This document shows, in pieces, positions 1-64,000 of a DNA stretch of 64,000 bases. The stretch lies in assembly GCA_000754445.1 (NCBI GenBank), contig JNSD01000002.1:62001-126000 (forward strand), given 5' to 3'. Position numbers and translations under genes: made by a program. Under the pieces are notes generated by a model. The model had not been told where the DNA came from and ran no database searches. It saw nothing but the letters and a program-made list of their open reading frames with translations. Position 1 is the first letter of the stretch, and the number at the start of each line of letters is the position of its first letter. The stretch is from an actinobacterium acMicro-4 (GTDB lineage: Bacteria; Actinomycetota; Actinomycetes; Actinomycetales; Microbacteriaceae).

Positions 1-4
1 GCGC

Positions 5-10
5 TAGGCT
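5..10 (+). promoter_or_regulatory. putative -10 element of divIVA
   Basis: TAGGCT matches the actinobacterial TANNNT -10 pattern. A transcript starting about 7 bases later would give divIVA a leader of roughly 70 bases. The -35 region lies at or beyond the window edge, so only half of the promoter can be judged. Confidence 0.35.
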
Positions 11-88
11 AGAGGGTGCCGAAGATGAACCTGCGCGACAACCTCTGTGTCGTGCTGGGACCACACGACACTAACGAGGTAGGTTTCC

Positions 89-646
89 ATGGCACTGACT
101 CCCGAAGACATTGTCAATAAGCGCTTTCAGTCCACGAAGTTCCGCGAGGGCTACGACCAGGACGAAGTCGACGATTTCCTGGACGAGGTTGTCGTCGAAA
201 TGCGTCGTCTTGCCTCGGAAAACGAAGGGCTTGTTAAGAAAATCACTGCCAGCGACGCCCGCATCGCAGAATTGCAGCGAAGTGGTGGATCCAGCAGTTC
301 TGTGGGACTCATGCCCCCTGCGGGTGGCGCCGGTGGCGAGGACACCAACAACTTGCTTCAGCTCGCACGCCGCCTGCACGAGGAACACGTGCGCGAAGGT
401 ATTTTGAAGAGAGACGAGCTGATCGCAGAGGGTCACGCTCAGGCGGCTCGCATTGTTGCGGAGGCGGAGGTTGAGCACCGCGGCCACGTTGCGCATCTTG
501 AAACCCAGCGCGCAGCAATTCAAGCTTCTGTGGACCAGTTACGCAACTTTGAGCGCGAGTACCGTGAGAGCTTGACGTCTTTTATCAACAACCAGCTGCG
601 CTCCCTGGAGTCGACTTCAGCCCCAGCCGCACCCCCTCAGGCGTGA
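89..646 (+). CDS. divIVA: DivIVA/Wag31-family polar growth scaffold
   Basis: Cytoplasmic coiled-coil protein that senses curved membrane at poles and septa and organises polar cell-wall growth in actinobacteria. The N-terminus MALTPEDIVNKRF followed by GYDQDEVDDFLDEV is the conserved DivIVA lipid-binding domain (about residues 1-60). A Gly/Ser/Pro linker (about 64-90) separates it from a second coiled coil (about 91-170) and an Ala/Pro tail. At 185 aa it is shorter than many Wag31 proteins. The start is set by ATG with GAGGTAGG at 76-83. It sits 21 bases upstream of an RluA-type synthase; lspA, often found between them, is not there. Confidence 0.93.
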   Translation: MALTPEDIVNKRFQSTKFREGYDQDEVDDFLDEVVVEMRRLASENEGLVKKITASDARIAELQRSGGSSSSVGLMPPAGGAGGEDTNNLLQLARRLHEEHVREGILKRDELIAEGHAQAARIVAEAEVEHRGHVAHLETQRAAIQASVDQLRNFEREYRESLTSFINNQLRSLESTSAPAAPPQA

Positions 647-667
647 CCCCCGGCGCACGGTTGGTTC

Positions 668-1588
668 GTGGCTGAAACCCGGTCGATGGAGGTTCCCTCG
701 GGTCTCAGTGGGGAACGTCTAGACGTCGTCCTCTCCCGGTTGTTTGGGTTTTCTCGAGCTTTTGCCCAAGAGGTAATCGAAGGCGGGGGTGCTCTCCTGG
801 CAGGCAAGCCAGGGGTCAAGAGCGATCGGGTATCCGCTGGGGATCACCTGCACATTACTTTTGACCCCCGGGAACCTCCCCGCATTGAGCCGGTGATTGT
901 CGATTCAATGACAATTGTCTATGACGACGACGATGTCGTTGTCGTCGATAAGCCGCCTGGTCTCGCTGCTCATCCGGCGCCCAGCTGGGATGGACCCAGT
1001 GTTCTCGGCGCTCTCGCTGGCGCTGGGTATCGCATCTCGACCTCGGGCCCTCCTGAGCGGCAGGGCATCGTGCACCGACTGGATGTCGGCACCTCAGGCC
1101 TGATGGCAGTGGCGAAGAGTGAAGTGGCCTACAGCGTGCTCAAGCGAGCATTCAAGGCTCGCGAAGTGGAGAAAATTTACCATGCCCTTGTTCAGGGCCA
1201 CCCGGACCCCAGTACCGGCACGATTGACGCTCCTATTGGCCGGCACCCCAGTTCGTCCTGGAGATTCGCGGTTGTCGCTGGGGGGCGAGATTCCATCACG
1301 CATTACGAAACGCTGGAAGCGTTCCCCGCCGCTTCGCTGATGAGCGTCAGCTTGGAGACGGGGCGCACCCACCAGATACGCGTGCACATGGCAGCGCACC
1401 GTCACCCGATTGTGGGCGACACGCTCTATGGCGCTGACCCCGTGCTCGCGCAGCGACTAGGCCTCGAGCGCCAGTGGCTCCACGCCATGGAACTCTCGTT
1501 TGTTCATCCGGTGAGCCACAAGCAGATCACCGTGCGCAGCACGTACCCTGATGACCTGCAGAGGGCGCTTGATCGGCTCCGAGGCTAA
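668..1588 (+). CDS. RluA/RluD-family 23S rRNA pseudouridine synthase
   Basis: Isomerises specific uridines of rRNA (or tRNA) to pseudouridine. Visible are an N-terminal S4 RNA-binding domain (about residues 13-65, [13 protein letters not shown]) and the catalytic domain with the family signature HRLDVGTSG, the catalytic Asp being residue 139. The ending RVRELDRL-like helix and the 306-aa length fit RluD. GTG at 668 is chosen; an in-frame ATG at 686 is the alternative and would still keep the S4 domain. It probably belongs to the divIVA transcript. The exact target uridine cannot be told from sequence alone. Confidence 0.9.
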
Positions 1589-1628
1589 CGCGCCGGGACT
1601 GCCGGCGAGGGCCGGCCCCAGCGAGGTT

Positions 1629-1634
1629 TACGCT
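1629..1634 (+). promoter_or_regulatory. putative -10 element of dnaE
   Basis: TACGCT fits TANNNT and lies about 30 bases upstream of the dnaE start, leaving room for the strong Shine-Dalgarno sequence GAGGAGG at 1652-1658. No convincing -35 is seen. Confidence 0.35.
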
Positions 1635-1663
1635 AGAGGTTCAGGGTCTACGAGGAGGTGTTG

Positions 1664-4600
1664 GTGAGTTCCGCTGGTGACTCTTTTGCACATCTCCACG
1701 TTCACACTGAGTACTCGATGCTCGATGGTGCCGCAAAGATTTCAGCCCTCATCGACGAGGTTGCCCGCCTAGAAATGCCGGGCGTCGCCATCACCGACCA
1801 CGGGGTCATGTTTGGGGCTTATGAATTTTGGTGCCAAGCCACAGCATCAGGGGTCAACCCCATTATTGGCATTGAGGCATATCTCACCCCCGGCACGCAT
1901 CGTGGCGACAAAACCCGAGTGCAGTGGGGTGGCGGCGGGGAAGACGACGTCTCGGGGGGTGGCAGTTACACCCACATCACCTTGCTCTCGGAGACTACGC
2001 AAGGAATGCACAACCTTTTCCGGATGTCCTCGCTAGCGTCTCTCGAGGGGTATTACTTCAAACCCCGCATGGACCGAGATCTCCTCCAGCGCTACAGCGC
2101 TGGAGTGATTGCGACGACGGGCTGTCCCAGTGGTGAAGTTCAGACCAGACTACGCCTTGGCCACTACGACGAGGCGGTGCGGGCGGCAGCCGAGTTCCGT
2201 GACATTTTCGGAGCGGATAACTACTTCGTCGAGATCATGGACCACGGGCTTGGCCTCGAGAAGCGGGTCATTGGGGATTTGCTGAAGCTGGCCAAAGACC
2301 TGGGACTGCCTTTGGTGGCCACCAATGATCTGCACTACACAACTGCAGCTGATGCTGACGCTCACGCCGCTCTGCTGTGTGTGCAGTCCGGCTCGACCCT
2401 GGATGATCCCAAGCGCTTCAAATTTGATTCTGACGAGTTCTATCTCAAAACACCCGCGCAGATGCGCCAACTCTTCGCAGAGTTCCCCGAGGCCAGCGAC
2501 AACACGTTACTGATTGCCCAGCGGGCATCGGTGAGTTTTGATGAGAGCGCCAACTACATGCCTCGCTTCCCCGTGCCAGAGGGCGAGACGGAGGCAAGTT
2601 TCTTTGAGAAAGAAGTGCACCGTGGTCTCGCTGTCCGCTACCCCCACGGTATTCCCGAGCGGGTCACAGCACAGGCTGATTACGAAATCGGTGTGATTAT
2701 CCAAATGGGGTTTGCCAGCTACTTCCTGGTGGTGGCTGATTTTATTAACTGGGCCAAAAACAACGGCATTCGAGTGGGCCCCGGGCGGGGGTCGGGTGCC
2801 GGATCGATGGCGGCTTTTGCCATGCGCATCACGGAGCTTGACCCGCTCGAACACGGTCTAATTTTTGAGCGATTCTTGAATCCCGAACGTGTTTCGATGC
2901 CCGACTTTGACGTTGACTTCGACGAGCGTCGCCGCGGTGAGGTGATTCGCTATGTGACCGAGAAATACGGCGATGAGCGGGTTGCTCAAATCGTGACCTT
3001 TGGCACCATCAAGGCTAAACAGGCCCTCAAGGATGCCGCACGCGTTTTGGGTTACCCCTACGGAATGGGTGAGAAGCTCACCAAATTGATGCCCCCTGGC
3101 GTTATGGGCAAGGAAATGGTTCTCGCCGGCATCACCGACAAGACCCACGAGCGTTACAAGGAAGCGGCGGACTTCCGGGCTGTTCTAGATAGTGATCGGG
3201 ACGCACAGATCGTTTTTGATCGGGCCCAGGGTCTAGAGAACCTCAAACGACAGTGGGGCGTTCACGCCGCCGGTGTGATTATGTCGAGTGAGCCACTGAT
3301 CGACATTGTGCCCATCATGAAGCGCGAGCAAGACGGCCAAATCGTCACCCAATTTGATTTCCCCGCGGCCGAGGCTCTAGGTCTCGTCAAGATGGACTTC
3401 CTGTCGCTTCGAAACCTCACCATCATTGATGACGCGTTGGACAATATTGAAGCCAACAGAGGCGAGCGACCCGTCCTGGAGGAACTGACCCTCGATGACC
3501 CGGAGGCATACAGGCTGTTGGCCAGGGGCGACACGCTTGGGGTATTTCAACTTGATGGTGGACCAATGCGCAGCCTTCTGCGGTTGCTCAAGCCCGACAG
3601 CTTTGAGGACATTTCGGCGGTCTTGGCCCTGTATCGCCCGGGGCCCATGGGCGCCGACTCACACACCAACTACGCTCTGCGCAAAAACGGCGCTCAGCGG
3701 ATCACCCCGCTCCACCCGGAATTAGCTGACGCTCTCGAACAGGTCCTCGGGACCACCTATGGCCTAATTGTTTATCAAGAGCAGGTCATGGAGATCGCCC
3801 AGAAACTCGCTGGATACACGCTCGCTCAAGCCGACTTGCTCAGGCGCGCGATGGGCAAGAAGAAGAAGGAAGAACTCGACGTTCAGTTTGAGGCGTTCCG
3901 GGCTGGAATGAACGGAAACGGTTTTTCTGATGACGCCGTGAGCACCCTGTGGGAAGTGTTGGTTCCCTTCTCTGACTATGCCTTCAACAAGGCCCACTCG
4001 GCCGCCTACGGGATGATTTCGTACTGGACCGCCTTCCTGAAGGCCCACTACCCAGCCGAATACATGGCGGCACTACTGACGAGTGTCAGCGATCAGAAAG
4101 ACAAATCTGCCATCTACCTCAATGAGTGCCGGCGCATGGGCATTAATGTCCTGCCACCAGATGTCAATGAGTCCTTTGCCACATTTGCTGCTGTGGGGGA
4201 GGACATCAGGTTTGGCCTGGCCGCCATTCGCAATGTTGGTGTTGGTGTGGTGGACGCGATTCGTAGTGCACGCGAGTCCCAGGGTGCATTTGTAGGTTTC
4301 CATGATTTCGTCAAAAAGGTTCCCTCGACAGTGCTCAACAAACGCACCGTCGAATCTCTGGTCAAGGCTGGCGCCTTTGACCAACTTGGTGACACCAGGC
4401 GAGCCCTGTTTGAGATTCACGAGTCCGTTGTCGAGGGGGCGATTCGCAGCAAGAAGGCCGAAGAGCACGGTGACGTCGGTTTTGACTTCGACAGGCTGCT
4501 TGACGACGCCGGCGAACCGAGCACCCAGAGGGTGCCTGAGCGCCCCGAGTGGCCCAGGAAGGAGCTCCTCGGCTTAGAGCGCGAAATGCTCGGGCTCTAT

Positions 4601-4993
4601 GTCTCTGATCACCCACTGGCTGGGCTGGAAATCCCCTTAGCTCGGGAGGCCGACCTATCCATCGCGGAACTCTTGTCTTCTGATAAAGACGATGGTGAGG
4701 TGCTCACCATCTCGGGGCTGATCACCGGCGTGAATCATCGAGTGGCCCGGTCCAACGGCAACCCTTACGCGCAAGTCACCATCGAAGATTTCGGGGGTGA
4801 AATCTCCGTCATGTTTTTGGGAAAGACCTACCTGAACTACCAGTCAGAACTGGTGAGCGACAGCGTGGTGGCGTTGCGCGGTCGAGTTTCCAAGCGCGAT
4901 GAAGGTATTGGCTTGCACGCGGTCGAGTTGATTCCACTCTCCATGAGCGTGGATTCCCCCGACGGTGCTGAGAGCGCTGGATCAGGCTCTTGA
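1664..4993 (+). CDS. dnaE: DNA polymerase III alpha subunit, apparently frameshifted near its 3' end
   Basis: Replicative C-family polymerase. Domains in order: N-terminal PHP domain (HLHVHTEYSMLDG near residue 9), palm with GRGSGAG (near 375) and the catalytic PDFDVDF (about 413-419), fingers, helix-hairpin-helix, and a C-terminal OB fold (about 1010-1085). GTG at 1664 is preferred because GAGGAGG lies five bases upstream; GTG 1658 overlaps that site. The frame stops at 4993 (1,109 aa), but the reading frame one base later continues without a stop from 4947 to 5141 and encodes a typical DnaE C-terminal segment. A C5 run at 4956-4960 is the likely slip point. Restoring the frame gives about 1,158 aa, the usual family length. 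Confidence 0.93.
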   Translation: MSSAGDSFAHLHVHTEYSMLDGAAKISALIDEVARLEMPGVAITDHGVMFGAYEFWCQATASGVNPIIGIEAYLTPGTHRGDKTRVQWGGGGEDDVSGGGSYTHITLLSETTQGMHNLFRMSSLASLEGYYFKPRMDRDLLQRYSAGVIATTGCPSGEVQTRLRLGHYDEAVRAAAEFRDIFGADNYFVEIMDHGLGLEKRVIGDLLKLAKDLGLPLVATNDLHYTTAADADAHAALLCVQSGSTLDDPKRFKFDSDEFYLKTPAQMRQLFAEFPEASDNTLLIAQRASVSFDESANYMPRFPVPEGETEASFFEKEVHRGLAVRYPHGIPERVTAQADYEIGVIIQMGFASYFLVVADFINWAKNNGIRVGPGRGSGAGSMAAFAMRITELDPLEHGLIFERFLNPERVSMPDFDVDFDERRRGEVIRYVTEKYGDERVAQIVTFGTIKAKQALKDAARVLGYPYGMGEKLTKLMPPGVMGKEMVLAGITDKTHERYKEAADFRAVLDSDRDAQIVFDRAQGLENLKRQWGVHAAGVIMSSEPLIDIVPIMKREQDGQIVTQFDFPAAEALGLVKMDFLSLRNLTIIDDALDNIEANRGERPVLEELTLDDPEAYRLLARGDTLGVFQLDGGPMRSLLRLLKPDSFEDISAVLALYRPGPMGADSHTNYALRKNGAQRITPLHPELADALEQVLGTTYGLIVYQEQVMEIAQKLAGYTLAQADLLRRAMGKKKKEELDVQFEAFRAGMNGNGFSDDAVSTLWEVLVPFSDYAFNKAHSAAYGMISYWTAFLKAHYPAEYMAALLTSVSDQKDKSAIYLNECRRMGINVLPPDVNESFATFAAVGEDIRFGLAAIRNVGVGVVDAIRSARESQGAFVGFHDFVKKVPSTVLNKRTVESLVKAGAFDQLGDTRRALFEIHESVVEGAIRSKKAEEHGDVGFDFDRLLDDAGEPSTQRVPERPEWPRKELLGLEREMLGLYVSDHPLAGLEIPLAREADLSIAELLSSDKDDGEVLTISGLITGVNHRVARSNGNPYAQVTIEDFGGEISVMFLGKTYLNYQSELVSDSVVALRGRVSKRDEGIGLHAVELIPLSMSVDSPDGAESAGSGS

Positions 4994-5141
4994 GCGCCAT
5001 GAGGGCCAGGCGGTCGTGAGGCTCCGCCTGGTCAACTCCGGGGTGGAACGCGTCTTTGAACTGCCACGCAAGGTCACCGTGAGCCTGGACCTCATTGGCG
5101 AGATCAAAAGCTTGCTGGGCTCTGCATGCCTGGGTGCCTAG
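4962..5141 (+). pseudogene. dnaE: out-of-frame C-terminal segment of dnaE
   Basis: Fifty-nine codons in the +1 frame relative to dnaE, ending in TAG at 5139-5141. They read as the DnaE tau-binding/C-terminal domain: ALDQALERHEGQAVVRLRLV, then ERVFELPRKVTVS and finally GEIKSLLGSACLGA, matching the usual actinobacterial DnaE ending of the LKxLLGPxCLG type. There is no start codon or ribosome site of its own, so it is read as part of dnaE. If one C of the run at 4956-4960 is removed, the two parts join as SPTVLRALDQ. It could be a true mutation, a consensus error, or a translational +1 shift. Confidence 0.8.
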
Positions 5142-5150
5142 ACACACCCT

Positions 5151-5651
5151 CTAGCCCAGCGAAGTGGTCCCGCGGTAGTCCTTGCCCTGGTAGACCAGAG
5201 CGTCACCACCTGGGCCGACGTTGCCACCGAGAATGCGCACAGCGACACTCGCACTGAATTCGACCTCCATGACGGCGACAATCTTGGCGTGTAACCAGGC
5301 TGAAACTCCGGTGAGGAGTGGGAGACCGTCGGGTCCAGGCGACCAGTGGTCACCGGCAAAACGCTCGCTTGCCTCGCCCGCCATTTTTTGGGCAAGGTCG
5401 AGGTTGTCGGTGCTGAGCATATGAATGATGACCGACTGGTCAACTTTCATGGATGACCAGGAACTGGCGGTCTGCGACATGTTAAACGTGGCCAATGGCG
5501 GAGCTGCTGAAAGCGAAGCCAATGAGGTGGCAGTGAAACCGGTGGGGGAGCCGTCCTTCTTGAGGGCGGTCACTACGGAGATTCCTGCGCCGTGACGACG
5601 GAAAGCTTCCAGGAAGATTTGGGAGGGAGAGAGTTCGCTGTAGTCAGTCAT
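5151..5651 (-). CDS. flavin reductase-like (FMN-binding split barrel) protein
   Basis: Probably an NAD(P)H:flavin oxidoreductase of the HpaC/flavin-reductase-like family, a soluble split-barrel FMN protein. The family pattern is seen as GISVVTALKKDGSPTGFTATSLASLS followed by PPLATFNMSQTAS, the flavin-binding core, with a C-terminal GKDYRGTTSLG end. Length 166 aa is normal. The ATG at 5651 is chosen because upstream codons run into the hisD promoter region and a TACGCT -10 lies seven bases away, implying a leaderless start. It is divergent from hisD and converges on dnaE. Its partner monooxygenase, if any, is not in the window. Confidence 0.8.
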   Translation of the reverse strand: MTDYSELSPSQIFLEAFRRHGAGISVVTALKKDGSPTGFTATSLASLSAAPPLATFNMSQTASSWSSMKVDQSVIIHMLSTDNLDLAQKMAGEASERFAGDHWSPGPDGLPLLTGVSAWLHAKIVAVMEVEFSASVAVRILGGNVGPGGDALVYQGKDYRGTTSLG

Positions 5652-5658
5652 TTCATCT

Positions 5659-5664
5659 AGCGTA
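5659..5664 (-). promoter_or_regulatory. -10 element for a leaderless flavin reductase mRNA
   Basis: On the minus strand the hexamer reads TACGCT and ends seven bases before the ATG at 5651, the spacing expected when transcription starts on the start codon. There is no purine-rich ribosome site in between. Confidence 0.5.
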
Positions 5665-5702
5665 ACGCCAGAGCGACAGGGTGTATTCCCGAACCCTCCG
5701 AC

Positions 5703-5708
5703 TACTAT
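5703..5708 (+). promoter_or_regulatory. -10 element for a leaderless hisD mRNA
   Basis: TACTAT ends nine bases before the hisD ATG at 5718, with no Shine-Dalgarno sequence between. It is back-to-back with the flavin reductase promoter about 40 bases away. Confidence 0.5.
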
Positions 5709-5717
5709 GTAATCGCC

Positions 5718-7031
5718 ATGATTCGCATATCTGACCTTCGCGGGATGAGCATCACCCCCGAGAGCGCACCGGGGTTTGTGCCGCGGCTTGTTATCGAGGG
5801 CGAAGACCTTGTTGCTGTGGTCACTGGGCTCATGGCGGAGGTCACCGGCGGCGGTGTCACGGCGCTGGAGAGCCAAGCGCAACGTTTTGACCAGGTCAGC
5901 GGGCACTCGATAGTGGTCAGCCAGGACTACCTCTCCCAGAGCCTGCGCGAGCTCGACAGGGAGCTTCGTGAGGCCATGGATGAGGCCATTCGACGTGTTA
6001 GGGCTGCTTCCGAAGATAGCGTTCCTGCTTCCTCACAGACCGTTTTTCACACCGGCGGGAGCGTGCGTACCAGGTGGGTTCCGGTAGCGCGAGCAGGTGT
6101 CTATGTGCCGGGTGGTAAAGCTGTCTATCCCTCGAGCGTAATCATGAACGTTGTTGCCGCTCAGGCCGCTGGCGTGCGAGAGATTGTGATGGCATCGCCA
6201 GCTCAAGCGGACTGTGGCGGTGAGATTCACCCGACCATAGCCGCGGCAGCTGCACTACTGGGGGTGACCGAGGTCTATGCCATGGGGGGAGCGGGGGCAA
6301 TTGCCGCGTTAGCTCATGGAGTTGTAGAGATTGGCTTGCGGCCGGTCTCGGTGATTACTGGACCCGGCAATCGCTATGTCGCCACGGCAAAACGACTCGT
6401 CCACGGTGTTGTCGGCATCGATTCTGAGGCTGGCCCGACGGAGATCGGCATCATCGCCGATGAGACCGCGCACCCAGAGTTCGTCGCCGCGGACCTTATA
6501 TCCCAAGCGGAGCACGATGAACTGGCATCAGCCATACTCATCACGACATCTATGGAGCTTGCCGAGCGCGTGACAAAAGCTCTGACTCGCCGGGCTCAGT
6601 CAACCCACCATGCCGCTCGGGTTCGCGCCGCGCTCCAGGGCGAGCAATCCGCTATTTTTGTGGTGGATTCGATGGATCAGGCCGTGATGTTGTCCAACGC
6701 GGTAGCGCCGGAACACCTTGAGGTGATGGTGGAGAACCCCGAGGATATTCTCGATGATGTGACCGATGCTGGAGCCATTTTTCTCGGCGACTACACACCG
6801 GTTAGTGCGGGAGATTATCTCGCCGGCTCGAATCACGTATTGCCCACGGGGGGAGCGGCGCGCTTTAGTTCAGGGCTATCCCCAGCCACGTTCCTGCGGA
6901 GTCAGCAGATTATTGACTACGGCAAGGGTGCCCTTGGCCATATTGCCGAGAAAATTGTCACCTTTGCGCGAGCGGAGAACCTTCCTGCCCATGGTGATGC
7001 TGTGACTGTGCGCACGGAAGAAGGCCTCTGA
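5718..7031 (+). CDS. hisD: histidinol dehydrogenase
   Basis: Zinc-dependent, NAD-linked enzyme for the last two steps of histidine synthesis (L-histidinol to L-histidine). Family blocks are complete: VYVPGGKAVYPSSVIMN, GPGNRYVATAKR (about 215-226), SQAEHDELAS with the predicted zinc ligands Gln263 and His266, GDYLAGSNHVLPTGG with Asp366 and His373 region, and a C-terminal PAHGDAV with His425. 437 aa is the standard length. No other his genes are adjacent; the neighbour downstream is nrdR, 30 bases away, with its own likely promoter. Confidence 0.96.
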   Translation: MIRISDLRGMSITPESAPGFVPRLVIEGEDLVAVVTGLMAEVTGGGVTALESQAQRFDQVSGHSIVVSQDYLSQSLRELDRELREAMDEAIRRVRAASEDSVPASSQTVFHTGGSVRTRWVPVARAGVYVPGGKAVYPSSVIMNVVAAQAAGVREIVMASPAQADCGGEIHPTIAAAAALLGVTEVYAMGGAGAIAALAHGVVEIGLRPVSVITGPGNRYVATAKRLVHGVVGIDSEAGPTEIGIIADETAHPEFVAADLISQAEHDELASAILITTSMELAERVTKALTRRAQSTHHAARVRAALQGEQSAIFVVDSMDQAVMLSNAVAPEHLEVMVENPEDILDDVTDAGAIFLGDYTPVSAGDYLAGSNHVLPTGGAARFSSGLSPATFLRSQQIIDYGKGALGHIAEKIVTFARAENLPAHGDAVTVRTEEGL

Positions 7032-7046
7032 TTAGCCCGTTGTCTA

Positions 7047-7052
7047 TAGGCT
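7047..7052 (+). promoter_or_regulatory. putative -10 element of nrdR
   Basis: TAGGCT ends nine bases before the nrdR ATG at 7062 with no clear ribosome site between, again suggesting a leaderless transcript. Confidence 0.45.
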
Positions 7053-7061
7053 TAGGCCACC

Positions 7062-7526
7062 ATGTATTGCCCTTTTTGTCGGCATCCCGATAGTCGTGTC
7101 ATCGACTCGAGAACGAGCGATGACGGCCTGTCTATTCGTAGACGTCGCCAATGTCCAGAGTGTGGACGGCGGTTCTCGACACTCGAGACAGCGAGCTTGA
7201 GCGTCATCAAGCGCAGCGGGGTAACCGAGCCTTTCTCCCGAGAGAAGATTGCCGCCGGAGTGAAGAAGGCGTGTCAAGGGCGACCGGTAACAGACCAGGA
7301 TTTGGCGCAGTTGGCGCAAAGGGTCGAGGAAACAATTCGCCAAACGGGCGCGTCTCAGGTAGACGCGAATGACATTGGACTATCCATTCTGGAACCACTG
7401 CGAGAACTCGATGAAGTGGCCTATCTCAGATTTGCCTCGGTGTATCAAGCCTTTGACTCACTCGAAGACTTTGAGACTGCAATTGGTGCCCTGCGAGCCA
7501 GTGCTCCCGCGGAGGACGAGGCTTGA
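7062..7526 (+). CDS. nrdR: transcriptional repressor NrdR
   Basis: Zinc-ribbon/ATP-cone repressor of ribonucleotide reductase genes, sensing ATP/dATP. The zinc ribbon has Cys3, Cys6, Cys31 and Cys34 (CPFC and CPEC) with [15 protein letters not shown]; the ATP-cone domain spans about residues 49-139 ([16 protein letters not shown] onward). 154 aa is the family norm. Its stop overlaps the TTG start of pyrD by four bases, so the two are translationally coupled. Confidence 0.96.
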
Positions 7527-8557
7527 TTTACGAGGCTCTGTTTCTGATCCTCAAGCGGCTGGATCCTGAGTTCACCCACGAGTGGGGGATGCGCGTCATT
7601 GCTCTGGCCGGTAAGTGGCCACTGCGCTCTGTACTTCGCCGAAAGACGGCCCCCAGTCCCTCGCAGCGGGTGAGCGCACTCGGGTTGTCGTTTGGTTCAC
7701 CTCTCGGACTTGCCGCTGGGTTCGACAAGAATGCCAGAGCTGTTCGGGGCATGTTCGCTCTGGGGTTTGACCACGTAGAAGTGGGCACAATCACTGCGTT
7801 GCCCCAACCGGGAAACCCCAAGCCCAGGTTGTTTCGACTTCCCGATGACCAGGCTCTGATTAACCGGATGGGCTTCAACAATGATGGCGCGAGAGTGGTC
7901 GCAGCCAGGCTTCGCGCGCTTCGTGCCAAGGGTGGCACGCTACCCATCATCGGTGTCAACATCGGAAAGAGCCGAGCAACGGCGATTACCCATGCCACCG
8001 CAGACTACGTAACCAGTGCGACGCTATTGGCCCCCGTTGCCGACTATCTCGTCGTCAACGTGAGTTCTCCCAACACTCCGGGGTTGCGTGGACTCCAGGA
8101 CGAAAAGGCACTCACCCCGCTGCTGAGCGCGGTCAAGGCCGCAGCGGGCACCACTCCTGTCCTGGTCAAGATTGCCCCAGATTTGGAGGCTAAGGAGATT
8201 ACGTCAGTGTGCAGGCTCGTCATGAAGCTCGATCTTGCCGGCATTGTCGCAACAAACACCACTACTTCGCGAGAGGGTTTGATCGCCTCGCCCCAGGATG
8301 TCGCGAGGCTTGGTGAGGGCGGTCTCTCGGGAGCCCCCCTGCGAGGGCGATCCAGGGAAGTGTTGGATTTGGTGCGCCAGATTCTTCCCCGGGAGGTCTG
8401 TGTCATCTCGGTCGGAGGAATCTTTGACGGAGCGGATGTAGCGGAGCGAATCGACGCCGGGGCCACACTGGTTCAGGCCTACACCGGCTTTGTGTACCGG
8501 GGACCGCTGTTTGCCGCGAAGGTCACGGAGGAATTGCAGGCTGCTACTACGGCCTAG
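7523..8557 (+). CDS. pyrD: class 2 dihydroorotate dehydrogenase (quinone)
   Basis: Membrane-associated FMN enzyme of pyrimidine synthesis that oxidises dihydroorotate and passes electrons to quinone. The N-terminal helices typical of class 2 ([20 protein letters not shown]) are followed by the barrel: [39 protein letters not shown] with the catalytic Ser near 181, VKIAPDL, and [11 protein letters not shown]. The start is TTG at 7523 inside the nrdR stop (TTGA overlap); family length of 344 aa supports it. The stop codon interlocks with that of the convergent DUF3043 gene in the CTAG at 8554-8557. Confidence 0.95.
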
Positions 8558-9096
8558 CTCGGCTTTTCGCCGCGCTTAACCTGGGGCTTCGGCAGACGTA
8601 GACCCCTCATTTGCAGTGCCCGCATGGCTGAGTACCACCGGACACCGTTTTCGACATTGTCGACACCGTACTTCTCGCGCAGGCCCTTGCGAACCCGGTT
8701 GCCGACCCAGATGGAGTCGAGCACAGTCAAGAGGAAGAAGCCCCACAGAACCGAAATCGCGATGAACTGGGCCTCGAGCGAGGGGAGGAACGTCGCAATG
8801 ATGACGGCGAACATGACCGGAATCAGAAACTCACCAAAGTTCCATCGGGCATCCACGTAATCTCTCGACCATTTGCGCTGGGGACCCTTGTCCCGCTGAG
8901 GGAGAAAACGTTCCTCGCCATTGGCCATGCCCAGGCGAGCCTTTTCTCGGCTCGCCGCCAGTTTGGCCCGGGCCTCTTTCCGATTGTTTGTGACCAGAGG
9001 CCTCTTGTGCTCAGCCTCACGGTCTCTCCGCCTCGGTGTCGGCCGGCCTTTACCGGCGCCGGTCTCAGGGGAGTCGTCGTCGTGGGTCTGGGCCAC
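8554..9096 (-). CDS. DUF3043 family membrane protein
   Basis: Conserved actinobacterial protein of unknown role, commonly placed near the cytochrome oxidase cluster. The first 75 residues are very basic and hydrophilic (KGRPTPRRRDREAEHKRP). Two membrane segments follow at roughly residues 90-130 (FLIPVMFAVIIATFLPSL and FIAISVLWGFFLLTVLDSI), then a basic tail ending VKRGEKPS. The start is GTG with a GAGGTG site about six bases upstream; the ending LRLPKPQVKRG is typical of the family. No catalytic motif is visible. Confidence 0.8.
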   Translation of the reverse strand: MAQTHDDDSPETGAGKGRPTPRRRDREAEHKRPLVTNNRKEARAKLAASREKARLGMANGEERFLPQRDKGPQRKWSRDYVDARWNFGEFLIPVMFAVIIATFLPSLEAQFIAISVLWGFFLLTVLDSIWVGNRVRKGLREKYGVDNVENGVRWYSAMRALQMRGLRLPKPQVKRGEKPS

Positions 9097-9127
9097 AGGT
9101 CACCTCTATCTCGTGGGGAAGCTCCCC

Positions 9128-9135
9128 TAAGATTA
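9128..9135. promoter_or_regulatory. overlapping divergent -10 hexamers
   Basis: On the plus strand TAAGAT (9128-9133) ends seven bases before the M20 peptidase ATG. On the minus strand TAATCT (9135-9130) lies about 34 bases upstream of the DUF3043 GTG. The hexamers share four base pairs, so the two promoters should exclude each other. Confidence 0.45.
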
Positions 9136-9140
9136 CCCGC

Positions 9141-10553
9141 ATGTCACAGGGGGAAAGCTCCGCGCGAGATGTTTCAGGGTTGCGCGACCTGGTCGTTGCT
9201 GGGGCGCCCCAGATTGTGGCTGATTTGTCCGGCCTAATTCGGATTCCTTCGGTGTCGTGGGACGGCTTTAATCACGCTCACCTGGACGCCAGCGCCGCCC
9301 GCGTGGCTGAACTGTTCACTGCAACGGGTCTGTTTGGCACGGTCGGCGTTTACCGGCATGGTGAGGGAGCCCCCGCCGTGATTGCCCGTCGTGAACCGGT
9401 GGGGAATGCTCCGACGGTGGTTCTCTACGCTCACCACGATGTCCAGCCTCCCGGGGAGGAAACGCAGTGGGATAGTCCGGCATTCGAGCCGACCGTTCGT
9501 GACGGGCGCCTCTACGGGCGGGGAAGTGCTGACGATAAGGCCGGTATTGCGGTTCACCTCGCGGCCCTTCGGGCACTAGCCACGCATCACGCGGGAGATC
9601 TTCGCCTGGGGCTCGTGGTGTTCATCGAGGGTGAGGAAGAAAACGGGTCGCCCTCATTTGCCGGCTTCCTGCACGAACATCGTGAGCTACTCCGGGGCGA
9701 GGTCATCGTTGTCGCGGACTCCGATAACCCCTCGACCGAGATCCCAGCACTCACGGTGAGCCTCCGTGGCAACGTGACTGCGACGCTTCGGGTGCGAACC
9801 CTGAACCATGCGGTGCACTCGGGCATGTTCGGTGGCGTGTTGCCCGATGCCATGATGGCGTTTGTGGCCCTTGCCGCGTCGTTCTATGACGCGCAGGGCG
9901 GAGTCGCCATCAGTGGCCTCGAGGGCGTAGAGCAGAGCACGTCAGGCGAAGCCCCCAAAGTCGGTCACGAGGCGCCCCTTGCCCAGGGTGTCAGCGAAGT
10001 TGGCCGTGGTTCGGTTCCCCAGCGTCTGTGGCGATCAGCCGCGCTCACGATTACGGGGATGGATATTCCGAGCGTCGCACACGCATCGAATACCCTGCTG
10101 CCGGAGGTTTCCGCCAAGCTGTCACTTCGGGTTCCTCCGGGAATGTCGGCAGGCTCAGCACTCGCGCTTCTGAAGGACCACATCACCAGGCAGATTCGGT
10201 TTGGGGCCACCTGGGAGCTCCACGATGTTTCATTGGGTGAGCCGTTCTCGCTCGACCCGTCGGGGCCAGTTGTCGGGCTTGCAGCCACAGCCTTGGCCAA
10301 GGGGTTTGGCGCCGAGGCCGTGTATCAGGGGGTCGGAGGGTCCATCCCATTTATTTCGCAGTTGGCGGAGGTTTTCCCGCAGGCTCAGATACTCGTTACC
10401 GGCATTGAAGATCCGGACACCAGGGCGCACAGCCCCAATGAGTCCCTCGACCTTCGCGTGCTCTGGCGAGCGATACTCTCGGAAGCGGTACTTCTCTCCG
10501 AGCTGAATCGCCGGGAAATCTCAGACTTGGCCGAGGTTCGCGCTCTAGACTAG
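9141..10553 (+). CDS. M20 family metallopeptidase (dipeptidase-like)
   Basis: Zinc-dependent exopeptidase of the M20/ArgE/DapE family, likely a cytosolic dipeptidase. Metal and catalytic motifs are present: YAHHDVQPPG (first His-x-Asp around residues 98-100), GRGSADDKAG, and FIEGEEENGSPS with the catalytic Glu pair; the C-terminal metal motif is the AHSPNESL region. 470 aa fits. ATG 9141 is preferred over upstream in-frame starts because a TAAGAT -10 lies seven bases before it and longer versions would read through the promoter region. Substrate is not predictable. Confidence 0.88.
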   Translation: MSQGESSARDVSGLRDLVVAGAPQIVADLSGLIRIPSVSWDGFNHAHLDASAARVAELFTATGLFGTVGVYRHGEGAPAVIARREPVGNAPTVVLYAHHDVQPPGEETQWDSPAFEPTVRDGRLYGRGSADDKAGIAVHLAALRALATHHAGDLRLGLVVFIEGEEENGSPSFAGFLHEHRELLRGEVIVVADSDNPSTEIPALTVSLRGNVTATLRVRTLNHAVHSGMFGGVLPDAMMAFVALAASFYDAQGGVAISGLEGVEQSTSGEAPKVGHEAPLAQGVSEVGRGSVPQRLWRSAALTITGMDIPSVAHASNTLLPEVSAKLSLRVPPGMSAGSALALLKDHITRQIRFGATWELHDVSLGEPFSLDPSGPVVGLAATALAKGFGAEAVYQGVGGSIPFISQLAEVFPQAQILVTGIEDPDTRAHSPNESLDLRVLWRAILSEAVLLSELNRREISDLAEVRALD

Positions 10554-10573
10554 GGCCGTTGGAAGGACACGAC

Positions 10574-10921
10574 ATGACGGATATTGTCAAAGACGCTCAC
10601 ACGGTCGGCCTGACCGATCGTGCGGCTGAAAAAGTGAAAAGCCTGCTCGAGCAAGAAGGCCGCGATGACCTGCGTCTGCGGGTTGCGGTGCAGCCGGGTG
10701 GTTGTTCCGGCCTCATTTATCAGCTCTTTTTTGACGAGCGTTTGATGGATGACGACCTGGTGAGAGACTTCTCCGGTGTTGAGTTGGTCGTCGACAAGAT
10801 GAGTTCTCCGTATCTGGATGGCGCGTCGGTCGACTTCGAAGACACCATCCAAAAACAGGGTTTTACTATCGACAACCCCAACGCTCAGGGAAGCTGTGCG
10901 TGTGGGGACAGTTTCAGCTAA
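10574..10921 (+). CDS. erpA: A-type iron-sulfur cluster carrier (HesB/IscA/ErpA family)
   Basis: Small Fe-S carrier or insertion protein that passes clusters to client enzymes. The three conserved cysteines are present: Cys44 in PGGCSGL and Cys108/Cys110 in the SCACGDSF tail. ATG at 10574 has GGAAGGA at 10560-10566 in good spacing, so the TTG 15 bases upstream is less likely. 115 aa is typical. It lies just before the cytochrome oxidase genes, as in many actinobacteria, consistent with supplying clusters to the respiratory chain. The symbol is family-level. Confidence 0.88.
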   Translation: MTDIVKDAHTVGLTDRAAEKVKSLLEQEGRDDLRLRVAVQPGGCSGLIYQLFFDERLMDDDLVRDFSGVELVVDKMSSPYLDGASVDFEDTIQKQGFTIDNPNAQGSCACGDSFS

Positions 10922-10982
10922 AACACCGCAAATACCCAGCCCACACGGCAGCGTTCAGCCTGAACCCCGCAGGGTGATGGCG

Positions 10983-10988
10983 TAGACT
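10983..10988 (+). promoter_or_regulatory. putative -10 element of the ctaCDF operon
   Basis: TAGACT about 38 bases before the ctaC GTG start; the resulting leader contains AAAGGGA as a ribosome site. No clear -35 hexamer. Confidence 0.4.
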
Positions 10989-11026
10989 GGGGGCAAATAC
11001 GGTGAGTTATCGGTGAAAGGGAAGTT

Positions 11027-11887
11027 GTGCGTCACGACCTCAAACGCGGCCTCAGAGGCGCATCCTTAGTAGCGATTCTTGCCCTTGTTCTCAGTGGGTG
11101 CACCCAACAGTCCATGCTCGGGTGGTTACCGACCGAGCGTGGTCTCACGAACCAGGTTGACCGAGTCATTGACCTGTGGGTTGTGTCCTGGATTGTGTTG
11201 CTGGTTGTTGGAGTCACCACCTGGTTGCTCATTATTTGGGCAGCTGTTGTCTACCGCAGGCGCAAGGGCCAGACGGGCCTGCCCCAGCAGCTTCGCTACA
11301 ACATGCCCATTGAAACCTTCTACACGATTGTCCCGCTGATTTTGGTGCTGGGCTTCTTCGCCTTCACGGCGCGTGACCAAACCGTCATCGAGGCCCCCTT
11401 GCCCACACCCGATGTGTCTATCGAGGTCTACGGCAAGCGCTGGGCATGGGACTTCAACTACCTCACCGAGAACGTGTATTCCCCGGGTATTCAGGCCCAG
11501 GAGATTCCTGGCGGCGGGGTCGACTCTGAGCTGTTGCCGAAGCTGTACCTGCCAGTCAACAAGTCGGTAGAAATCAAGATCGAGTCCCGCGACGTTATTC
11601 ACTCCTTCTGGGTCATTGATTTTCTCTACAAGAAGGACATGATCCCGTCGAGAACCAACTATTGGTACTTCATTCCTCAGCAGGAGGGCGTTTTCCGCGG
11701 TAAGTGCGCCGAGCTCTGTGGCGAGTACCACTCGTTGATGCTTTTCGAAGTCCACGTTGTCTCTGAAGCCGAGTACCAACGCCAGATTGGCGCCCTCCGA
11801 GGCGCTGGCAACGTGGGACGCCTTGGTCCCGAACTGAACGTTTTGCAAAACCTTCCAGGTACCACACCAGCGAGCGAAAGGGAATAA
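11027..11887 (+). CDS. ctaC: cytochrome c oxidase subunit II
   Basis: CuA-bearing subunit of the aa3 oxidase; takes electrons from the cytochrome bcc complex. A lipoprotein signal peptide with lipobox LSGC (Cys25) precedes two membrane helices (about 45-75 and 95-120) and the extracytoplasmic cupredoxin domain. CuA ligands are in CAELCGEYHSLM: Cys227, Cys231, His235, Met238. The aromatic motif KRWAWDFNY is present. GTG start with AAAGGGA. Four bases separate its stop from ctaD, so it heads a ctaC-ctaD-ctaF operon. Lipidation would need Lgt, LspA and Lnt; lnt is in this window. Confidence 0.96.
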   Translation: MRHDLKRGLRGASLVAILALVLSGCTQQSMLGWLPTERGLTNQVDRVIDLWVVSWIVLLVVGVTTWLLIIWAAVVYRRRKGQTGLPQQLRYNMPIETFYTIVPLILVLGFFAFTARDQTVIEAPLPTPDVSIEVYGKRWAWDFNYLTENVYSPGIQAQEIPGGGVDSELLPKLYLPVNKSVEIKIESRDVIHSFWVIDFLYKKDMIPSRTNYWYFIPQQEGVFRGKCAELCGEYHSLMLFEVHVVSEAEYQRQIGALRGAGNVGRLGPELNVLQNLPGTTPASERE

Positions 11888-11890
11888 GAG

Positions 11891-13606
11891 ATGACCACCA
11901 CAGCGCCCAGGCCTTCGGTAACGGAGACCCCCCAGGGACTTTCCAATTCTCGTGTCGCCCGCAAGGGAAACGTCTTCGTCGACTGGTTGACCACCACTGA
12001 CCACAAGAAAATCGGGTATCTCTACCTGATTACGTCCTTTGTTTACTTCGTTATTGCTGGTGTGATGGCGTTGGTCATCCGCGCTCAGCTGTTTGCGCCA
12101 GGCCTAGAGATTGTGGCGACCAAAGAGCAGTACAACCAGCTCTTCACCATGCACGGAACCATCATGTTGCTGATGTTCGCAACCCCTCTCTTTGCTGGGT
12201 TCGCCAACGTCTTGATGCCACTGCAAATCGGTGCTCCGGACGTTGCCTTCCCCAGGCTTAACGCCTTGGCGTTTTGGTTCTTCAACTTCGGCTCTCTCAT
12301 CGCAGTGGCTGGATTCTTGACCCCTCAGGGTGCCGCATCCTTTGGCTGGTTCGCCTACACGCCGCTCTCGAGCCAAACGTTCACACCCGGTATCGGCGGG
12401 AATATGTGGGTCTTTGGCCTGGGTCTCAGTGGTTTTGGAACGATCCTTGGCGCTGTGAACTTCATCACCACGATTATTACCATGCGCGTGCCCGGCATGA
12501 CCATGTGGCGCATGCCGATCTTCACCTGGAACACTCTGGTTACTTCTATTCTGGTGATTCTTGCCTTCCCCGTCCTTGCTGCAGCCATGTTGGCGCTGGG
12601 CAGTGACCGGGTATTTGGCTCGCACGTCTACGACGCGTCCAATGGTGGCGCCATCTTGTGGCAGCACTTGTTCTGGTTCTTTGGCCACCCCGAGGTGTAC
12701 ATCATTGCGCTGCCATTCTTTGGCATTGTCTCCGAGATCTTCCCCGTCTTCAGCCGCAAGCCTGTGTTTGGCTACAAGACTCTGGTCTACGCGACCATTG
12801 CGATTGCCGCGCTGTCCATGACGGTGTGGGCTCACCACATGTATGTCACGGGCTCCGTACTGTTGCCCTTCTTTGCGCTCATGACAATGCTCATAGCGGT
12901 GCCCACAGGGGTGAAGATATTCAACTGGATTGGCACGATGTGGCGCGGCTCTGTGACGTTTGAGACGCCCATTGTTTACGCCCTTGGCTTCCTCGTTTCC
13001 TTCGTGTTCGGCGGTCTTACCGGGGTAATCCTGGCGTCACCTCCTCTGGACTTCCACGTCTCCGACTCCTACTTCGTGGTGGCCCACTTCCACTACGTGG
13101 TCTTTGGGACCGTGGTATTCGCGATGTTTGCTGGATTCTTCTTCTGGTGGCCGAAGTTCACCGGCAAGATGCTCAACGAATCTCTTGGCCACATCCAGTT
13201 CTGGCTGCTCTTCGTTGGATTCCACATGACTTTCCTCATCCAGCACTGGCTTGGCGTTATGGGAATGCCCAGGCGTTATGCCACCTACCTCCCCGAGGAT
13301 GGCTTCACCTGGATGAACCAGCTTTCTACCGTGGGATCTGTGCTCCTGGCGCTGTCGATGATTCCGTTCTTCCTGAACGTGTATCTCACGGCACGAAATG
13401 GCCAGAAGGTGACCGTGAACGACCCCTGGGGTTACGGTCGCTCGCTCGAGTGGGCGACGAGCTGCCCGCCCCCTCGGCACAACTTCACGTCGATTCCTCG
13501 GATTCGCTCCGAGTCTCCTGCTTTCGACTTGAACCACCCGGAAGTTGACTTGCCGATGGCCATCGACCCGTCTAAGTCGCCGGCTAAGGCGAAAGGCAAG
13601 GCATGA
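11891..13606 (+). CDS. ctaD: cytochrome c oxidase subunit I
   Basis: Haem-copper catalytic subunit of the aa3-type terminal oxidase (O2 to H2O, proton pumping). Twelve membrane helices; haem and CuB ligand motifs are visible: MHGTIMLL (low-spin haem His), [14 protein letters not shown] with the His-Tyr cross-link region, HHMYVTG (CuB His pair) and [10 protein letters not shown] (haem a3 and a His pairs). 571 aa is normal for actinobacteria. Its stop overlaps the ctaF start in ATGA. Confidence 0.97.
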
Positions 13607-14019
13607 AGACCAACATTGTTGTCCTGTGGGTGATGGCTCTCTATTTCTTTGTGCTCACCGCTGTCTACACGGTGTGGGCGATTATCGACACTGGTGTGGT
13701 GGAGTGGATTGGCACCATTGCCATTGGCCTGAGCGGCATCCTGGCAACTTTCATTGCTTTCTATCTTCAGGTGCAACTGCGAAACCAGGGTGGCGTCTTG
13801 CCAGAAGACAGGCTCGATGCTGGTATCGATGACGGCGATCCAGAGCTTGGCTTCTATAGCCCCTGGAGCTGGTGGCCCATGATGTTGGCTGCCGGAGCCG
13901 CTATCGCCATGCTTGGTTTCGCCGTGGGAACCTGGGTCGCTTTTTACGCCATTCCTGTGGTGTTGATTGCTCTGGTGGGCTGGAGCTTTGAGTATTACCG
14001 AGGATATTTTGCCCGCTAA
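13603..14019 (+). CDS. ctaF: cytochrome c oxidase subunit IV (actinobacterial)
   Basis: Small accessory subunit found in the actinobacterial bcc-aa3 supercomplex. Four hydrophobic segments: residues about 5-28 and 33-58 in the N-terminal half, a polar loop with an acidic stretch ([17 protein letters not shown]) and two further helices (about 88-130). The YSPWSWWP motif is typical of CtaF. It is coupled to ctaD by a four-base overlap and overlaps the downstream GNAT start. Confidence 0.93.
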
Positions 14020-14443
14020 TCCCGTCACGGTGCGCTATGCCAGCGCAGAGGACGAGGCGGCCCTGCTGGGTCTGGTCGGCACTCTGGGGCACGCAGTCCC
14101 GCTCGACTCATCCGTTTTTTCCGGTTCTTTGGCGGGGGCGCTCGCAGACTTTCCCCGCACGCTGATTCACGTGGCGGAGGTGGACGGTCAGGTCGTAGGG
14201 TACGCGCTCACCACAATCTCGACCCTGCTCTACACCAACGGAGCCTCAGCTCAGCTTCAAGAAATAGCTGTGGACGACTCGCTGCAAACTCGGGGCGTCG
14301 GAACCGCGTTGGTTCGCGCTGTGGAGGCCGAGTGCCAGAAACACGGCGTGACACAGCTCACAGTCGCCTCCAGGCGCGCGGGTGGCTTCTATGACCGCCT
14401 CGGCTACACCCAGCAAGCCGAATACATGAGACGGCTGTTCTAG
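14009..14443 (+). CDS. GNAT family N-acetyltransferase
   Basis: Acetyl-CoA-dependent acetyltransferase of unknown substrate. The GNAT fold is seen from VTVRYASAEDEAALL through VAEVDGQVVGYAL (beta 4), LQEIAVDDSLQTRGVGTALV with the acetyl-CoA loop (Q-x-x-G-V-G), to SRRAGGFYDRLGY. Start: TTG 14009 has GAGGA four bases upstream and overlaps the ctaF stop by 11 bases; GTG 14030 is an alternative without a ribosome site. About 144 aa. Being coupled to oxidase genes is unusual, though the link may be only positional. Confidence 0.8.
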   Translation: MPANPVTVRYASAEDEAALLGLVGTLGHAVPLDSSVFSGSLAGALADFPRTLIHVAEVDGQVVGYALTTISTLLYTNGASAQLQEIAVDDSLQTRGVGTALVRAVEAECQKHGVTQLTVASRRAGGFYDRLGYTQQAEYMRRLF

Positions 14444-14483
14444 GGCTTCTCAACGCCTCACGAGCAGTTCGGCAACACCCTGC

Positions 14484-16094
14484 CTAGTGATGCGAGGCGT
14501 CCTCTAGTTCTTTGCGGGAGACAGGCATGACCCGATCTTCAAAGAACCACCTGGAGAGTCCGGCCCGAAGTCTGGTGCCCGCAGTGATGCGACCCTTGTC
14601 GTTGGGGCGCACGGTGAGCGGCTTGTACTCTTCGAAGTCGAGCAGGCGCCAGCGCTCGTAGTCGTCTAGCTGCTCGTGAACCTCGACGTATTCGCCACCA
14701 GGGAGGCGCACAATACGACCACTCTCGTAGCCGTGAAGGGCAATCTCGCGATCCTTACGCTGGAGTGCTAAACACGTGCGCTTAGCAATCAGGAAGGCCG
14801 CAATTGGCCCGACAATCAACAGCACCTGCAGCGTCGTGATGACGCCCTCAATAGTGAGCTTGAAGTGGGTGGCAATCAGGTCGGAGCTAGCAGCTGCCCA
14901 GAGCACCGCGTAGAAAACGACACCGGCAGCACCAATACCGGTGCGAGTCGGGGCGTTCCTGGGACGGTCAGCAATGTGGTGTTCGCGCTTGTCACCGGTG
15001 ATCCACGCCTCGATGAAGGGGTAGAGCGCTACCAATCCGATGAAGACGATGAGGAGCACCGTCGGGGCGAGAATATTCCACGACCACGTGTAGCCAAAGA
15101 GCACAAATTCCCAGCCCGGCGGAACAAGGCGCAGTGCGCCATCGGCAAAGCCGATATACCAGTCGGGTTGTGTTCCAGCAGAGACAGGGGAGGGGTCATA
15201 GGGCCCGTAGTTCCAAATGGGATTAATCGTGAAGAGCGACCCAATCAGCATCAGCACGCCAAAGACCAGGAAGAAGAACCCACCGGCCTTGGCGGCAAAC
15301 ACTGGCATCACGGGCGAGCCCACGACGTTGTCGTTGGTGCGACCGGGGCCAGCGAACTGAGTGTGCTTGTTGACCACGAGGAGAACCATGTGTATCGCGA
15401 GCGTCGCGATCAGAATGGCGGGCAAGAGCATGATGTGAAGCACATAGAGCCTCGGTATCACAACGGTGCCGGGGAATTCATCGCCAAAAAACAGATACGA
15501 CATCCACACACCAACCACGGGGAACGCCTTGATCATGCCGTCGATGATGCGTAAACCGTTACCGGAGAGCAGGTCGTCGGGGAGGCTGTACCCGGTGAAG
15601 CCCTCGGCCATTGCGAGGACGAAGAGTAGGAAGCCAACGACCCAGTTGAGCTCGCGGGGCTTGCGGAAAGCACCCGTGAAGAACACGCGTAGCATGTGCA
15701 AGCCGATCGAAGCGATGAAGAGCAGTGCCGCCCAGTGGTGGACTTGACGCATGAGCAGCCCGCCGCGAATATCGAACGAGAGGTCCAAGGACGTGTGGTA
15801 CGCAACCGACATCTCGATGCCCTTGAGTGGCAGGTAGGAGCCGTCGTATTCGACCATGGTCATCGAAGGGTCAAAGAAGAACGTCAGGAAGGTTCCACTG
15901 ATGAGAATGACAATAAAGCTATACAGCGCAACTTCACCCAACATGAACGACCAGTGGTCGGGGAAAATCTTGCGGCCGAGGGCCTTAACAGCAACAGAGG
16001 CACTGGTGCGCTCATCCACGTAGTTGGCAGCCCAACCGGTGAACTTCATGCCCCGCCCAGGTGCAGCAGTCTTGTCTTGTACTGTTTGGCTCAC
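14484..16094 (-). CDS. qcrB: cytochrome bc1 complex cytochrome b subunit
   Basis: Quinol-oxidising, di-haem cytochrome b of the bcc complex. The first helical block carries the haem His pairs (WSFMLGEVALYSF, HHWAALLFIASIGLHMLRVFFTGAFRKPRE); the Qo-site PEWY-type motif appears as PDWYIGFADG. The C-terminal extension beyond helix 8 (about residue 400 onward) is long and charged, as in actinobacterial QcrB. 536 aa. GTG start overlaps the qcrA stop by four bases. It converges on the GNAT gene with a 40-base gap. Confidence 0.97.
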   Translation of the reverse strand: MSQTVQDKTAAPGRGMKFTGWAANYVDERTSASVAVKALGRKIFPDHWSFMLGEVALYSFIVILISGTFLTFFFDPSMTMVEYDGSYLPLKGIEMSVAYHTSLDLSFDIRGGLLMRQVHHWAALLFIASIGLHMLRVFFTGAFRKPRELNWVVGFLLFVLAMAEGFTGYSLPDDLLSGNGLRIIDGMIKAFPVVGVWMSYLFFGDEFPGTVVIPRLYVLHIMLLPAILIATLAIHMVLLVVNKHTQFAGPGRTNDNVVGSPVMPVFAAKAGGFFFLVFGVLMLIGSLFTINPIWNYGPYDPSPVSAGTQPDWYIGFADGALRLVPPGWEFVLFGYTWSWNILAPTVLLIVFIGLVALYPFIEAWITGDKREHHIADRPRNAPTRTGIGAAGVVFYAVLWAAASSDLIATHFKLTIEGVITTLQVLLIVGPIAAFLIAKRTCLALQRKDREIALHGYESGRIVRLPGGEYVEVHEQLDDYERWRLLDFEEYKPLTVRPNDKGRITAGTRLRAGLSRWFFEDRVMPVSRKELEDASHH

Positions 16095-17146
16095 AGTTCA
16101 CGCTCCCAGAAGCTCGGTCCTACAGGTTCAGTGAAATCACTTTGTGCTACTAGATATCCTTCACCATCAATGGTGATAGGAAGCTGTGGAAGAGGACGTG
16201 CAGCTGGCCCAAAGATCACTTCACAGTGGTTAGCCACGTCGAACTCGGATTGGTGGCACGGGCACAGCAGGTGGTGCGTTTGCTGCTCGTAGAGGGCTAC
16301 AGGGCAGCCCACGTGGGTGCAAATCTTTGAGTAGGCCACAATTCCCTGATACGACCAGGATGCGCGCTCCGGGGTTTCGTTGAGGACCTCGACGGGTAAA
16401 CGCATGAGCAAGACAGCAGCCTTCGCTTTTTCCTCAATCTTGTGGTGCTCGAGCTCCGCAAGTCCCTCGGGAATGACGTGGAAGGCCGAACCAATAGTGA
16501 CCTCAGAGGCCTTGATGGGCAGGCCACTGGGGTCGCGGGCAAGGCGCACGCCTGGCTCCCACATGGTGTTCTTCATTTTCTTGATGGGGTCTGCCGCTGG
16601 AGCGAGGTCCCTAAAAAGCGCCACTGCAGGGATTGGGGCGGCAAGAAGGGCACCGATCAGAGTGTTGCGCACAAGTGAGCGCCTGGTGAAGCCCGACTCC
16701 TTGTTGGCTTGGCTGAAAATCTCGACGGCTGCATCGCGGGTTTCATCGTCGCCGCGTGTGGGGTGACGCTCTTCGACCAGCTCGTGACCGTGCATGAGCG
16801 ACTTCGCCCAGTGCACGGCGCCGATGCCGACTCCCAGCAACGCCACGGTGATTCCAAGCCCCACGAAAAGGTTGTTATTGCGGACAGACTGCATGTCACC
16901 GGGAACAATCGGAAAGAGTGAATACGCCACGGCCGCAAAAACGCTACCAACAATGGAGAGCGCGAAGAAGGTTGCAATGAGGCGCTCGGCCTTCTTCTCT
17001 TCCTTGGGGTCGAGGTCTGTCACGCGAAGGTGCTCAGGAGCGAGCCCGGGGTTGGCGGGTGTCTGGGAGGACACAACAGCAGTCCCGGGGTCGTTCTCAT
17101 CCTGTGGCGCAGCCTGCAGGTCCGTGCCCGGTGGCGTCGTGGCCAT
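16091..17146 (-). CDS. qcrA: cytochrome bc1 complex Rieske iron-sulfur subunit
   Basis: Rieske 2Fe-2S subunit of the bcc complex. The actinobacterial form has three N-terminal membrane helices (about residues 67-85, 100-122, 165-185) and a C-terminal Rieske domain with cluster motifs C276-T-H278 and C295-P-C-H298, plus disulfide partners Cys281 and Cys297. ATG 17146 is chosen: AAAGGA is 12 bases upstream, and the longer open frame would overlap the qcrC stop region. 351 aa. Order qcrC-qcrA-qcrB is the standard actinobacterial one. Confidence 0.95.
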   Translation of the reverse strand: MATTPPGTDLQAAPQDENDPGTAVVSSQTPANPGLAPEHLRVTDLDPKEEKKAERLIATFFALSIVGSVFAAVAYSLFPIVPGDMQSVRNNNLFVGLGITVALLGVGIGAVHWAKSLMHGHELVEERHPTRGDDETRDAAVEIFSQANKESGFTRRSLVRNTLIGALLAAPIPAVALFRDLAPAADPIKKMKNTMWEPGVRLARDPSGLPIKASEVTIGSAFHVIPEGLAELEHHKIEEKAKAAVLLMRLPVEVLNETPERASWSYQGIVAYSKICTHVGCPVALYEQQTHHLLCPCHQSEFDVANHCEVIFGPAARPLPQLPITIDGEGYLVAQSDFTEPVGPSFWEREL

Positions 17147-17174
17147 GACTGTGGTGTTTCCTTTCTCGTGAGTG

Positions 17175-17969
17175 TCAGTTAGATCGCGCGGTGAGCCAGA
17201 TCGCAACGGCAATTAGACCGCCAAGGCCAATCAGCCAAATAAACAGGCCCTCAGAAACGGGTCCAAGGCTGCCGAGTGCGAAGCCACCAACAGAGGGTGT
17301 CTCGTCCAGATACCGCAGGTAGGTGATGATGTCGTTTTTCTGCTCGGGGGTCAGGTTCATGTCACTAAACACCGGCATGTTCTGAGGGCCAGTAACCATC
17401 GCACCATAGACGTGAACCGGCTCCAGATCGTTGAGGTGAGGCGCGTACTTGCCCTCTGTTAGGGCCCCACCAGCACCGGCAACGTTGTGACACATCGCGC
17501 AGTTAATGCGGAAAAGAGCGGCGCCGTTGGCAGCGTCACCGTCACCGGCGTAGTAGCGGGGGTCTGGCAACGCGGGCCCGGGCGCCAAAGTGGCAACCCA
17601 TGCCCCAATCGCGTCAATCTGTGGCTGGGTGAACTGAACCGGCTTGACTGCGGCCTGAGGCCCAGAGGCCGCCATCGGCATGCGACCGGTTCCTACCTGG
17701 AAGTCAACTGAGAGAGCCCCCACACCAATGACAGACGGCCCTGCGGCGGTGCCCTCACCAAAGAGTCCATGGCAACTGGCGCAGTTCGCCAAGAAGAGCT
17801 TCTCGCCCTCTTCGACCAGAGATGCCTGTGATACCGGGGGAGTTTCTGCGTAGGCGATGCCCGCGGTTGTGGCGGCGTAGGCCCCACCGGTCACGAAGAG
17901 CGCAACTGCCAAGAGCAGGGCTCCGGCAAAGGGGTGACGGCGACCGATACGACGTGACTGGGGGGACAT
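17175..17969 (-). CDS. qcrC: di-haem cytochrome c subunit of the bcc complex
   Basis: Membrane-anchored c-type cytochrome that replaces soluble cytochrome c and feeds CuA of the oxidase directly. An N-terminal signal/anchor helix (about 14-40) is followed by two haem-binding motifs, CASCH (63-67) and CAMCH (157-161), with Met ligands downstream in GRMPMA and PQNMPVF. A C-terminal membrane helix (about 240-260) ends in TARSN. 264 aa, standard. Located between ctaE and qcrA on the same strand. Confidence 0.97.
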   Translation of the reverse strand: MSPQSRRIGRRHPFAGALLLAVALFVTGGAYAATTAGIAYAETPPVSQASLVEEGEKLFLANCASCHGLFGEGTAAGPSVIGVGALSVDFQVGTGRMPMAASGPQAAVKPVQFTQPQIDAIGAWVATLAPGPALPDPRYYAGDGDAANGAALFRINCAMCHNVAGAGGALTEGKYAPHLNDLEPVHVYGAMVTGPQNMPVFSDMNLTPEQKNDIITYLRYLDETPSVGGFALGSLGPVSEGLFIWLIGLGGLIAVAIWLTARSN

Positions 17970-17996
17970 GTCCGGGTTTTCTTCCTTGTTAGTGGG

Positions 17997-18608
17997 TTAT
18001 CGCAAAACGTAGATGACGAGGAACAGGCCAATCCAGACCACGTCGACAAAGTGCCAGTAGTACGACACGACAATTGCGCTGGTTGCTTCCCGGTGAGTGA
18101 AGACCCGGACCGCATAGGCGCGGCCGATGACTAACAGGAAGGCGATAAGTCCGCCCGTGACGTGGAGGCCGTGGAAACCAGTCGTCAGGTAGAACGCTGA
18201 GCCATAGGCATCAGAGTTGAGAGCTACGCCCTCAGAAACCAAAATCGCATACTCATACACCTGGCCGGCGACGAAGACAGCGCCCATCGCGTAGGTGAGA
18301 AAGAACCACTCGATCATGCCCCACTGGGTGGGCTTCCAGCCGGTGGCCCGTGCCTGCAGACGCTCCGCTGCGAAGACACCAAACTGCGCAGTCACACTGG
18401 AGAGCACCAAGATTGTGGTGTTGAGTGCAGCAAAGGGAATGTTGAGAAGCCCAGTGTTGTATTCCCAGAGTTCCGGGGATGTGGAGCGGAGTGTGAAGTA
18501 GATGGCGAAAAGTCCCGCAAAGAACATGACCTCACTTCCCAGCCACACAATTGTGCCCACGGCCACGACGTTAGGTCGGTTCACCGCGGGCGCTGAGAAT
18601 GAAGTCAT
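17997..18608 (-). CDS. ctaE: cytochrome c oxidase subunit III
   Basis: Core subunit III of the aa3 oxidase. About 203 aa with five or more membrane helices, starting [13 protein letters not shown] and showing the family features [17 protein letters not shown], a central polar segment [19 protein letters not shown] and [14 protein letters not shown] near the end. ATG 18608 is chosen by homology of this N-terminus; an in-frame GTG at 18623 overlaps the GGAAGG ribosome site. It heads ctaE-qcrC-qcrA-qcrB and is divergent from trpD. Confidence 0.95.
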
Positions 18609-18686
18609 TGATGCGCTCGTCACCTTCCTATTATGCCTGATGTCTTTCTGGGATTTTGTTGAGCGACATACCGGAAAGCCTGGGGA

Positions 18687-18692
18687 TAGCAT
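18687..18692 (+). promoter_or_regulatory. putative -10 element of trpD
   Basis: TAGCAT ends six bases before the trpD ATG at 18699; no ribosome site between. It fits the leaderless pattern seen at other genes of the window. Confidence 0.4.
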
Positions 18693-18698
18693 GGGAAC

Positions 18699-19757
18699 AT
18701 GACCTCAGCCTTCTCCTGGCCTGCCACCCTGAGCAGCCTGCTGGAGCGCACAGATCTCTCCATTGCAGAGGCTGGCGCGGCGATGGAGGCGGTCATTGCG
18801 GGGGAGGCCACGGATGCTCAGATCGCCGCGTTCCTGGTGGCGTTGCGGGCCAAGTCAGAAACCGTGGACGAAGTCGTGGGGTTTCGCGATGCCGCACTCC
18901 GTCACGCCGTTGCACTGCCCATTGATTCCATGGTCCTCGACATTGTGGGCACCGGGGGAGACCCTTACGGGGCAGTAGTCAATGTGTCGTCCATCGCCTC
19001 CATCGTTGCGGCGGCAGCGGGTGTTCCCGTGGCAAAGCACGGGAACCGCGCCGCGAGCTCGTCCTCGGGCGCTAGTGACGTCTTGGGAGTCTTGGGAATC
19101 AACATCGATGTCGAACCGCAGAGGGTTGCTGAGATTTTTAACCAGGTCGGCATTACCTACGTGAATGCGGCCAAGTTCCATCCGGGTTTCCGCCACGCAG
19201 CTACCGCCCGCCGGGAGATTGGTATTCCCACGGTCTTCAATATTCTTGGCCCACTGTGTAATCCTGCCAGGCCTGAAGCCAGCGGTGTCGGCGTCTCCAA
19301 CCTGGCACGCGTCCCACAGATGGCCGGTGTGTTTAGGACCAGGGGAGCAACCGCCCTCGTCTATCGCGGCGACGACGGTATCGACAAGATGACGACGACT
19401 GGTCACACCCACGTGTGGGAGGTGTCGATGGGTCAGATTCGTGAGCACGACATCAACTCCACTGAGCTGGGGATTACCCAGGCCAAGGTCGAGGACCTGC
19501 TCGGCGACGGTCCAGAGCACAATGCTGAATTAGCCCGCGACGTACTCGCTGGAGGCGCAGGGCCCGTGCGCGACATTGTGGCGCTCAACGCTGCCGCCGG
19601 TTTGGTCGCGTTCGCCCTGGCAGAGGATCCATCCGAGCGAGAACGTAGTTTGCTGGAGCGTCTGGCAGAGAAACTTGAGCTCGCCTACCGGACTATCGAC
19701 TCTGGTGCCGCAGCTCAGAAACTCAAGGATTGGGCCGAGGCGACCCAGTCGGTCTGA
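18699..19757 (+). CDS. trpD: anthranilate phosphoribosyltransferase
   Basis: Second step of tryptophan synthesis: anthranilate plus PRPP gives phosphoribosyl-anthranilate. The PRPP-binding motif GTGGD (84-88), KHGNRAASS (113-121) and the metal-binding acidic segment RGDDGIDK later in the chain are intact. The family usually has SGSAD after the arginine loop; here SSGASD. 352 aa is standard. It stands alone, away from other trp genes, and next to ctaE as is common in actinobacteria. Confidence 0.95.
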
Positions 19758-19789
19758 GCGGGGAGACGGTTCACTCCGGGCGGTTTCGC

Positions 19790-19811
19790 TAATCTGACAT
19801 AATATAGATTA
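19790..19811. repeat. AT-rich inverted repeat between convergent genes
   Basis: TAATCT (19790-19795) and AGATTA (19806-19811) form a six-base inverted repeat with a ten-base AT-rich loop, in the 67-base gap between the trpD and NUDIX stops. It is far richer in A/T than the surroundings. It might be a weak bidirectional terminator or contain a -10 hexamer; neither can be shown. Confidence 0.35.
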
Positions 19812-19824
19812 TCGGATAGAACAA

Positions 19825-20277
19825 CTAGGGACTGAGGCGCGAGACCAGTTCCGGAAGGAATGCCGGTTCGAACGGCGTTGCAGCGGTGGGAATGTCTGCC
19901 GCGGAAAACCAACCCCAGTCAGTGACGTCGTGGTGTTCTTCGGGTGTCCAAAACTCGTTGGAGGGTTCAAAGCGTTCAGTGCGAACCAGGAAGTATTCGG
20001 CGTGTCCCCTATCGTGGTCCGCCTGGTCCCAGGCGACCTCGAAGTCGTAGAGCCAGACGGGTTGCCCCGCATCCGGGAATGCGCGCCCAGTTTCTTCAAA
20101 AAGCTCCCTCAGAGCGGCTTGAGAGTGGGTTTCACCGGGATCGACACCGCCGCCGGGGGTTATCCACCGGGAATACCCCGAGGAATCGGGTGCCATGGTC
20201 TTGAACAGCAACACAGCACCGGTGGGGTCCATCAAAAGGATACGACTGGTCTTTCGAAGGCCAGGAAGCGCTGCCAT
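19825..20277 (-). CDS. NUDIX hydrolase
   Basis: Hydrolyses nucleoside diphosphates linked to another moiety; substrate unknown. The Nudix box is complete: GGVDPGETHSQAALRELFEETG (the G-x5-E-x7-RE-U-x-EE-x-GU pattern). 150 aa from ATG 20277, which lies four bases after the stop of the upstream SDR gene, so the two are likely one transcript. The longer open frame would overlap the SDR gene by about 65 bases and is not favoured. Confidence 0.88.
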   Translation of the reverse strand: MAALPGLRKTSRILLMDPTGAVLLFKTMAPDSSGYSRWITPGGGVDPGETHSQAALRELFEETGRAFPDAGQPVWLYDFEVAWDQADHDRGHAEYFLVRTERFEPSNEFWTPEEHHDVTDWGWFSAADIPTAATPFEPAFLPELVSRLSP

Positions 20278-20281
20278 GGCG

Positions 20282-21049
20282 TTAGCTGTTGGGCAGGAAC
20301 GTGGAAACATCGCCAACCAACCGGGTGTGGTCGGGCGGGATGTCATCGACGATTGCGGAGGCCACCTCCGCGGCGAATTCTTCGACGTTGTAGAGCTTGC
20401 CTACCTGCTCTTTACGCAACTCAATGACGCCTGGATTAACCCGATTCAGAAGAGTTGCTGTTGCTGTTCCTTCAATCATGTCTCCAGAGACCACCACAAA
20501 GTCCACACCCTGAGCGCTCATCCCCTCAATCATGTCTCGGAGCGCGTCTTCGCCAGCTCGTTTAGACAGCGCAACTGGTAGGTACTCGGGCATGGTCGCC
20601 ACGTCGCGAATGAAGTGCGCCTGGTGACTGGTGACAAAGACAACCCTGGATCCACTCTCCATGATGGAGAGCGCTGCGCTCAGAAGCCCCACTTGGGCGT
20701 CGCGGTTGAGCCTCATGGCGTAGTCCTCGCCCATGCCTGCTTCCATGCCACCAGAGGCGTTTAGCACCAGAATGTCGAGGCCACCCCAGTGGTCTCTAAT
20801 CTGGGCAATCATGTGAGTTACGCCGATTGGATCAGTGAGGTCGGCGCCTATGGCCATAGCGGTGCCACCAGCTGCTTCAATGTCCGCGACAAGCTTTTCT
20901 GCTCGGGAGGCTTTGTTGCGGTAGTTGATCGCCACCGAAGCACCTGCCTCCGCCAAATACAGGGCTGTTTGGGCGCCAATTCCCCTGGAGGAGCCAGTCA
21001 CAAGTGCTCGAGCGCCGCTCAGTTGGCCAGGAAGCAAAGGATTCTTCAT
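20282..21049 (-). CDS. atypical SDR family oxidoreductase
   Basis: Rossmann-fold NAD(P)-dependent dehydrogenase of unknown substrate, 255 aa. The cofactor motif TGSSRGIG (18-25) and the NAS-type motif LVLNASGG are clear. The catalytic region is unusual: Ser141 is present, but the position four before Lys163 is Val159, not Tyr; the nearest tyrosine is Tyr156, giving Y-x6-K instead of Y-x3-K. From memory a conserved actinobacterial subgroup shows this pattern. Start ATG 21049 is preferred; a GTG nine codons upstream is possible. Likely co-transcribed with the NUDIX gene. Confidence 0.8.
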   Translation of the reverse strand: MKNPLLPGQLSGARALVTGSSRGIGAQTALYLAEAGASVAINYRNKASRAEKLVADIEAAGGTAMAIGADLTDPIGVTHMIAQIRDHWGGLDILVLNASGGMEAGMGEDYAMRLNRDAQVGLLSAALSIMESGSRVVFVTSHQAHFIRDVATMPEYLPVALSKRAGEDALRDMIEGMSAQGVDFVVVSGDMIEGTATATLLNRVNPGVIELRKEQVGKLYNVEEFAAEVASAIVDDIPPDHTRLVGDVSTFLPNS

Positions 21050-21125
21050 CCCCAAATCGTACCCTCCACTGTTCACCTTCCCGACCTATACTTGCCGACA
21101 ACACACCAACAGGAGGCGGTGATTT

Positions 21126-21884
21126 GTGTCCTATTTCGACGGCCGCCCTCCCAGGGTTATTGCCCACCGTGGTTTCTGCGCTGGACATGCCGAGAACACT
21201 ATCGGTGCCTTCCAGGCGGCCTTGGACGTTGGGGCAGACCTTCTAGAAACCGACGTTCACATCAGCAAAGACGGCCAGGTTATCGTCGCGCACGATGCTG
21301 ATCTGTCCCGAGTCGCGGGGCGGCCGGGCCTGGTCTCCGAGCTCACCGCGGCTGAACTCGCGAGTATTGATCTGGGGTTTGGGCAAGGTTTCCCCACGCT
21401 GGTGGAGGTCCTTGAGGCTTTTCCTGGAGCGAAATTCAACATTGACCTCAAAGCTCCCGAGGTGGTCGACCCTTTTGTTGATGTTGTCTCCCAGCTGCGG
21501 GCGCACGACCGCGTCCTGGTGGCGTCCTTTGACGAGGGGTCACGATCGAGGGCTGTCTCCCGGTTGCCCGGTGTCGTGAGCAGCACCAATTCCACCCAGG
21601 TCATCGAGGGGCGCTTGCGGTCGTGGTTGGGTCTCTCTGGGGCAACCTGGAGCATCCCACCTGAAATACGAGCGGTTCAGGTGCCACCAACCCACTGGGG
21701 AATGGCTCTGGTCACCCCGAGCTTTGTGAGAATGGTCCACTCGAAAGATCGTGAAATCCATGTCTGGACCATCAATGACGCCAAAGACATGGACCGTCTG
21801 CTCGACATGGGCGTGGATGGCATCATCACCGACCGCTCTGATATTGCTGTGACGGTGGTGGCCAAGCGACGCGTGCTTCTCTAG
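21126..21884 (+). CDS. glycerophosphodiester phosphodiesterase family protein
   Basis: Likely hydrolyses glycerophosphodiesters to glycerol-3-phosphate and an alcohol, in lipid turnover. The TIM-barrel GDPD motifs are IAHRGFCAGHAENTIGAF (catalytic His and metal Glu), LETDVHISKDGQVIVAHD, FPGAKFNIDLK and the C-terminal VHVWTI-like and GVDGIITDRSD segments. No signal peptide, so it is probably cytosolic. GTG start with AGGAGG ten bases upstream. Its TAG interlocks with the lnt stop in CTAG at 21881-21884. Confidence 0.9.
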   Translation: MSYFDGRPPRVIAHRGFCAGHAENTIGAFQAALDVGADLLETDVHISKDGQVIVAHDADLSRVAGRPGLVSELTAAELASIDLGFGQGFPTLVEVLEAFPGAKFNIDLKAPEVVDPFVDVVSQLRAHDRVLVASFDEGSRSRAVSRLPGVVSSTNSTQVIEGRLRSWLGLSGATWSIPPEIRAVQVPPTHWGMALVTPSFVRMVHSKDREIHVWTINDAKDMDRLLDMGVDGIITDRSDIAVTVVAKRRVLL

Positions 21885-23473
21885 CCAGCGACCCTTAGCT
21901 GTCCCCGGCGGTAGTGACCGAAGTGGCCGGTTCCCGCAACGATTAGGCCGGCCAGCGTAAAGCCCACAACTCCCAGCTCAATGTTTCTGCCTATCTGGGT
22001 GGCCGGGGTTTGGTAGGTGGCCAGCGGGACATCCATCACCATGTAACCCTCGGTGTAGGTGGGCAATCGATCGAGCTCAACGCCTGTGGGGTCCATGATC
22101 GCGCTGGTTCCCACCGTCGAGATGTTCACCACGCTGCGACCTGTTTCGATTGCGCGCATCTTCGCAATCGCTAACTGTTGAACGCTCTGGTCTGTCTGGC
22201 CAAAATCAGCGTTGTTGGTGGGAGCAAAAATGATGTCCGCTCCCCCGTCCATCATGGACCAGAGAATCTCGTCATCGACGATGTCGTAACAGATCGCCAC
22301 TCCCCCAACCGCTCCGGCAACATCGAAGACCGCGTCGCGCTCCCCAAACGAGTAATCCCTCGGGATCATGTCGAAGAGTGGCGGCGCCAAAGGATAGAAA
22401 AAGTCCCGCGCCGGGAGATATTCGGCGAAGGGAACGGGATGAATCTTGTCGTACTGATCGCGAACAACGGATTGTCCAAGCTCATCATCGAAGTCCCACA
22501 ACAAAATTGTGTTGAACGTTTCTTCCCCTGATTTGGTGATTGTTCCGACAATCAACGGAGCGTCCATTTCCCTGGACACTTCTGTCGCGATGGCCGCGGC
22601 TTCCGGGAAACGCAAAGGGTCAATGTCGGAGGCGTTCTCAGGCCACACCACCACGTCCACATCGAGTCCATAGAGCTCTTTCGTGACCAGGTAGTGATCG
22701 CGCAGATTGTCGCCACGCTCATACTGGGCAAACAATCCGGCATCGGCGTTGCCCTGCACGGCAAGAACTCGCAACGAACCTGAGGTCGTCACCGGATAGG
22801 CGGGCCAGACCAGGAGCGCGAGGGCCACAGCGACCCCCAGGCTCGCTCTGGATTCCAGGGGCAGACGTGTCTCGGCCACGAGTGCCACCACCAGTGCTGC
22901 GGCCCACGCCAGGAGAAAGCTCATGCCACTCGTACCCACCCACGCCACCAGCGAGGCCAGAGGGCCTTCGGACTGGCTTTGGGCGATGCGACCCCACGCA
23001 AAACCACCAAACGGGAATACTGAGGCGAGCGCCTCTCGGAGCATCCATGCGCCACCGACGAGAGCGGGAACAATGCCCAGTCGCCCGGCAATGGTGTCCC
23101 AGTGGCGTGAACCGTAGCGCCAGATCAGGGCAATCAGCGCCATCCCCAGGGCAAAAAACAGTACTTGAAGGAGGGTGAGAGCAATCCAGGGAACTAGGCC
23201 CAAATACACGGTGAGCCACCAAATCATGATTCCGTAGAAGCTGAAGCCACCTATGGCACCAATAATCAGTGCTTTCCCGAAACCCACACCGCGCACGGAA
23301 GCCATCATCACAGCGGTTCCCAGCAGTGTGAGGGGCCACCAATCGCGGTCCGGGAACCCGAGATCCATGAGCCACCCGGCCAACACTGCCAGGGTGAGCG
23401 CGACCGGAAGAGTCGGCACAAATCGCAGATATGCGCGGCTGTGGCGCTCGATCAGATTCCTGTGGTTCATCAC
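21881..23473 (-). CDS. lnt: apolipoprotein N-acyltransferase
   Basis: Adds the third acyl chain to the N-terminal cysteine of lipoproteins at the outer face of the membrane. An N-terminal block of six or so helices (about 15-215) is followed by the nitrilase-like domain with the catalytic triad: Glu in WPENAS (near 280), Lys in DKIHPVPFAEYLP (near 341) and Cys in AICYDI (near 394). A final helix is near the C-terminus. 530 aa. Nine bases downstream of helY. Its presence implies triacylated lipoproteins such as CtaC. Confidence 0.93.
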   Translation of the reverse strand: MMNHRNLIERHSRAYLRFVPTLPVALTLAVLAGWLMDLGFPDRDWWPLTLLGTAVMMASVRGVGFGKALIIGAIGGFSFYGIMIWWLTVYLGLVPWIALTLLQVLFFALGMALIALIWRYGSRHWDTIAGRLGIVPALVGGAWMLREALASVFPFGGFAWGRIAQSQSEGPLASLVAWVGTSGMSFLLAWAAALVVALVAETRLPLESRASLGVAVALALLVWPAYPVTTSGSLRVLAVQGNADAGLFAQYERGDNLRDHYLVTKELYGLDVDVVVWPENASDIDPLRFPEAAAIATEVSREMDAPLIVGTITKSGEETFNTILLWDFDDELGQSVVRDQYDKIHPVPFAEYLPARDFFYPLAPPLFDMIPRDYSFGERDAVFDVAGAVGGVAICYDIVDDEILWSMMDGGADIIFAPTNNADFGQTDQSVQQLAIAKMRAIETGRSVVNISTVGTSAIMDPTGVELDRLPTYTEGYMVMDVPLATYQTPATQIGRNIELGVVGFTLAGLIVAGTGHFGHYRRGQLRVAG

Positions 23474-23482
23474 CCGGAGAGC

Positions 23483-25894
23483 CTAAATCACGCTGCTGAG
23501 AGCGACGATGCCCCGAAACACACTTGCCCTGGAGGCAAGTGCCACACGCTGCACTGGTCCCTCACCGCTCGAGGCAATCTGGTCGAGGACATCGATGACT
23601 TGTTTGCACCAGCGAACAAAGTCACCGGCGGTGAGCTCGCCCTCCTCGAGGACATCCTCGAGTCGCTCGCCGGAAGCCCAGCGATAGAGCGGCAGAGCCA
23701 GTTGTGCCTGCAGGTCGGTGCCCTCGGGGAGCTGGTGCTCGCGCTCCACGGCAGCAAGTTTGGAGCGTTGCCTCCTCGTTTCTGCAAAGGCATGAGGGAA
23801 TTGGCCACCCGGCATGTCTTTGGGATGGACGGCGGTGTCATCACGGCGTGGTTCATACACCAGCGTTGCCACCACAGCGACAAGTTCCGCTCCGCTGAGC
23901 TCGCTCCAGACCTGACGTCTCAAGCACTCCGCAACAAGCAAATCGCGCTCACCATAGATGCGCCGGAGGGTTTCGCCGTGCGGGGTCAGACTGAGTTGTT
24001 CGTCCTCGCCTGCCAAATAGCCGGTCTCGAGGAGAACCTCGAGAATACGATCGAAGACCACCGAGATAGCTGCCGTCCTGCTCTTGATTTGGCGCCTGAT
24101 GCGGTCAGTGTCGCGCTCGAGTTTCCACCACCGCTCAGCCCAGCGAGCGTGCGCTTCGCGCTCAGGACACTCGTGGCAGCTGTGGCGTTTCATAACTGCG
24201 CGCAAGCGGCTGAGGTCTTTCCCGACCTCGCCACCGGCCTTCTGGGATTTGCGTTGACCGTGTTCCCTCTCGAGGTCGCTGAGCTCTCGGCGCAGCCCCG
24301 CGTATTCACGGAAATCCCCGAGATGGCACTCGAGCGATTGCGCATAGCCGGTGAGGGACTCCTCGTTCTTTCGCACGGTCCGGGCGAGCTCGACGACGTG
24401 CCTATCTGCTTGGAACTGGGCAAAGGATGACTCCAATACCCCCCTGGTGCGCTCAACCCCGAACTGGGCAATTAGATTGACCGCCATGTTGTAGGTGGGG
24501 CTAAAGCTCGACTTGAGGGGATAGGAACGCCTGGAGGCCAGTGCTGCAACAGCTTCGGGGTTGATTCCTGGCTGCCAAATGATGACCGAGTGTCCCTCAT
24601 CGTCAATCCCCCTCCTTCCGGCACGACCGGTGAGCTGGGTGTATTCCCCCGCGGTGATTGGTACTCGCGCTTCGCCGTTGAATTTCTCGAGCTTCTCGAG
24701 AACGACCGTGCGAGCTGGCATGTTGATGCCAAGGGCCAGTGTTTCCGTGGCGAACACAACCTTGAGCAATTTGCGACGGAAAAGCTCCTCGACGGTTTCT
24801 TTGAAAATCGGCAACATACCGGCGTGGTGAGCGGCAACGCCGCGGACCACGCCATCAAGCCACGTATGGTAACCAAGCACGCCTTTGTCATCATCGTCGA
24901 GGCGTTGGCAACTCTCTTCGACAAAATCAAGAATCTGAGCTTGCTCCTCGTGGCTTGTCAGCTTTACTGACCCTCGCAAGACCTGCGTCACCGCCTGATC
25001 GCACCCGGCCCTCGAGAAGATAAAGAAGATGGCCGGTAGTAGGTCATCCCCATCGAGCATGCGGATGACATCGGAGCGATAAACCTTGTTCTTCTTCTCC
25101 TCGTAGCGGGCGTATCGGGGGGCTCCTCTAGTGCGCCCTCGGCCTGTTGAGTGACGACCCAGCATGTGGGCCATGCTGACGACCTCCGGATTCACTTCGA
25201 GAGAGCTTTTTTTCTTAGCAAAAAGAGGCAGCAGCTTGTGGGCAAACATCATGTGTTGGTGGAGGGGCACGGGGCGATCTTCCGACACGATCACATCGGT
25301 GTGTCCGCGGACGGTGTGCAACCAGTCGCCAAATTCCTCAGCGTTGGAGACAGTGGCACTCAAAGAAATCAGTTGAACCCAGGAGGGTAAGTGGATGATG
25401 ACTTCCTCCCACACCGCGCCGCGGAAGCGGTCTGCGAGGTAGTGGACTTCGTCCATCACGACATAACCGAGGTTCTCCAAGAGAGCGCTATCGGCATAGA
25501 GCATGTTGCGCAGTACTTCCGTGGTCATGATGACAACCCGGGCGCCAGGATTAATGCTTGTATCGCCGGTGAGGAGACCAATTTCTGAATACCCGTAGCG
25601 CTCAACCAGCTCCTGATACTTCTGGTTGGAGAGCGCTTTCATGGGTGCTGTGTAAAACACCTTAACCTGGGGCTGTTGCAGGGCCACGTGGATGGCAAAC
25701 TCGGCGACAATGGTTTTTCCGGCTCCGGTAGGTGCTGCTACTAGGACGCCCTTACCCGACTCCACGGATTCGCAGGCGTAGATCTGGAACGGGTCTAAAT
25801 CGAAACTCAGACTGTTGCGAAACTCATCCAGGCGCGGAGAAGTGCGCCTGGCCGCCGCTGCCCGGTATCGTTCTGCGGGGCTTGCCTCAACCAT
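23483..25894 (-). CDS. helY: DEAD/DEAH-box helicase of the HelY/Ski2 type
   Basis: Large ATP-dependent RNA/DNA helicase related to Mtr4/Ski2, probably in RNA processing or decay. Motif I AAPTGAGKT (about 53-61), motif II DEVHYLADRFRG, motif III SATVSNAEEF and motif VI QLTGRAGRRGID are intact; a C-terminal DSHCT-like domain follows. From ATG 25894 it is 803 aa, somewhat short for HelY (often 850-900). That ATG overlaps the tatC end by eight bases (ATGGTTGA), supporting it over upstream starts inside tatC. Gene order helY-tatC-tatA-pafC-pafB matches mycobacteria. Confidence 0.92.
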   Translation of the reverse strand: MVEASPAERYRAAAARRTSPRLDEFRNSLSFDLDPFQIYACESVESGKGVLVAAPTGAGKTIVAEFAIHVALQQPQVKVFYTAPMKALSNQKYQELVERYGYSEIGLLTGDTSINPGARVVIMTTEVLRNMLYADSALLENLGYVVMDEVHYLADRFRGAVWEEVIIHLPSWVQLISLSATVSNAEEFGDWLHTVRGHTDVIVSEDRPVPLHQHMMFAHKLLPLFAKKKSSLEVNPEVVSMAHMLGRHSTGRGRTRGAPRYARYEEKKNKVYRSDVIRMLDGDDLLPAIFFIFSRAGCDQAVTQVLRGSVKLTSHEEQAQILDFVEESCQRLDDDDKGVLGYHTWLDGVVRGVAAHHAGMLPIFKETVEELFRRKLLKVVFATETLALGINMPARTVVLEKLEKFNGEARVPITAGEYTQLTGRAGRRGIDDEGHSVIIWQPGINPEAVAALASRRSYPLKSSFSPTYNMAVNLIAQFGVERTRGVLESSFAQFQADRHVVELARTVRKNEESLTGYAQSLECHLGDFREYAGLRRELSDLEREHGQRKSQKAGGEVGKDLSRLRAVMKRHSCHECPEREAHARWAERWWKLERDTDRIRRQIKSRTAAISVVFDRILEVLLETGYLAGEDEQLSLTPHGETLRRIYGERDLLVAECLRRQVWSELSGAELVAVVATLVYEPRRDDTAVHPKDMPGGQFPHAFAETRRQRSKLAAVEREHQLPEGTDLQAQLALPLYRWASGERLEDVLEEGELTAGDFVRWCKQVIDVLDQIASSGEGPVQRVALASRASVFRGIVALSSVI

Positions 25895-26693
25895 CAGAAC
25901 CGGTGTCTGCTCCCCTGAGAAGTTTCGCCGCCTTCTTGGCCACGCGAGCATCGTTAATCCCCGCGATTCCGGCTGCCACAAAATACAAAATGATCATCGG
26001 AATCGCCAAGAGAACCATAGAAACCACGTCCGCGGCAGGGGTGGCGAGAGCCGTAAACAGCGCGATGGTGACAATCGCCCACCGCCACCCTTGGATGATG
26101 GCCTTGGCGCTCAGAACGCCGATGACGTTGAGAAGGACAAGAAACACGGGGAGCACGAACCCGACTCCCACGGCCACGACCAGTTTGAGGGCAAAATCAA
26201 GATAAATCTTGGCACTGAGCAGGGTCGAGGACTGGTCCGGTGCGAAACTCGTGAGCAGGACAACAATGTTTGGCAATACCAACCATCCGGCAGTCACTCC
26301 GGCGAAAAACAGGGGCACTGAGGCTGCGAGGAACCCGACGGCATAGCGCCGCTCCCGTCGTTTCAGCGCCGGGACAAAAAACGCCCAGACCTGGTAGAGC
26401 CACACTGGTGCTGCCATCACAATGCCAAGGACCAAAGAAATAGCGACCTTGGTATCAAACGCCTCAGTTACGGAGGTGTAGTTGATATCGGCGTCTCTAT
26501 TGGTCTCGCGGGCGATTTCCATGACGGGTTCGCTCAGAGCGGCCCAGACAGGGTCAGCCAGAAACCAGCCTCCAACGGCTCCCAGAACAATAGACAAGCC
26601 CACGATACCAAGCCTCCGTCGAAGCTCAAGAAGATGATCTCCCAGGGTCATCCGGCCCTCGGGAGACTTGAAACGGCGGCGAGACTCCGCCAC
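25887..26693 (-). CDS. tatC: Sec-independent (Tat) translocase subunit TatC
   Basis: Twin-arginine signal receptor of the Tat export pathway. Six membrane helices are visible, with the hallmark N-terminal MTLGDHLLELRRRL and the first-loop segment ALSEPVMEI, and the central VWLYQVWAFFVPALKRRERR motif. 268 aa. It lies two bases after tatA and overlaps helY. The Rieske protein QcrA is a known type of Tat substrate. Confidence 0.96.
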   Translation of the reverse strand: MAESRRRFKSPEGRMTLGDHLLELRRRLGIVGLSIVLGAVGGWFLADPVWAALSEPVMEIARETNRDADINYTSVTEAFDTKVAISLVLGIVMAAPVWLYQVWAFFVPALKRRERRYAVGFLAASVPLFFAGVTAGWLVLPNIVVLLTSFAPDQSSTLLSAKIYLDFALKLVVAVGVGFVLPVFLVLLNVIGVLSAKAIIQGWRWAIVTIALFTALATPAADVVSMVLLAIPMIILYFVAAGIAGINDARVAKKAAKLLRGADTGSDG

Positions 26694-26695
26694 GA

Positions 26696-26902
26696 TTACC
26701 GGGTGGGGGCGTCTGGCCCGTCAGACCCCTTGCCAGCGGTGGTCGAGCCTTTGGGGTCGTCGTCGCCACGAACTTCGGTCTTGAAGATTTTGAGGGATTG
26801 ACCGAGGCTTTTTGCCAAACCGGGAAGTTTTGGGGCACCAAAGAGGAGCAAAACGACGACGAGCACAATCAGGCCAGTCCAGCCACCCAGGTTTCCAGAC
26901 AT
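26696..26902 (-). CDS. tatA: Tat translocase subunit TatA
   Basis: Pore-forming small subunit of the Tat system. 68 aa: one N-terminal membrane helix (about 8-24, GLIVLVVVLLLFGAPKLPGL), an amphipathic helix with the FGAPKLP hinge and KSLGQSLKIFK, then a charged tail. AAAGGGAAC precedes the ATG. No tatB is adjacent, as usual for actinobacteria where it is encoded elsewhere. Confidence 0.95.
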   Translation of the reverse strand: MSGNLGGWTGLIVLVVVLLLFGAPKLPGLAKSLGQSLKIFKTEVRGDDDPKGSTTAGKGSDGPDAPTR

Positions 26903-26952
26903 AATGTTCCCTTTCAGTTGATGCGGTAGTCACTCTAGCACCGAGGTGCTGA

Positions 26953-27939
26953 TTACCCTCTGGGTTGGTAGGCCAGAAGAGCGTCCTTAGCAAACTCCTT
27001 GACGGCCGCCACCGCGGAGCCCGGTGAGACGACCCTCACAAGTGTGGGGTGGGCGGCAGCGAAGCGGGTCAGGGAACCGTAGTGGGCGAAGGGAATCTCC
27101 ACCCGCAGTGCACCCTCGCCGGCTGGGTGGCTGAATCCCCGGGGAAGATAGTCGGCAATGACCGGTAGGGCACCCACCGTGGTGTCGATGACTACGGTGA
27201 TGTCATCACTCGAGGGCTGGAAGAGCTCTGGCGAAATATCGTCAATGAGGGACTCATGGTCGCCCTGCGCGTTCTCGGTGGCTTCCACGCTTTCCATGTG
27301 ATCAACCCGGAATGTGCGAAGCGCCTGCCGATGGTGGCACCATGCCCTGACATACCACGCTGCGTCCCTGGACTCGAGGACGAGGGGGTCAATGATTCTG
27401 GTCCCTGTTTCCCCGGCTTTGTTGTGATACACGATGGAGACCGAGACCTTGGTGTCTATAGCGTTATTGAGAATCTGGAGGTGACCCTCAGCGACTGGTT
27501 GGGCAATCGCGATTCGATCCGAATAGCCGTGGGAGCTCCCCCGCCTGATTTTGGCAAGCACTTCATCGATGTCACCCCGGCCCGAATAGGCCGGGTGTGC
27601 AGCCAGATACTGGAGTCCTGCAATCAGTGCCGACGCTTCGCGGGCCGTGAATCGCGGAGAGTGATCAATTGCCACAGTGTTCCAAAAGGTGATTACGCGT
27701 TGTTCCTCAAAGAGGTCCCAGTCGATATCGAAGAGATCGAGGTGAGAGTATGCGAGATTCTCTCCCGGTATTCCGGCACAGGCGATGAGGTGGACTGCCG
27801 CAACAATGTCGTCCTCGCTGCGCGAAAACTGGCGGGCCGCCTCAGCAACGCTCACTTCGCCCTTGTCCAGCACATAGGGCACTAACGCCAGAAACAGCAT
27901 CAGGTTGTCGGTCGCTCTAGGGCGAGGGCGTTTAGCCAT
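26953..27939 (-). CDS. pafC: PafC, WYL-domain DNA-damage transcription regulator
   Basis: Partner of PafB; the PafBC complex activates many DNA-damage genes independently of LexA/RecA in mycobacteria. N-terminal winged helix-turn-helix (about 10-75, TDNLMLFLALVPYVLDKGEV), WYL domain with a W-Y-V-x-A-W segment (ESRDAAWYVRAWCHHRQALRTF, written here in parts around 195-215) and a C-terminal WCX domain. 328 aa. It overlaps pafB by eight bases. pafA and the rest of the Pup-proteasome genes are not next to it. Confidence 0.92.
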   Translation of the reverse strand: MAKRPRPRATDNLMLFLALVPYVLDKGEVSVAEAARQFSRSEDDIVAAVHLIACAGIPGENLAYSHLDLFDIDWDLFEEQRVITFWNTVAIDHSPRFTAREASALIAGLQYLAAHPAYSGRGDIDEVLAKIRRGSSHGYSDRIAIAQPVAEGHLQILNNAIDTKVSVSIVYHNKAGETGTRIIDPLVLESRDAAWYVRAWCHHRQALRTFRVDHMESVEATENAQGDHESLIDDISPELFQPSSDDITVVIDTTVGALPVIADYLPRGFSHPAGEGALRVEIPFAHYGSLTRFAAAHPTLVRVVSPGSAVAAVKEFAKDALLAYQPRG

Positions 27940-28921
27940 GTGTTCTCACCAGCACTTCAAGATTCGCGATGACTCGGTTGCGAAGCTCCGGTGGGTCGAG
28001 CACCACAACATCCGAACCCCAGGACGTTAGCTCATGGGCAAAAACGTCGCCGTCGGTGAAGTGCACCATCAGAAGGTCCTCAGAACTCTGGGTCCCCACA
28101 CGGGCGCGCAGAGCGCTCGCTGCGTCGGTTCCAGGCTTCACCTGCAGGGTGGCGGTGTTTTTCTCGTAGAGCTCGTGCAATTCCTGGAGCGCCCGATCGG
28201 CGATGCCAGCGGGTCCCGGGAGCCCAGGGGCCGAGGGCAGCGGGCGCACCGTCGAGACTATGCGCCGTAGCAGGAATGTCCGCTCCTGACTGCTCTGGGA
28301 ATCGTGTCCCATGACGTGCCAGCGGCCCTCGTGATTGACCAGTGCCCAGGGCGATATGGTTCGGCCCGTCGCGGCGCTCTCGCCGGGTTTGAGATAGGAG
28401 AAACTCACCTGGATAGAGGTATCAATTGCTTCACGCAGCGTGGCCAAAGCGGGTTCCCGGGTGCTGAGAATTGGAGCGAAGCCCAGCAACGCTTCATCAA
28501 CGAGCGCGCCGAGTGACGCGAGTTTGATCTGCGCGGTCTTCGCATCGCGCGAGAGGCTACCTTCTCGCCACACTGCCGCTGCAAGGTTGAGCAGTGCGAC
28601 ATCTCTCGAGCTAAAGACGACGTCCTCGGGAAGGTCGTAGTCGCCCTTAGGGATTCGATAGATCGTGCTCTTGTTGTTTCCATCCTCCTCCGGAGGAATG
28701 AGCGCTTCCAGGGGTATACCAAGCTCCCGGAGCGAGTCTTTATCGCGCTCAAACCGGCGCTCTATGGTCTCTCGCGCCATACCGGCTTCGGTGTCTTCAC
28801 GGTAGCCACGCACCGTCGTCAGAATCTGATCCTTCGTGAGCCCCTGACTAGTAGCCATCAGAGCAAGAATCAGGTGGAAAAGTCGATCCTCGGGGTTTAC
28901 AGTGCTGAGCGAGCTGGCCAC
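27932..28921 (-). CDS. pafB: PafB, WYL-domain DNA-damage transcription regulator
   Basis: Forms the PafBC activator with the downstream gene. The N-terminal HTH (EDRLFHLILALMATSQGLTKDQI) includes the YREDTEAGMARETIERRFERDK recognition region, characteristic of PafB; the WYL domain has GRWHVMGHDS in place of a classical W-Y-L (about 215-225). GTG start at 28921; 329 aa. In mycobacteria it follows pafA, here it follows an FKBP gene. Confidence 0.92.
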   Translation of the reverse strand: MASSLSTVNPEDRLFHLILALMATSQGLTKDQILTTVRGYREDTEAGMARETIERRFERDKDSLRELGIPLEALIPPEEDGNNKSTIYRIPKGDYDLPEDVVFSSRDVALLNLAAAVWREGSLSRDAKTAQIKLASLGALVDEALLGFAPILSTREPALATLREAIDTSIQVSFSYLKPGESAATGRTISPWALVNHEGRWHVMGHDSQSSQERTFLLRRIVSTVRPLPSAPGLPGPAGIADRALQELHELYEKNTATLQVKPGTDAASALRARVGTQSSEDLLMVHFTDGDVFAHELTSWGSDVVVLDPPELRNRVIANLEVLVRTHG

Positions 28922-28956
28922 GGGCTCATCCTAGGGCGCCAGGCCCAAGAGCAGTG

Positions 28957-29934
28957 TTACTGGCCAATGCCCAGAATGTCGAAGACATACACCAGAGTCG
29001 AGCCATCAGGCACACCAGCTGGAGCCTGGCCTGCGGGATACCCAAGACTTGGTGGCACAGACACCAAAACCTGGGAGCCCACGGTCTGGCCAATCAGGGC
29101 CTGGGCAAGCCCTGGGATGACACCAACACCATCCCCAGCAGTGAACGTGTCGCGAGCGACCAGTGTCAAAGGAATACCCTGTTCGAAGCTCGTGTTGAAA
29201 ATCTCGCGGGTGTTCCACACGGCCCCCGTGAAGTGCGTGGTGACGAAGTCGCCTTCCTGGATGGCGACTCCATCGCCTTGCTTAAGAACCGAAACTCGCA
29301 GCTCCGTGGGAATGGGCGCGTTCGGGAAGCTGAGGCCGTGGACACCCTCGTCGGTCTGAACCACGGTGGGTAATCCCGACTGCGGAAGGCGTGCACTGCC
29401 ATTGGCCTTGGTGGGGTATGTCTGGTGGACATCAACGACTAGAACGATGGTGGAGTCATTGGTGATGAGCTCATCGCCCTCAATGGGACCGAAAACGTCC
29501 TCCACGGTCGTGGTCACAACAACCTGAGAGCCTGGTTTCTGGCACTCCAAGACGGCGGAGAAAACGTCCTCGGACGCGGCGTCGATGACGCGACGAACGG
29601 GGTTTCCTGGCTGGTAGTCCGAGCCAGTCAGGTACTCGCCAGTGGAGCCTAGGAAAATCCTGAGATCGAAGTCCACGAATCCGCCGACCCTGGCGGGTTC
29701 TCCCTGGCCGGGGTGGACGACGTTTAGTTCCCGACCGGTGGTCTTGAGCGGTGTGGGGAAGGACGCCTCGGCCACGCCATCATCGGTCGTGACAACGTCC
29801 ACCAGAGCCGACGCTCTGCCGGGCTGGTAGGGAGACTCGCACTGCTCGGGAAACGAGGCGGCAACGCCGCCCACGATAGCTACACCGGCGGCAAGGACAA
29901 CGATGGAGGCAACGGCCACAGAAACTTTAGACAT
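28957..29934 (-). CDS. exported FKBP-type peptidyl-prolyl isomerase, two-domain
   Basis: Likely assists folding outside the membrane. An N-terminal hydrophobic segment (about 5-27) acts as signal or anchor; no lipobox is seen, since the first Cys (about 32) follows SFPEQ. The C-terminal FKBP domain (about 225-325) is recognisable: GDFVTTHFTGAVWN, GVIPGLAQALIGQTVGS and VSVPPSLGYPAG. The region about 50-180 resembles a second, degenerate FKBP domain. 325 aa. It sits where pafA and other pupylation genes are found in relatives. Confidence 0.85.
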   Translation of the reverse strand: MSKVSVAVASIVVLAAGVAIVGGVAASFPEQCESPYQPGRASALVDVVTTDDGVAEASFPTPLKTTGRELNVVHPGQGEPARVGGFVDFDLRIFLGSTGEYLTGSDYQPGNPVRRVIDAASEDVFSAVLECQKPGSQVVVTTTVEDVFGPIEGDELITNDSTIVLVVDVHQTYPTKANGSARLPQSGLPTVVQTDEGVHGLSFPNAPIPTELRVSVLKQGDGVAIQEGDFVTTHFTGAVWNTREIFNTSFEQGIPLTLVARDTFTAGDGVGVIPGLAQALIGQTVGSQVLVSVPPSLGYPAGQAPAGVPDGSTLVYVFDILGIGQ

Positions 29935-29965
29935 AGTGTCCCCAGTCTATCGAGCCCTCCTGTGC

Positions 29966-30934
29966 TTAGGGTGATTCAGAACGGTCCGCCCGTTGCTTCG
30001 CCTGGCGCAGAGTTTTCCGAATGGTTTTGTCGTTTGCTGATCGCTGCCCGGTCGCACCCGGTGTCCAGGCTTCGATATCGTCCACGGAATACTCGGGCTT
30101 GGTGTGGTGGCGTTTTGTGGGGGGAATTTCAACCCCCGGCGCCACGATTCTGGTGGTCATGACAAACCCGGTGTGGCCAATCATTCGGTGTTCGGGACGA
30201 ACCGCAAGCCCTTCCACATGCCAGGGGCGCACGAGAACTTCCTCCGAGACGCACGGTGTGAAACGTCCGTTATCGCGGAGGGCTTCGACAACCCTGGAGA
30301 GTTGTGTTGCTGTGGCCACATAGACGGCTAGTACTCCCCCGGGCTCGAGCACATGGGCAACAGCATCGACACACTCCCACGGTGCCAACATGTCAAGAAT
30401 CACGCGGTCAACACTCATCGCCGGCAGTGACATCGCAACGTCCTGAACATCACCCACCCGGCAGTCCCAGTGGGATGGCGCACCGCCAAAGAACGTCGTG
30501 ATGTTGGCTGCTGCAATCTCAGCGAACTCTTCTCTGCGTTCAACAGAGAGCACTGTGCCCGACTCTCCCACGGCTCTGAGTAATGACAGCGTCAACGCAC
30601 CTGAGCCCACCCCTGCCTCCAACACGCGGTGCCCGGGTGCCACGTCGGCCACAGCCACAATATGTGCGGAGTCTTTGGGGTAAATGATGGCGGCGCCACG
30701 CGCCATGGAGAGAACAAAGTCGCCAAGCAGTGGTCGAAGCGCCACGTAGGGCACGCCATTGCTCGTCGTAATTACGGAACCTTCTGGTTTGCCAAGCACA
30801 TCATCGTGGGCGAGGGGGCCTTTATGGGTGTGGTAGCGACCCCCGGCCTCCAGGGTGATGGTGTGGAGCTTGCCCTTGGGGCCGCGCAGTTGCACATGAT
30901 CACCCAGGACAAAGGGGCCCCGGCGAACTTTCAC
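29966..30934 (-). CDS. trmI: tRNA (adenine-58-N1)-methyltransferase TrmI
   Basis: Methylates A58 in the T-loop of tRNA with SAM. N-terminal small domain (GPFVLGDHVQLRGPKGKLHTI), then the Rossmann domain with VLEAGVGSGALTLSLL (SAM motif I), ERREEF and VDRVILDMLAPWE (motif IV). The C-terminal extension about residues 270-322 is charged and lysine-rich. GTG start overlaps the HAD stop by four bases (GTGA). In mycobacteria trmI lies near the proteasome cluster, which agrees with the position beside pafBC. Confidence 0.93.
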   Translation of the reverse strand: MKVRRGPFVLGDHVQLRGPKGKLHTITLEAGGRYHTHKGPLAHDDVLGKPEGSVITTSNGVPYVALRPLLGDFVLSMARGAAIIYPKDSAHIVAVADVAPGHRVLEAGVGSGALTLSLLRAVGESGTVLSVERREEFAEIAAANITTFFGGAPSHWDCRVGDVQDVAMSLPAMSVDRVILDMLAPWECVDAVAHVLEPGGVLAVYVATATQLSRVVEALRDNGRFTPCVSEEVLVRPWHVEGLAVRPEHRMIGHTGFVMTTRIVAPGVEIPPTKRHHTKPEYSVDDIEAWTPGATGQRSANDKTIRKTLRQAKQRADRSESP

Positions 30935-31620
30935 GGGGTGGTTTCTCTTCTATGGGAGCGCCACGTCTCGGCCAAGCTCTCCAGGCCCCGGCCTTCCAGA
31001 GAATCCCAGAGTTCATGGGCGTAATCTCTGGCAATCTCCACGTGAAGTGGGATTCCGATGGTGACGGCACCGGCGGAGAACGCACTGGCTGCGCCGTAGC
31101 TGGAGTCCTCGAGCGCGACGCAGTCGCCAATTGCCACGCCGAGTGCGAGAGCACCCTTCAGATACGCCTCGGGGTTTGGTTTGGGCTCGCTGACATCATC
31201 GCCAGTCACAATCGCACGGAAAACGGGCTGTCCCATTTCCCGAGCTACGGCGTGCGCGAGGGCTTCAGCATTCATTCGCAGAGACATGGTGACCAGAGCA
31301 CAGGGAATATCAGCGTCGAGCAACTCCCTAAATAGCTCACGGACGCCTGGGCGCCAGGGAACCGCGGCCGCGACTTGGTCGAGCACCCGCTGACTCAGAC
31401 GTTGCACAATGTCATCTGCCGGCATGTCGACGCCAGCCTGCTGCAGCAAAGCAGCGGAATCCCAGAGCCCGCTGCCCACCAGCGCATACGCCTGTTCGGC
31501 GGACCAGGTGGCCCCGAACTCCTCGACCAGTTCAGATTCGGCAATCATCCAGTAGGGCTCGGAGTCGATGATGGTGCCGTCCATGTCAAAAAGCACGGCA
31601 GCGGGGAATTGTGCGCTCAC
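30931..31620 (-). CDS. HAD-superfamily hydrolase (beta-phosphoglucomutase-like)
   Basis: Phosphatase or phosphomutase of subfamily IA. Motif I is FDMDGTIIDSEPYW (Asp12, Asp14), motif II VTMS, motif III Lys in EPKPNPEAY, motif IV LEDSSYGAASAF. 229 aa from GTG 31620, which lies eight bases after a TAGACT -10 and so may be leaderless. It heads a minus-strand run HAD-trmI-FKBP-pafB-pafC-tatA-tatC-helY-lnt. Substrate not predictable. Confidence 0.88.
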   Translation of the reverse strand: MSAQFPAAVLFDMDGTIIDSEPYWMIAESELVEEFGATWSAEQAYALVGSGLWDSAALLQQAGVDMPADDIVQRLSQRVLDQVAAAVPWRPGVRELFRELLDADIPCALVTMSLRMNAEALAHAVAREMGQPVFRAIVTGDDVSEPKPNPEAYLKGALALGVAIGDCVALEDSSYGAASAFSAGAVTIGIPLHVEIARDYAHELWDSLEGRGLESLAETWRSHRRETTP

Positions 31621-31628
31621 AACCAGCA

Positions 31629-31634
31629 AGTCTA
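31629..31634 (-). promoter_or_regulatory. -10 element of the HAD-trmI run
   Basis: On the minus strand TAGACT ends eight bases before the GTG at 31620; there is no ribosome site between. It lies in the 62-base space divergent to the PAC2 gene. Confidence 0.5.
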
Positions 31635-31682
31635 GTGGCGCCTATTGTGGGAGGTAGAGTGAAGAATCCGAGCGGAGAATTC

Positions 31683-32537
31683 ATGACCCACATTCCCTTT
31701 TCTGACCACACCAGAGTGATGGTCGTGGCCTTCGAGGGATGGAACGACGCTGGCGATGCGGCCAGTCACACCGCGCAGATGATTATCGACCAAGCCGGCT
31801 TGATTCCGGGATTCTCGATTGATCCCGAAGAGTACTTCGACTTCCAACTCACGAGGCCGCTTGTTGAGCACGCCAATGATGGCACTCGTTTCCTGAACTG
31901 GCCCGAGGTGACGCTGTGGTCTCCTGCCCCAGACTCAGATCCCGCGCCACTTGTGCTCCTGGGGCAGGAACCCTCCAGGCTCTGGCAGTCTTTCGCCGCG
32001 ACGATGATCGACCATGCTCTTTCACACAATGTGGACGCCATGGTGTTTCTTGGAGCGATGCTGGCTGATGTTCCTCACTCTCGTCCCGTCCGGGTCACGG
32101 CCACGAGTGACGATGCAGCAATCCGGGAGTATTTCGATATTGAAAAGTCGACCTATGAAGGCCCGGTGGGCGTCTTGACGGTTTTGGCCTTGGCTGCCGC
32201 TGAAGTAGGCATCCCCTCTCTGCACCTGTGGGCCCATGTGCCGCACTATGTGCACACCTCGCCATCGCCAAAAGCTACGGTCGCGCTTGCCGAGAAACTT
32301 GAAGAGCTTGTGGGAATCGTGTTGGAGCGCGACGACCTTGAGGTCGAAGCCCTGCGCTGGGAAGAGGGCATTGACGCGCTCGCGGCCGAAGACGATGACA
32401 TGAGCGCTTATATCAACCAACTGGAACAAGCCAGAGACACCGCGGACGCGCCTGAAGCTTCCGGCGACGCTATCGCTCAAGAGTTCGAGAAGTACCTCCG
32501 TGGTCGGCCAGATCGACCTAGCTCAAGCGAGTCATAA
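31683..32537 (+). CDS. PAC2 family protein (proteasome assembly chaperone-like)
   Basis: Conserved actinobacterial protein with the PAC2 fold (VMVVAFEGWNDAGDAAS at the N-terminus, LWAHVPHYVH near residue 180, typical of the family). Function unknown. The C-terminus is strongly acidic. ATG 31683 has CGGAG six bases upstream; 284 aa. Despite the name, the family is not proof of a proteasome, and no proteasome gene is in the window. It converges on uppP with a six-base overlap. Confidence 0.85.
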   Translation: MTHIPFSDHTRVMVVAFEGWNDAGDAASHTAQMIIDQAGLIPGFSIDPEEYFDFQLTRPLVEHANDGTRFLNWPEVTLWSPAPDSDPAPLVLLGQEPSRLWQSFAATMIDHALSHNVDAMVFLGAMLADVPHSRPVRVTATSDDAAIREYFDIEKSTYEGPVGVLTVLALAAAEVGIPSLHLWAHVPHYVHTSPSPKATVALAEKLEELVGIVLERDDLEVEALRWEEGIDALAAEDDDMSAYINQLEQARDTADAPEASGDAIAQEFEKYLRGRPDRPSSSES

Positions 32538-33389
32538 GGGGCTAATCGCGCCGGTCGCAAGACCGACCATCAGTGTGCTCCCGAGAAGCAACCGGTAGAT
32601 CACAAAGGGCATAAAGCTTCTCGTTTGGATGTAGCGCATGAGCCACGCGATGACGCCCCAGCCCACCGCGAAGGCAATCACTGTGGCAACGAAAGTGTCA
32701 AACAACGAGAACGGTCCCGCAACCTCGGGTCTTAAAACGGCCGTTGAGAGTTCGTAGAAGCCACTACCGAGGACCGCGGGGATGGCTAAAAGAAATGAGT
32801 AGCGTGCTGCCGAGACCCTGTCATAGCCAAGGGTTCGCCCCATCGCAATGGTGGCTCCTGAGCGCGATACGCCGGGAATCAAGGCGAGCATTTGAGCCAT
32901 TCCATAGAGCAGGCCGTGAGGAACGGTGAGGTCATTGAGGGTGGAGCCCTTTCTCCCCCACCAGTCCGCAGCGGCGAGAACAAGCCCAAAGACGATGAGC
33001 ACGGTGGCGACCAACCAGAGTGAGCGGAAAGCGCCGCGAATCAGGTCTTGAGCAAAGTAGCCGACAATAACAATCGGCAGCGTTCCCACAACGATGAGCC
33101 ATCCAAGCTTTGCCCGTGATCGAGCCTCGTGTGGGGCGTCTTTCCACCAGGATGATGGTTTACCCAGTGACGCCCACCATCCGCGAAGAATTCGAGCAAT
33201 GTCCGGAGCGAAGTAGACCAGCACTGCGAGTTCGGTACCTATTTGGGTGATGGCAGTGAAAGTGGCCCCGGGGTCGGTGGCGGAGGGCAGAAATTCTCCG
33301 ACAATGCGGAGGTGGGCGCTGGAGGACACGGGAAGAAACTCGGTGAGCCCCTGGATGATTCCCAGCAGGACTGCCTCTAGAAGCCCCAC
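32532..33389 (-). CDS. uppP: undecaprenyl-diphosphatase
   Basis: Recycles undecaprenyl pyrophosphate to the monophosphate carrier for cell-wall synthesis and confers bacitracin resistance. Membrane protein with about eight helices; active-site motifs GIIQGLTEFLPVSSSAHL (N-terminal) and PGVSRSGATI are intact. GTG 33389 is preferred because AAGGAG sits eight bases upstream; the GTG at 33398 would overlap that site. 285 aa. Confidence 0.95.
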   Translation of the reverse strand: MGLLEAVLLGIIQGLTEFLPVSSSAHLRIVGEFLPSATDPGATFTAITQIGTELAVLVYFAPDIARILRGWWASLGKPSSWWKDAPHEARSRAKLGWLIVVGTLPIVIVGYFAQDLIRGAFRSLWLVATVLIVFGLVLAAADWWGRKGSTLNDLTVPHGLLYGMAQMLALIPGVSRSGATIAMGRTLGYDRVSAARYSFLLAIPAVLGSGFYELSTAVLRPEVAGPFSLFDTFVATVIAFAVGWGVIAWLMRYIQTRSFMPFVIYRLLLGSTLMVGLATGAISPL

Positions 33390-33510
33390 GTTCGACACTC
33401 CTTGAGTGGGCGGGCGGGAATCATGGCCCCAGGCTACCCTGCGGGGCAGTTTGGAGCCGGAACTTTAGTGGTAATGTCATGTCGGTCGCTCCGCGTTTGA
33501 CGCGGTGTGC

Positions 33511-33593
33511 GCGCGGGTGGCGGAATGGCAGACGCGCTAGCTTGAGGTGCTAGTGCCCGTAAGGGCGTGGGGGTTCAAGTCCCCCCTCGCGCA
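33511..33593 (+). tRNA. tRNA-Leu (GAG)
   Basis: 83-base tRNA with a seven-pair acceptor stem (GCGCGGG with CTCGCGC, one G-U), discriminator A, no encoded CCA. The anticodon stem CTAGC/GCTAG encloses TTGAGGT, so the anticodon is GAG at 33544-33546. A long variable arm (GTGCCCGTAAGGGCGT) marks a class II leucine tRNA; the T arm is GGGGGTTCAAGTCCCCC. It reads CTC and CTT codons. Confidence 0.96.
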
Positions 33594-33600
33594 CGCGACG

Positions 33601-33632
33601 TCAGGGCCTCTCACTTCGGTGAGGGGCCCTGA
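33601..33632 (+). terminator. strong hairpin terminator after tRNA-Leu
   Basis: A 14-pair stem with a single G-U wobble closes on a TTCG tetraloop (33615-33618). It starts seven bases after the tRNA and is followed by ATCTTTGTG. It insulates the mutasome promoter just downstream. The T tract is short. Confidence 0.8.
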
Positions 33633-33641
33633 ATCTTTGTG

Positions 33642-33687
33642 TGTCGGTGGATGTTGACAGAATCGAACAAATGTTCGAATATAGCTT
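33642..33687 (+). promoter_or_regulatory. promoter region of the imuA'-imuB-dnaE2 operon
   Basis: Two overlapping readings are possible. A sigma70-like version has TTGACA at 33654-33659 and an AT-rich -10 near 33678-33685. A second reading is TGTCGGTG (33642-33649), eight bases, then CAGAAT (33658-33663), resembling the RecA-independent damage promoter TGTCRGTG-N8-TANNNT bound by PafBC in mycobacteria, with one mismatch in the -10. The LexA-type palindrome lies in the middle. Confidence 0.5.
33663..33678. promoter_or_regulatory. LexA/SOS box
   Basis: TCGAAC-AAAT-GTTCGA is a perfect 16-base palindrome identical to the Gram-positive/actinobacterial LexA consensus. It ends ten bases before the imuA' ATG and overlaps the promoter, the position expected of a repressor operator. 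Confidence 0.88.
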
Positions 33688-33688
33688 T

Positions 33689-34390
33689 ATGTCCCCCACG
33701 CTGAGCCTCGATGCCTCTCCCCCGCAACGAGCCGACGTGCGCGAGCTCCAGGAACGTATTCGCTCCCTAGAAAGCACTCACGCTGACTATCCGGTGTTTC
33801 CGGTGGCCCCTGGCTTAGAAAGCCTTTTCCCACACGGTGGTCTTCGCCGGGGGGTGGTCTACGACATTGATTCTTCGCCCTCTCTACTGTGGGCTCTCAT
33901 TGCCGAGGCAACCTCGTCTGGAACATGGTGCGCACTCGTGGGCATGCCAGACGCTGGTCTTGCTGCCGCGGAGGGCATGGGGGTCAATCTCGATCGCCTG
34001 GTACTTGTCCCCAGGCCTGGAGAACAGTGGCTCTCTGTAGTCAGCGCTCTCATCGATGTTGTCGGAATTGTCGCTCTGGGACCCTCCGCGCCACCCTCTG
34101 ATCGAGTCCTCAGCACGTTGCTTGGCCGCCTGCGTGAAAGAGAGGCGACTATGTTGAGTCGCTCCGGCTGGTCCCGCAGCGAAGCCAGTATTAGTGTTTC
34201 TGCGCACCGTTGGCGTGGCCTTGGCGAAGGCCACGGTGTTCTTCACGAGCACCACATCAGTGTGGTGGTGCGTTCTCGTCAGAGCACTACCGCGCGATCG
34301 TGCGAGATGGTTATTGATGCGTGGGGAGCCCACTACAACCCTGGTGTCGCCTCCGTTACTGATATTTCCCGGCACCGTAGCGCCGGATAA
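33689..34390 (+). CDS. imuA': ImuA'-like mutasome accessory protein
   Basis: RecA-like accessory protein of the DnaE2-dependent translesion mutasome. About 233 aa; weak Rossmann/RecA-type fold with FPHGGLRRGVVYDI (a degenerate Walker A region) and VVRSRQSTTARSCEMVIDAWG near the end. It was identified chiefly by order: ImuA'-ImuB-DnaE2. ATG 33689 follows the LexA box directly; the longer open frame from 33641 would cover the operator and promoter. imuB begins five bases after its stop. The fold is divergent, so the symbol is context-based. Confidence 0.75.
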   Translation: MSPTLSLDASPPQRADVRELQERIRSLESTHADYPVFPVAPGLESLFPHGGLRRGVVYDIDSSPSLLWALIAEATSSGTWCALVGMPDAGLAAAEGMGVNLDRLVLVPRPGEQWLSVVSALIDVVGIVALGPSAPPSDRVLSTLLGRLREREATMLSRSGWSRSEASISVSAHRWRGLGEGHGVLHEHHISVVVRSRQSTTARSCEMVIDAWGAHYNPGVASVTDISRHRSAG

Positions 34391-34395
34391 CCGTG

Positions 34396-35946
34396 ATGGC
34401 TCGCACTCTTGTTCTGTGGATTCCTGCCTGGCCGGTTATCGCGGCTCAGTGTGACGATGAACTGCCAGGGGCTGTTCGTGGTGCAGCGCTAGCTCTTATT
34501 CATAAAGGCGCTGTGGTGGCGTGCTCACCAGAAGCTTCCGCCAGTGGTGTCAGGGTGGGAATGAAGCGACGAGACGCTCAGATGCGGTGCCCAGGGCTTA
34601 GTGTGCTGCCCGATTCGCCAGAGCGTAATCGCAGAGTTTTTGATCAGGTTCTTCTTGCGCTTCAGGACACGGTGTCCCAACACACTCTTGTCGAGCCTGG
34701 CATGCTGGCATTCGGTGCTCGAGGGCTCTCGCGCTTTTATGGTGGCGAAGAGGCTTCTGCCATCGCCCTCGTGTCCGCTCTTTCCTCTAGCGAGCAGGGT
34801 TTTCACTCCCGCGTGGGTATCTCTGATGATCTCTTTAGTGCGGTGATGGCAGCGCAGCAGACTGACCCCGCTCACCCGATTCGCATCGTGGAATCCGGGG
34901 CATCCTCGGCTTTCCTTGCCGGGTTGCCTATTAGTGTCCTGGATGACGCCAGCGCGGTGTCTCTTCTCAGTCGCCTGGGGGTGAACACTCTCGGCGAGTG
35001 CGTTGCCCTTGGCGAGAGCGCTCTTCGTGAACGTTTTGGTACCGCAGGAGAGCAAATCTACCGATTGGCAGCAGGGCGTGATGGGACGTGGCTCAGTCCT
35101 CACCATTCTCCGGTGGATACATCTGAATCGATTGCGTTGCTTGAGCCCTTGCACCTTATTGACCAACTGGCTTTCAGCATTCGCCACGCCACAGAGAATT
35201 ACCACCGACGGTTATTTTCTGCCGGTGTTGTGTGCACCAGAGTGCGCATCACCATCGGCTTTGATTCAGGGCAACCGTATGTCAGAACGTGGCTTCACCC
35301 ACGGTTTTTTAGCGCCAGTGAACTTGTTGATCGAGTTCGCTGGCAGCTGGAGTCGCTCGCCAGAGACTCTGCCGGATTGGGAGAACAACCGCCGGGTGTG
35401 GTGTCAGTGCGCTTTGAGGCGTTGCGTCCAGAACACCTGGGCGTTCACGAACCCGGCTTGTGGGGACAAGGCCCCGATAGTCGAGTGCACCACGTGCTCT
35501 CCAGGGTCCAAGGGATTGTGGGCGCACACGGTGTCTTAAGTGCCAGTAGCGCGACGTCGCGTTTTCCTGGGGGCACTCAGGTACTGACGACCTGGGGCGA
35601 AAAAACTACCGATGGCGAGGTTGGGCCGCTTCCTGGTGCCCTGCCTGAGCCTTTTCCTGGAACAGTATTTGCGCTTCCTCCGGAAGTCGCGCTCCACGAT
35701 GCCAAAGGCCGCACTGTGCTCATTGACAAGGCTGAGCTCTCTGCTAGTCCGGCCTCCTTGGTGTTGGGGAGTCGTCGCTTAGATCTTGTGTCCTGGGCGG
35801 GCCCCTGGCCGGTGACTGAGCGTTGGTGGGACCCTGCGAAAGCACGATACGCGCACCGTCTTCAAGTCTTGGACGAACGAGGAATTGGGTGGTTACTGAC
35901 AACTTCTGAGGGGCACCAGTGGCGCATAGAAGCTAGGTATGACTGA
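34396..35946 (+). CDS. imuB: ImuB, inactive Y-family polymerase of the mutasome
   Basis: Adaptor that resembles DinB but lacks the catalytic carboxylates; in mycobacteria it links ImuA' and DnaE2 to the beta clamp. The N-terminus ARTLVLWIPAWPV has no Asp in the metal site, and FGARGLSRFYGGEE replaces the S-x-DE motif. Little-finger and C-terminal regions follow; the end (GWLLTTSEGHQWRIEARYD) is typical of ImuB. 516 aa. ATG 34396 or GTG 34393 could start it. Its TGA overlaps the dnaE2 ATG by one base. Confidence 0.88.
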   Translation: MARTLVLWIPAWPVIAAQCDDELPGAVRGAALALIHKGAVVACSPEASASGVRVGMKRRDAQMRCPGLSVLPDSPERNRRVFDQVLLALQDTVSQHTLVEPGMLAFGARGLSRFYGGEEASAIALVSALSSSEQGFHSRVGISDDLFSAVMAAQQTDPAHPIRIVESGASSAFLAGLPISVLDDASAVSLLSRLGVNTLGECVALGESALRERFGTAGEQIYRLAAGRDGTWLSPHHSPVDTSESIALLEPLHLIDQLAFSIRHATENYHRRLFSAGVVCTRVRITIGFDSGQPYVRTWLHPRFFSASELVDRVRWQLESLARDSAGLGEQPPGVVSVRFEALRPEHLGVHEPGLWGQGPDSRVHHVLSRVQGIVGAHGVLSASSATSRFPGGTQVLTTWGEKTTDGEVGPLPGALPEPFPGTVFALPPEVALHDAKGRTVLIDKAELSASPASLVLGSRRLDLVSWAGPWPVTERWWDPAKARYAHRLQVLDERGIGWLLTTSEGHQWRIEARYD

Positions 35947-38900
35947 TGGGCTGGCACAACCCACCTATTTCCTGGTCTGAACATGAAAAGCGTTTGAAGG
36001 ATGCCTCCAGACCTGGCACTTCACCACCCTTGGGAGCTGATGCCGGTGATTCTCCTGCCTGGTCCGAGAGTCGTGCGCCATATCAAGCACCCATAGTTGA
36101 GGTCCCAGAGGATGCTGTGCCCTACGCGGAGCTTCATCTGCACAGTAGCTTTAGTTTTCTTGACGGGGTCTCCTCCCCCGAAAAAATGGTCGCGCGCGGT
36201 GCACAGTTGGGCCTTTCCGCAATGGCTATTACCGACCACAACGGTTTCTACGGTGCAGTGAGATTCGCCGAGGCGGCGGCCGCCCACTCCATGAACACGG
36301 TCTTTGGCGCAGAGCTTTCTGTGCAGGGCAATCAACCTCGCACCGTGGTGAATGATCCGCAGGGCCCACACCTGCTCGTCTTGGCACGGGGTCAGGAGGG
36401 CTACCACCGGCTTTCTTCGGCGCTTACTGATGCCCATCTGGGGAATTCCGAGAAAGACACTCTGGTGTGGGATCTTGATGCTTTGACCGAACAGGGTCGA
36501 GACCACTGGGTTGTGCTCACGGGGTGTCGTAAAGGATCAGTGCGCCACGCCTTGCCCCACCACAGGGTTCCCTCACGTGGGGAACAAGACGCCAGTGAGG
36601 CTGCACTACTGGAGCTTGTGGGGCGTTTCGGTCACGAGAACGTGGTGGTGGAGCTTTTTGACCATCAGCACCCCATTGACAGTGTGCATAACGACTTTCT
36701 TGCCACTCTGGCGACTCGTCACCACCTTCCCACCCTCGCCACCGGACTGGTTCACTACGCACTATCCGAGGATGCCGATTTGGCTCACGCCATGGCGGCG
36801 GTGCGAGCACGGACCAGCATGGACAAACTGAGTGATTGGTTACCAGCCTCCGGGGCTGCTTACCTGCGCTCGGGGGCGGAGCAAGAACGTCGTTTTAGGT
36901 CGTATCCCGGGGCTGTTGCGCGCAGTCACGAGATTGCCCAGGACATAGGTTTTTCTCTCAAGAAAGTAAGCCCCGGATTGCCCACATCGTTGTGTCCTTC
37001 CGGGCACACACCCATGAGCTACTTGCGGGAACTCATCGCACAGGCTGTGCCCAGACGCTATCCCGGTGCCACCGCAGAGGTGCATGCCCGTATTGCCAAG
37101 GAGCTCGATGTCATCGAGAGGAAAGATTTTGCGGGATATTTCTTGATCGTCCACGACATCGTGCGTTTTGCTCGCTCCCGCGGAATCCTTTGCCAAGGTC
37201 GAGGCTCTGCTGCTAACTCAGCGGTGTGTTTCCTTCTCGATATCACCGCGGTGGACTCGATTTACTACAACTTGCCTTTTGAGAGATTCCTCTCTGCGCT
37301 GCGGGATGAAGAACCTGATATTGATGTTGATTTTGAATCCCGTCGTCGGGAGGAAGTCATTCAGTATGTCTTTGAGCGCTACGGTCGTCGCAGCGCAGCT
37401 CAGGTGGCGACACTGATTGAATATCGGCCTAAAAGCGCCGTTCGCGATATGGCCAGGGCCTTGGGATATAGCCCTGGCGAGCAAGACGCGTTCGCACGCC
37501 AGGTCGAACGCTCCGGAGCCTTTCTCGAGAGCGCGGAACACAGCATTCCTGCTGATGTGGTGAATCTTGCGCTGCGGACACTGACTATGCCCCGTCACAC
37601 GGGAATTCACTCGGGAGGCATGGCCCTGACCGATCGGCCGGTCTCCGAGGTGGTGCCGATAGAACATGCCCGTATGGAAAACCGCACAGTTCTCCAATGG
37701 GACAAGGATGACTGCGAGTGGATGGGGTTAGTCAAGTTTGATCTTTTGGGTTTGGGAATCCTCGAAGCTATCCACGAGACCTTCGATTTAGCCAAGGAGA
37801 GCCTTGGCGAAGAGTGGGAACTCGCAACGCTCCCCCGCGATGAAGCCGGTGTCTATGACATGTTGTGTCGGGGAGATTCGATTGGGGTTTTTCAGGTCGA
37901 ATCGAGAGCTCAGATGGCCTTATTGCCAAGGCTTCAACCCAGGCGTTTTTATGACCTTGCTATACAGATTGCGATGATTCGGCCGGGCCCTATTCAGGGC
38001 GGCGCGGTGCATCCCTTTGTCAAACGTAAAGCGGGCCTCGAGCCCATCCAATATCCACACCCTGCTCTTGAAGAGTGCCTGGAGAGAACCCTCGGTGTTC
38101 CGGTATTCCAAGAGCAAATTATGCAAATTGCCATGGCTGTGGGCGGTTGCACCGCTGAAGACGCAGATTTGTTGAGGCGAGCGATGGGGTCAAAGCGTGG
38201 ACGGGAGCGCATTGAATCGTTGAAAGAGACCCTCTTTCGCGGCATGGCACAGAATGGTCTCGACCCCGAGGGTGCCAAGCGCATCTATTCCATGATCGAA
38301 GCCTTTGCCAGTTTTGGCTTTGCTGAGAGTCATTCCCTGAGCTTTGCCCTGCTCGTCTATGCGAGTTCGTGGCTCAAATTGCACTATCCCGCCCTCTATC
38401 TGACGGGATTATTGAGAGCCTGGCCAATGGGCTTCTACCCCCCGGCATCTTTGGTCAGTGACGCTGAACGTCACGGAGTAGTCGTCAGGGGTCCCTCCGT
38501 TCTCCGCTCGGGGGTTAGGGCGGGAGTTGAAGCAGTTGATGGCCAGTCGATGTCATCGGGGGGTCAAGATTCTTGCCTGGTGTATGACCAACCGACTCCG
38601 AATAAAGTTTTCGACCCCGCTGGTGATGACCCGAGCGGCCTCCACCGGCGTGACCAACAGTGCGCAGTGCGACTGGGACTAGCGGGTATCAAGGGAATAA
38701 GTGTGGAGCGCGCAGAGGCCATAGTCCACGACCGTGAGAGCAGGGGGCCCTATCAAAGCCCTCGTGATCTTGCGAGGCGGGTTGGGTTGAGTGCGGCCCA
38801 CTTGGAGGCGTTGGCCAGTGCTGGCGCTCTTGGCGATTGGGGTAATCACCGGAGAGAAACCCTGTGGATGGCGGGCCATTGGGCCGGTGAGAACCCCCAG

Positions 38901-39365
38901 TATTTAGACCACACCAACGCTCCACTGCAGGTGCCACTTTTTGAGGTGATGTCTGCGCGTGAACAGATGGTGGCAGACCGTGTGTTTACAGGCGTCTCTC
39001 CGGGAGATCACCCGTTGCGCTATGTGCGCCAATGGCTTCAGACCAATGGGGTCGCAAGCGTTCTTGACACTCTGAGCCAGGAGCCAGGGCGCCGTATCTG
39101 GATTGCCGGTTTAGTCACTCACCGACAGCGCCCCTCCACCGCGCGGGGTGTGACGTTTCTCAATGTCGAAGACGAGACCGGTTTAGTCAATGTCATCTGT
39201 GGAGTGGGATTCTGGCGACGTCATCGAGCGATTCTGCGCGACAACGCAGCGCTGATGGTAAGAGGAATTCTCGAGAGAAGTCCCGAAGGGGTCGTATCCG
39301 TTGTTGCTGATGGAGTTCATATCCTCCCCATCGGAGTTCCCCAGGGCTCCAGGGATTTTCAGTAA
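35946..39365 (+). CDS. dnaE2: error-prone DNA polymerase III alpha DnaE2 (ImuC)
   Basis: Error-prone C-family polymerase for damage-induced mutagenesis. PHP domain from about residue 58 (YAELHLHSSFSFLDG), GRGSAANSAVCFLLDIT, catalytic PDIDVDF (about 457-463), and the C-terminal OB fold with the DnaE2-type ending VVSVVADGVHILPIG. 1,139 aa. The PHP metal ligands look partly kept (HLHSS, ITDHNGFYG). Coupled to imuB (TGATG). It has no frameshift, unlike the dnaE copy at 1664. Four bases separate its stop from the convergent methyltransferase gene. Confidence 0.95.
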   Translation: MGWHNPPISWSEHEKRLKDASRPGTSPPLGADAGDSPAWSESRAPYQAPIVEVPEDAVPYAELHLHSSFSFLDGVSSPEKMVARGAQLGLSAMAITDHNGFYGAVRFAEAAAAHSMNTVFGAELSVQGNQPRTVVNDPQGPHLLVLARGQEGYHRLSSALTDAHLGNSEKDTLVWDLDALTEQGRDHWVVLTGCRKGSVRHALPHHRVPSRGEQDASEAALLELVGRFGHENVVVELFDHQHPIDSVHNDFLATLATRHHLPTLATGLVHYALSEDADLAHAMAAVRARTSMDKLSDWLPASGAAYLRSGAEQERRFRSYPGAVARSHEIAQDIGFSLKKVSPGLPTSLCPSGHTPMSYLRELIAQAVPRRYPGATAEVHARIAKELDVIERKDFAGYFLIVHDIVRFARSRGILCQGRGSAANSAVCFLLDITAVDSIYYNLPFERFLSALRDEEPDIDVDFESRRREEVIQYVFERYGRRSAAQVATLIEYRPKSAVRDMARALGYSPGEQDAFARQVERSGAFLESAEHSIPADVVNLALRTLTMPRHTGIHSGGMALTDRPVSEVVPIEHARMENRTVLQWDKDDCEWMGLVKFDLLGLGILEAIHETFDLAKESLGEEWELATLPRDEAGVYDMLCRGDSIGVFQVESRAQMALLPRLQPRRFYDLAIQIAMIRPGPIQGGAVHPFVKRKAGLEPIQYPHPALEECLERTLGVPVFQEQIMQIAMAVGGCTAEDADLLRRAMGSKRGRERIESLKETLFRGMAQNGLDPEGAKRIYSMIEAFASFGFAESHSLSFALLVYASSWLKLHYPALYLTGLLRAWPMGFYPPASLVSDAERHGVVVRGPSVLRSGVRAGVEAVDGQSMSSGGQDSCLVYDQPTPNKVFDPAGDDPSGLHRRDQQCAVRLGLAGIKGISVERAEAIVHDRESRGPYQSPRDLARRVGLSAAHLEALASAGALGDWGNHRRETLWMAGHWAGENPQYLDHTNAPLQVPLFEVMSAREQMVADRVFTGVSPGDHPLRYVRQWLQTNGVASVLDTLSQEPGRRIWIAGLVTHRQRPSTARGVTFLNVEDETGLVNVICGVGFWRRHRAILRDNAALMVRGILERSPEGVVSVVADGVHILPIGVPQGSRDFQ

Positions 39366-39369
39366 TCTC

Positions 39370-40188
39370 CTACCGATCCCGGAGCGCCCACAGCGCAACG
39401 GCACTGGCGGCAGCGACGTTGAGAGAATCGACTCCGCCTCGCATCGGGATTGATACAACGGCGTCTGCGTCTCCCAGCGCGCGTGCGGACAAGCCGTCTC
39501 CCTCGGTGCCAAGCGCCACGGCAAGCCTCACAGGTGGATTTTTGGAGAAGACATCAAGCGACATGGCGTGTGGCGCGAGGGCCAGTGCCACAATGCTCAC
39601 GCCGTTGGCGTGAAGCGTCGCAACAAGTTCCGTCCATGATCCTGCGCGTGTCCAGGGAATTTGGAACACCGTTCCCATACTCACTCGAACGCTCCGCCGG
39701 TAGAGCGGATCGGCGCAGGAATCGGTGACAACAACGGCGTCGGCTCCGATTCCCGCAACTGAGCGAAAAATCGCACCCACATTGGTGTGATCGACGATGC
39801 CTTCGAGAATCACGATGCGAGTAGCACCGGCAAGCAGTTCTTCCAGGTTTGGCATCTCTGGGCGGTGCATGCTGGCGAGCGTTCCACGGTGAACGCGATA
39901 GCCCGTCAGGGATTCCATGAGCACCCCGTCGCAGACAAAAACGGGGACCTCATCGAGAGCACCAGGCAGTGCAGTGGCAAGTTCATCAAGCTTCGGCAAC
40001 CAACTCGGAATGGTTAATATCGAGCGGGGGCGGTGACCGGCGTTCAGCGCACGCTCCAGTATTTTCAGGGATTCAGCGATGTAGAGACCCTGATCGGGCT
40101 CGCTTTTGGTGCGAAGCGCCACGTCAGTGAGGGCGTGGTAGTCGGCCAAGAGCGGATGTGACAGGTCCACAACCTGCGTGACAATCAC
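39370..40188 (-). CDS. TrmH/SpoU family RNA 2'-O-methyltransferase
   Basis: SAM-dependent 2'-O-ribose methyltransferase with a trefoil-knot SPOUT fold. An N-terminal substrate-binding domain (about 1-105) precedes motif 1 NVGAIFRSVAGIG, motif 2 LGTEGDGLS and motif 3 IPMRGGVDSLNVAAASAVALW. 272 aa. GTG start with GGGGAG six bases upstream. It could act on rRNA or tRNA; the site cannot be told. Confidence 0.93.
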   Translation of the reverse strand: MIVTQVVDLSHPLLADYHALTDVALRTKSEPDQGLYIAESLKILERALNAGHRPRSILTIPSWLPKLDELATALPGALDEVPVFVCDGVLMESLTGYRVHRGTLASMHRPEMPNLEELLAGATRIVILEGIVDHTNVGAIFRSVAGIGADAVVVTDSCADPLYRRSVRVSMGTVFQIPWTRAGSWTELVATLHANGVSIVALALAPHAMSLDVFSKNPPVRLAVALGTEGDGLSARALGDADAVVSIPMRGGVDSLNVAAASAVALWALRDR

Positions 40189-40293
40189 GAAGAACTCCCC
40201 TGCGCGTCCCGGCGTTTGGAAACATGTTGGAAAAATACGGTCGCTAGCCTCAACCCTAGAGCGAGAGAGTGTCCTCGGTCAGGAGAATTGTCC

Positions 40294-41142
40294 ATGCAGG
40301 GTATGTCAGGTGTTGCAACCGACGTCGTCGACGAAGCCGTGGGCATTCTGCGCGGGCGTCCGGCCGCCGTGTTGACAGGTGCAGGCGTCTCTACTGATTC
40401 TGGAATCCCGGACTACCGCGGTGTGGGAGCGCCCAAGCAGCATCCGATGAGCTTTTCTGATTTTCTCCAGTCCCACCGTCATCGGCAGCGCTACTGGCTG
40501 GGAAGCCACATGGGCTGGTCTCGCTTTGCTGCAGCAGAACCCAACCGCGGACATGAAGCAATCGCGTCGGCTGAAGAAGCGTCGCTGTTCAGTGGCGTTG
40601 TCACCCAAAATGTTGACGCCCTTCACCACAAGGCCGGCTCGTTGCGGGTGGTTGATCTCCACGGTCGCCTGGACAAGGTTCGCTGTATTCATTGCGGACA
40701 ATCCTTCTCGCGTCAGTCCGTTGCCCACACTATTGACCTCCTCAATCCCTGGCTTGAGAAGCGCGACATTTCAGGTCACATCAAACCCGATGGCGACGTT
40801 GATGTGGCCGTCACTTCAGAGTTTGTGGTGCCCTCCTGTGACATGTGCGATGGCGTGCTCAAGCCAGAGGTAATCTTTTTTGGCGAGTTTGTTCCCACAG
40901 GGGTGTTTGATCAAGCCGCGAGTCTAATTGCACGCTCGGAAGCTCTCATCATCGCTGGTTCTTCCCTCGTGGTGAACACCGGCATGCGGCTGGTCAATCT
41001 TGCCCACAGAAAGAAGATTCCCATCGTCATCATCAATCGAGGGCCTACCAAGGCCGACCGGCTCGCCACCGTTAGAATCGAAGCAGGAACCTCAGAGACT
41101 CTCGACGCCCTCGTTGGCGGTCTTCAATCTGGCTCCGTCTAG
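40294..41142 (+). CDS. Sir2-family NAD-dependent protein deacylase
   Basis: Sirtuin that removes acetyl or other acyl groups from lysines using NAD. Motifs: GAGVSTDSGIPDYRG, TQNVDALHHKAGS, catalytic His in DLHGRLD, and a four-Cys zinc site (CIHC and CDMC). A large insert between the zinc pairs (about 145-200) is seen. ATG 40294 has AGGAGA seven bases upstream. 282 aa. No nearby acyltransferase pairs with it except the distant GNAT gene. Confidence 0.94.
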   Translation: MQGMSGVATDVVDEAVGILRGRPAAVLTGAGVSTDSGIPDYRGVGAPKQHPMSFSDFLQSHRHRQRYWLGSHMGWSRFAAAEPNRGHEAIASAEEASLFSGVVTQNVDALHHKAGSLRVVDLHGRLDKVRCIHCGQSFSRQSVAHTIDLLNPWLEKRDISGHIKPDGDVDVAVTSEFVVPSCDMCDGVLKPEVIFFGEFVPTGVFDQAASLIARSEALIIAGSSLVVNTGMRLVNLAHRKKIPIVIINRGPTKADRLATVRIEAGTSETLDALVGGLQSGSV

Positions 41143-41172
41143 ACGCCCCTAGAGCTTTAGCCCAGGAGATTA

Positions 41173-41811
41173 ATGACCCGCTTCTTTATTGTTCGCCATG
41201 GCGAAACTGAGTGGAACAAAGTCCGGCGAATCCAGGGAGTGAGCGACATCCCTCTCAATGACACGGGGCTTCAACAAGCCCACGCTGTTGCAGAGATACT
41301 TTCTGCCCACAGTTTTGACGCGATTGTCTCCAGTCCCCTCTCTCGGGCCAGAGACACAGCCCGCGTCATCGCGGAGCGCTTGGGGATGCCGGAGCCTGAA
41401 ATCTTCCAGGGTCTCATCGAGCGCAACTACGGCGACGCCGAGGGCTCAAACGGTCAGGACTTGGATCATCTGTATCCTCCCGGAACTGAAATCCCGGGTC
41501 GAGAGCCGCGTGAAGCTGTGACCGCCAGAGCATTGGCCGTCCTGCGTGAGCTTGCGCTAAGGCATCCGGACTCCGACGTTATTGCTGTGGCCCACGGCGG
41601 TGTGATTCGCAGCGTCGTCGAACATGTCGCCCCTGGCCAACACAACGAACCAATCACCAACTGTTCCGTCCACAGCTTTCGGATGGTTGCTGGCAGTCTC
41701 GAGCTGGTGGCATTTGACGATCCGATGGAGGTTGCCGCACATGATCTGGCAGCCGTCGAGTTTGAGGACCAAAACCCTGCGGAGGCGAGAGAAGATAGCC
41801 CGCGTCACTAG
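41173..41811 (+). CDS. histidine phosphatase family protein
   Basis: Phosphoglycerate mutase-like phosphatase. The catalytic RHG motif is in FFIVRHGETEWNKV (His9), with SPLSRARDTA and the second His in VAHGGVIRSV. 212 aa, ATG preceded by AGGAGAT. The C-terminal 35 residues are acidic and not part of the core. Function could be phosphoglycerate phosphatase, alpha-ribazole phosphatase or similar. The stop overlaps the beginning of the next intergenic stretch, 44 bases before the exonuclease. Confidence 0.9.
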   Translation: MTRFFIVRHGETEWNKVRRIQGVSDIPLNDTGLQQAHAVAEILSAHSFDAIVSSPLSRARDTARVIAERLGMPEPEIFQGLIERNYGDAEGSNGQDLDHLYPPGTEIPGREPREAVTARALAVLRELALRHPDSDVIAVAHGGVIRSVVEHVAPGQHNEPITNCSVHSFRMVAGSLELVAFDDPMEVAAHDLAAVEFEDQNPAEAREDSPRH

Positions 41812-41842
41812 TGTCCTCCACGGCGCGGTCGGTGGCGTGGAA

Positions 41843-41848
41843 TAGGCT
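41843..41848 (+). promoter_or_regulatory. -10 element for a leaderless exonuclease mRNA
   Basis: TAGGCT ends seven bases before the ATG at 41856, without a ribosome site between. Confidence 0.45.
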
Positions 41849-41855
41849 CGCCTCT

Positions 41856-42545
41856 ATGGGCCACTGGAGCGACACATTAGTAGTTTTTGATACTGAAACC
41901 ACAGGCCTTGACACTCGGCACGCGCGCATTGTCACCGCCTACGTGGGAGTTATTGGTTCCCAGGGCGAAACTGTAGAGGCGCATTCCTGGCTCGCCGACC
42001 CCGGTGTTGTGATCCCGGATCAGGCAACGGCCGTCCACGGCATCACGACCGAAGTGGCGCAGCGAGAGGGCCGGCCCGCTGGAGAAGTCGTCAATGAAAT
42101 CCGGTCGGCAGTGGAGGGCTATCTGGCCCGGGGTTTGCCGATTGTTGCCTATAACGCCTCCTATGACTTTTCGATTCTCCACCACGAGTCGGTCCGTCAC
42201 GGATGTGAGCCACTCATCGACCCGCGGCCAATTATTGACCCGCTGGTCATTGACCGAAAAGTCGATACCTATCGCAAGGGTAAACGAACGCTCCAGATGG
42301 CTGCTGCTCATTACCTCGTTCGGCTGGAAGACTCACACACTGCTGACGCCGACGCCATTGCGGCCGGCCGAGTGGCTCAGGCAATTCTCCGGGCCCATGA
42401 CGCGCAACTGGAGGGCGATGCCCAGTGGCTGCATGATCAACAGGTAATCTGGTCGCGCGAATGGGCCGAGAACTACCAGTCGTTCCGGCGCAATCAGGGC
42501 GATGCGGGATTCGTAGCAACCGGCGCATGGCCGGTGAACGCCTAG
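41856..42545 (+). CDS. DEDDh 3'-5' exonuclease (DnaQ-like)
   Basis: 3'-5' exonuclease of the DnaQ/epsilon superfamily. Exo I is VVFDTETTGLDTRHARIV, Exo II AYNASYDFSIL, Exo III HTADADA with the His of the DEDDh class. 229 aa from ATG 41856; longer in-frame starts lie inside the promoter. It could act as a proofreading epsilon-like subunit or a repair nuclease; in actinobacteria the PHP domain of DnaE usually proofreads. It abuts the rpmE2 stop with no spacer. Confidence 0.9.
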   Translation: MGHWSDTLVVFDTETTGLDTRHARIVTAYVGVIGSQGETVEAHSWLADPGVVIPDQATAVHGITTEVAQREGRPAGEVVNEIRSAVEGYLARGLPIVAYNASYDFSILHHESVRHGCEPLIDPRPIIDPLVIDRKVDTYRKGKRTLQMAAAHYLVRLEDSHTADADAIAAGRVAQAILRAHDAQLEGDAQWLHDQQVIWSREWAENYQSFRRNQGDAGFVATGAWPVNA

Positions 42546-42797
42546 TTACTTACCGAAGCTCTTGAAACGCTGGTTGAACTTCTCGACACGGCCGGCCGAG
42601 TCAAGAATGCGTTGCTTGCCGGTGTAAAAAGGGTGTGAAGCGCTGGAGATTTCAACGTCAATGACGGGGTAGGTGTTTCCGTCTTCCCAGTCGATGGTCT
42701 TGTCACTCTTCGCGGTCGAACGCGTGAGGAAGCTCTCGCCCGAGGTGAGGTCACGAAAGACAATCGGGGCGTAATCGGGGTGAATGTCAGCTCTCAT
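42546..42797 (-). CDS. rpmE2: 50S ribosomal protein L31 type B
   Basis: 83-aa L31 paralogue lacking the CxxC zinc motif (the C-minus type), with [20 protein letters not shown] and the ending [14 protein letters not shown]. The zinc-free form often replaces the zinc-binding one under zinc limitation; whether this is the only L31 in the genome is unknown. ATG with AAGGA six bases upstream. No Zur box was recognised. Confidence 0.95.
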
Positions 42798-42848
42798 AGG
42801 AAATCCTTGACGTCTGGCAGAGCATCTGCGTAAGTGGGCCAAGGGCCT

Positions 42849-42854
42849 ACTTTA
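42849..42854 (-). promoter_or_regulatory. putative -10 element of rpmE2
   Basis: On the minus strand TAAAGT about 52 bases before the rpmE2 ATG. It lies in the 66-base gap after the ABC ATPase stop. Confidence 0.35.
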
Positions 42855-42863
42855 TCAGCAATT

Positions 42864-43646
42864 TCACAATGCTGTCGCCTGATATCGACCATTGTTATGA
42901 GTGATGGACAATGGTCTCCCAAACGCCTCGCTCATCACCTCACCGGTGAGCGTGTCGGCGATGGGGCCCTGGGCGATGATTGCGCCAGCCTGCAACACAA
43001 GAATGTGCGTGAACCCGGCGGGAATCTCCTCGACATAGTGAGTGACCATCACCATCGCCGGCGAACTGGCCTCCCCAGAGAAATGATCGAGCATCTCAAT
43101 GACGTCCTCACGTGACCCGACATCGAGACTGCCTGCCGGTTCGTCAAGCAACAGCAACTCTGGGTCAGTCATTACTGCGCGGGCGATCTGCACGCGCTTG
43201 CGTTCGCCATCCGAGAGAGTTCCGACATAGTGGGCTGCGAGGTGATCAAGGCGCCATTCACTAAGAACACGCTTGGCCCGCCTCACATCGATGTCCTCGT
43301 AGGTTTCCTGCCACCTGCCGGTGACGCCCCATGCTGCCGTCAAGACGGCGTCAGTCACCGTCTCGTTGTCGGGAATGCGCCGAGCCATGTCGCTACTTGC
43401 AAAGCCAACACGGGGGCGAAGCTCAAACACGTCTGTTCTGCCAAGGCGCTCACCCAGAATCGTGACTGTTCCCTGTGATGGCTGGACAAATGATGCGAGC
43501 ATGCCCAGTAGGGTCGTTTTCCCAGCCCCGTTAGGCCCGACAATCACCCACCTCTGAGACTGGTCAATGGTCCAAGAAATGTCCCTGAGAATGGCGCGAC
43601 CGTCGCGTTCGAAGCCAACATTATCGAGCAAAGCAACTGTGGTCAT
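42864..43646 (-). CDS. stand-alone ABC transporter ATP-binding protein
   Basis: 260-aa ABC ATPase with Walker A GPNGAGKTT, Q loop, signature LSDGERKRV, Walker B LLLLDEPAGSLD and switch His in MVMVTHYVEEIP. The signature has LSDGE instead of LSGGQ. No permease or substrate-binding gene is next to it: neighbours are rpmE2 and serB. Its closest known relatives are iron-type or ModF-like single ATPases of actinobacteria; the role is unknown. Confidence 0.88.
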   Translation of the reverse strand: MTTVALLDNVGFERDGRAILRDISWTIDQSQRWVIVGPNGAGKTTLLGMLASFVQPSQGTVTILGERLGRTDVFELRPRVGFASSDMARRIPDNETVTDAVLTAAWGVTGRWQETYEDIDVRRAKRVLSEWRLDHLAAHYVGTLSDGERKRVQIARAVMTDPELLLLDEPAGSLDVGSREDVIEMLDHFSGEASSPAMVMVTHYVEEIPAGFTHILVLQAGAIIAQGPIADTLTGEVMSEAFGRPLSITHNNGRYQATAL

Positions 43647-43705
43647 TGTTGTCCAAGCCTACTCCACAGGGCAAAACGCTAGGAGGTGGGCCGGCGTTGA
43701 TGGCC

Positions 43706-43711
43706 TACGCT
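43706..43711 (+). promoter_or_regulatory. putative -10 element of serB
   Basis: TACGCT, six bases before a GTG at 43718 that begins a nine-codon reading frame ending over the serB start. Confidence 0.35.
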
Positions 43712-43717
43712 TGAGGG

Positions 43718-43747
43718 GTGTTTCCTCAGTGGAGAGCCCCGCGATGA
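43718..43747 (+). other. possible leader peptide overlapping the serB start
   Basis: GTG, eight further codons (FPQWRAPR) and TGA at 43745-43747, the TGA overlapping the serB ATG in ATGA. A leaderless start is suggested by the -10 six bases before. Translation could couple to serB. It may equally be an unread leader. Confidence 0.25.
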
Positions 43748-44397
43748 CCTCTCATCAGCTTCTGGTGGTGTTGGATGTCGATTCGACGCTGACGCAGGAT
43801 GAAGGTATTGACCTGCTCGCTGCGCAGGTTTCCAAGGACATTGCCCGCGAGGTTTCTGCCATCACAGAGTCAGCCATGCGCGGTGAACTCGACTTCGAAG
43901 AGAGTTTGCGCAGACGCGTTGCCGCTCTAGAGGGGACCCCTGAAACCTCTGTCAACGAAGCCTCTAAAAAAGTGCGCCTGAGTGAGGGCGCCCGGGTCTT
44001 GGTTGATACTCTCCACGCTGAGGGCCATCTCGTGGGAGCGATTTCCGGTGGCTTCCACAGCATGATTGATTCGATAGCTGAGGACTTGCGTTTGGATTTT
44101 CACCGTGCCAACCGGTTGGAAGTCAACGGGGGCATTCTTACGGGCAAAGTTGTGGGTCCCTTGATTGATGCCCGCGCGAAGGTGACCGCACTTCAGGAGT
44201 GGGCGCGGAGCGCCGGAATCCGGAGGGAGCGGACTGTTGCGGTGGGCGACGGCGGAAACGACGTCGAAATGCTGGCCTGGGCAGGCCTGGGGGTTGCATA
44301 TATGGGCAAGCCCGTCGCTCGCGCCGCGGCCGATGTTGCGCTGGACACGCCTGATCTGAGCAAGGTGCTTCTGTTGTTGGGACTACTGCGCGATTAG
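43744..44397 (+). CDS. serB: phosphoserine phosphatase
   Basis: HAD phosphatase producing L-serine from phosphoserine. Motif I LDVDSTLTQDEG (Asp11, Asp13), motif II Ser in ISGGFHS, Lys in DARAKVTAL, motif IV AVGDGGNDVEML. It lacks the N-terminal ACT domains found in some SerB proteins; 217 aa is the short form. ATG 43744 is chosen; an in-frame GTG at 43729 is possible. The stop TAG interlocks with that of fabG in TTAG. Confidence 0.92.
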   Translation: MTSHQLLVVLDVDSTLTQDEGIDLLAAQVSKDIAREVSAITESAMRGELDFEESLRRRVAALEGTPETSVNEASKKVRLSEGARVLVDTLHAEGHLVGAISGGFHSMIDSIAEDLRLDFHRANRLEVNGGILTGKVVGPLIDARAKVTALQEWARSAGIRRERTVAVGDGGNDVEMLAWAGLGVAYMGKPVARAAADVALDTPDLSKVLLLLGLLRD

Positions 44398-45104
44398 TGT
44401 CCCATCCCCAGTCCACCATCAACCGGGATCACAGCCCCAGAGATATACGCCGCATCATCTGACGCAAGCCAGAGCACCACACCAGCAACCTCGGCGGGAT
44501 CGGCAAACCGGCCAGCAGGAATTGACTTGAGGTAGGCATCCGCCTGTTCGGGTGGGAGCGCTTTGGTCATGTCGGTCGTGATGAAACCGGGGGCGACGAC
44601 ATTTGCGGTGATTCCGCGCCCACCGAGTTCCCGGGTCAACGAACGGGCAAAACCTACGAGAGCTGCTTTTGATGACGAGTAATTGACCTGGCCAGCCGAA
44701 CCAAAGAGACCCACCACGCTTGAGATGAGAATGACGCGGCCATACTTGGCCTTGATCATTGGTGTGATGCAGCGCTTGACGACTCGAAAAACGCCACCGA
44801 GATTGGTCTCAATGACACTGTCGAATTCTTCATCCGACATTCTCATGAGCAGCGTGTCCTTGGTGATTCCCGCGTTGGCGACAAGGACGCTAATCGGGCC
44901 ACAGGCCGCTTCGACTTCGGCAATTGCTCTGTCCAGGCTGGAGCTGTCGGTGACATCGGCTCTCACGGTCATCGAGCCCTCGGGACCGTTACCGGAGCGG
45001 GCAGTCACGGCGACCTGATATCCGTCACTGAGAAAACGCTCCGCTATGGCATAGCCGATGCCACGGTTACCGCCAGTGATGAGGACCGTCCGGGAAGCTG
45101 TCAT
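44394..45104 (-). CDS. fabG: 3-oxoacyl-ACP reductase FabG-type SDR
   Basis: SDR reductase resembling FabG/MabA of fatty acid synthesis (NADPH). ITGGNRGIG cofactor motif, ISSVVGLFGSAGQVNYSSSKAAL with canonical Ser, Tyr-x3-Lys, and VAPGFITTDMT. 236 aa, as for MabA, with C-terminus GLGMGH. No fab operon is near; in mycobacteria fabG1 pairs with inhA, not seen here. Confidence 0.9.
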   Translation of the reverse strand: MTASRTVLITGGNRGIGYAIAERFLSDGYQVAVTARSGNGPEGSMTVRADVTDSSSLDRAIAEVEAACGPISVLVANAGITKDTLLMRMSDEEFDSVIETNLGGVFRVVKRCITPMIKAKYGRVILISSVVGLFGSAGQVNYSSSKAALVGFARSLTRELGGRGITANVVAPGFITTDMTKALPPEQADAYLKSIPAGRFADPAEVAGVVLWLASDDAAYISGAVIPVDGGLGMGH

Positions 45105-45135
45105 AGTTCATAAGCTTATTGGCAGACGACTGTTC

Positions 45136-45141
45136 TACTAT
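45136..45141 (+). promoter_or_regulatory. -10 element for a leaderless DUF3099 mRNA
   Basis: TACTAT ends nine bases before the ATG at 45151, with no ribosome site. Divergent to fabG. Confidence 0.5.
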
Positions 45142-45150
45142 GAGCACACT

Positions 45151-45420
45151 ATGTCGGCTCCTCACACCGTGACCTCATTGCAGAACGCTCCCGAACGGGA
45201 GCGGCGCGTTCGGATGATCAAATACACCGTTGCGATGGGGATCAGGCTTGCGTGCATAGGGGCGTGTTTTCTCGTCTCTGGGTGGTGGCTCCTCATTCCC
45301 GCCCTCGGAGCCATAGTTCTGCCCTATTTCGCAGTGGTCGTGGCAAATTCAGCCACCAAAGACGGCCAGAAGGCCACGCCCTTGCGTCCCGGCACGGTGA
45401 GCGTCACCAGCCAGCAGTGA
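45151..45420 (+). CDS. DUF3099 family membrane protein
   Basis: 89-aa conserved actinobacterial protein of unknown function. A polar N-terminus with RERRVRMIKYTVAMGIRL is followed by two membrane helices (about 30-48 and 51-68) and a hydrophilic tail. Usually adjacent to SURF1 in related genomes, so perhaps linked to respiration. Its TGA overlaps the next ATG by one base. Confidence 0.82.
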   Translation: MSAPHTVTSLQNAPERERRVRMIKYTVAMGIRLACIGACFLVSGWWLLIPALGAIVLPYFAVVVANSATKDGQKATPLRPGTVSVTSQQ

Positions 45421-45638
45421 TGTTCTCAGAGTTCCTCGCAGGGTCGACCCGGTGTTCGCGCACCTCCTGTCAGGAATCTGCGGCGTGGGAGATTGTGTGG
45501 CGAAATCCCAAGATTCACGGACCTGAGCGGGAAAAAATCTGGCTGTCGTGTCCTGACCATAAAGTCTTTTTTGAGGGCTATCTGGGTCAGCGCGGGTTCC
45601 CTGTTAGGGCTGTAGCGCTCTCCGGAGAGGGCGCATGA
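45420..45638 (+). CDS. small conserved Cys/His protein, function unknown
   Basis: 72 aa with a C-x4-C pair (Cys12, Cys17) and a C-x2-H pair (Cys44, His47), a possible small zinc site, and AAWEIVWRNPKIHGPE between. It is translationally coupled on both sides (TGATG with DUF3099, ATGA with SURF1). It was identified by ATG position and by the four-base couplings; similar small proteins accompany SURF1 in related actinobacteria as I recall. No membrane segment. Confidence 0.72.
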   Translation: MFSEFLAGSTRCSRTSCQESAAWEIVWRNPKIHGPEREKIWLSCPDHKVFFEGYLGQRGFPVRAVALSGEGA

Positions 45639-46438
45639 TTCGGCTACTCTTCACCAGGCGCTGGGTGGGGTATCTGGCGCTGACTGTTGTCTTCGCGCTG
45701 GTCTCGAGTTTCTTCGGGCTGTGGCAATGGGATCGGCGAGGCCAGGCCGTTGCAGCCATCGACGTTCTCGAGTCACACTGGGACAAAGAACCAGCGGAGT
45801 TCATGAATGTCGTGGGGGCTGGCGGGTTCTCCCCGGCGCGGGAGCAGTGGACCCCGGTCGTGGTCAACGGAGAGTATCTGCCGGGTGATCAGATTCTTGT
45901 GAGAACCAGGCCGCGCGGCGGACAGGTGGGCTTCGAAGTGCTTGTCCCCCTGCGCACCGACAGTGGCCTCATAGTGGTGGTTAACCGCGGCTGGATACCC
46001 ACAGGCGAGGCCAGTGACTTCCCGGATGTCGTTCCGGGCGCACCCGGTGGCGAAGTTTCACTGGTGGCGCGAATCAAGCCCGGCGAGCCAACACTTCCCA
46101 GACGAGGAGCACCCGAGGGCCAGCTACCAAGCATTGACCTGGAGGCCATGAAGAGTGTCGTGGGTTACGACCTCGAGACGACGTACTTTCTCCTCCTGGA
46201 CAGCGAGACCCCAGAGTCAGCGGTGGCACCACTGCCGGTACTCCGCCCCGTACTGGATGAGGGCCCCCACCTCAGCTACACCCTGCAATGGTTCGTTTTT
46301 GCCCTGCTGGCCCTCATCGCGTTTTTTGCTTTGCTTCGCGGCGAGGCCAGGCGCGAAGCGGGAATTGAACCTCCGGAGAGAACGAAGAAAAGCGACGCTG
46401 ACGAGGAAGACGCACTGCTCGATCGAGCACGAATTTAG
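45635..46438 (+). CDS. SURF1 family cytochrome oxidase assembly protein
   Basis: Helps insert haem a into cytochrome c oxidase subunit I. Typical layout: membrane helix near the N-terminus (about 9-27), extracytoplasmic domain with FFGLWQWDRRG, YLPGDQILVRTRPRGGQVGFEVL and VNRGWIP, and a C-terminal helix (LSYTLQWFVFALLALIAFFALLR). 267 aa. Fits with ctaA, ctaB and cta genes in the same window. Confidence 0.94.
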   Translation: MIRLLFTRRWVGYLALTVVFALVSSFFGLWQWDRRGQAVAAIDVLESHWDKEPAEFMNVVGAGGFSPAREQWTPVVVNGEYLPGDQILVRTRPRGGQVGFEVLVPLRTDSGLIVVVNRGWIPTGEASDFPDVVPGAPGGEVSLVARIKPGEPTLPRRGAPEGQLPSIDLEAMKSVVGYDLETTYFLLLDSETPESAVAPLPVLRPVLDEGPHLSYTLQWFVFALLALIAFFALLRGEARREAGIEPPERTKKSDADEEDALLDRARI

Positions 46439-48033
46439 GCCAGCGAAATCAAATCTTGATACTCGGCGTTCCAGTGGTCTTCGACACCATCTGGCATGAT
46501 CAGCACCCGCTCTGGATTAAGCGCAACAACCGCGCCATCATCGTGACTCACCAGGACCACCGCGCCCTTGTAGTGCGCTAGCGCGTCAAGGATTTCCTCC
46601 CGAGAGGCGGGATCAAGGTTGTTGGTGGGCTCGTCCAATAGAAGGACGTTTGCCTGGGACACGACAAGTGTTGCCAATGAGAGCCTGGTTTTTTCGCCAC
46701 CCGAGAGAACGCCGGCCGGTTTCAGAACGTCGTCGCCGGTGAAAAGGAACGATCCCAGTACTTTGCGAGCTTCTGTCTCCCCCAGGCTCGGAGATGCTGC
46801 CAGCATGTTCTCGAGGACGGTGCGCTTAATGTCGAGCGTCTCGTGCTCTTGTGCGTAGTAGCCAACTCGAAGGCCGTGGCCCGCCTCAACTTCGCCGGTG
46901 TCGGGGGCATCCACGCCAGCAAGAATTCTGAGAAGAGTCGTCTTGCCGGCACCGTTTAGTCCCAAGATGACGACCTTGGAACCACGGTCGATGGCCAAGT
47001 CAACGGCGGTGAAAATTTCAAGGGACCCGTAACTCTTGGAGAGGTTGTGGGCAAACAGCGGCGTCTTGCCACATGCCGCAGGCTCGGGGAATCGCAATTT
47101 CGCTACCCGATCGACAGCCCGCACGTCATCCAGGCCGGCCAGCATCTTCTCGGCGCGGGCAACCATCTGGTGCGCCGCGGCGGCCTTGCTCGCTTTGGCC
47201 CCAAATCGAGCAGCCTGTTGGTGGAGCGAGCTCGCTTTCTTCTCCGTAATGGAGCGTTCTTTGCGGCGACGTTCCTCGTCCGCCTCGCGCTGGCGCAGAT
47301 AAAGCTTCCAGGACATGTTGTAGATGTCGATGGTGGATCGGTTCGCGTCAAGGTAGAACACGCGGTTTACTGTCTCCTCCACCAGGGCGACGTCGTGGGA
47401 GATTACGATTACTCCCCCTTGGTACTGCGACAGGAACGCCCTCAGCCAGACCACCGAATCGCCATCGAGGTGGTTGGTCGGCTCGTCAAGAACCATAAGA
47501 GGTGCATTCTGAAAGAGAATACGTGCCAGTTCAATCCTGCGGCGTTGACCACCGGAGAGCGTCGCCAAAGTTTGATCGAGCAGGGAGTTCGGAAGGTTCA
47601 AATGGGAGGCGATCGTGGCGGCCTCAGCTTCAGCGTGGTAACCGCCCGCCGCCAAGAATTGGTCATTGAGGCGCCCATATTTCTTCATTGCCGCCTGCGC
47701 GATAGCGTCATCAGAGGAAGCCATGTCGAGGCTGGCCTTCTTCATCGCCGCCATCACTGTGCCAAGTCCGCGCGCATCGAGAATGCGAGTTCGCGCAGTT
47801 GCTTCAGGGTCGCCGGCGCGCGGGTCCTGGGGTAAGTAGCCGACCTCTCCGTTGACGTGAACAAATCCCGCTGTCGGGGCTATTTCACCGGAAATGACTC
47901 GGGTTAGAGTGGTCTTTCCCGCGCCATTACGACCGACGAGCCCGACCTTGTCGCCTTTATCGACACGGAAAGATAGCCCGTCAAGGAGCACACGGGCGCC
48001 GAGCCGAATCTGAAGGTTCTCTACCTGGAGCAT
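46435..48033 (-). CDS. ABC-F family ATP-binding protein (EttA-like)
   Basis: Cytosolic translation factor of the ABC-F class that acts on the ribosome. Two ABC domains, Walker A GRNGAGKTT and GLNGAGKTT, signatures LSGGQRRRIELARI and LSGGEKTRLSLA, Walker B MVLDEPTNHLD and LLLDEPTNNLD; the charged linker (about 240-300) has RQREADEERRRKERS. 532 aa. The DUF59 gene is 43 bases upstream. The subgroup resembles ribosomal factors rather than antibiotic-resistance Msr/Vga types. Confidence 0.92.
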   Translation of the reverse strand: MLQVENLQIRLGARVLLDGLSFRVDKGDKVGLVGRNGAGKTTLTRVISGEIAPTAGFVHVNGEVGYLPQDPRAGDPEATARTRILDARGLGTVMAAMKKASLDMASSDDAIAQAAMKKYGRLNDQFLAAGGYHAEAEAATIASHLNLPNSLLDQTLATLSGGQRRRIELARILFQNAPLMVLDEPTNHLDGDSVVWLRAFLSQYQGGVIVISHDVALVEETVNRVFYLDANRSTIDIYNMSWKLYLRQREADEERRRKERSITEKKASSLHQQAARFGAKASKAAAAHQMVARAEKMLAGLDDVRAVDRVAKLRFPEPAACGKTPLFAHNLSKSYGSLEIFTAVDLAIDRGSKVVILGLNGAGKTTLLRILAGVDAPDTGEVEAGHGLRVGYYAQEHETLDIKRTVLENMLAASPSLGETEARKVLGSFLFTGDDVLKPAGVLSGGEKTRLSLATLVVSQANVLLLDEPTNNLDPASREEILDALAHYKGAVVLVSHDDGAVVALNPERVLIMPDGVEDHWNAEYQDLISLA

Positions 48034-48076
48034 GCTGCCTCACACTGATGGGTTGATTCGAGACAACACGAGAGAG

Positions 48077-48409
48077 TTAAATCGAGAATCCGAGCGCTCT
48101 CATCATGTCACGACCGTCGGCCGTAATCTTTTCCTGGCCCCACGGTGGCATCCAGACCCAGTTGATCCGAAAACGCTCAACGATCCCATCCAGGGCCTTG
48201 CCCATCTCCTCTTCAATGACGTCGGTGAGGGGGCACCCTGCAGAGGTCAGCGTCATGCTGATAATCAGGGCGTCTTCGTCGCCGTCCCAGGACAGGTCAT
48301 AAATGAGTCCCAGGTCAACGATGTTGACCCCGAGCTCGGGGTCTATGACGTTTTTGAGCCCTTCCTCGACGCTGTCAAAGCGTTCAGGGGACAGTGCGAT
48401 GGTAGACAT
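48077..48409 (-). CDS. SufT/MIP18-type Fe-S assembly factor (DUF59)
   Basis: 110-aa MIP18 family protein implicated in iron-sulfur cluster maturation. VIDPELGVNIVDLGLIYDL and the conserved Cys in LTSAGCPLTD are present, together with WMPPWGQEKITADGR. Seventeen bases after sufC, so it belongs to the suf operon. Confidence 0.93.
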   Translation of the reverse strand: MSTIALSPERFDSVEEGLKNVIDPELGVNIVDLGLIYDLSWDGDEDALIISMTLTSAGCPLTDVIEEEMGKALDGIVERFRINWVWMPPWGQEKITADGRDMMRALGFSI

Positions 48410-48426
48410 ATTCTCCAGTCCCTTTC

Positions 48427-49188
48427 CTAGGCCACCGAGGGCGCCAGGTAGCGGTCGTAGCCCTCATTCTCCAGGGTGTCTGCCAGTTCGGGTCCACCGC
48501 TATCCACCAATTTTCCGGCAACAATCACGTGAACGTGGTCCGGAGTGATGTAGCGAAGAATGCGCGTGTAGTGCGTGATGAGAAGCACTCCCAAGGTTGT
48601 TGCTGCTTTTGCTGCGTTCACACCTTCGGAGACGATTTTCAACGCGTCGACATCAAGTCCACTATCAGTTTCGTCCAGCACCGCGAACTTGGGCTTGAGT
48701 AGCTGAAGCTGCATGATCTCGTGGCGCTTCTTTTCGCCACCCGAGAAGCCCTCGTTCACATTGCGCTCGGCAAAACCTGGCTCCATCCGCAGGGACTCCA
48801 TGGCTCCACGGAGCTCCCCAACCCATTCTCGAAGGGCGGGGGCCTTGCCGGCCAGCGCGGTCTTAGCAGTTCTCAAAAAGTTGCTGACGCTAACGCCCGG
48901 AACCTCGACGGGGTACTGCATTGCCAAGAAAAGGCCAGCTTTCGCTCTCTCATCAACACTCATGGCCAGCACATCAGCACCATCAAGCGAGATGGACCCG
49001 TCAGTGACCGTGTAGCGCGGGTGGCCGGCAATCGTGTATGCGAGCGTGGATTTACCAGACCCGTTGGGGCCCATGATGGCGTGGGTCTCTCCGGCGTGGA
49101 GAGTGAGGTCTATGCCCTTCAGAATTTCGACAGGGCCCTGGTCGGTTTCGATTGATACGTGCAGGTTCTTAATCTCTAAGGTGCTCAT
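48427..49188 (-). CDS. sufC: Fe-S assembly ATPase SufC
   Basis: ABC-type ATPase of the SufBCD scaffold. Walker A GPNGSGKST, signature FSGGEKKRHEIMQL, Walker B AVLDETDSGLD. 253 aa, ATG. Located 20 bases after the Rieske gene. The operon order sufB-sufD-Rieske-sufC-sufT resembles other Microbacteriaceae as I recall them. Confidence 0.96.
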   Translation of the reverse strand: MSTLEIKNLHVSIETDQGPVEILKGIDLTLHAGETHAIMGPNGSGKSTLAYTIAGHPRYTVTDGSISLDGADVLAMSVDERAKAGLFLAMQYPVEVPGVSVSNFLRTAKTALAGKAPALREWVGELRGAMESLRMEPGFAERNVNEGFSGGEKKRHEIMQLQLLKPKFAVLDETDSGLDVDALKIVSEGVNAAKAATTLGVLLITHYTRILRYITPDHVHVIVAGKLVDSGGPELADTLENEGYDRYLAPSVA

Positions 49189-49208
49189 GTTCGTGCCTTC
49201 TTGGCTAT

Positions 49209-49535
49209 CTAGGAAATAACGAGGGGTGTGGGGTCAATGTACACATCACCATCGGTGATGGTGACGCTGTAGACGGGCACAGGCTCAAATGCGGGAAAGT
49301 TCTTGGGCTTGCCTGTGGTCAACTCAAACTTTGACCCGTGCGCCCAACACTCGAGCGTGTCATCCTCCACAAAGCCTTCCGACAGGGCAATCTCCCCGTG
49401 ACTACACGTGTCACCAATCGCGTGCACCGTGCCAGCAGAGTCCTTCACCACGGCAATGGGCACACCTTCGATGGTGACTTTGAGTGGCTGGTTCACGGCG
49501 ATGTCGGCAGCAGGGCAGATCTTCACGGCAGTCAT
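49209..49535 (-). CDS. Rieske-type ferredoxin, NirD-like, in suf operon
   Basis: 108-aa soluble 2Fe-2S protein: CSHGEIALSEGF and CWAHGSKFELTTG give the C-x-H ... C-x2-H ligand set. Non-haem iron oxygenase ferredoxin type. It sits between sufD and sufC, overlapping sufD by four bases, and may give electrons for cluster assembly or be an oxygen sensor. No partner oxygenase is nearby. Confidence 0.9.
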   Translation of the reverse strand: MTAVKICPAADIAVNQPLKVTIEGVPIAVVKDSAGTVHAIGDTCSHGEIALSEGFVEDDTLECWAHGSKFELTTGKPKNFPAFEPVPVYSVTITDGDVYIDPTPLVIS

Positions 49536-50710
49536 GATGCTTCCTCCGTCGCAGAGAGTTTGGTTCGGATGCGCTCGGTAAGCAGCTCGACCAACTCGGT
49601 GTCATTGATTCGAGAAATGATATCCACCAGAAAGCCCATCACGACCAATCGCCTGGCATCAAGTTCCTTGATTCCGCGTGACTGAAGATAAAACAGTTGC
49701 TCGTCGTTGAAACGGCCAGTGGCACTCGCGTGACCGGCCCCTTCGATATCCCCGGTCTTGATTTCAAGGTTGGGAATAGAGTCGGCCCGCGTGCCCTCAC
49801 TCAGGACAAGGTTGCGATTCTGCTCGTAAGAATCTGTACCTACTGCAGCTGGGCCGATCAGTACATCGCCAATCCACACCGTCCTGGCACCCGCGCCGTG
49901 AAGTGCACCTTTGTAGGACACTCGGGACAGAGTCTTTGGGCCCTGGTGGTGAACATAGACCCGGTGCTCCAGGTGCTGGGTCGCATCGGCAAAGTAGGCT
50001 CCAAATAGATGTCCCTCTCCGCCCTCTCCCGCGAGCTGAACAGAGGGATTGACAACTACAACGTCTCCCCCGAGAGATACCGAGATATGAGTCAGCACCG
50101 CGCCCTTGCCAACATGGGCGAGGTGGTGCGCGTACTGAATTGCGCCTGCGTTCCAGTCCTGCACGAATACGACGTGCAGGCGGGAATCGTTCGCGAGATC
50201 GAACTCAACGTTCTCGGCAAGGAGGGCATCTCCGCTCGAGCGAACCACCAGGGTTGCGTGTGTGTTGGCCGCTACTCGAATCAGAGAGTGGGCCGCACGG
50301 GGCGCCACTCCCATCTCTTGGCGGCTCAGCACCACGGTCTGCGAGAGCGCCTCCGTCAAGTCAATGACCAACACCTCTTCAGTCGACTCCCACGCGTTGG
50401 CGGCTGCGCGATCTTCGGGAAGGCCCGCCACTCCTCGAGCTACTTGCTGGGATGGGACAAAGCGGTAGCGGAAGCCATCGACGTTACTGGCATCGATGGC
50501 GTAGCTCGAGCCATCAAGGCTCCCGTCGATGAGAGGCTGCAACTTTGCCACCGGGGTGAGCTTCCACTCTGGTTCGCGACCAGTAACAACTGGAAAGTCG
50601 GCAACAGAAACTGACTGGAAACGCTCCGAACGAGTCTGTACTGGCACCTCCGGCAGTGCAACCTGGGGTGGCGCCTCGGAGACCGAGGCGCCCGTCTGTG
50701 GGGAACTCAT
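49532..50710 (-). CDS. sufD: Fe-S cluster assembly protein SufD
   Basis: Beta-helix partner of SufB and SufC. 392 aa with the N-terminal helix bundle, then the SufBD core: [29 protein letters not shown] is its conserved C-terminal signature, in which a His replaced in SufD versus SufB is seen as HASATGRF. Directly after sufB with zero spacing (ATG at 50710, sufB stop at 50711). Confidence 0.95.
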   Translation of the reverse strand: MSSPQTGASVSEAPPQVALPEVPVQTRSERFQSVSVADFPVVTGREPEWKLTPVAKLQPLIDGSLDGSSYAIDASNVDGFRYRFVPSQQVARGVAGLPEDRAAANAWESTEEVLVIDLTEALSQTVVLSRQEMGVAPRAAHSLIRVAANTHATLVVRSSGDALLAENVEFDLANDSRLHVVFVQDWNAGAIQYAHHLAHVGKGAVLTHISVSLGGDVVVVNPSVQLAGEGGEGHLFGAYFADATQHLEHRVYVHHQGPKTLSRVSYKGALHGAGARTVWIGDVLIGPAAVGTDSYEQNRNLVLSEGTRADSIPNLEIKTGDIEGAGHASATGRFNDEQLFYLQSRGIKELDARRLVVMGFLVDIISRINDTELVELLTERIRTKLSATEEAS

Positions 50711-52129
50711 TTAGCCGACGGAGCCTTCCATGTTCATTTCAATAAGTTTGTTGAGCTCGAGTGCGTATTCCATGGGCAGCTCACGCGCAATCGGCTCTAT
50801 GAATCCGCGGACAATCATGGCCATCGCCTCCTCTTCGGCGAGTCCGCGACTCTGGAGGTAGAAGAGTTGCTCTTCGCTCACTCTGGACACCGTCGCTTCG
50901 TGGCCGAGTTGGACATCGTCAACCCGAATGTCAATGGCCGGGTAGGTGTCGCTCCGCGAGATCGTATCGATCAACAGTGCATCACACCTCACGGTGTTTG
51001 CTGAGTGGTGAGCGTTCTCGTCAACTCGGACCTCACCGCGATATCCGGCACGACCGCCGCCGCGCGCAATCGACTTCGAGACGATCGACGAGGTCGTGTA
51101 CGGAGCCATGTGAATCATTTTTGCCCCAGCGTCCTGGTGCTGACCGGGACCAGCAAAAGCAACAGAGAGGGTCTCTCCCTTGGCGTGCTCGCCCACCAAG
51201 AAAACAGAGGGGTACTTCATGGTGACTTTGGACCCTAGATTGCCATCGATCCACTCCATGGTGGCGCCTTCATGGGCGATAGCCCGCTTGGTCACCAAGT
51301 TGTATACGTTCGTGGACCAGTTCTGAATGGTCGTGTAGCGAACACGGGCATTTTTCTTGACGATGATTTCGACGACCGCCGAGTGCAGCGAGTCGGTTGA
51401 ATAGATGGGGGCGGTGCAGCCTTCGATGTAGTGCACGTAGCTGCCCTCGTCGGCGATGATGAGTGTGCGCTCGAACTGCCCCATGTTTTCTGTGTTGATT
51501 CGGAAATAAGCCTGCAGCGGGATGTCGACCCGAACGCCGGGGGGAACATAGACAAACGATCCACCGGACCACACGGCAGTATTCAAGGCCGCGAACTTGT
51601 TGTCGCCGGCCGGAATCACGGTGCCAAAGTATTCTGTGAAGAACTCGGGGTGCTCACGAAGCGCGGTGTCGGTGTCGAGGAACAACACCCCCTGTGCTTC
51701 GAGATCCTCGCGAATTTGGTGATAGACAACCTCGGATTCGTACTGCGCCGCAACACCAGACACCAAGCGAGAACGTTCCGCCTCGGGAATACCCAGACGT
51801 TCATAGGTCTCACGAATTTCGTCGGGAAGGTCCTCCCAGGTTTGCGCTTGACGCTCGGTCGAGCGAACAAAATACTTAATGGTGTCGAAGTGAATCCCGG
51901 AAAGATCCGCGCCGAAGTTCGGCATGGGCTTCTTCTCGAAAAGAGCCAGACCTTTGAGACGGGTCTTGAGCATCCACTCGGGTTCATTCTTCAATGCCGA
52001 GATGTTGCGCACCACGTCCTCGGAAATTCCGCGAGTGGCGCTCTGTCCGGCAGCATCGGCGTCGTGCCAGCCAAACTCATAGTTTCCAAGACCTTCGAGC
52101 TCTGGTCGATCGAGAAGTACGTCAGACAT
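50711..52129 (-). CDS. sufB: Fe-S cluster assembly scaffold SufB
   Basis: Main scaffold of the Suf system. Characteristic stretches: [55 protein letters not shown], and the C-terminal [21 protein letters not shown]. Cys in EGCTAP is the known cluster-related residue. ATG 52129 with GGAG upstream is preferred over ATG 52153, which has none. 472 aa. No SufR-type regulator precedes it; divergent from ctaA. Confidence 0.96.
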
Positions 52130-52270
52130 AACTCTCCATTTCACCGTTCCCATTCATTGTGCTAGTCGCCGGCCATCCAGCAGGCACCAGGTTTTCTCTC
52201 TTACACTCACTCCTAGCGAGCGCCGAAGGGACCACAACCCCGATGGGCAGCAACGCAGCCACCCGATTCC

Positions 52271-52296
52271 CTCAGTGTATCGGGCTACACCCTGAG
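52271..52296. repeat. imperfect inverted repeat upstream of ctaA
   Basis: CTCAGTGTA and TACACCCTGAG pair with a two-base bulge around TCGGGC, ending 17 bases before the ctaA GTG. It could be an RNA hairpin of the leader or an operator. The rest of the 184-base sufB-ctaA spacer shows no other clear element. Confidence 0.35.
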
Positions 52297-52313
52297 AGTG
52301 AAGGTCATAATCC

Positions 52314-53249
52314 GTGAAATCGCTGTGGAACTGGCTTCCTGACACCATCGATCGACGGGTTCGCCTCGCTGCGTGGGCAAGCCTGGTCTCTCAGATTCTG
52401 ATCATCGGCACTGGCGGTGCTGTCCGGCTGACTGGCTCGGGGCTCGGATGTCCCACCTGGCCGCGCTGCACGGAGGACTCCTTTGTGACGACGCCGGAGA
52501 TGGGCGTCCACGGAATCATTGAGTTTGGTAACCGATTGCTCACGTTTGTCCTCATTCTCATTGCGATTGCCATGTTTGTTGCCGTGCTTCGGCTCCGGAA
52601 GGAACGGCCCGAGCTCTTCACCCTGTCACTGGTGATTGGACTGGGCATCCCTGGCCAGGCAGTCATCGGTGGAATCACGGTGCTCACCGACCTAAACCCC
52701 TACGTGGTTGGGTTGCACTACCTTCTCTCGACTGTGTTGGTGGGGCTAGCGGCCATACTCCTCTACCGGGTTCGTGTTGGTGCGCGAACCAGCCAGTGGA
52801 GCGTGCCCGCCCCGGTCAGGCTTCTCTCCGGGACACTGCTTGGCGTTCTGACGGTCTCAGTCGTCATGGGCATTCTGACAACCGGATCGGGTCCTCACGC
52901 GGGTGATGGAGGAGCCGCACGAAACGGGCTCGATTCCTGGTTATTCCAGCATTTTCACGCGTGGCCCTCCTATGTGTTCTTGGGTCTCGTGGCTGTGCTG
53001 AGCGTACTTGCCTGGTTTTCCGGCGTGGGCTCCCCGCGATTTAGACGCACCACCACGGCTTTGCTCCTGGTGACCATCGGGCAGATTGGTATTGGCCTTT
53101 ACCAGGCGCGCAACGGCCTACCGGAATTGTTTGTTGGCATCCACATGGTGATGGCGGCCGTTCTGGTGGCGGTTGCGGTCAGCCTGCTCGTGGCGCAGAG
53201 GGTTGAACCGGCTAGAGCGCAACTAGTGGGTCAACGCCAACAGCAATGA
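52314..53249 (+). CDS. ctaA: haem A synthase (CtaA/COX15)
   Basis: Converts haem O to haem A for cytochrome oxidase. 311 aa, eight helices; N-terminal [21 protein letters not shown] with the conserved Cys pair, [25 protein letters not shown], and the second-half [16 protein letters not shown] and [23 protein letters not shown] 52314. The 3' end overlaps the convergent ctaB by 38 bases. Confidence 0.94.
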
Positions 53250-54150
53250 AGAGCAATGTCAGATAGGTAATGCTCGAGTGAAACACTCGCATCGGCTTCA
53301 CCTCTAAGCCAGCTAGAGCGCGCTGGTAGAGGCGGTGGGACTCCAGGATGAACCACGCCCCTGAACCCAGTGCCACCACTGTGTAGACCCAGCCCATGGG
53401 AGCAACGGGAATCAACAACAACGAGGCCGTCACGGTAGCCCAGGCGTAGAGGATGACTTGAAGGCCCACGACCGGGGCGTCACGAACGACGCCGAGCATG
53501 GGCACTGAGACACTCGCGTAGTCGTCCTTATAGCGCATGGAGAGTGGCCAATAGTGGGGCGGCGTCCAGAGAAAGACAACAAGGAAGAGAATCAGGGGTT
53601 CCCAACTCAGGGACCCTGTGACCGCCGCCCAGCCGATGAGAACGGGGAAGCATCCGGCTATACCGCCCCAAATGATGTTCTGCTCGCTGCGTCGCTTCAG
53701 CCACAGCGTGTACACGAAAACGTAGAAAAGAATCGCGACAACGGACAGCAGAGCTGCTAACGGAGTCGTGAACAGCCACAGCCAGGCAGTTGAGAGGACC
53801 CCGAGCGTCGAGGCAAACACCAGAGCCTGGACCCCAGTGAGTACACCGGTGACCAGCGGACGTGACTGCGTGCGACCCATGACCGCGTCAATATCGCGGT
53901 CGATATACATGTTAAAGGCGTTTGCGCTGCCAGCGGATAGCGAGCCACCAATCAGGGTTGCGACGACCAGCCAGAGGTCCGGTATGCCGCGCTGGGCGAG
54001 AACCATCACTGGTGCGGTGGTCACCAACAACAGCTCAATAACCCGTGGCTTCGTCAGTGCGATGTATGCACGAAGCAAGGCCCAAGCGCGCGGGAGAGCT
54101 GACAGCGCGGGCATTGTGGCTCGCGGGGTGAGAGTTTTGTTGGCAGACAC
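53212..54150 (-). CDS. ctaB: protohaem IX farnesyltransferase (haem O synthase)
   Basis: UbiA-family prenyltransferase, haem B to haem [35 protein letters not shown] (first Asp-rich motif) and [20 protein letters not shown] (second) are intact. 312 aa, nine helices. GTG start nine bases after a TAGTAT -10, so perhaps leaderless. Divergent from tkt. Works together with ctaA. Confidence 0.95.
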
Positions 54151-54159
54151 AGCGCCCTC

Positions 54160-54165
54160 ATACTA
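54160..54165 (-). promoter_or_regulatory. -10 element for a leaderless ctaB mRNA
   Basis: On the minus strand TAGTAT ends nine bases before the GTG at 54150 with no good ribosome site. Confidence 0.45.
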
Positions 54166-54226
54166 GTTCCCCCGATATTGAAAACCCTGAGCGTGGTCCT
54201 AGCGCCGGAGCCCCTCCGCCCCCGGA

Positions 54227-54232
54227 TATACT
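54227..54232 (+). promoter_or_regulatory. putative -10 element of tkt-tal-pgi
   Basis: TATACT, close to the consensus TATAAT, about 77 bases before the tkt ATG. The leader would contain AAAAGGA at 54291-54297. Confidence 0.5.
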
Positions 54233-54309
54233 GGGCGAGCTGGCACGGGTCGCTTCCTCGTTTGGCGCCCATGAGGGAATGTTTCCGCTCACAAAAGGAC
54301 TATGTGGCT

Positions 54310-56406
54310 ATGGCTTCGATTTTCTCCGACCTCGACCGGCGGGCAGTGGATACAGCTCGCGTTCTCGCGGTGGACGCCGTCGAGAAAGTAGGGAATGGTC
54401 ACCCGGGAACCGCCATGAGCCTTGCCCCTGTTGCCTATCTGCTCTACCAAAAGGTCATGAGCATCGACCCCAGCGACCCCCATTGGCTCGGTCGCGATCG
54501 CTTCATCCTCTCGGCTGGCCACTCCTCCTTGACCCAGTACGTTCAGCTCTACCTGGGCGGGCTCGGCCTTGAACTCGATGACCTCAAGGCGCTTCGGACA
54601 TGGGGTTCGCTGACGCCTGGCCACCCAGAGTTTGGCCACACAGATCACGTTGAAATCACCACGGGGCCTCTGGGCCAAGGTCTCGCATCGGCAACTGGAT
54701 TTGCCTATGCTTCTCGTTTCGAACGTGAGCTGTTGGATCCACACACACCCGCTGGCGACTCAGTCTTTGATCACGTCATCTACGTCATTGCCAGTGATGG
54801 TGACATGCAAGAGGGTGTGACGGCTGAGGCCGCGTCCCTTGCCGGTCATCAGAAGCTTGGCAACCTGGTCGTCCTCTACGACGCCAATAAAATCTCGATT
54901 GAAGACGACACCGACATTGCCTTTACCGAGGACGTGAGTGCGCGGTACAAGGCCTATGGCTGGGATGTCCACACGGTTGACTTCGGCGATGCTTCGTCCT
55001 ACAACGAGGACGTTGACGCTCTTTTCGCTGCCATTGAAGCCGCTAAGGCGGAGACGTCGAGACCCTCGCTCATCACCCTCAAGACCATTATCGGCTGGCC
55101 AGCACCCACCAAACAGAACACCGGAAAGATCCACGGATCAGCCCTCGGCGCCGATGAGGCATCTGCGCTGAAGGCGGTACTGGGTTTCCCAACTGACCAG
55201 AGTTTCGTCGTGGAACCAGAGGTTATCGAGCACTCGCGTGGACTCCGAGAGCGCTCGGCAGCCGCCCGCTCGAAGTGGGACGCCCGGTTTACGCAGTGGG
55301 TGTCTGCAAATCCGGATCGCGCTGCACTACTCGAGAGGCTGCAGTCTGGCTCCCTACCGGATCTTGCCGGAGTGCTACCCACCTTTGAGGGCCTGGAGAA
55401 GCTTTCCACCAGGCAGGCTTCAGGCGAAGTCATCAACGCTCTTGCTGCGGCCCTGCCGGAGCTGTGGGGTGGTTCTGCGGACTTGGCCGAATCAAACCTC
55501 ACCACTATTAAAGGTGCCCAGTCTTTTGCGCCCCCAGAGCATTCAACCAACGAGTGGACTGCCTCCTACTCCGGCCGCGTTTTGCACTTTGGCATCCGAG
55601 AACATGCAATGGCCTCGATACTCAACGGAATCCTTTTGCACGGACCAACCCGAGCATTTGTGGGCACCTTCCTCATCTTCAGTGACTATATGCGCCCGGC
55701 CATCAGGCTTGCCGCGCTCATGAAGATTCCCGCGCTTTATGTGTGGACCCACGATTCCATAGGCCTCGGCGAGGACGGCCCGACCCACCAGCCAGTCGAA
55801 CAGCTCTCCAGTCTGCGCGCTATCCCAGGCCTCGACGTTGTTCGCCCGGCTGACGCGCACGAAACCGCGTGGGCGTGGAAGACCATGATGGAGCGCAGGA
55901 CGCGCCCTGCCGGTATTGCGCTCACTCGTCAAGCGGTGCCGGTTCTTGCCCGAGGCAGCGGCGTGGCCACGAGCACGGTCCTCGCTCATGCGTCCCACAC
56001 TGCGCACGGCGGATATGTTGTGGTTGAAGGCTCCCGCGCTCCCGAGTGCATCCTCATCGCGACGGGCTCGGAAGTAGCTTTGGCTCTGAAGGCTCGCGAC
56101 GAGCTCGAGGCGACGGGTATCTCTACACGGGTTGTGTCCATGCCCTGCGTGGAGTGGTTCGATGAGCAGAGCGCCAGCTACCGCGACTCTGTGCTGCCCT
56201 CCGCCGTTCGCGCACGGGTGAGTGTCGAAGCCGGTATCGCCCAGAGTTGGCAGAAGTTCTTGGGCGATCACGGTCGCGCTGTATCGCTGGAACACTTTGG
56301 TGCCTCAGCAGACGCGGACACCCTCTATCGCGAGTTCGGCATCACAGTCGACGCTGTGGTGGCGGCTGCCACTGCCAGCATTGCTTCTACGAGGAAAGAA
56401 GGCTGA
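54310..56406 (+). CDS. tkt: transketolase
   Basis: Thiamine-diphosphate enzyme of the non-oxidative pentose phosphate pathway. Signatures: EKVGNGHPGTAMSLAP, ThDP motif SDGDMQEGVTAEAASLAGH followed by VVLYDANKISI, pyrimidine-binding domain VWTHDSIGLGEDGPTHQPVEQ and the C-terminal domain (ATGSEVALALKARD). 698 aa. ATG 54310 gives the best spacing to AAAAGGA; GTG 54304 is possible. Two bases separate its stop from tal. Confidence 0.95.
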   Translation: MASIFSDLDRRAVDTARVLAVDAVEKVGNGHPGTAMSLAPVAYLLYQKVMSIDPSDPHWLGRDRFILSAGHSSLTQYVQLYLGGLGLELDDLKALRTWGSLTPGHPEFGHTDHVEITTGPLGQGLASATGFAYASRFERELLDPHTPAGDSVFDHVIYVIASDGDMQEGVTAEAASLAGHQKLGNLVVLYDANKISIEDDTDIAFTEDVSARYKAYGWDVHTVDFGDASSYNEDVDALFAAIEAAKAETSRPSLITLKTIIGWPAPTKQNTGKIHGSALGADEASALKAVLGFPTDQSFVVEPEVIEHSRGLRERSAAARSKWDARFTQWVSANPDRAALLERLQSGSLPDLAGVLPTFEGLEKLSTRQASGEVINALAAALPELWGGSADLAESNLTTIKGAQSFAPPEHSTNEWTASYSGRVLHFGIREHAMASILNGILLHGPTRAFVGTFLIFSDYMRPAIRLAALMKIPALYVWTHDSIGLGEDGPTHQPVEQLSSLRAIPGLDVVRPADAHETAWAWKTMMERRTRPAGIALTRQAVPVLARGSGVATSTVLAHASHTAHGGYVVVEGSRAPECILIATGSEVALALKARDELEATGISTRVVSMPCVEWFDEQSASYRDSVLPSAVRARVSVEAGIAQSWQKFLGDHGRAVSLEHFGASADADTLYREFGITVDAVVAAATASIASTRKEG

Positions 56407-56407
56407 C

Positions 56408-57517
56408 GTGTCCGATTCCCCCACGCAGCAGCTCGCGTCGCTTGGAGCCAGTATCTGGCTTGATGACCTTTCCAAGGATCGTCTCACCTCTGGGTCCTTG
56501 GCCGAGCTCATTGCTCGCCACAACGTGGTGGGGGTCACCAGCAATCCCACGATCTTCGCTGGCTCGGTTGCCGGCAGTGATTCTTACGCTCCGGATATCC
56601 AGGCCATGAAGCGTGAAGGTGTGACCGCTGAAGAAGCTGTGTTTCGCATCATGATTAGCGATGTGCAGGGCGCGTGTGACCTGCTCCGTCCTCTCTATGA
56701 CAAGACCAGTGGTGTTGATGGACGCGTGTCTCTCGAGGTGTCCCCTCTGCTGGCCCGCGACACCGAGGGGTCTGTTGCTCAAGCCCTGGAGTTGTGGACT
56801 GCGGTTAGCCGCGAGAATCTGATGATCAAGATTCCCGCCACCCGCGAGGGTTTGCCGGCCATCACTCGCGTTCTGGCTGAGGGGATTAGCGTCAACGTGA
56901 CGCTCATCTTCAGCATCGAGCGCTATCGCGAGGTCATCGACGCTTATTTTGCGGGAATCGAGCTCGCTCATAAAGCCGGTCACGATGTCTCTCGGATTCA
57001 CTCTGTTGCATCGTTCTTCGTCTCACGTGTCGATAGCGCGGTGGATGCCACACTCGATGCGCTCGGTAGCCCGGAGGCCAAGGCCTTACGATCGAGTGCC
57101 GCCGTGGCGAATGCTCGTTTGGCCTACCAGCTGTTCCAGGAGCGCCATGCCTCGGAATCGGTTGCCAGCCTTCTGTCAGCGGGAATGAACGCCCAGCGCC
57201 CGCTGTGGGCCTCGACGGGTGTGAAGGACCCTGCTCTGCCCCCGGCGCTGTATGTGACCGAGCTCGCGGTGAAACAGACCGTCAACACGATGCCTGAGAA
57301 GACCCTGCGCGCGGTTGCCGATTTCGCGGGGCCGATCGCCGATCGCGTAACAGGCGACTACGCTCAGGCTGCCAAGGTCATGGCAGGCCTCGCGGCGCTG
57401 GGGATCTCGATCGACACAGTCACCGATGAGCTTGAGCGCGACGGGGTAGCCAAGTTTGTTCAGTCCTGGCACGAGCTACTGGACACCGTCCAGAGCGCCA
57501 TGGATCAAGCCGAGTAA
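56408..57517 (+). CDS. tal: transaldolase
   Basis: Transfers a dihydroxyacetone unit between sugar phosphates through a lysine Schiff base. GVTSNPTIFAGS and the active-site NLMIKIPATREG (Lys in IKIPAT) define it; RPLWASTGVKDP is the conserved C-terminal block. 369 aa, the long actinobacterial form. GTG 56408. Followed four bases later by pgi. Confidence 0.95.
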   Translation: MSDSPTQQLASLGASIWLDDLSKDRLTSGSLAELIARHNVVGVTSNPTIFAGSVAGSDSYAPDIQAMKREGVTAEEAVFRIMISDVQGACDLLRPLYDKTSGVDGRVSLEVSPLLARDTEGSVAQALELWTAVSRENLMIKIPATREGLPAITRVLAEGISVNVTLIFSIERYREVIDAYFAGIELAHKAGHDVSRIHSVASFFVSRVDSAVDATLDALGSPEAKALRSSAAVANARLAYQLFQERHASESVASLLSAGMNAQRPLWASTGVKDPALPPALYVTELAVKQTVNTMPEKTLRAVADFAGPIADRVTGDYAQAAKVMAGLAALGISIDTVTDELERDGVAKFVQSWHELLDTVQSAMDQAE

Positions 57518-57521
57518 ACGA

Positions 57522-59069
57522 GTGATAGTTGCGCTTGAGCCCTCCTTGGAACAGGGAATCGGCTCTGTGCTCGACACCGCGGTGGCGCAGCGTTTCGCCA
57601 GCCGACTTTTTGCGAAGGACCCAACGCTGTGGGGACAGGCAGCACTGAACGAGGCGAGTATCCGCTTGGGATGGGTCGATGACCCTCAGGCTCAGCGCGC
57701 GCTTGTCGGTGAAATCTCTGATTTGCGCGAGGCTCTACTCGCCGAGGGTGCCTCTCGTGTCATTCTGTGCGGGATGGGTGGCTCGTCCTTAGGGCCTGAG
57801 GTCATGTGCGCGAGTGCCGGAGTGCCCCTTGTCGTGATCGACACTACTCACGGCGATGTCCTGGCCCCAGTGCTGGGAAGCGACCTCTCCGATGCTGTCG
57901 TGGTGGTCTCGTCCAAGTCGGGCGGGACGGTGGAGACTGATTCGGCTCGTCGAATTTTCGAGAAGGCACTGATGGATCAGGGCCTGTGCCCCACGAGTCG
58001 CATTGTCGTGGTGACTGACCCAGATTCGCCGTTGCACCAAGAATCAGTTGCCTCTGGCTATCAGGTTTTCTTGGCGAACCCGTCCGTGGGCGGACGGTAT
58101 TCGGCCCTCACGGCGTTTGGGCTCGTGCCCTGTGGCCTTGCCGGCATGGACCTCGTTTCTCTTCTTGATGAGGCTCACCAGGCGTGGAGCACGCTGTCTA
58201 TGGATGCGCCCTCGAATCCTGGGCTACGCCTGGGAGCGGCACTCGCCAACGGTGCGCCAGAGCGAAACAAAATACTCCTAGCTGATGCCCCGGGGATGCC
58301 CGGCTTTGGAGACTGGGTCGAGCAGCTGGTCGCTGAATCAACGGGCAAGGACGGACGGGGGCTTCTCCCTGTGGTGGGGTCCGGTCTCAGAGATTCAGAT
58401 GATTGTCTCACCGTGGGGAGTGTCGGCTCCGCGGCGAGCGTGCACATCACCGGTGGCCTCGGCGCGCAGATGCTGCTCTGGGAGGTCGCTACAGTGTTTG
58501 CGGCCGCGCAGCTCGGGGTTAATCCCTTCGACCAGCCGAACGTGGAGAGCGCCAAGATTGCGGCCAGGGAACTTCTCTCCCGAGAGGCCGGACACACTGC
58601 CGACAGTGACCCCCGTGAAGCGATGTCCGTCTGGGCGTCTTTCGACGACGGTGGCTCACCGGAGACACTCATCGAGGCTCTGCTTCGCCTGGTCGGCCCG
58701 TCGTCCTATGTGGCGTTGTGTGTATTCGGAGATAGCGCAGAGCAAGCACCGTGGCGTGCTGTGGCAACGTCTCTTGAGCAGAACACCAATAGACCGGTCA
58801 CCGTGGGGTTTGGCCCAAGATTCCTGCACTCGACCGGACAGTTTCACAAAGGCGGACCTGCCGAGGGAGTCTTTATCCAGATCGTCGAAGTTCCGACCGC
58901 ATCGTTCGAGATTCCAGGACGTGACTTTGACTGCACGGGTCTTCTTGTTGCCCAAGCCAGAGGGGATGCCCAGGTTATCGCCGAGAGCGGGCAACCCATT
59001 CTCAGCATCACGGTGCGAAGCGAGGAGGCGAGACGCCGTGTTCGTGAACTGCTCTCGTCAACTACTTAG
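57522..59069 (+). CDS. pgi: glucose-6-phosphate isomerase
   Basis: Interconverts glucose-6-phosphate and fructose-6-phosphate. GMGGSSLGPEV, SSKSGGTVETDSARR and the STGKDGRGLLPVVG region, with GFGPRFLHSTGQFHKGGP near the end, match the Pgi branch found next to tal or fused to it. 515 aa from GTG 57522, four bases after tal. Its TAG interlocks with rbpA in TTAG at 59066-59069. In relatives zwf-opcA-pgl come next; they are absent here. Confidence 0.9.
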   Translation: MIVALEPSLEQGIGSVLDTAVAQRFASRLFAKDPTLWGQAALNEASIRLGWVDDPQAQRALVGEISDLREALLAEGASRVILCGMGGSSLGPEVMCASAGVPLVVIDTTHGDVLAPVLGSDLSDAVVVVSSKSGGTVETDSARRIFEKALMDQGLCPTSRIVVVTDPDSPLHQESVASGYQVFLANPSVGGRYSALTAFGLVPCGLAGMDLVSLLDEAHQAWSTLSMDAPSNPGLRLGAALANGAPERNKILLADAPGMPGFGDWVEQLVAESTGKDGRGLLPVVGSGLRDSDDCLTVGSVGSAASVHITGGLGAQMLLWEVATVFAAAQLGVNPFDQPNVESAKIAARELLSREAGHTADSDPREAMSVWASFDDGGSPETLIEALLRLVGPSSYVALCVFGDSAEQAPWRAVATSLEQNTNRPVTVGFGPRFLHSTGQFHKGGPAEGVFIQIVEVPTASFEIPGRDFDCTGLLVAQARGDAQVIAESGQPILSITVRSEEARRRVRELLSSTT

Positions 59070-59422
59070 AGACGGCCCTTTTTTTCGCGAAGTCTGGTGA
59101 GGGCGTCCTCAAGAATCTGAACTGCCTCTTTTTCCGTGCGCCGTTCTTTGACGTAAGCGAGGTGGGTCTTGTAGGGCTCGTTCACCGGAAGCTCGGGTGG
59201 ATTCTCCTTGTCGCGACCAGCCGGGAGCCCGGTCATGGGAGAATCAATCAGTTCTGGGATTTCTTCAGGGTCGATGTGCGCGGAGAAATAGCGCACTGTT
59301 TCATTTCCCATGGCGTCCCAATAGGACACAGCGATGCGGTCAGCCTGAATCCCCCGGTCCTGCTCCCCCATCGGCCCTGAGCCGACTCTGGTTCCTCGGA
59401 TAGCGCTACCACCTGATGCCAC
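59066..59422 (-). CDS. rbpA: RNA polymerase-binding protein RbpA
   Basis: Actinobacterial transcription activator that binds sigma factor and stabilises the open complex. The N-terminal tail SAIRGTRVGSG, central core with SYWDAMGNETVRYFSAHIDPEEIP and the basic linker plus sigma-interacting RRTEKEAVQILEDAL are visible. GTG 59422, eight bases after secG, gives 118 aa, the family length. The zinc-type cysteines seen in some RbpA proteins are missing, as in the short form. Confidence 0.93.
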   Translation of the reverse strand: MASGGSAIRGTRVGSGPMGEQDRGIQADRIAVSYWDAMGNETVRYFSAHIDPEEIPELIDSPMTGLPAGRDKENPPELPVNEPYKTHLAYVKERRTEKEAVQILEDALTRLREKKGRL

Positions 59423-59430
59423 TGGGACCC

Positions 59431-59676
59431 CTAAACATCGAAACGAGTGAACAAGCCAAGAACAACGATGCTCGAGACCCAAAAGAGCGACACAACCACG
59501 GTGATGCGGTTGAGGTTACGCTCTGCCACCCCTGAGGAGCCGAGGTTTGAGGTTACGCCTCCGCCAAACATGTCCGAGAGACCACCTCCACGACCACGGT
59601 GGAGCAAAATCATCAGCGTCAACAGAATGCTGGTGAGAGCCAGAACAACCTGAAACACAACGCGCAATACGTCCAC
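59431..59676 (-). CDS. secG: preprotein translocase subunit SecG
   Basis: 81 aa; two membrane helices (about 5-25 and 56-76) around a glycine-rich cytoplasmic loop GRGGGLSDMFGGGVTSNLGSSG, the SecG signature. GTG start with AGGAGG ahead. Part of gapA-pgk-tpiA-secG-rbpA, the classic actinobacterial order. Confidence 0.95.
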   Translation of the reverse strand: MDVLRVVFQVVLALTSILLTLMILLHRGRGGGLSDMFGGGVTSNLGSSGVAERNLNRITVVVSLFWVSSIVVLGLFTRFDV

Positions 59677-59721
59677 AACTACCTCCTGGGTGCAACCACC
59701 ACTATAAACGCTACGAGCGTG

Positions 59722-60516
59722 TTAACTATCCATCGTGACGTGCGCGGGGAACCGAACAATCGCAGAAAACTCGGCCACATCGAGGCTAGCGCCGCCGACA
59801 AGGGCCCCGTCGACATTCTCGCGTTTCATGAATCCTGCGATGTTGCCCGATTTGACGGAGCCACCGTAGAGTATCCGCGTGCGAGCGGCCGCATCCGCCC
59901 CGTGCTTGTCCTGGATAGCAGCTCGCAACGCTCGCGCCACAGTCTCGGCCTGGTCTGGCGTCGCCGCCTGACCGCTACCAATCGCCCAGACAGGCTCGTA
60001 GGCAACGACATAGTCGTCAGAGGACTTCAGTTGGTCCAAGACAACCGCCAGTTGGTCGAGGGGAACCTTGCTCGGGCCAAACTGTTCGAGGTCCTCCGCG
60101 GTCTCTCCCACGCACACAATCGGGACAAGACCGTTTCGCACGGCTGCTAGCGCCTTACCTGCAACGACGTCATCCGATTCGTGGTGATCAGAACGACGCT
60201 CCGAGTGGCCGACAATCACATACCTGCAGTCCAAGGCCTTGAGGAACACACCGGACACGTCACCTGTGTGGGCGCCGTCGTCATGAACGGAGAGATCCTG
60301 ACCCCCAAGGGCGAGTGGCAGGTCATCAGCGCCGATCAGGGTTTGGACTGACCGGAGATCAGTGAAAGGGGGGAACACAGCGACCTCAACCTGCTTCTCC
60401 TGGTAACCAGCGTCTTTGAGTGCCCAGGCCAACTTCTGCACAAAAGCTATCGATTGAAGATGGTCGAGATTCATCTTCCAGTTGCCAGCAATGAGGGGAA
60501 CTCTTAGCTCTGCCAT
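59722..60516 (-). CDS. tpiA: triosephosphate isomerase
   Basis: Glycolytic isomerase, (beta/alpha)8 barrel. AGNWKMN with the active-site Lys, VIVGHSERR with the catalytic His, [11 protein letters not shown] with the catalytic Glu, and [11 protein letters not shown] for phosphate binding. 264 aa. The ATG start overlaps the pgk stop by 13 bases. Confidence 0.96.
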
Positions 60517-61721
60517 CCCAATATCTCCAATCCGGGCAACACTGTGCCCTCTAGAAACTCCAAACTCGCTCCACCACCGGTGGAGATGTGGCCGAAGCTG
60601 TCCTCGTTGAAGCCGAGCGCCCGCACCGCCGCAGCGGAGTCTCCGCCACCCACCACCGAGAGCCCCTGAACTGCCGTGAGCGCCTCGGCTACTGCTCGGG
60701 TCCCCGCCGAGAAAGCCGCGAACTCAAAAACTCCCATGGGCCCGTTCCAGAACACGGTCTTTGAACGCCGAATTACCTCGGCAAAAACCTTCTGACTTGA
60801 CGGTCCAATATCCAGCCCGATGCCAGCTGCTCCTGCAGGGCCAGACTCTAGCGCGTCTGAGGACAGCACGACGTGGGGGCTGTCCGCAGCGAAAGACTCT
60901 GCGACCACGATGTCGTCTGGAAGCACAATCTCCACGCCTAACTCAGCGGCCTTGCTGAGAAAGTCACGAACCGTGGGAATACTGTCGCGCTCAACGAGGC
61001 TGGAAGCAATCGCATGACCCTGGGCGGCGAGGACGGTGAACACCATTCCTCCACCGATCAGAATGTTGTCGGCGGCTGGCAGAAGCGCTTCAATGACACC
61101 GAGCTTGTCAGAGACCTTGGACCCACCCAGAACGACGGTGTAAGGGTGCTCAACGGCCTTGGTCAGCCGCGTGACAACATCAACCTCACGTTCGATGAGA
61201 AGTCCTGCAACGCTCGGGCGCAGCGACGGAAGCTCCACTACGCTCGCCTGTTTGCGGTGGACAACACCAAAGCCATCCGACACGACAAAATCAACATGGT
61301 CAGCCCACTCCGCTGCTAGAGCTGCACGGTCACTATCAACCTTCGACGTTTCTCTCGGATCGAATCGGAGATTCTGAATCACGGCGACGGAGCCTGGCGC
61401 TCCCTCCCGCACGCCCTCAAAGGCCGCTGGACCTGACACATGATCGATGAATCGCACCGGTCCTTGGATGAGATCGGCAAGCCGGGTGGCAACCGGGGCC
61501 AGGGAATACTTCGGGTCTGCCACACCCTCGGGCCGTCCTAAATGGCTCGCCACGACAACACGTGCTCCAGCGTTCCTCAGAACGTCGAGGGTTGGCAGAA
61601 AAGCCCTGATGCGCCCATCGTCGGTGATGACGCCGTCTTCGAGTGGAACGTTGGCGTCGACACGGAGAAACACCACCTGACCGGCCAGGTCAGGAGCTTC
61701 GGCAAGCGTGCGAAGAGTCAA
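60504..61721 (-). CDS. pgk: phosphoglycerate kinase
   Basis: Makes ATP from 1,3-bisphosphoglycerate. [13 protein letters not shown] at the N-terminus, [26 protein letters not shown], and the C-terminal ATP motif [14 protein letters not shown]. 405 aa, starting MTLRTLAEA. Three bases after gapA. Confidence 0.96.
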
Positions 61722-61724
61722 GGA

Positions 61725-62786
<1,062 letters not shown>

Positions 62787-62800
62787 TCAACGCCCCTACC

Positions 62801-63427
62801 CTACGAGATTAGCAGGGTCGCAGAGGCTCCAGCGCGGGCCGCCTCGAAACGCTTGGCGACATTTCCCCAATCGACGATGTTCCAAAACGCCTTCACATAG
62901 TCCGCTTTGACGTTCTGGTAATCCAGGTAGAAGGCGTGCTCCCACATGTCGAGCTGCAGAAGGGGAATCGTTCCCTGGGCGGTGTTTCCCTGCTGGTCAA
63001 AGAGCTGCTGAATAATCAGACGCTTGCCCACCGGGTCAAAGGACAGCACTCCCCAGCCCGACCCCTGAATACCCATCGAGGCGGCCGTGAAATGGGCCTG
63101 GAACTTGTCGAAGGATCCAAAGAACTCATCGATTGCGGCAGAGAGTTCCCCCTCCGGTGCTCCCCCCGAATTTGGCGCAAGGTTGGTCCAGAAAATGGAG
63201 TGGTTGATGTGTCCGCCGAGGTGGAAAGCGAGATCCTTCTCTAGACGATTGATGTTGGCAAAATTGCCTGTCTCTCTTGCCTCATCGAGCCCAGCGAGAG
63301 CATTGTTCGCTCCATCGACGTAGGCTTTGTGATGCTTGGAGTGATGAAGTTCCATAATTCGAGCGCTGATATGAGGCTCGAGGGCAGCGTAGTCATAGGC
63401 CAGATCCGGCAATACGTAGGGAGACAT
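62801..63427 (-). CDS. sodA: superoxide dismutase (Mn/Fe)
   Basis: Dismutes superoxide. Metal ligands are in the N-terminal helical hairpin (His in IMELHHSKHH and in NHSIFW) and the C-terminal domain (DMWEHAFYLDYQN with Asp and His). QQGSGWG-type MGIQGSGWGVL is seen. 208 aa. No signal peptide. AAGGA ahead of ATG. Mn versus Fe cannot be decided by eye, though GQ pattern fits Mn. Confidence 0.95.
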   Translation of the reverse strand: MSPYVLPDLAYDYAALEPHISARIMELHHSKHHKAYVDGANNALAGLDEARETGNFANINRLEKDLAFHLGGHINHSIFWTNLAPNSGGAPEGELSAAIDEFFGSFDKFQAHFTAASMGIQGSGWGVLSFDPVGKRLIIQQLFDQQGNTAQGTIPLLQLDMWEHAFYLDYQNVKADYVKAFWNIVDWGNVAKRFEAARAGASATLLIS

Positions 63428-63456
63428 AGCGTCCTTCTGTGGTTTGATGTGAGTTC

Positions 63457-63462
63457 AGTCTA
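63457..63462 (-). promoter_or_regulatory. putative -10 element of sodA
   Basis: On the minus strand TAGACT, about 30 bases before the sodA ATG; the leader carries AAGGA. No -35 is evident. Confidence 0.4.
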
Positions 63463-63486
63463 AAGGGCTGGGTTACACCGTGTCTG

Positions 63487-64000
63487 TCACAGCCCCTCAA
63501 GACCCTCAGGGACACTGGCCATAGTTGCTGGAATCCCCGCGTCTTCAGCCTTCTTATCGGCCATTGCGAGCAAGCGTCTAATCCGCCCAGCGACAGCGTC
63601 TTTTGTGAGTGGCGGATCTGCGTGGTGGCCAAGCTCATCGAGGCTGGCGTCGCGGAAGGACAGCCGCAACCTGCCCGCGTAGAGAAGATGATCCGGAATC
63701 TCGGGCCCCAGAATCTCCAACGCTCGTTCGACCCGCGCGCAGGCAGCAACAGCGGCCTGCGCTGATCGCCGAAGATTCGCATCATCAAAGTTCACCAGGC
63801 GGTTCGCGGTCGCCCTGACCTCTCTGCGCTCGCGGAGCTTCTCCCACTCCGACACCGCGCCAGGGGCGCCCATTGTCGTCAACAGATCGCTGATTGCGTC
63901 ACCATCACGGACCATGATTCGGTGTGCCATGCGAACCTCACGGGCTTTGGACGCCACGCCCAAGCGCTGCCCAATGCCGACCATGGCCATAGCGGCTTCA
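63487..64000 (-). CDS. whiA: sporulation/cell-cycle regulator WhiA, C-terminal part
   Basis: DNA-binding protein of Gram-positive bacteria, with a homing-endonuclease-like N-terminal part outside the window. The visible C-terminal portion has the helix-turn-helix region [20 protein letters not shown] and the ending [21 protein letters not shown], typical of WhiA. The frame stays open to base 64000, so the 5' part is cut by the window edge; an internal ATG at 63990 is not the start. In relatives rapZ and uvrC lie upstream. Confidence 0.93.

Follow-up and report, generated by a model that had tools for sequence, protein, structure and literature searches.

A conserved small Cys/His protein encoded between DUF3099 and SURF1 in Microbacteriaceae is a candidate zinc-finger-like accessory factor

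The 72-aa protein encoded between DUF3099 and SURF1 in the window, a stretch of 64,000 nucleotides from an actinobacterial genome, belongs to a widespread and strongly conserved family that is without description in the copies of Pfam, NCBIfam and PHROGs that we used, where the protein finds no match. The literature searched held no description either, in agreement with an earlier note on this DNA that had called the function undescribed. In the reading that we favor, with a probability of roughly 0.55, this is a stand-alone cytosolic zinc-finger-like protein that would offer a docking loop to a partner, would, in the window and near relatives, be dosed together with DUF3099 and SURF1, and would be an accessory factor, not one that oxidase assembly requires.

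Results

A small gene overlaps both DUF3099 and SURF1

The gene lies in a plus-strand cluster opened by DUF3099 and closed by SURF1. The features of the locus are as follows.

44394-45104, minus strand: fabG-like gene, divergent, flanking the cluster; name read from the translation
45151-45420, plus strand: DUF3099 protein, first gene of the cluster, start codon inferred (PF11298, E 9.7e-18)
45420-45638, plus strand: 72-aa protein of a conserved family without a name, C-x4-C ... C-x2-H (ORF, relatives, dN/dS)
45453-45455, plus strand: codon of C12, predicted zinc ligand (invariant in both alignments, A1 and A2; position from the sequence)
45468-45470, plus strand: codon of C17, predicted zinc ligand (invariant in A1 and A2)
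45504-45536, plus strand: codons 29-39, N-P-K-I-H-x3-R-x-K, proposed docking loop (conservation and model; putative role)
45549-45560, plus strand: codons of C44-x2-H47, predicted zinc ligands at the start of a helix (model and alignment)
45635-46438, plus strand: SURF1 cytochrome oxidase biogenesis protein, last gene of the cluster (PF02104, E 2.3e-34; NF050123, E 9.6e-69)
46435-48033, minus strand: ABC-F-like gene, convergent, flanking the cluster; name read from the translation

The open reading frame and its overlaps, as the earlier note had described them, are real and exact, and Pfam confirms both neighbors. The stop codon of DUF3099 (TGA, 45418-45420) overlaps the ATG of the small gene (45420-45422) as TGATG, and the stop codon of the latter (TGA, 45636-45638) overlaps the ATG of SURF1 (45635-45637) as ATGA. 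Both Cys/His pairs, C12-x4-C17 and C44-x2-H47, are found in the translation. A promoter scan gave no promoter-like site and two terminator-like sites, against 1.3 expected. The source genome is 77.75% complete, and many of the genomes compared below are likewise incomplete.

The small protein represents a conserved family

A single scan of genome_contigs returned 18 relatives, including proteins of Microbacterium, Leucobacter, Pontimonas, other Microbacteriaceae, Flexivirga, an Actinomycetaceae bacterium and a Propionibacteriaceae bacterium. Profile searches then found the gene in 132 of the 150 genomes drawn from Microbacteriaceae, the 30 best-scoring loci of which were inspected, and in 24 of 396 genomes drawn from the phylum, all 24 within the class of the window. 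With a broader profile, 50 of 148 genomes drawn from that class carry it (hereafter bearers). The gene was not found in any of the 14 genomes of group f6, which belongs to the same class (phylum draw, profile search).

Ten residues (C12, C17, W27, N29, P30, H33, K39, W41, C44 and H47) are invariant in all 35 members of alignment A2, and the four Cys/His ligands are intact in 54 of 55 loci, the lone exception being a copy on a Citricoccus plasmid that has lost C12 and C44. Since VWRNPKIH served as the seed of the genome_contigs scan, the invariance of that stretch in the 19-row alignment A1 is biased, while A2 and the 55-locus count take in profile-based hits; A2 omits four of the 19 rows of A1 (L007, L008, L009 and L011) and includes 20 of the 24 sequences of a further set. 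The search for homologs and gene neighbors that the earlier note had proposed therefore found its Cys/His residues, and the neighborhood described below, to be conserved. The protein also looks to be under purifying selection, because dN is 0.018 for a dS of 0.28 against its nearest relative (locus L002); against locus L003, dN is 0.15 and dS is saturated.

Searches further afield gave little. Eighteen stretches of viral_contigs fit a pattern and none was confirmed as a phage relative, nor did PHROGs hold one. PDB sequence searches returned no match, or one match each at chance level, and single members gave weak Pfam matches (DUF2695, DUF1289 and others) with a best E of 0.011. A literature search by motif letters brought up nothing relevant, only a cryptography paper. 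The name acetone carboxylase, which we take to be an odd database label sometimes attached to such proteins, was not found together with SURF1 in the literature search.

The model suggests a structural zinc site and a conserved hairpin loop

An AlphaFold model built from the 19-row alignment has a mean pLDDT of 85, with blocks at 91-97 over residues 11 to 60. It comprises strands at 23-27 and 39-43, a helix at 48-57 and a strand at 62-66, with C12-x4-C17 ahead of the hairpin and C44-x2-H47 at the start of the helix. Hairpin-helix, structural zinc sites commonly have Cys/His pairs on either side of a hairpin and at the head of a helix, and four conserved ligands of this kind, as expected of a structural zinc finger, are present here. 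One zinc ion would thus be held by C12, C17, C44 and H47 and would fix the beta hairpin onto the helix that follows; H33, also invariant, could be a ligand as well. Between strands 23-27 and 39-43 lies the conserved and partly basic hairpin loop N-P-(K/R)-(I/L)-H-x3-R-x-K, four of whose residues (N29, P30, H33 and K39) are among the invariant ones, and which may serve as a docking surface for a protein or nucleic acid partner. No membrane helix or export signal was noticed in the 72-aa sequence by eye, no program being used, and the protein is presumably cytosolic.

The same site could in principle exchange zinc or copper, as that of a metal chaperone or sensor would. Four conserved soft ligands, the invariant H33 and plasmid copies lying near CopC are in keeping with such a role, which we nevertheless consider very improbable: in the model the ligand pairs are placed as in structural sites, the protein has no Cys beyond C12, C17 and C44, and no export signal was noticed by eye.

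A common gene order among bearers of the class, with direct coupling to SURF1 in the family and near relatives of the window

SURF1 starts within 30 nt of the small-gene stop in 41 of 67 loci, with the exact 4-nt stop/start overlap in 37 of 67 (L001, L020, L021 and L044 are excluded from this set as duplicates, and further duplicates are possible). Of the 50 class-draw bearers, 39 have DUF3099 immediately before the small gene on the same strand. The nearest SURF1 among the matches listed lies within 0.2 kb in eight of the 50, at 0.2-4 kb in 20, downstream by 4-25 kb in 10, far off in two, on another contig in seven and is not detected in three. For the nine bearers counted as far or on another contig, a re-search of the loci (L079, L105-L111 and L119) showed no SURF1. 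A moaA-like gene, identified by Pfam in one member, is near the small gene in 20 of 30 class loci checked, often convergently oriented and separating the small gene from SURF1. From these distances and the position of moaA, DUF3099, small gene, (moaA), SURF1 emerges as the usual order, with direct coupling to SURF1 as a trait of the family of the window and its near relatives. The translational coupling proposed by the earlier note holds within that circle but is not the rule in the class. The small protein of the window and of its near relatives is probably co-translated with DUF3099 and SURF1, which would match its dose to theirs.

Loci L016, L019, L076, L080, L083, L084, L114 and L118 show the convergent moaA-like gene after the small gene, and before SURF1 where the locus has SURF1. 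A link to the molybdenum cofactor was rejected, with MoaA in one of 14 bearing and two of 15 non-bearing Microbacteriaceae tested; 26 of these 29, for the most part small genomes, gave no match to MoaA.

The small protein might instead act as a partner of DUF3099, binding the cytosolic face of this membrane protein. Its gene follows DUF3099 directly in the 39 bearers mentioned, including ten f5 genomes (large, Streptomyces-like) in which SURF1 is 8-20 kb off among the matches listed, and five Microbacteriaceae loci (L051, L055, L057, L065 and L070) have the pair with no same-strand SURF1 in the 3.2-kb locus. This explanation seems doubtful, though it deserves some weight: 11 of the 50 bearers lack the adjacency, DUF3099 occurs in 139 of the 148 class-draw genomes against 50 for the small gene and so is independent of it, and gene order inherited from a common ancestor would account for the linkage equally well. 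In ten bearers with the gene apart (L102-L111), neither DUF3099 nor SURF1 was found within the surrounding 6.7-10.2 kb; the neighbors are ROK and DUF2203, AlkZ-like, UvrD and an F420H2-dependent reductase, Band 7 and BrkB, Nramp, or MobA and MoaA. Such mixed surroundings are fitting for an autonomous function, as in our preferred reading of a stand-alone accessory protein.

DUF3099 is itself widespread in the class draw, and the literature search found no paper on it, alone or together with SURF1. Nor did the search find papers joining SURF1 with Micrococcales, or moaA with SURF1 and actinobacteria.

The gene is repeatedly absent beside a retained DUF3099-SURF1 pair

Among the 150 family genomes, SURF1 is present in 149; 18 of the 150 lack the small gene, and 17 of those have SURF1. 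Two of the 18 have no DUF3099 detected and were set aside (G460, in which SURF1 is not detected either, and G475). In each of the remaining 16 that were examined, DUF3099 is followed immediately by SURF1, whose domain starts 47-97 nt after the DUF3099 stop, and hmmsearch with filters off found no remnant of the small gene in these loci (best E 0.34). A hidden divergent copy in G465 and G526, where the domain-to-domain gaps are 366-380 nt, was rejected, DUF3099 simply being longer there. On a quick SURF1 tree, in which one row is 12% filled (L093) and three rows are long, presence and absence change six times, and well-supported branches force at least four of these changes. Because relatives outside the family also carry the small gene after DUF3099, the absences in Microbacteriaceae are most simply read as losses. 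COX1 was found in 13 of 15 non-bearing genomes tested, the other two being only 82% and 75% complete. The gene appears to have been lost several times while the DUF3099-SURF1 pair stayed, and is probably no core part of cytochrome oxidase making. Most of the 150 genomes show two SURF1 matches.

A role in oxidase assembly would probably be accessory at most

SURF1 was detected in 47 of 50 bearers vs 70 of 98 non-bearers (Fisher p 0.001, with no correction for kinship or completeness). Of the three bearers without detected SURF1, G550 and G613 have COX1 and G600 has none detected, a weak absence since the COX1 search (PF00115) missed the Corynebacterium glutamicum control and can miss real copies. 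In a passage of PMC9145763, C. glutamicum is described as having an aa3 oxidase, and its bc1-aa3 supercomplex as requiring SURF1.

Two Kocuria rosea plasmids and one Citricoccus plasmid (L073, L074 and L075; NZ_CP126484, NZ_CP127859 and NZ_CP039426), are typed as mobilizable; on them SURF1 occurs together with CopC and, here and there, CcdA, CopD, DUF305 or oxidase assembly proteins, a plasmid-borne copper and oxidase-assembly stretch. Both K. rosea plasmids have a relative of the small protein with SURF1 and near CopC, with CcdA on one and an oxidase assembly protein on the other, and no DUF3099 was found in the 10-kb stretch of either. On one of them the SURF1 frame right after the small gene is cut to 42 aa, and another SURF1, of 328 aa, is encoded some 2.4 kb upstream. 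On the Citricoccus plasmid, a 301-aa SURF1 stands beside the copy that has lost two ligands.

An accessory factor of cytochrome aa3 assembly, which would join SURF1 in delivering haem a or copper and be helpful without being essential, could account for the 4-nt overlap with SURF1, the K. rosea plasmid relatives and the enrichment of SURF1 among bearers. We hold it to be unlikely, though not negligible: the gene is absent from the 16 Microbacteriaceae that keep DUF3099 beside SURF1 and was not found in group f6, COX1 persists in most non-bearers tested, SURF1 went undetected in three bearers (as did COX1 in one of them, within the limits of that search), and the Citricoccus copy without two ligands sits beside a 301-aa SURF1. 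The frequent overlap could also reflect a real oxidase role that has been replaced in some lineages.

The link to oxidase assembly suggested by the earlier note is weakened accordingly: a required role is unlikely and a supporting, non-essential one is possible. Of the zinc or haem/copper site that it had envisaged, the zinc half fits the predicted four-ligand site, while haem or copper handling for the oxidase has lost ground because of the structural-zinc look, the failure to see a membrane helix or export signal by eye, the absences beside DUF3099-SURF1 and the bearers without detected SURF1. The small protein would therefore fit best as an accessory factor, not as a required assembly factor.

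A more specific proposal, which we regard as improbable, is a zinc-finger adaptor, so far in only one actinobacterial class, that links the cytosolic side of DUF3099 to SURF1-dependent oxidase biogenesis and tunes, without enabling, haem a insertion. If true, it would be a cytosolic factor of the SURF1-dependent oxidase pathway without description in the papers that our literature searches found. With genomes that lack the small gene beside an intact DUF3099-SURF1 pair, the question of an oxidase role can be put to a direct test, and the ten invariant residues are targets for mutation.

Comparison with known domains

SURF1 (PF02104), the operon neighbor of the small protein in the window and near relatives, is a different protein, and DUF3099 (PF11298), the upstream neighbor, is a small membrane protein (by eye) without sequence relation to the 72-aa protein. 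With Foldseek, no PDB structure matched the AlphaFold model at E 0.001 or below. Among re-aligned solved folds, phycobilisome linkers and procarboxypeptidase domains reach Z 4-5, seemingly through a common arrangement; they come after PML B-box 1 (PDB 6imq; VIA-align Z 5.7, 2.1 Å over 49 residues), whose score falls in a range that the tool grades as possibly just a common arrangement. The CHORD domain (PF04968), a short Cys/His zinc-binding domain, is likewise small and gave weak matches in two of 19 and two of 35 members, far from significance (best E 0.056 and 0.19) and below the curated cut-off. B-box family profiles gave no Pfam match among 19 members up to E 10 or 35 members up to E 1. 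The B-box is also a small Cys/His domain, and PML B-box 1 aligns to the model over those 49 residues, but B-boxes bind two zinc ions in a cross-brace arrangement, whereas the 72-aa protein has one evident predicted site of four ligands.
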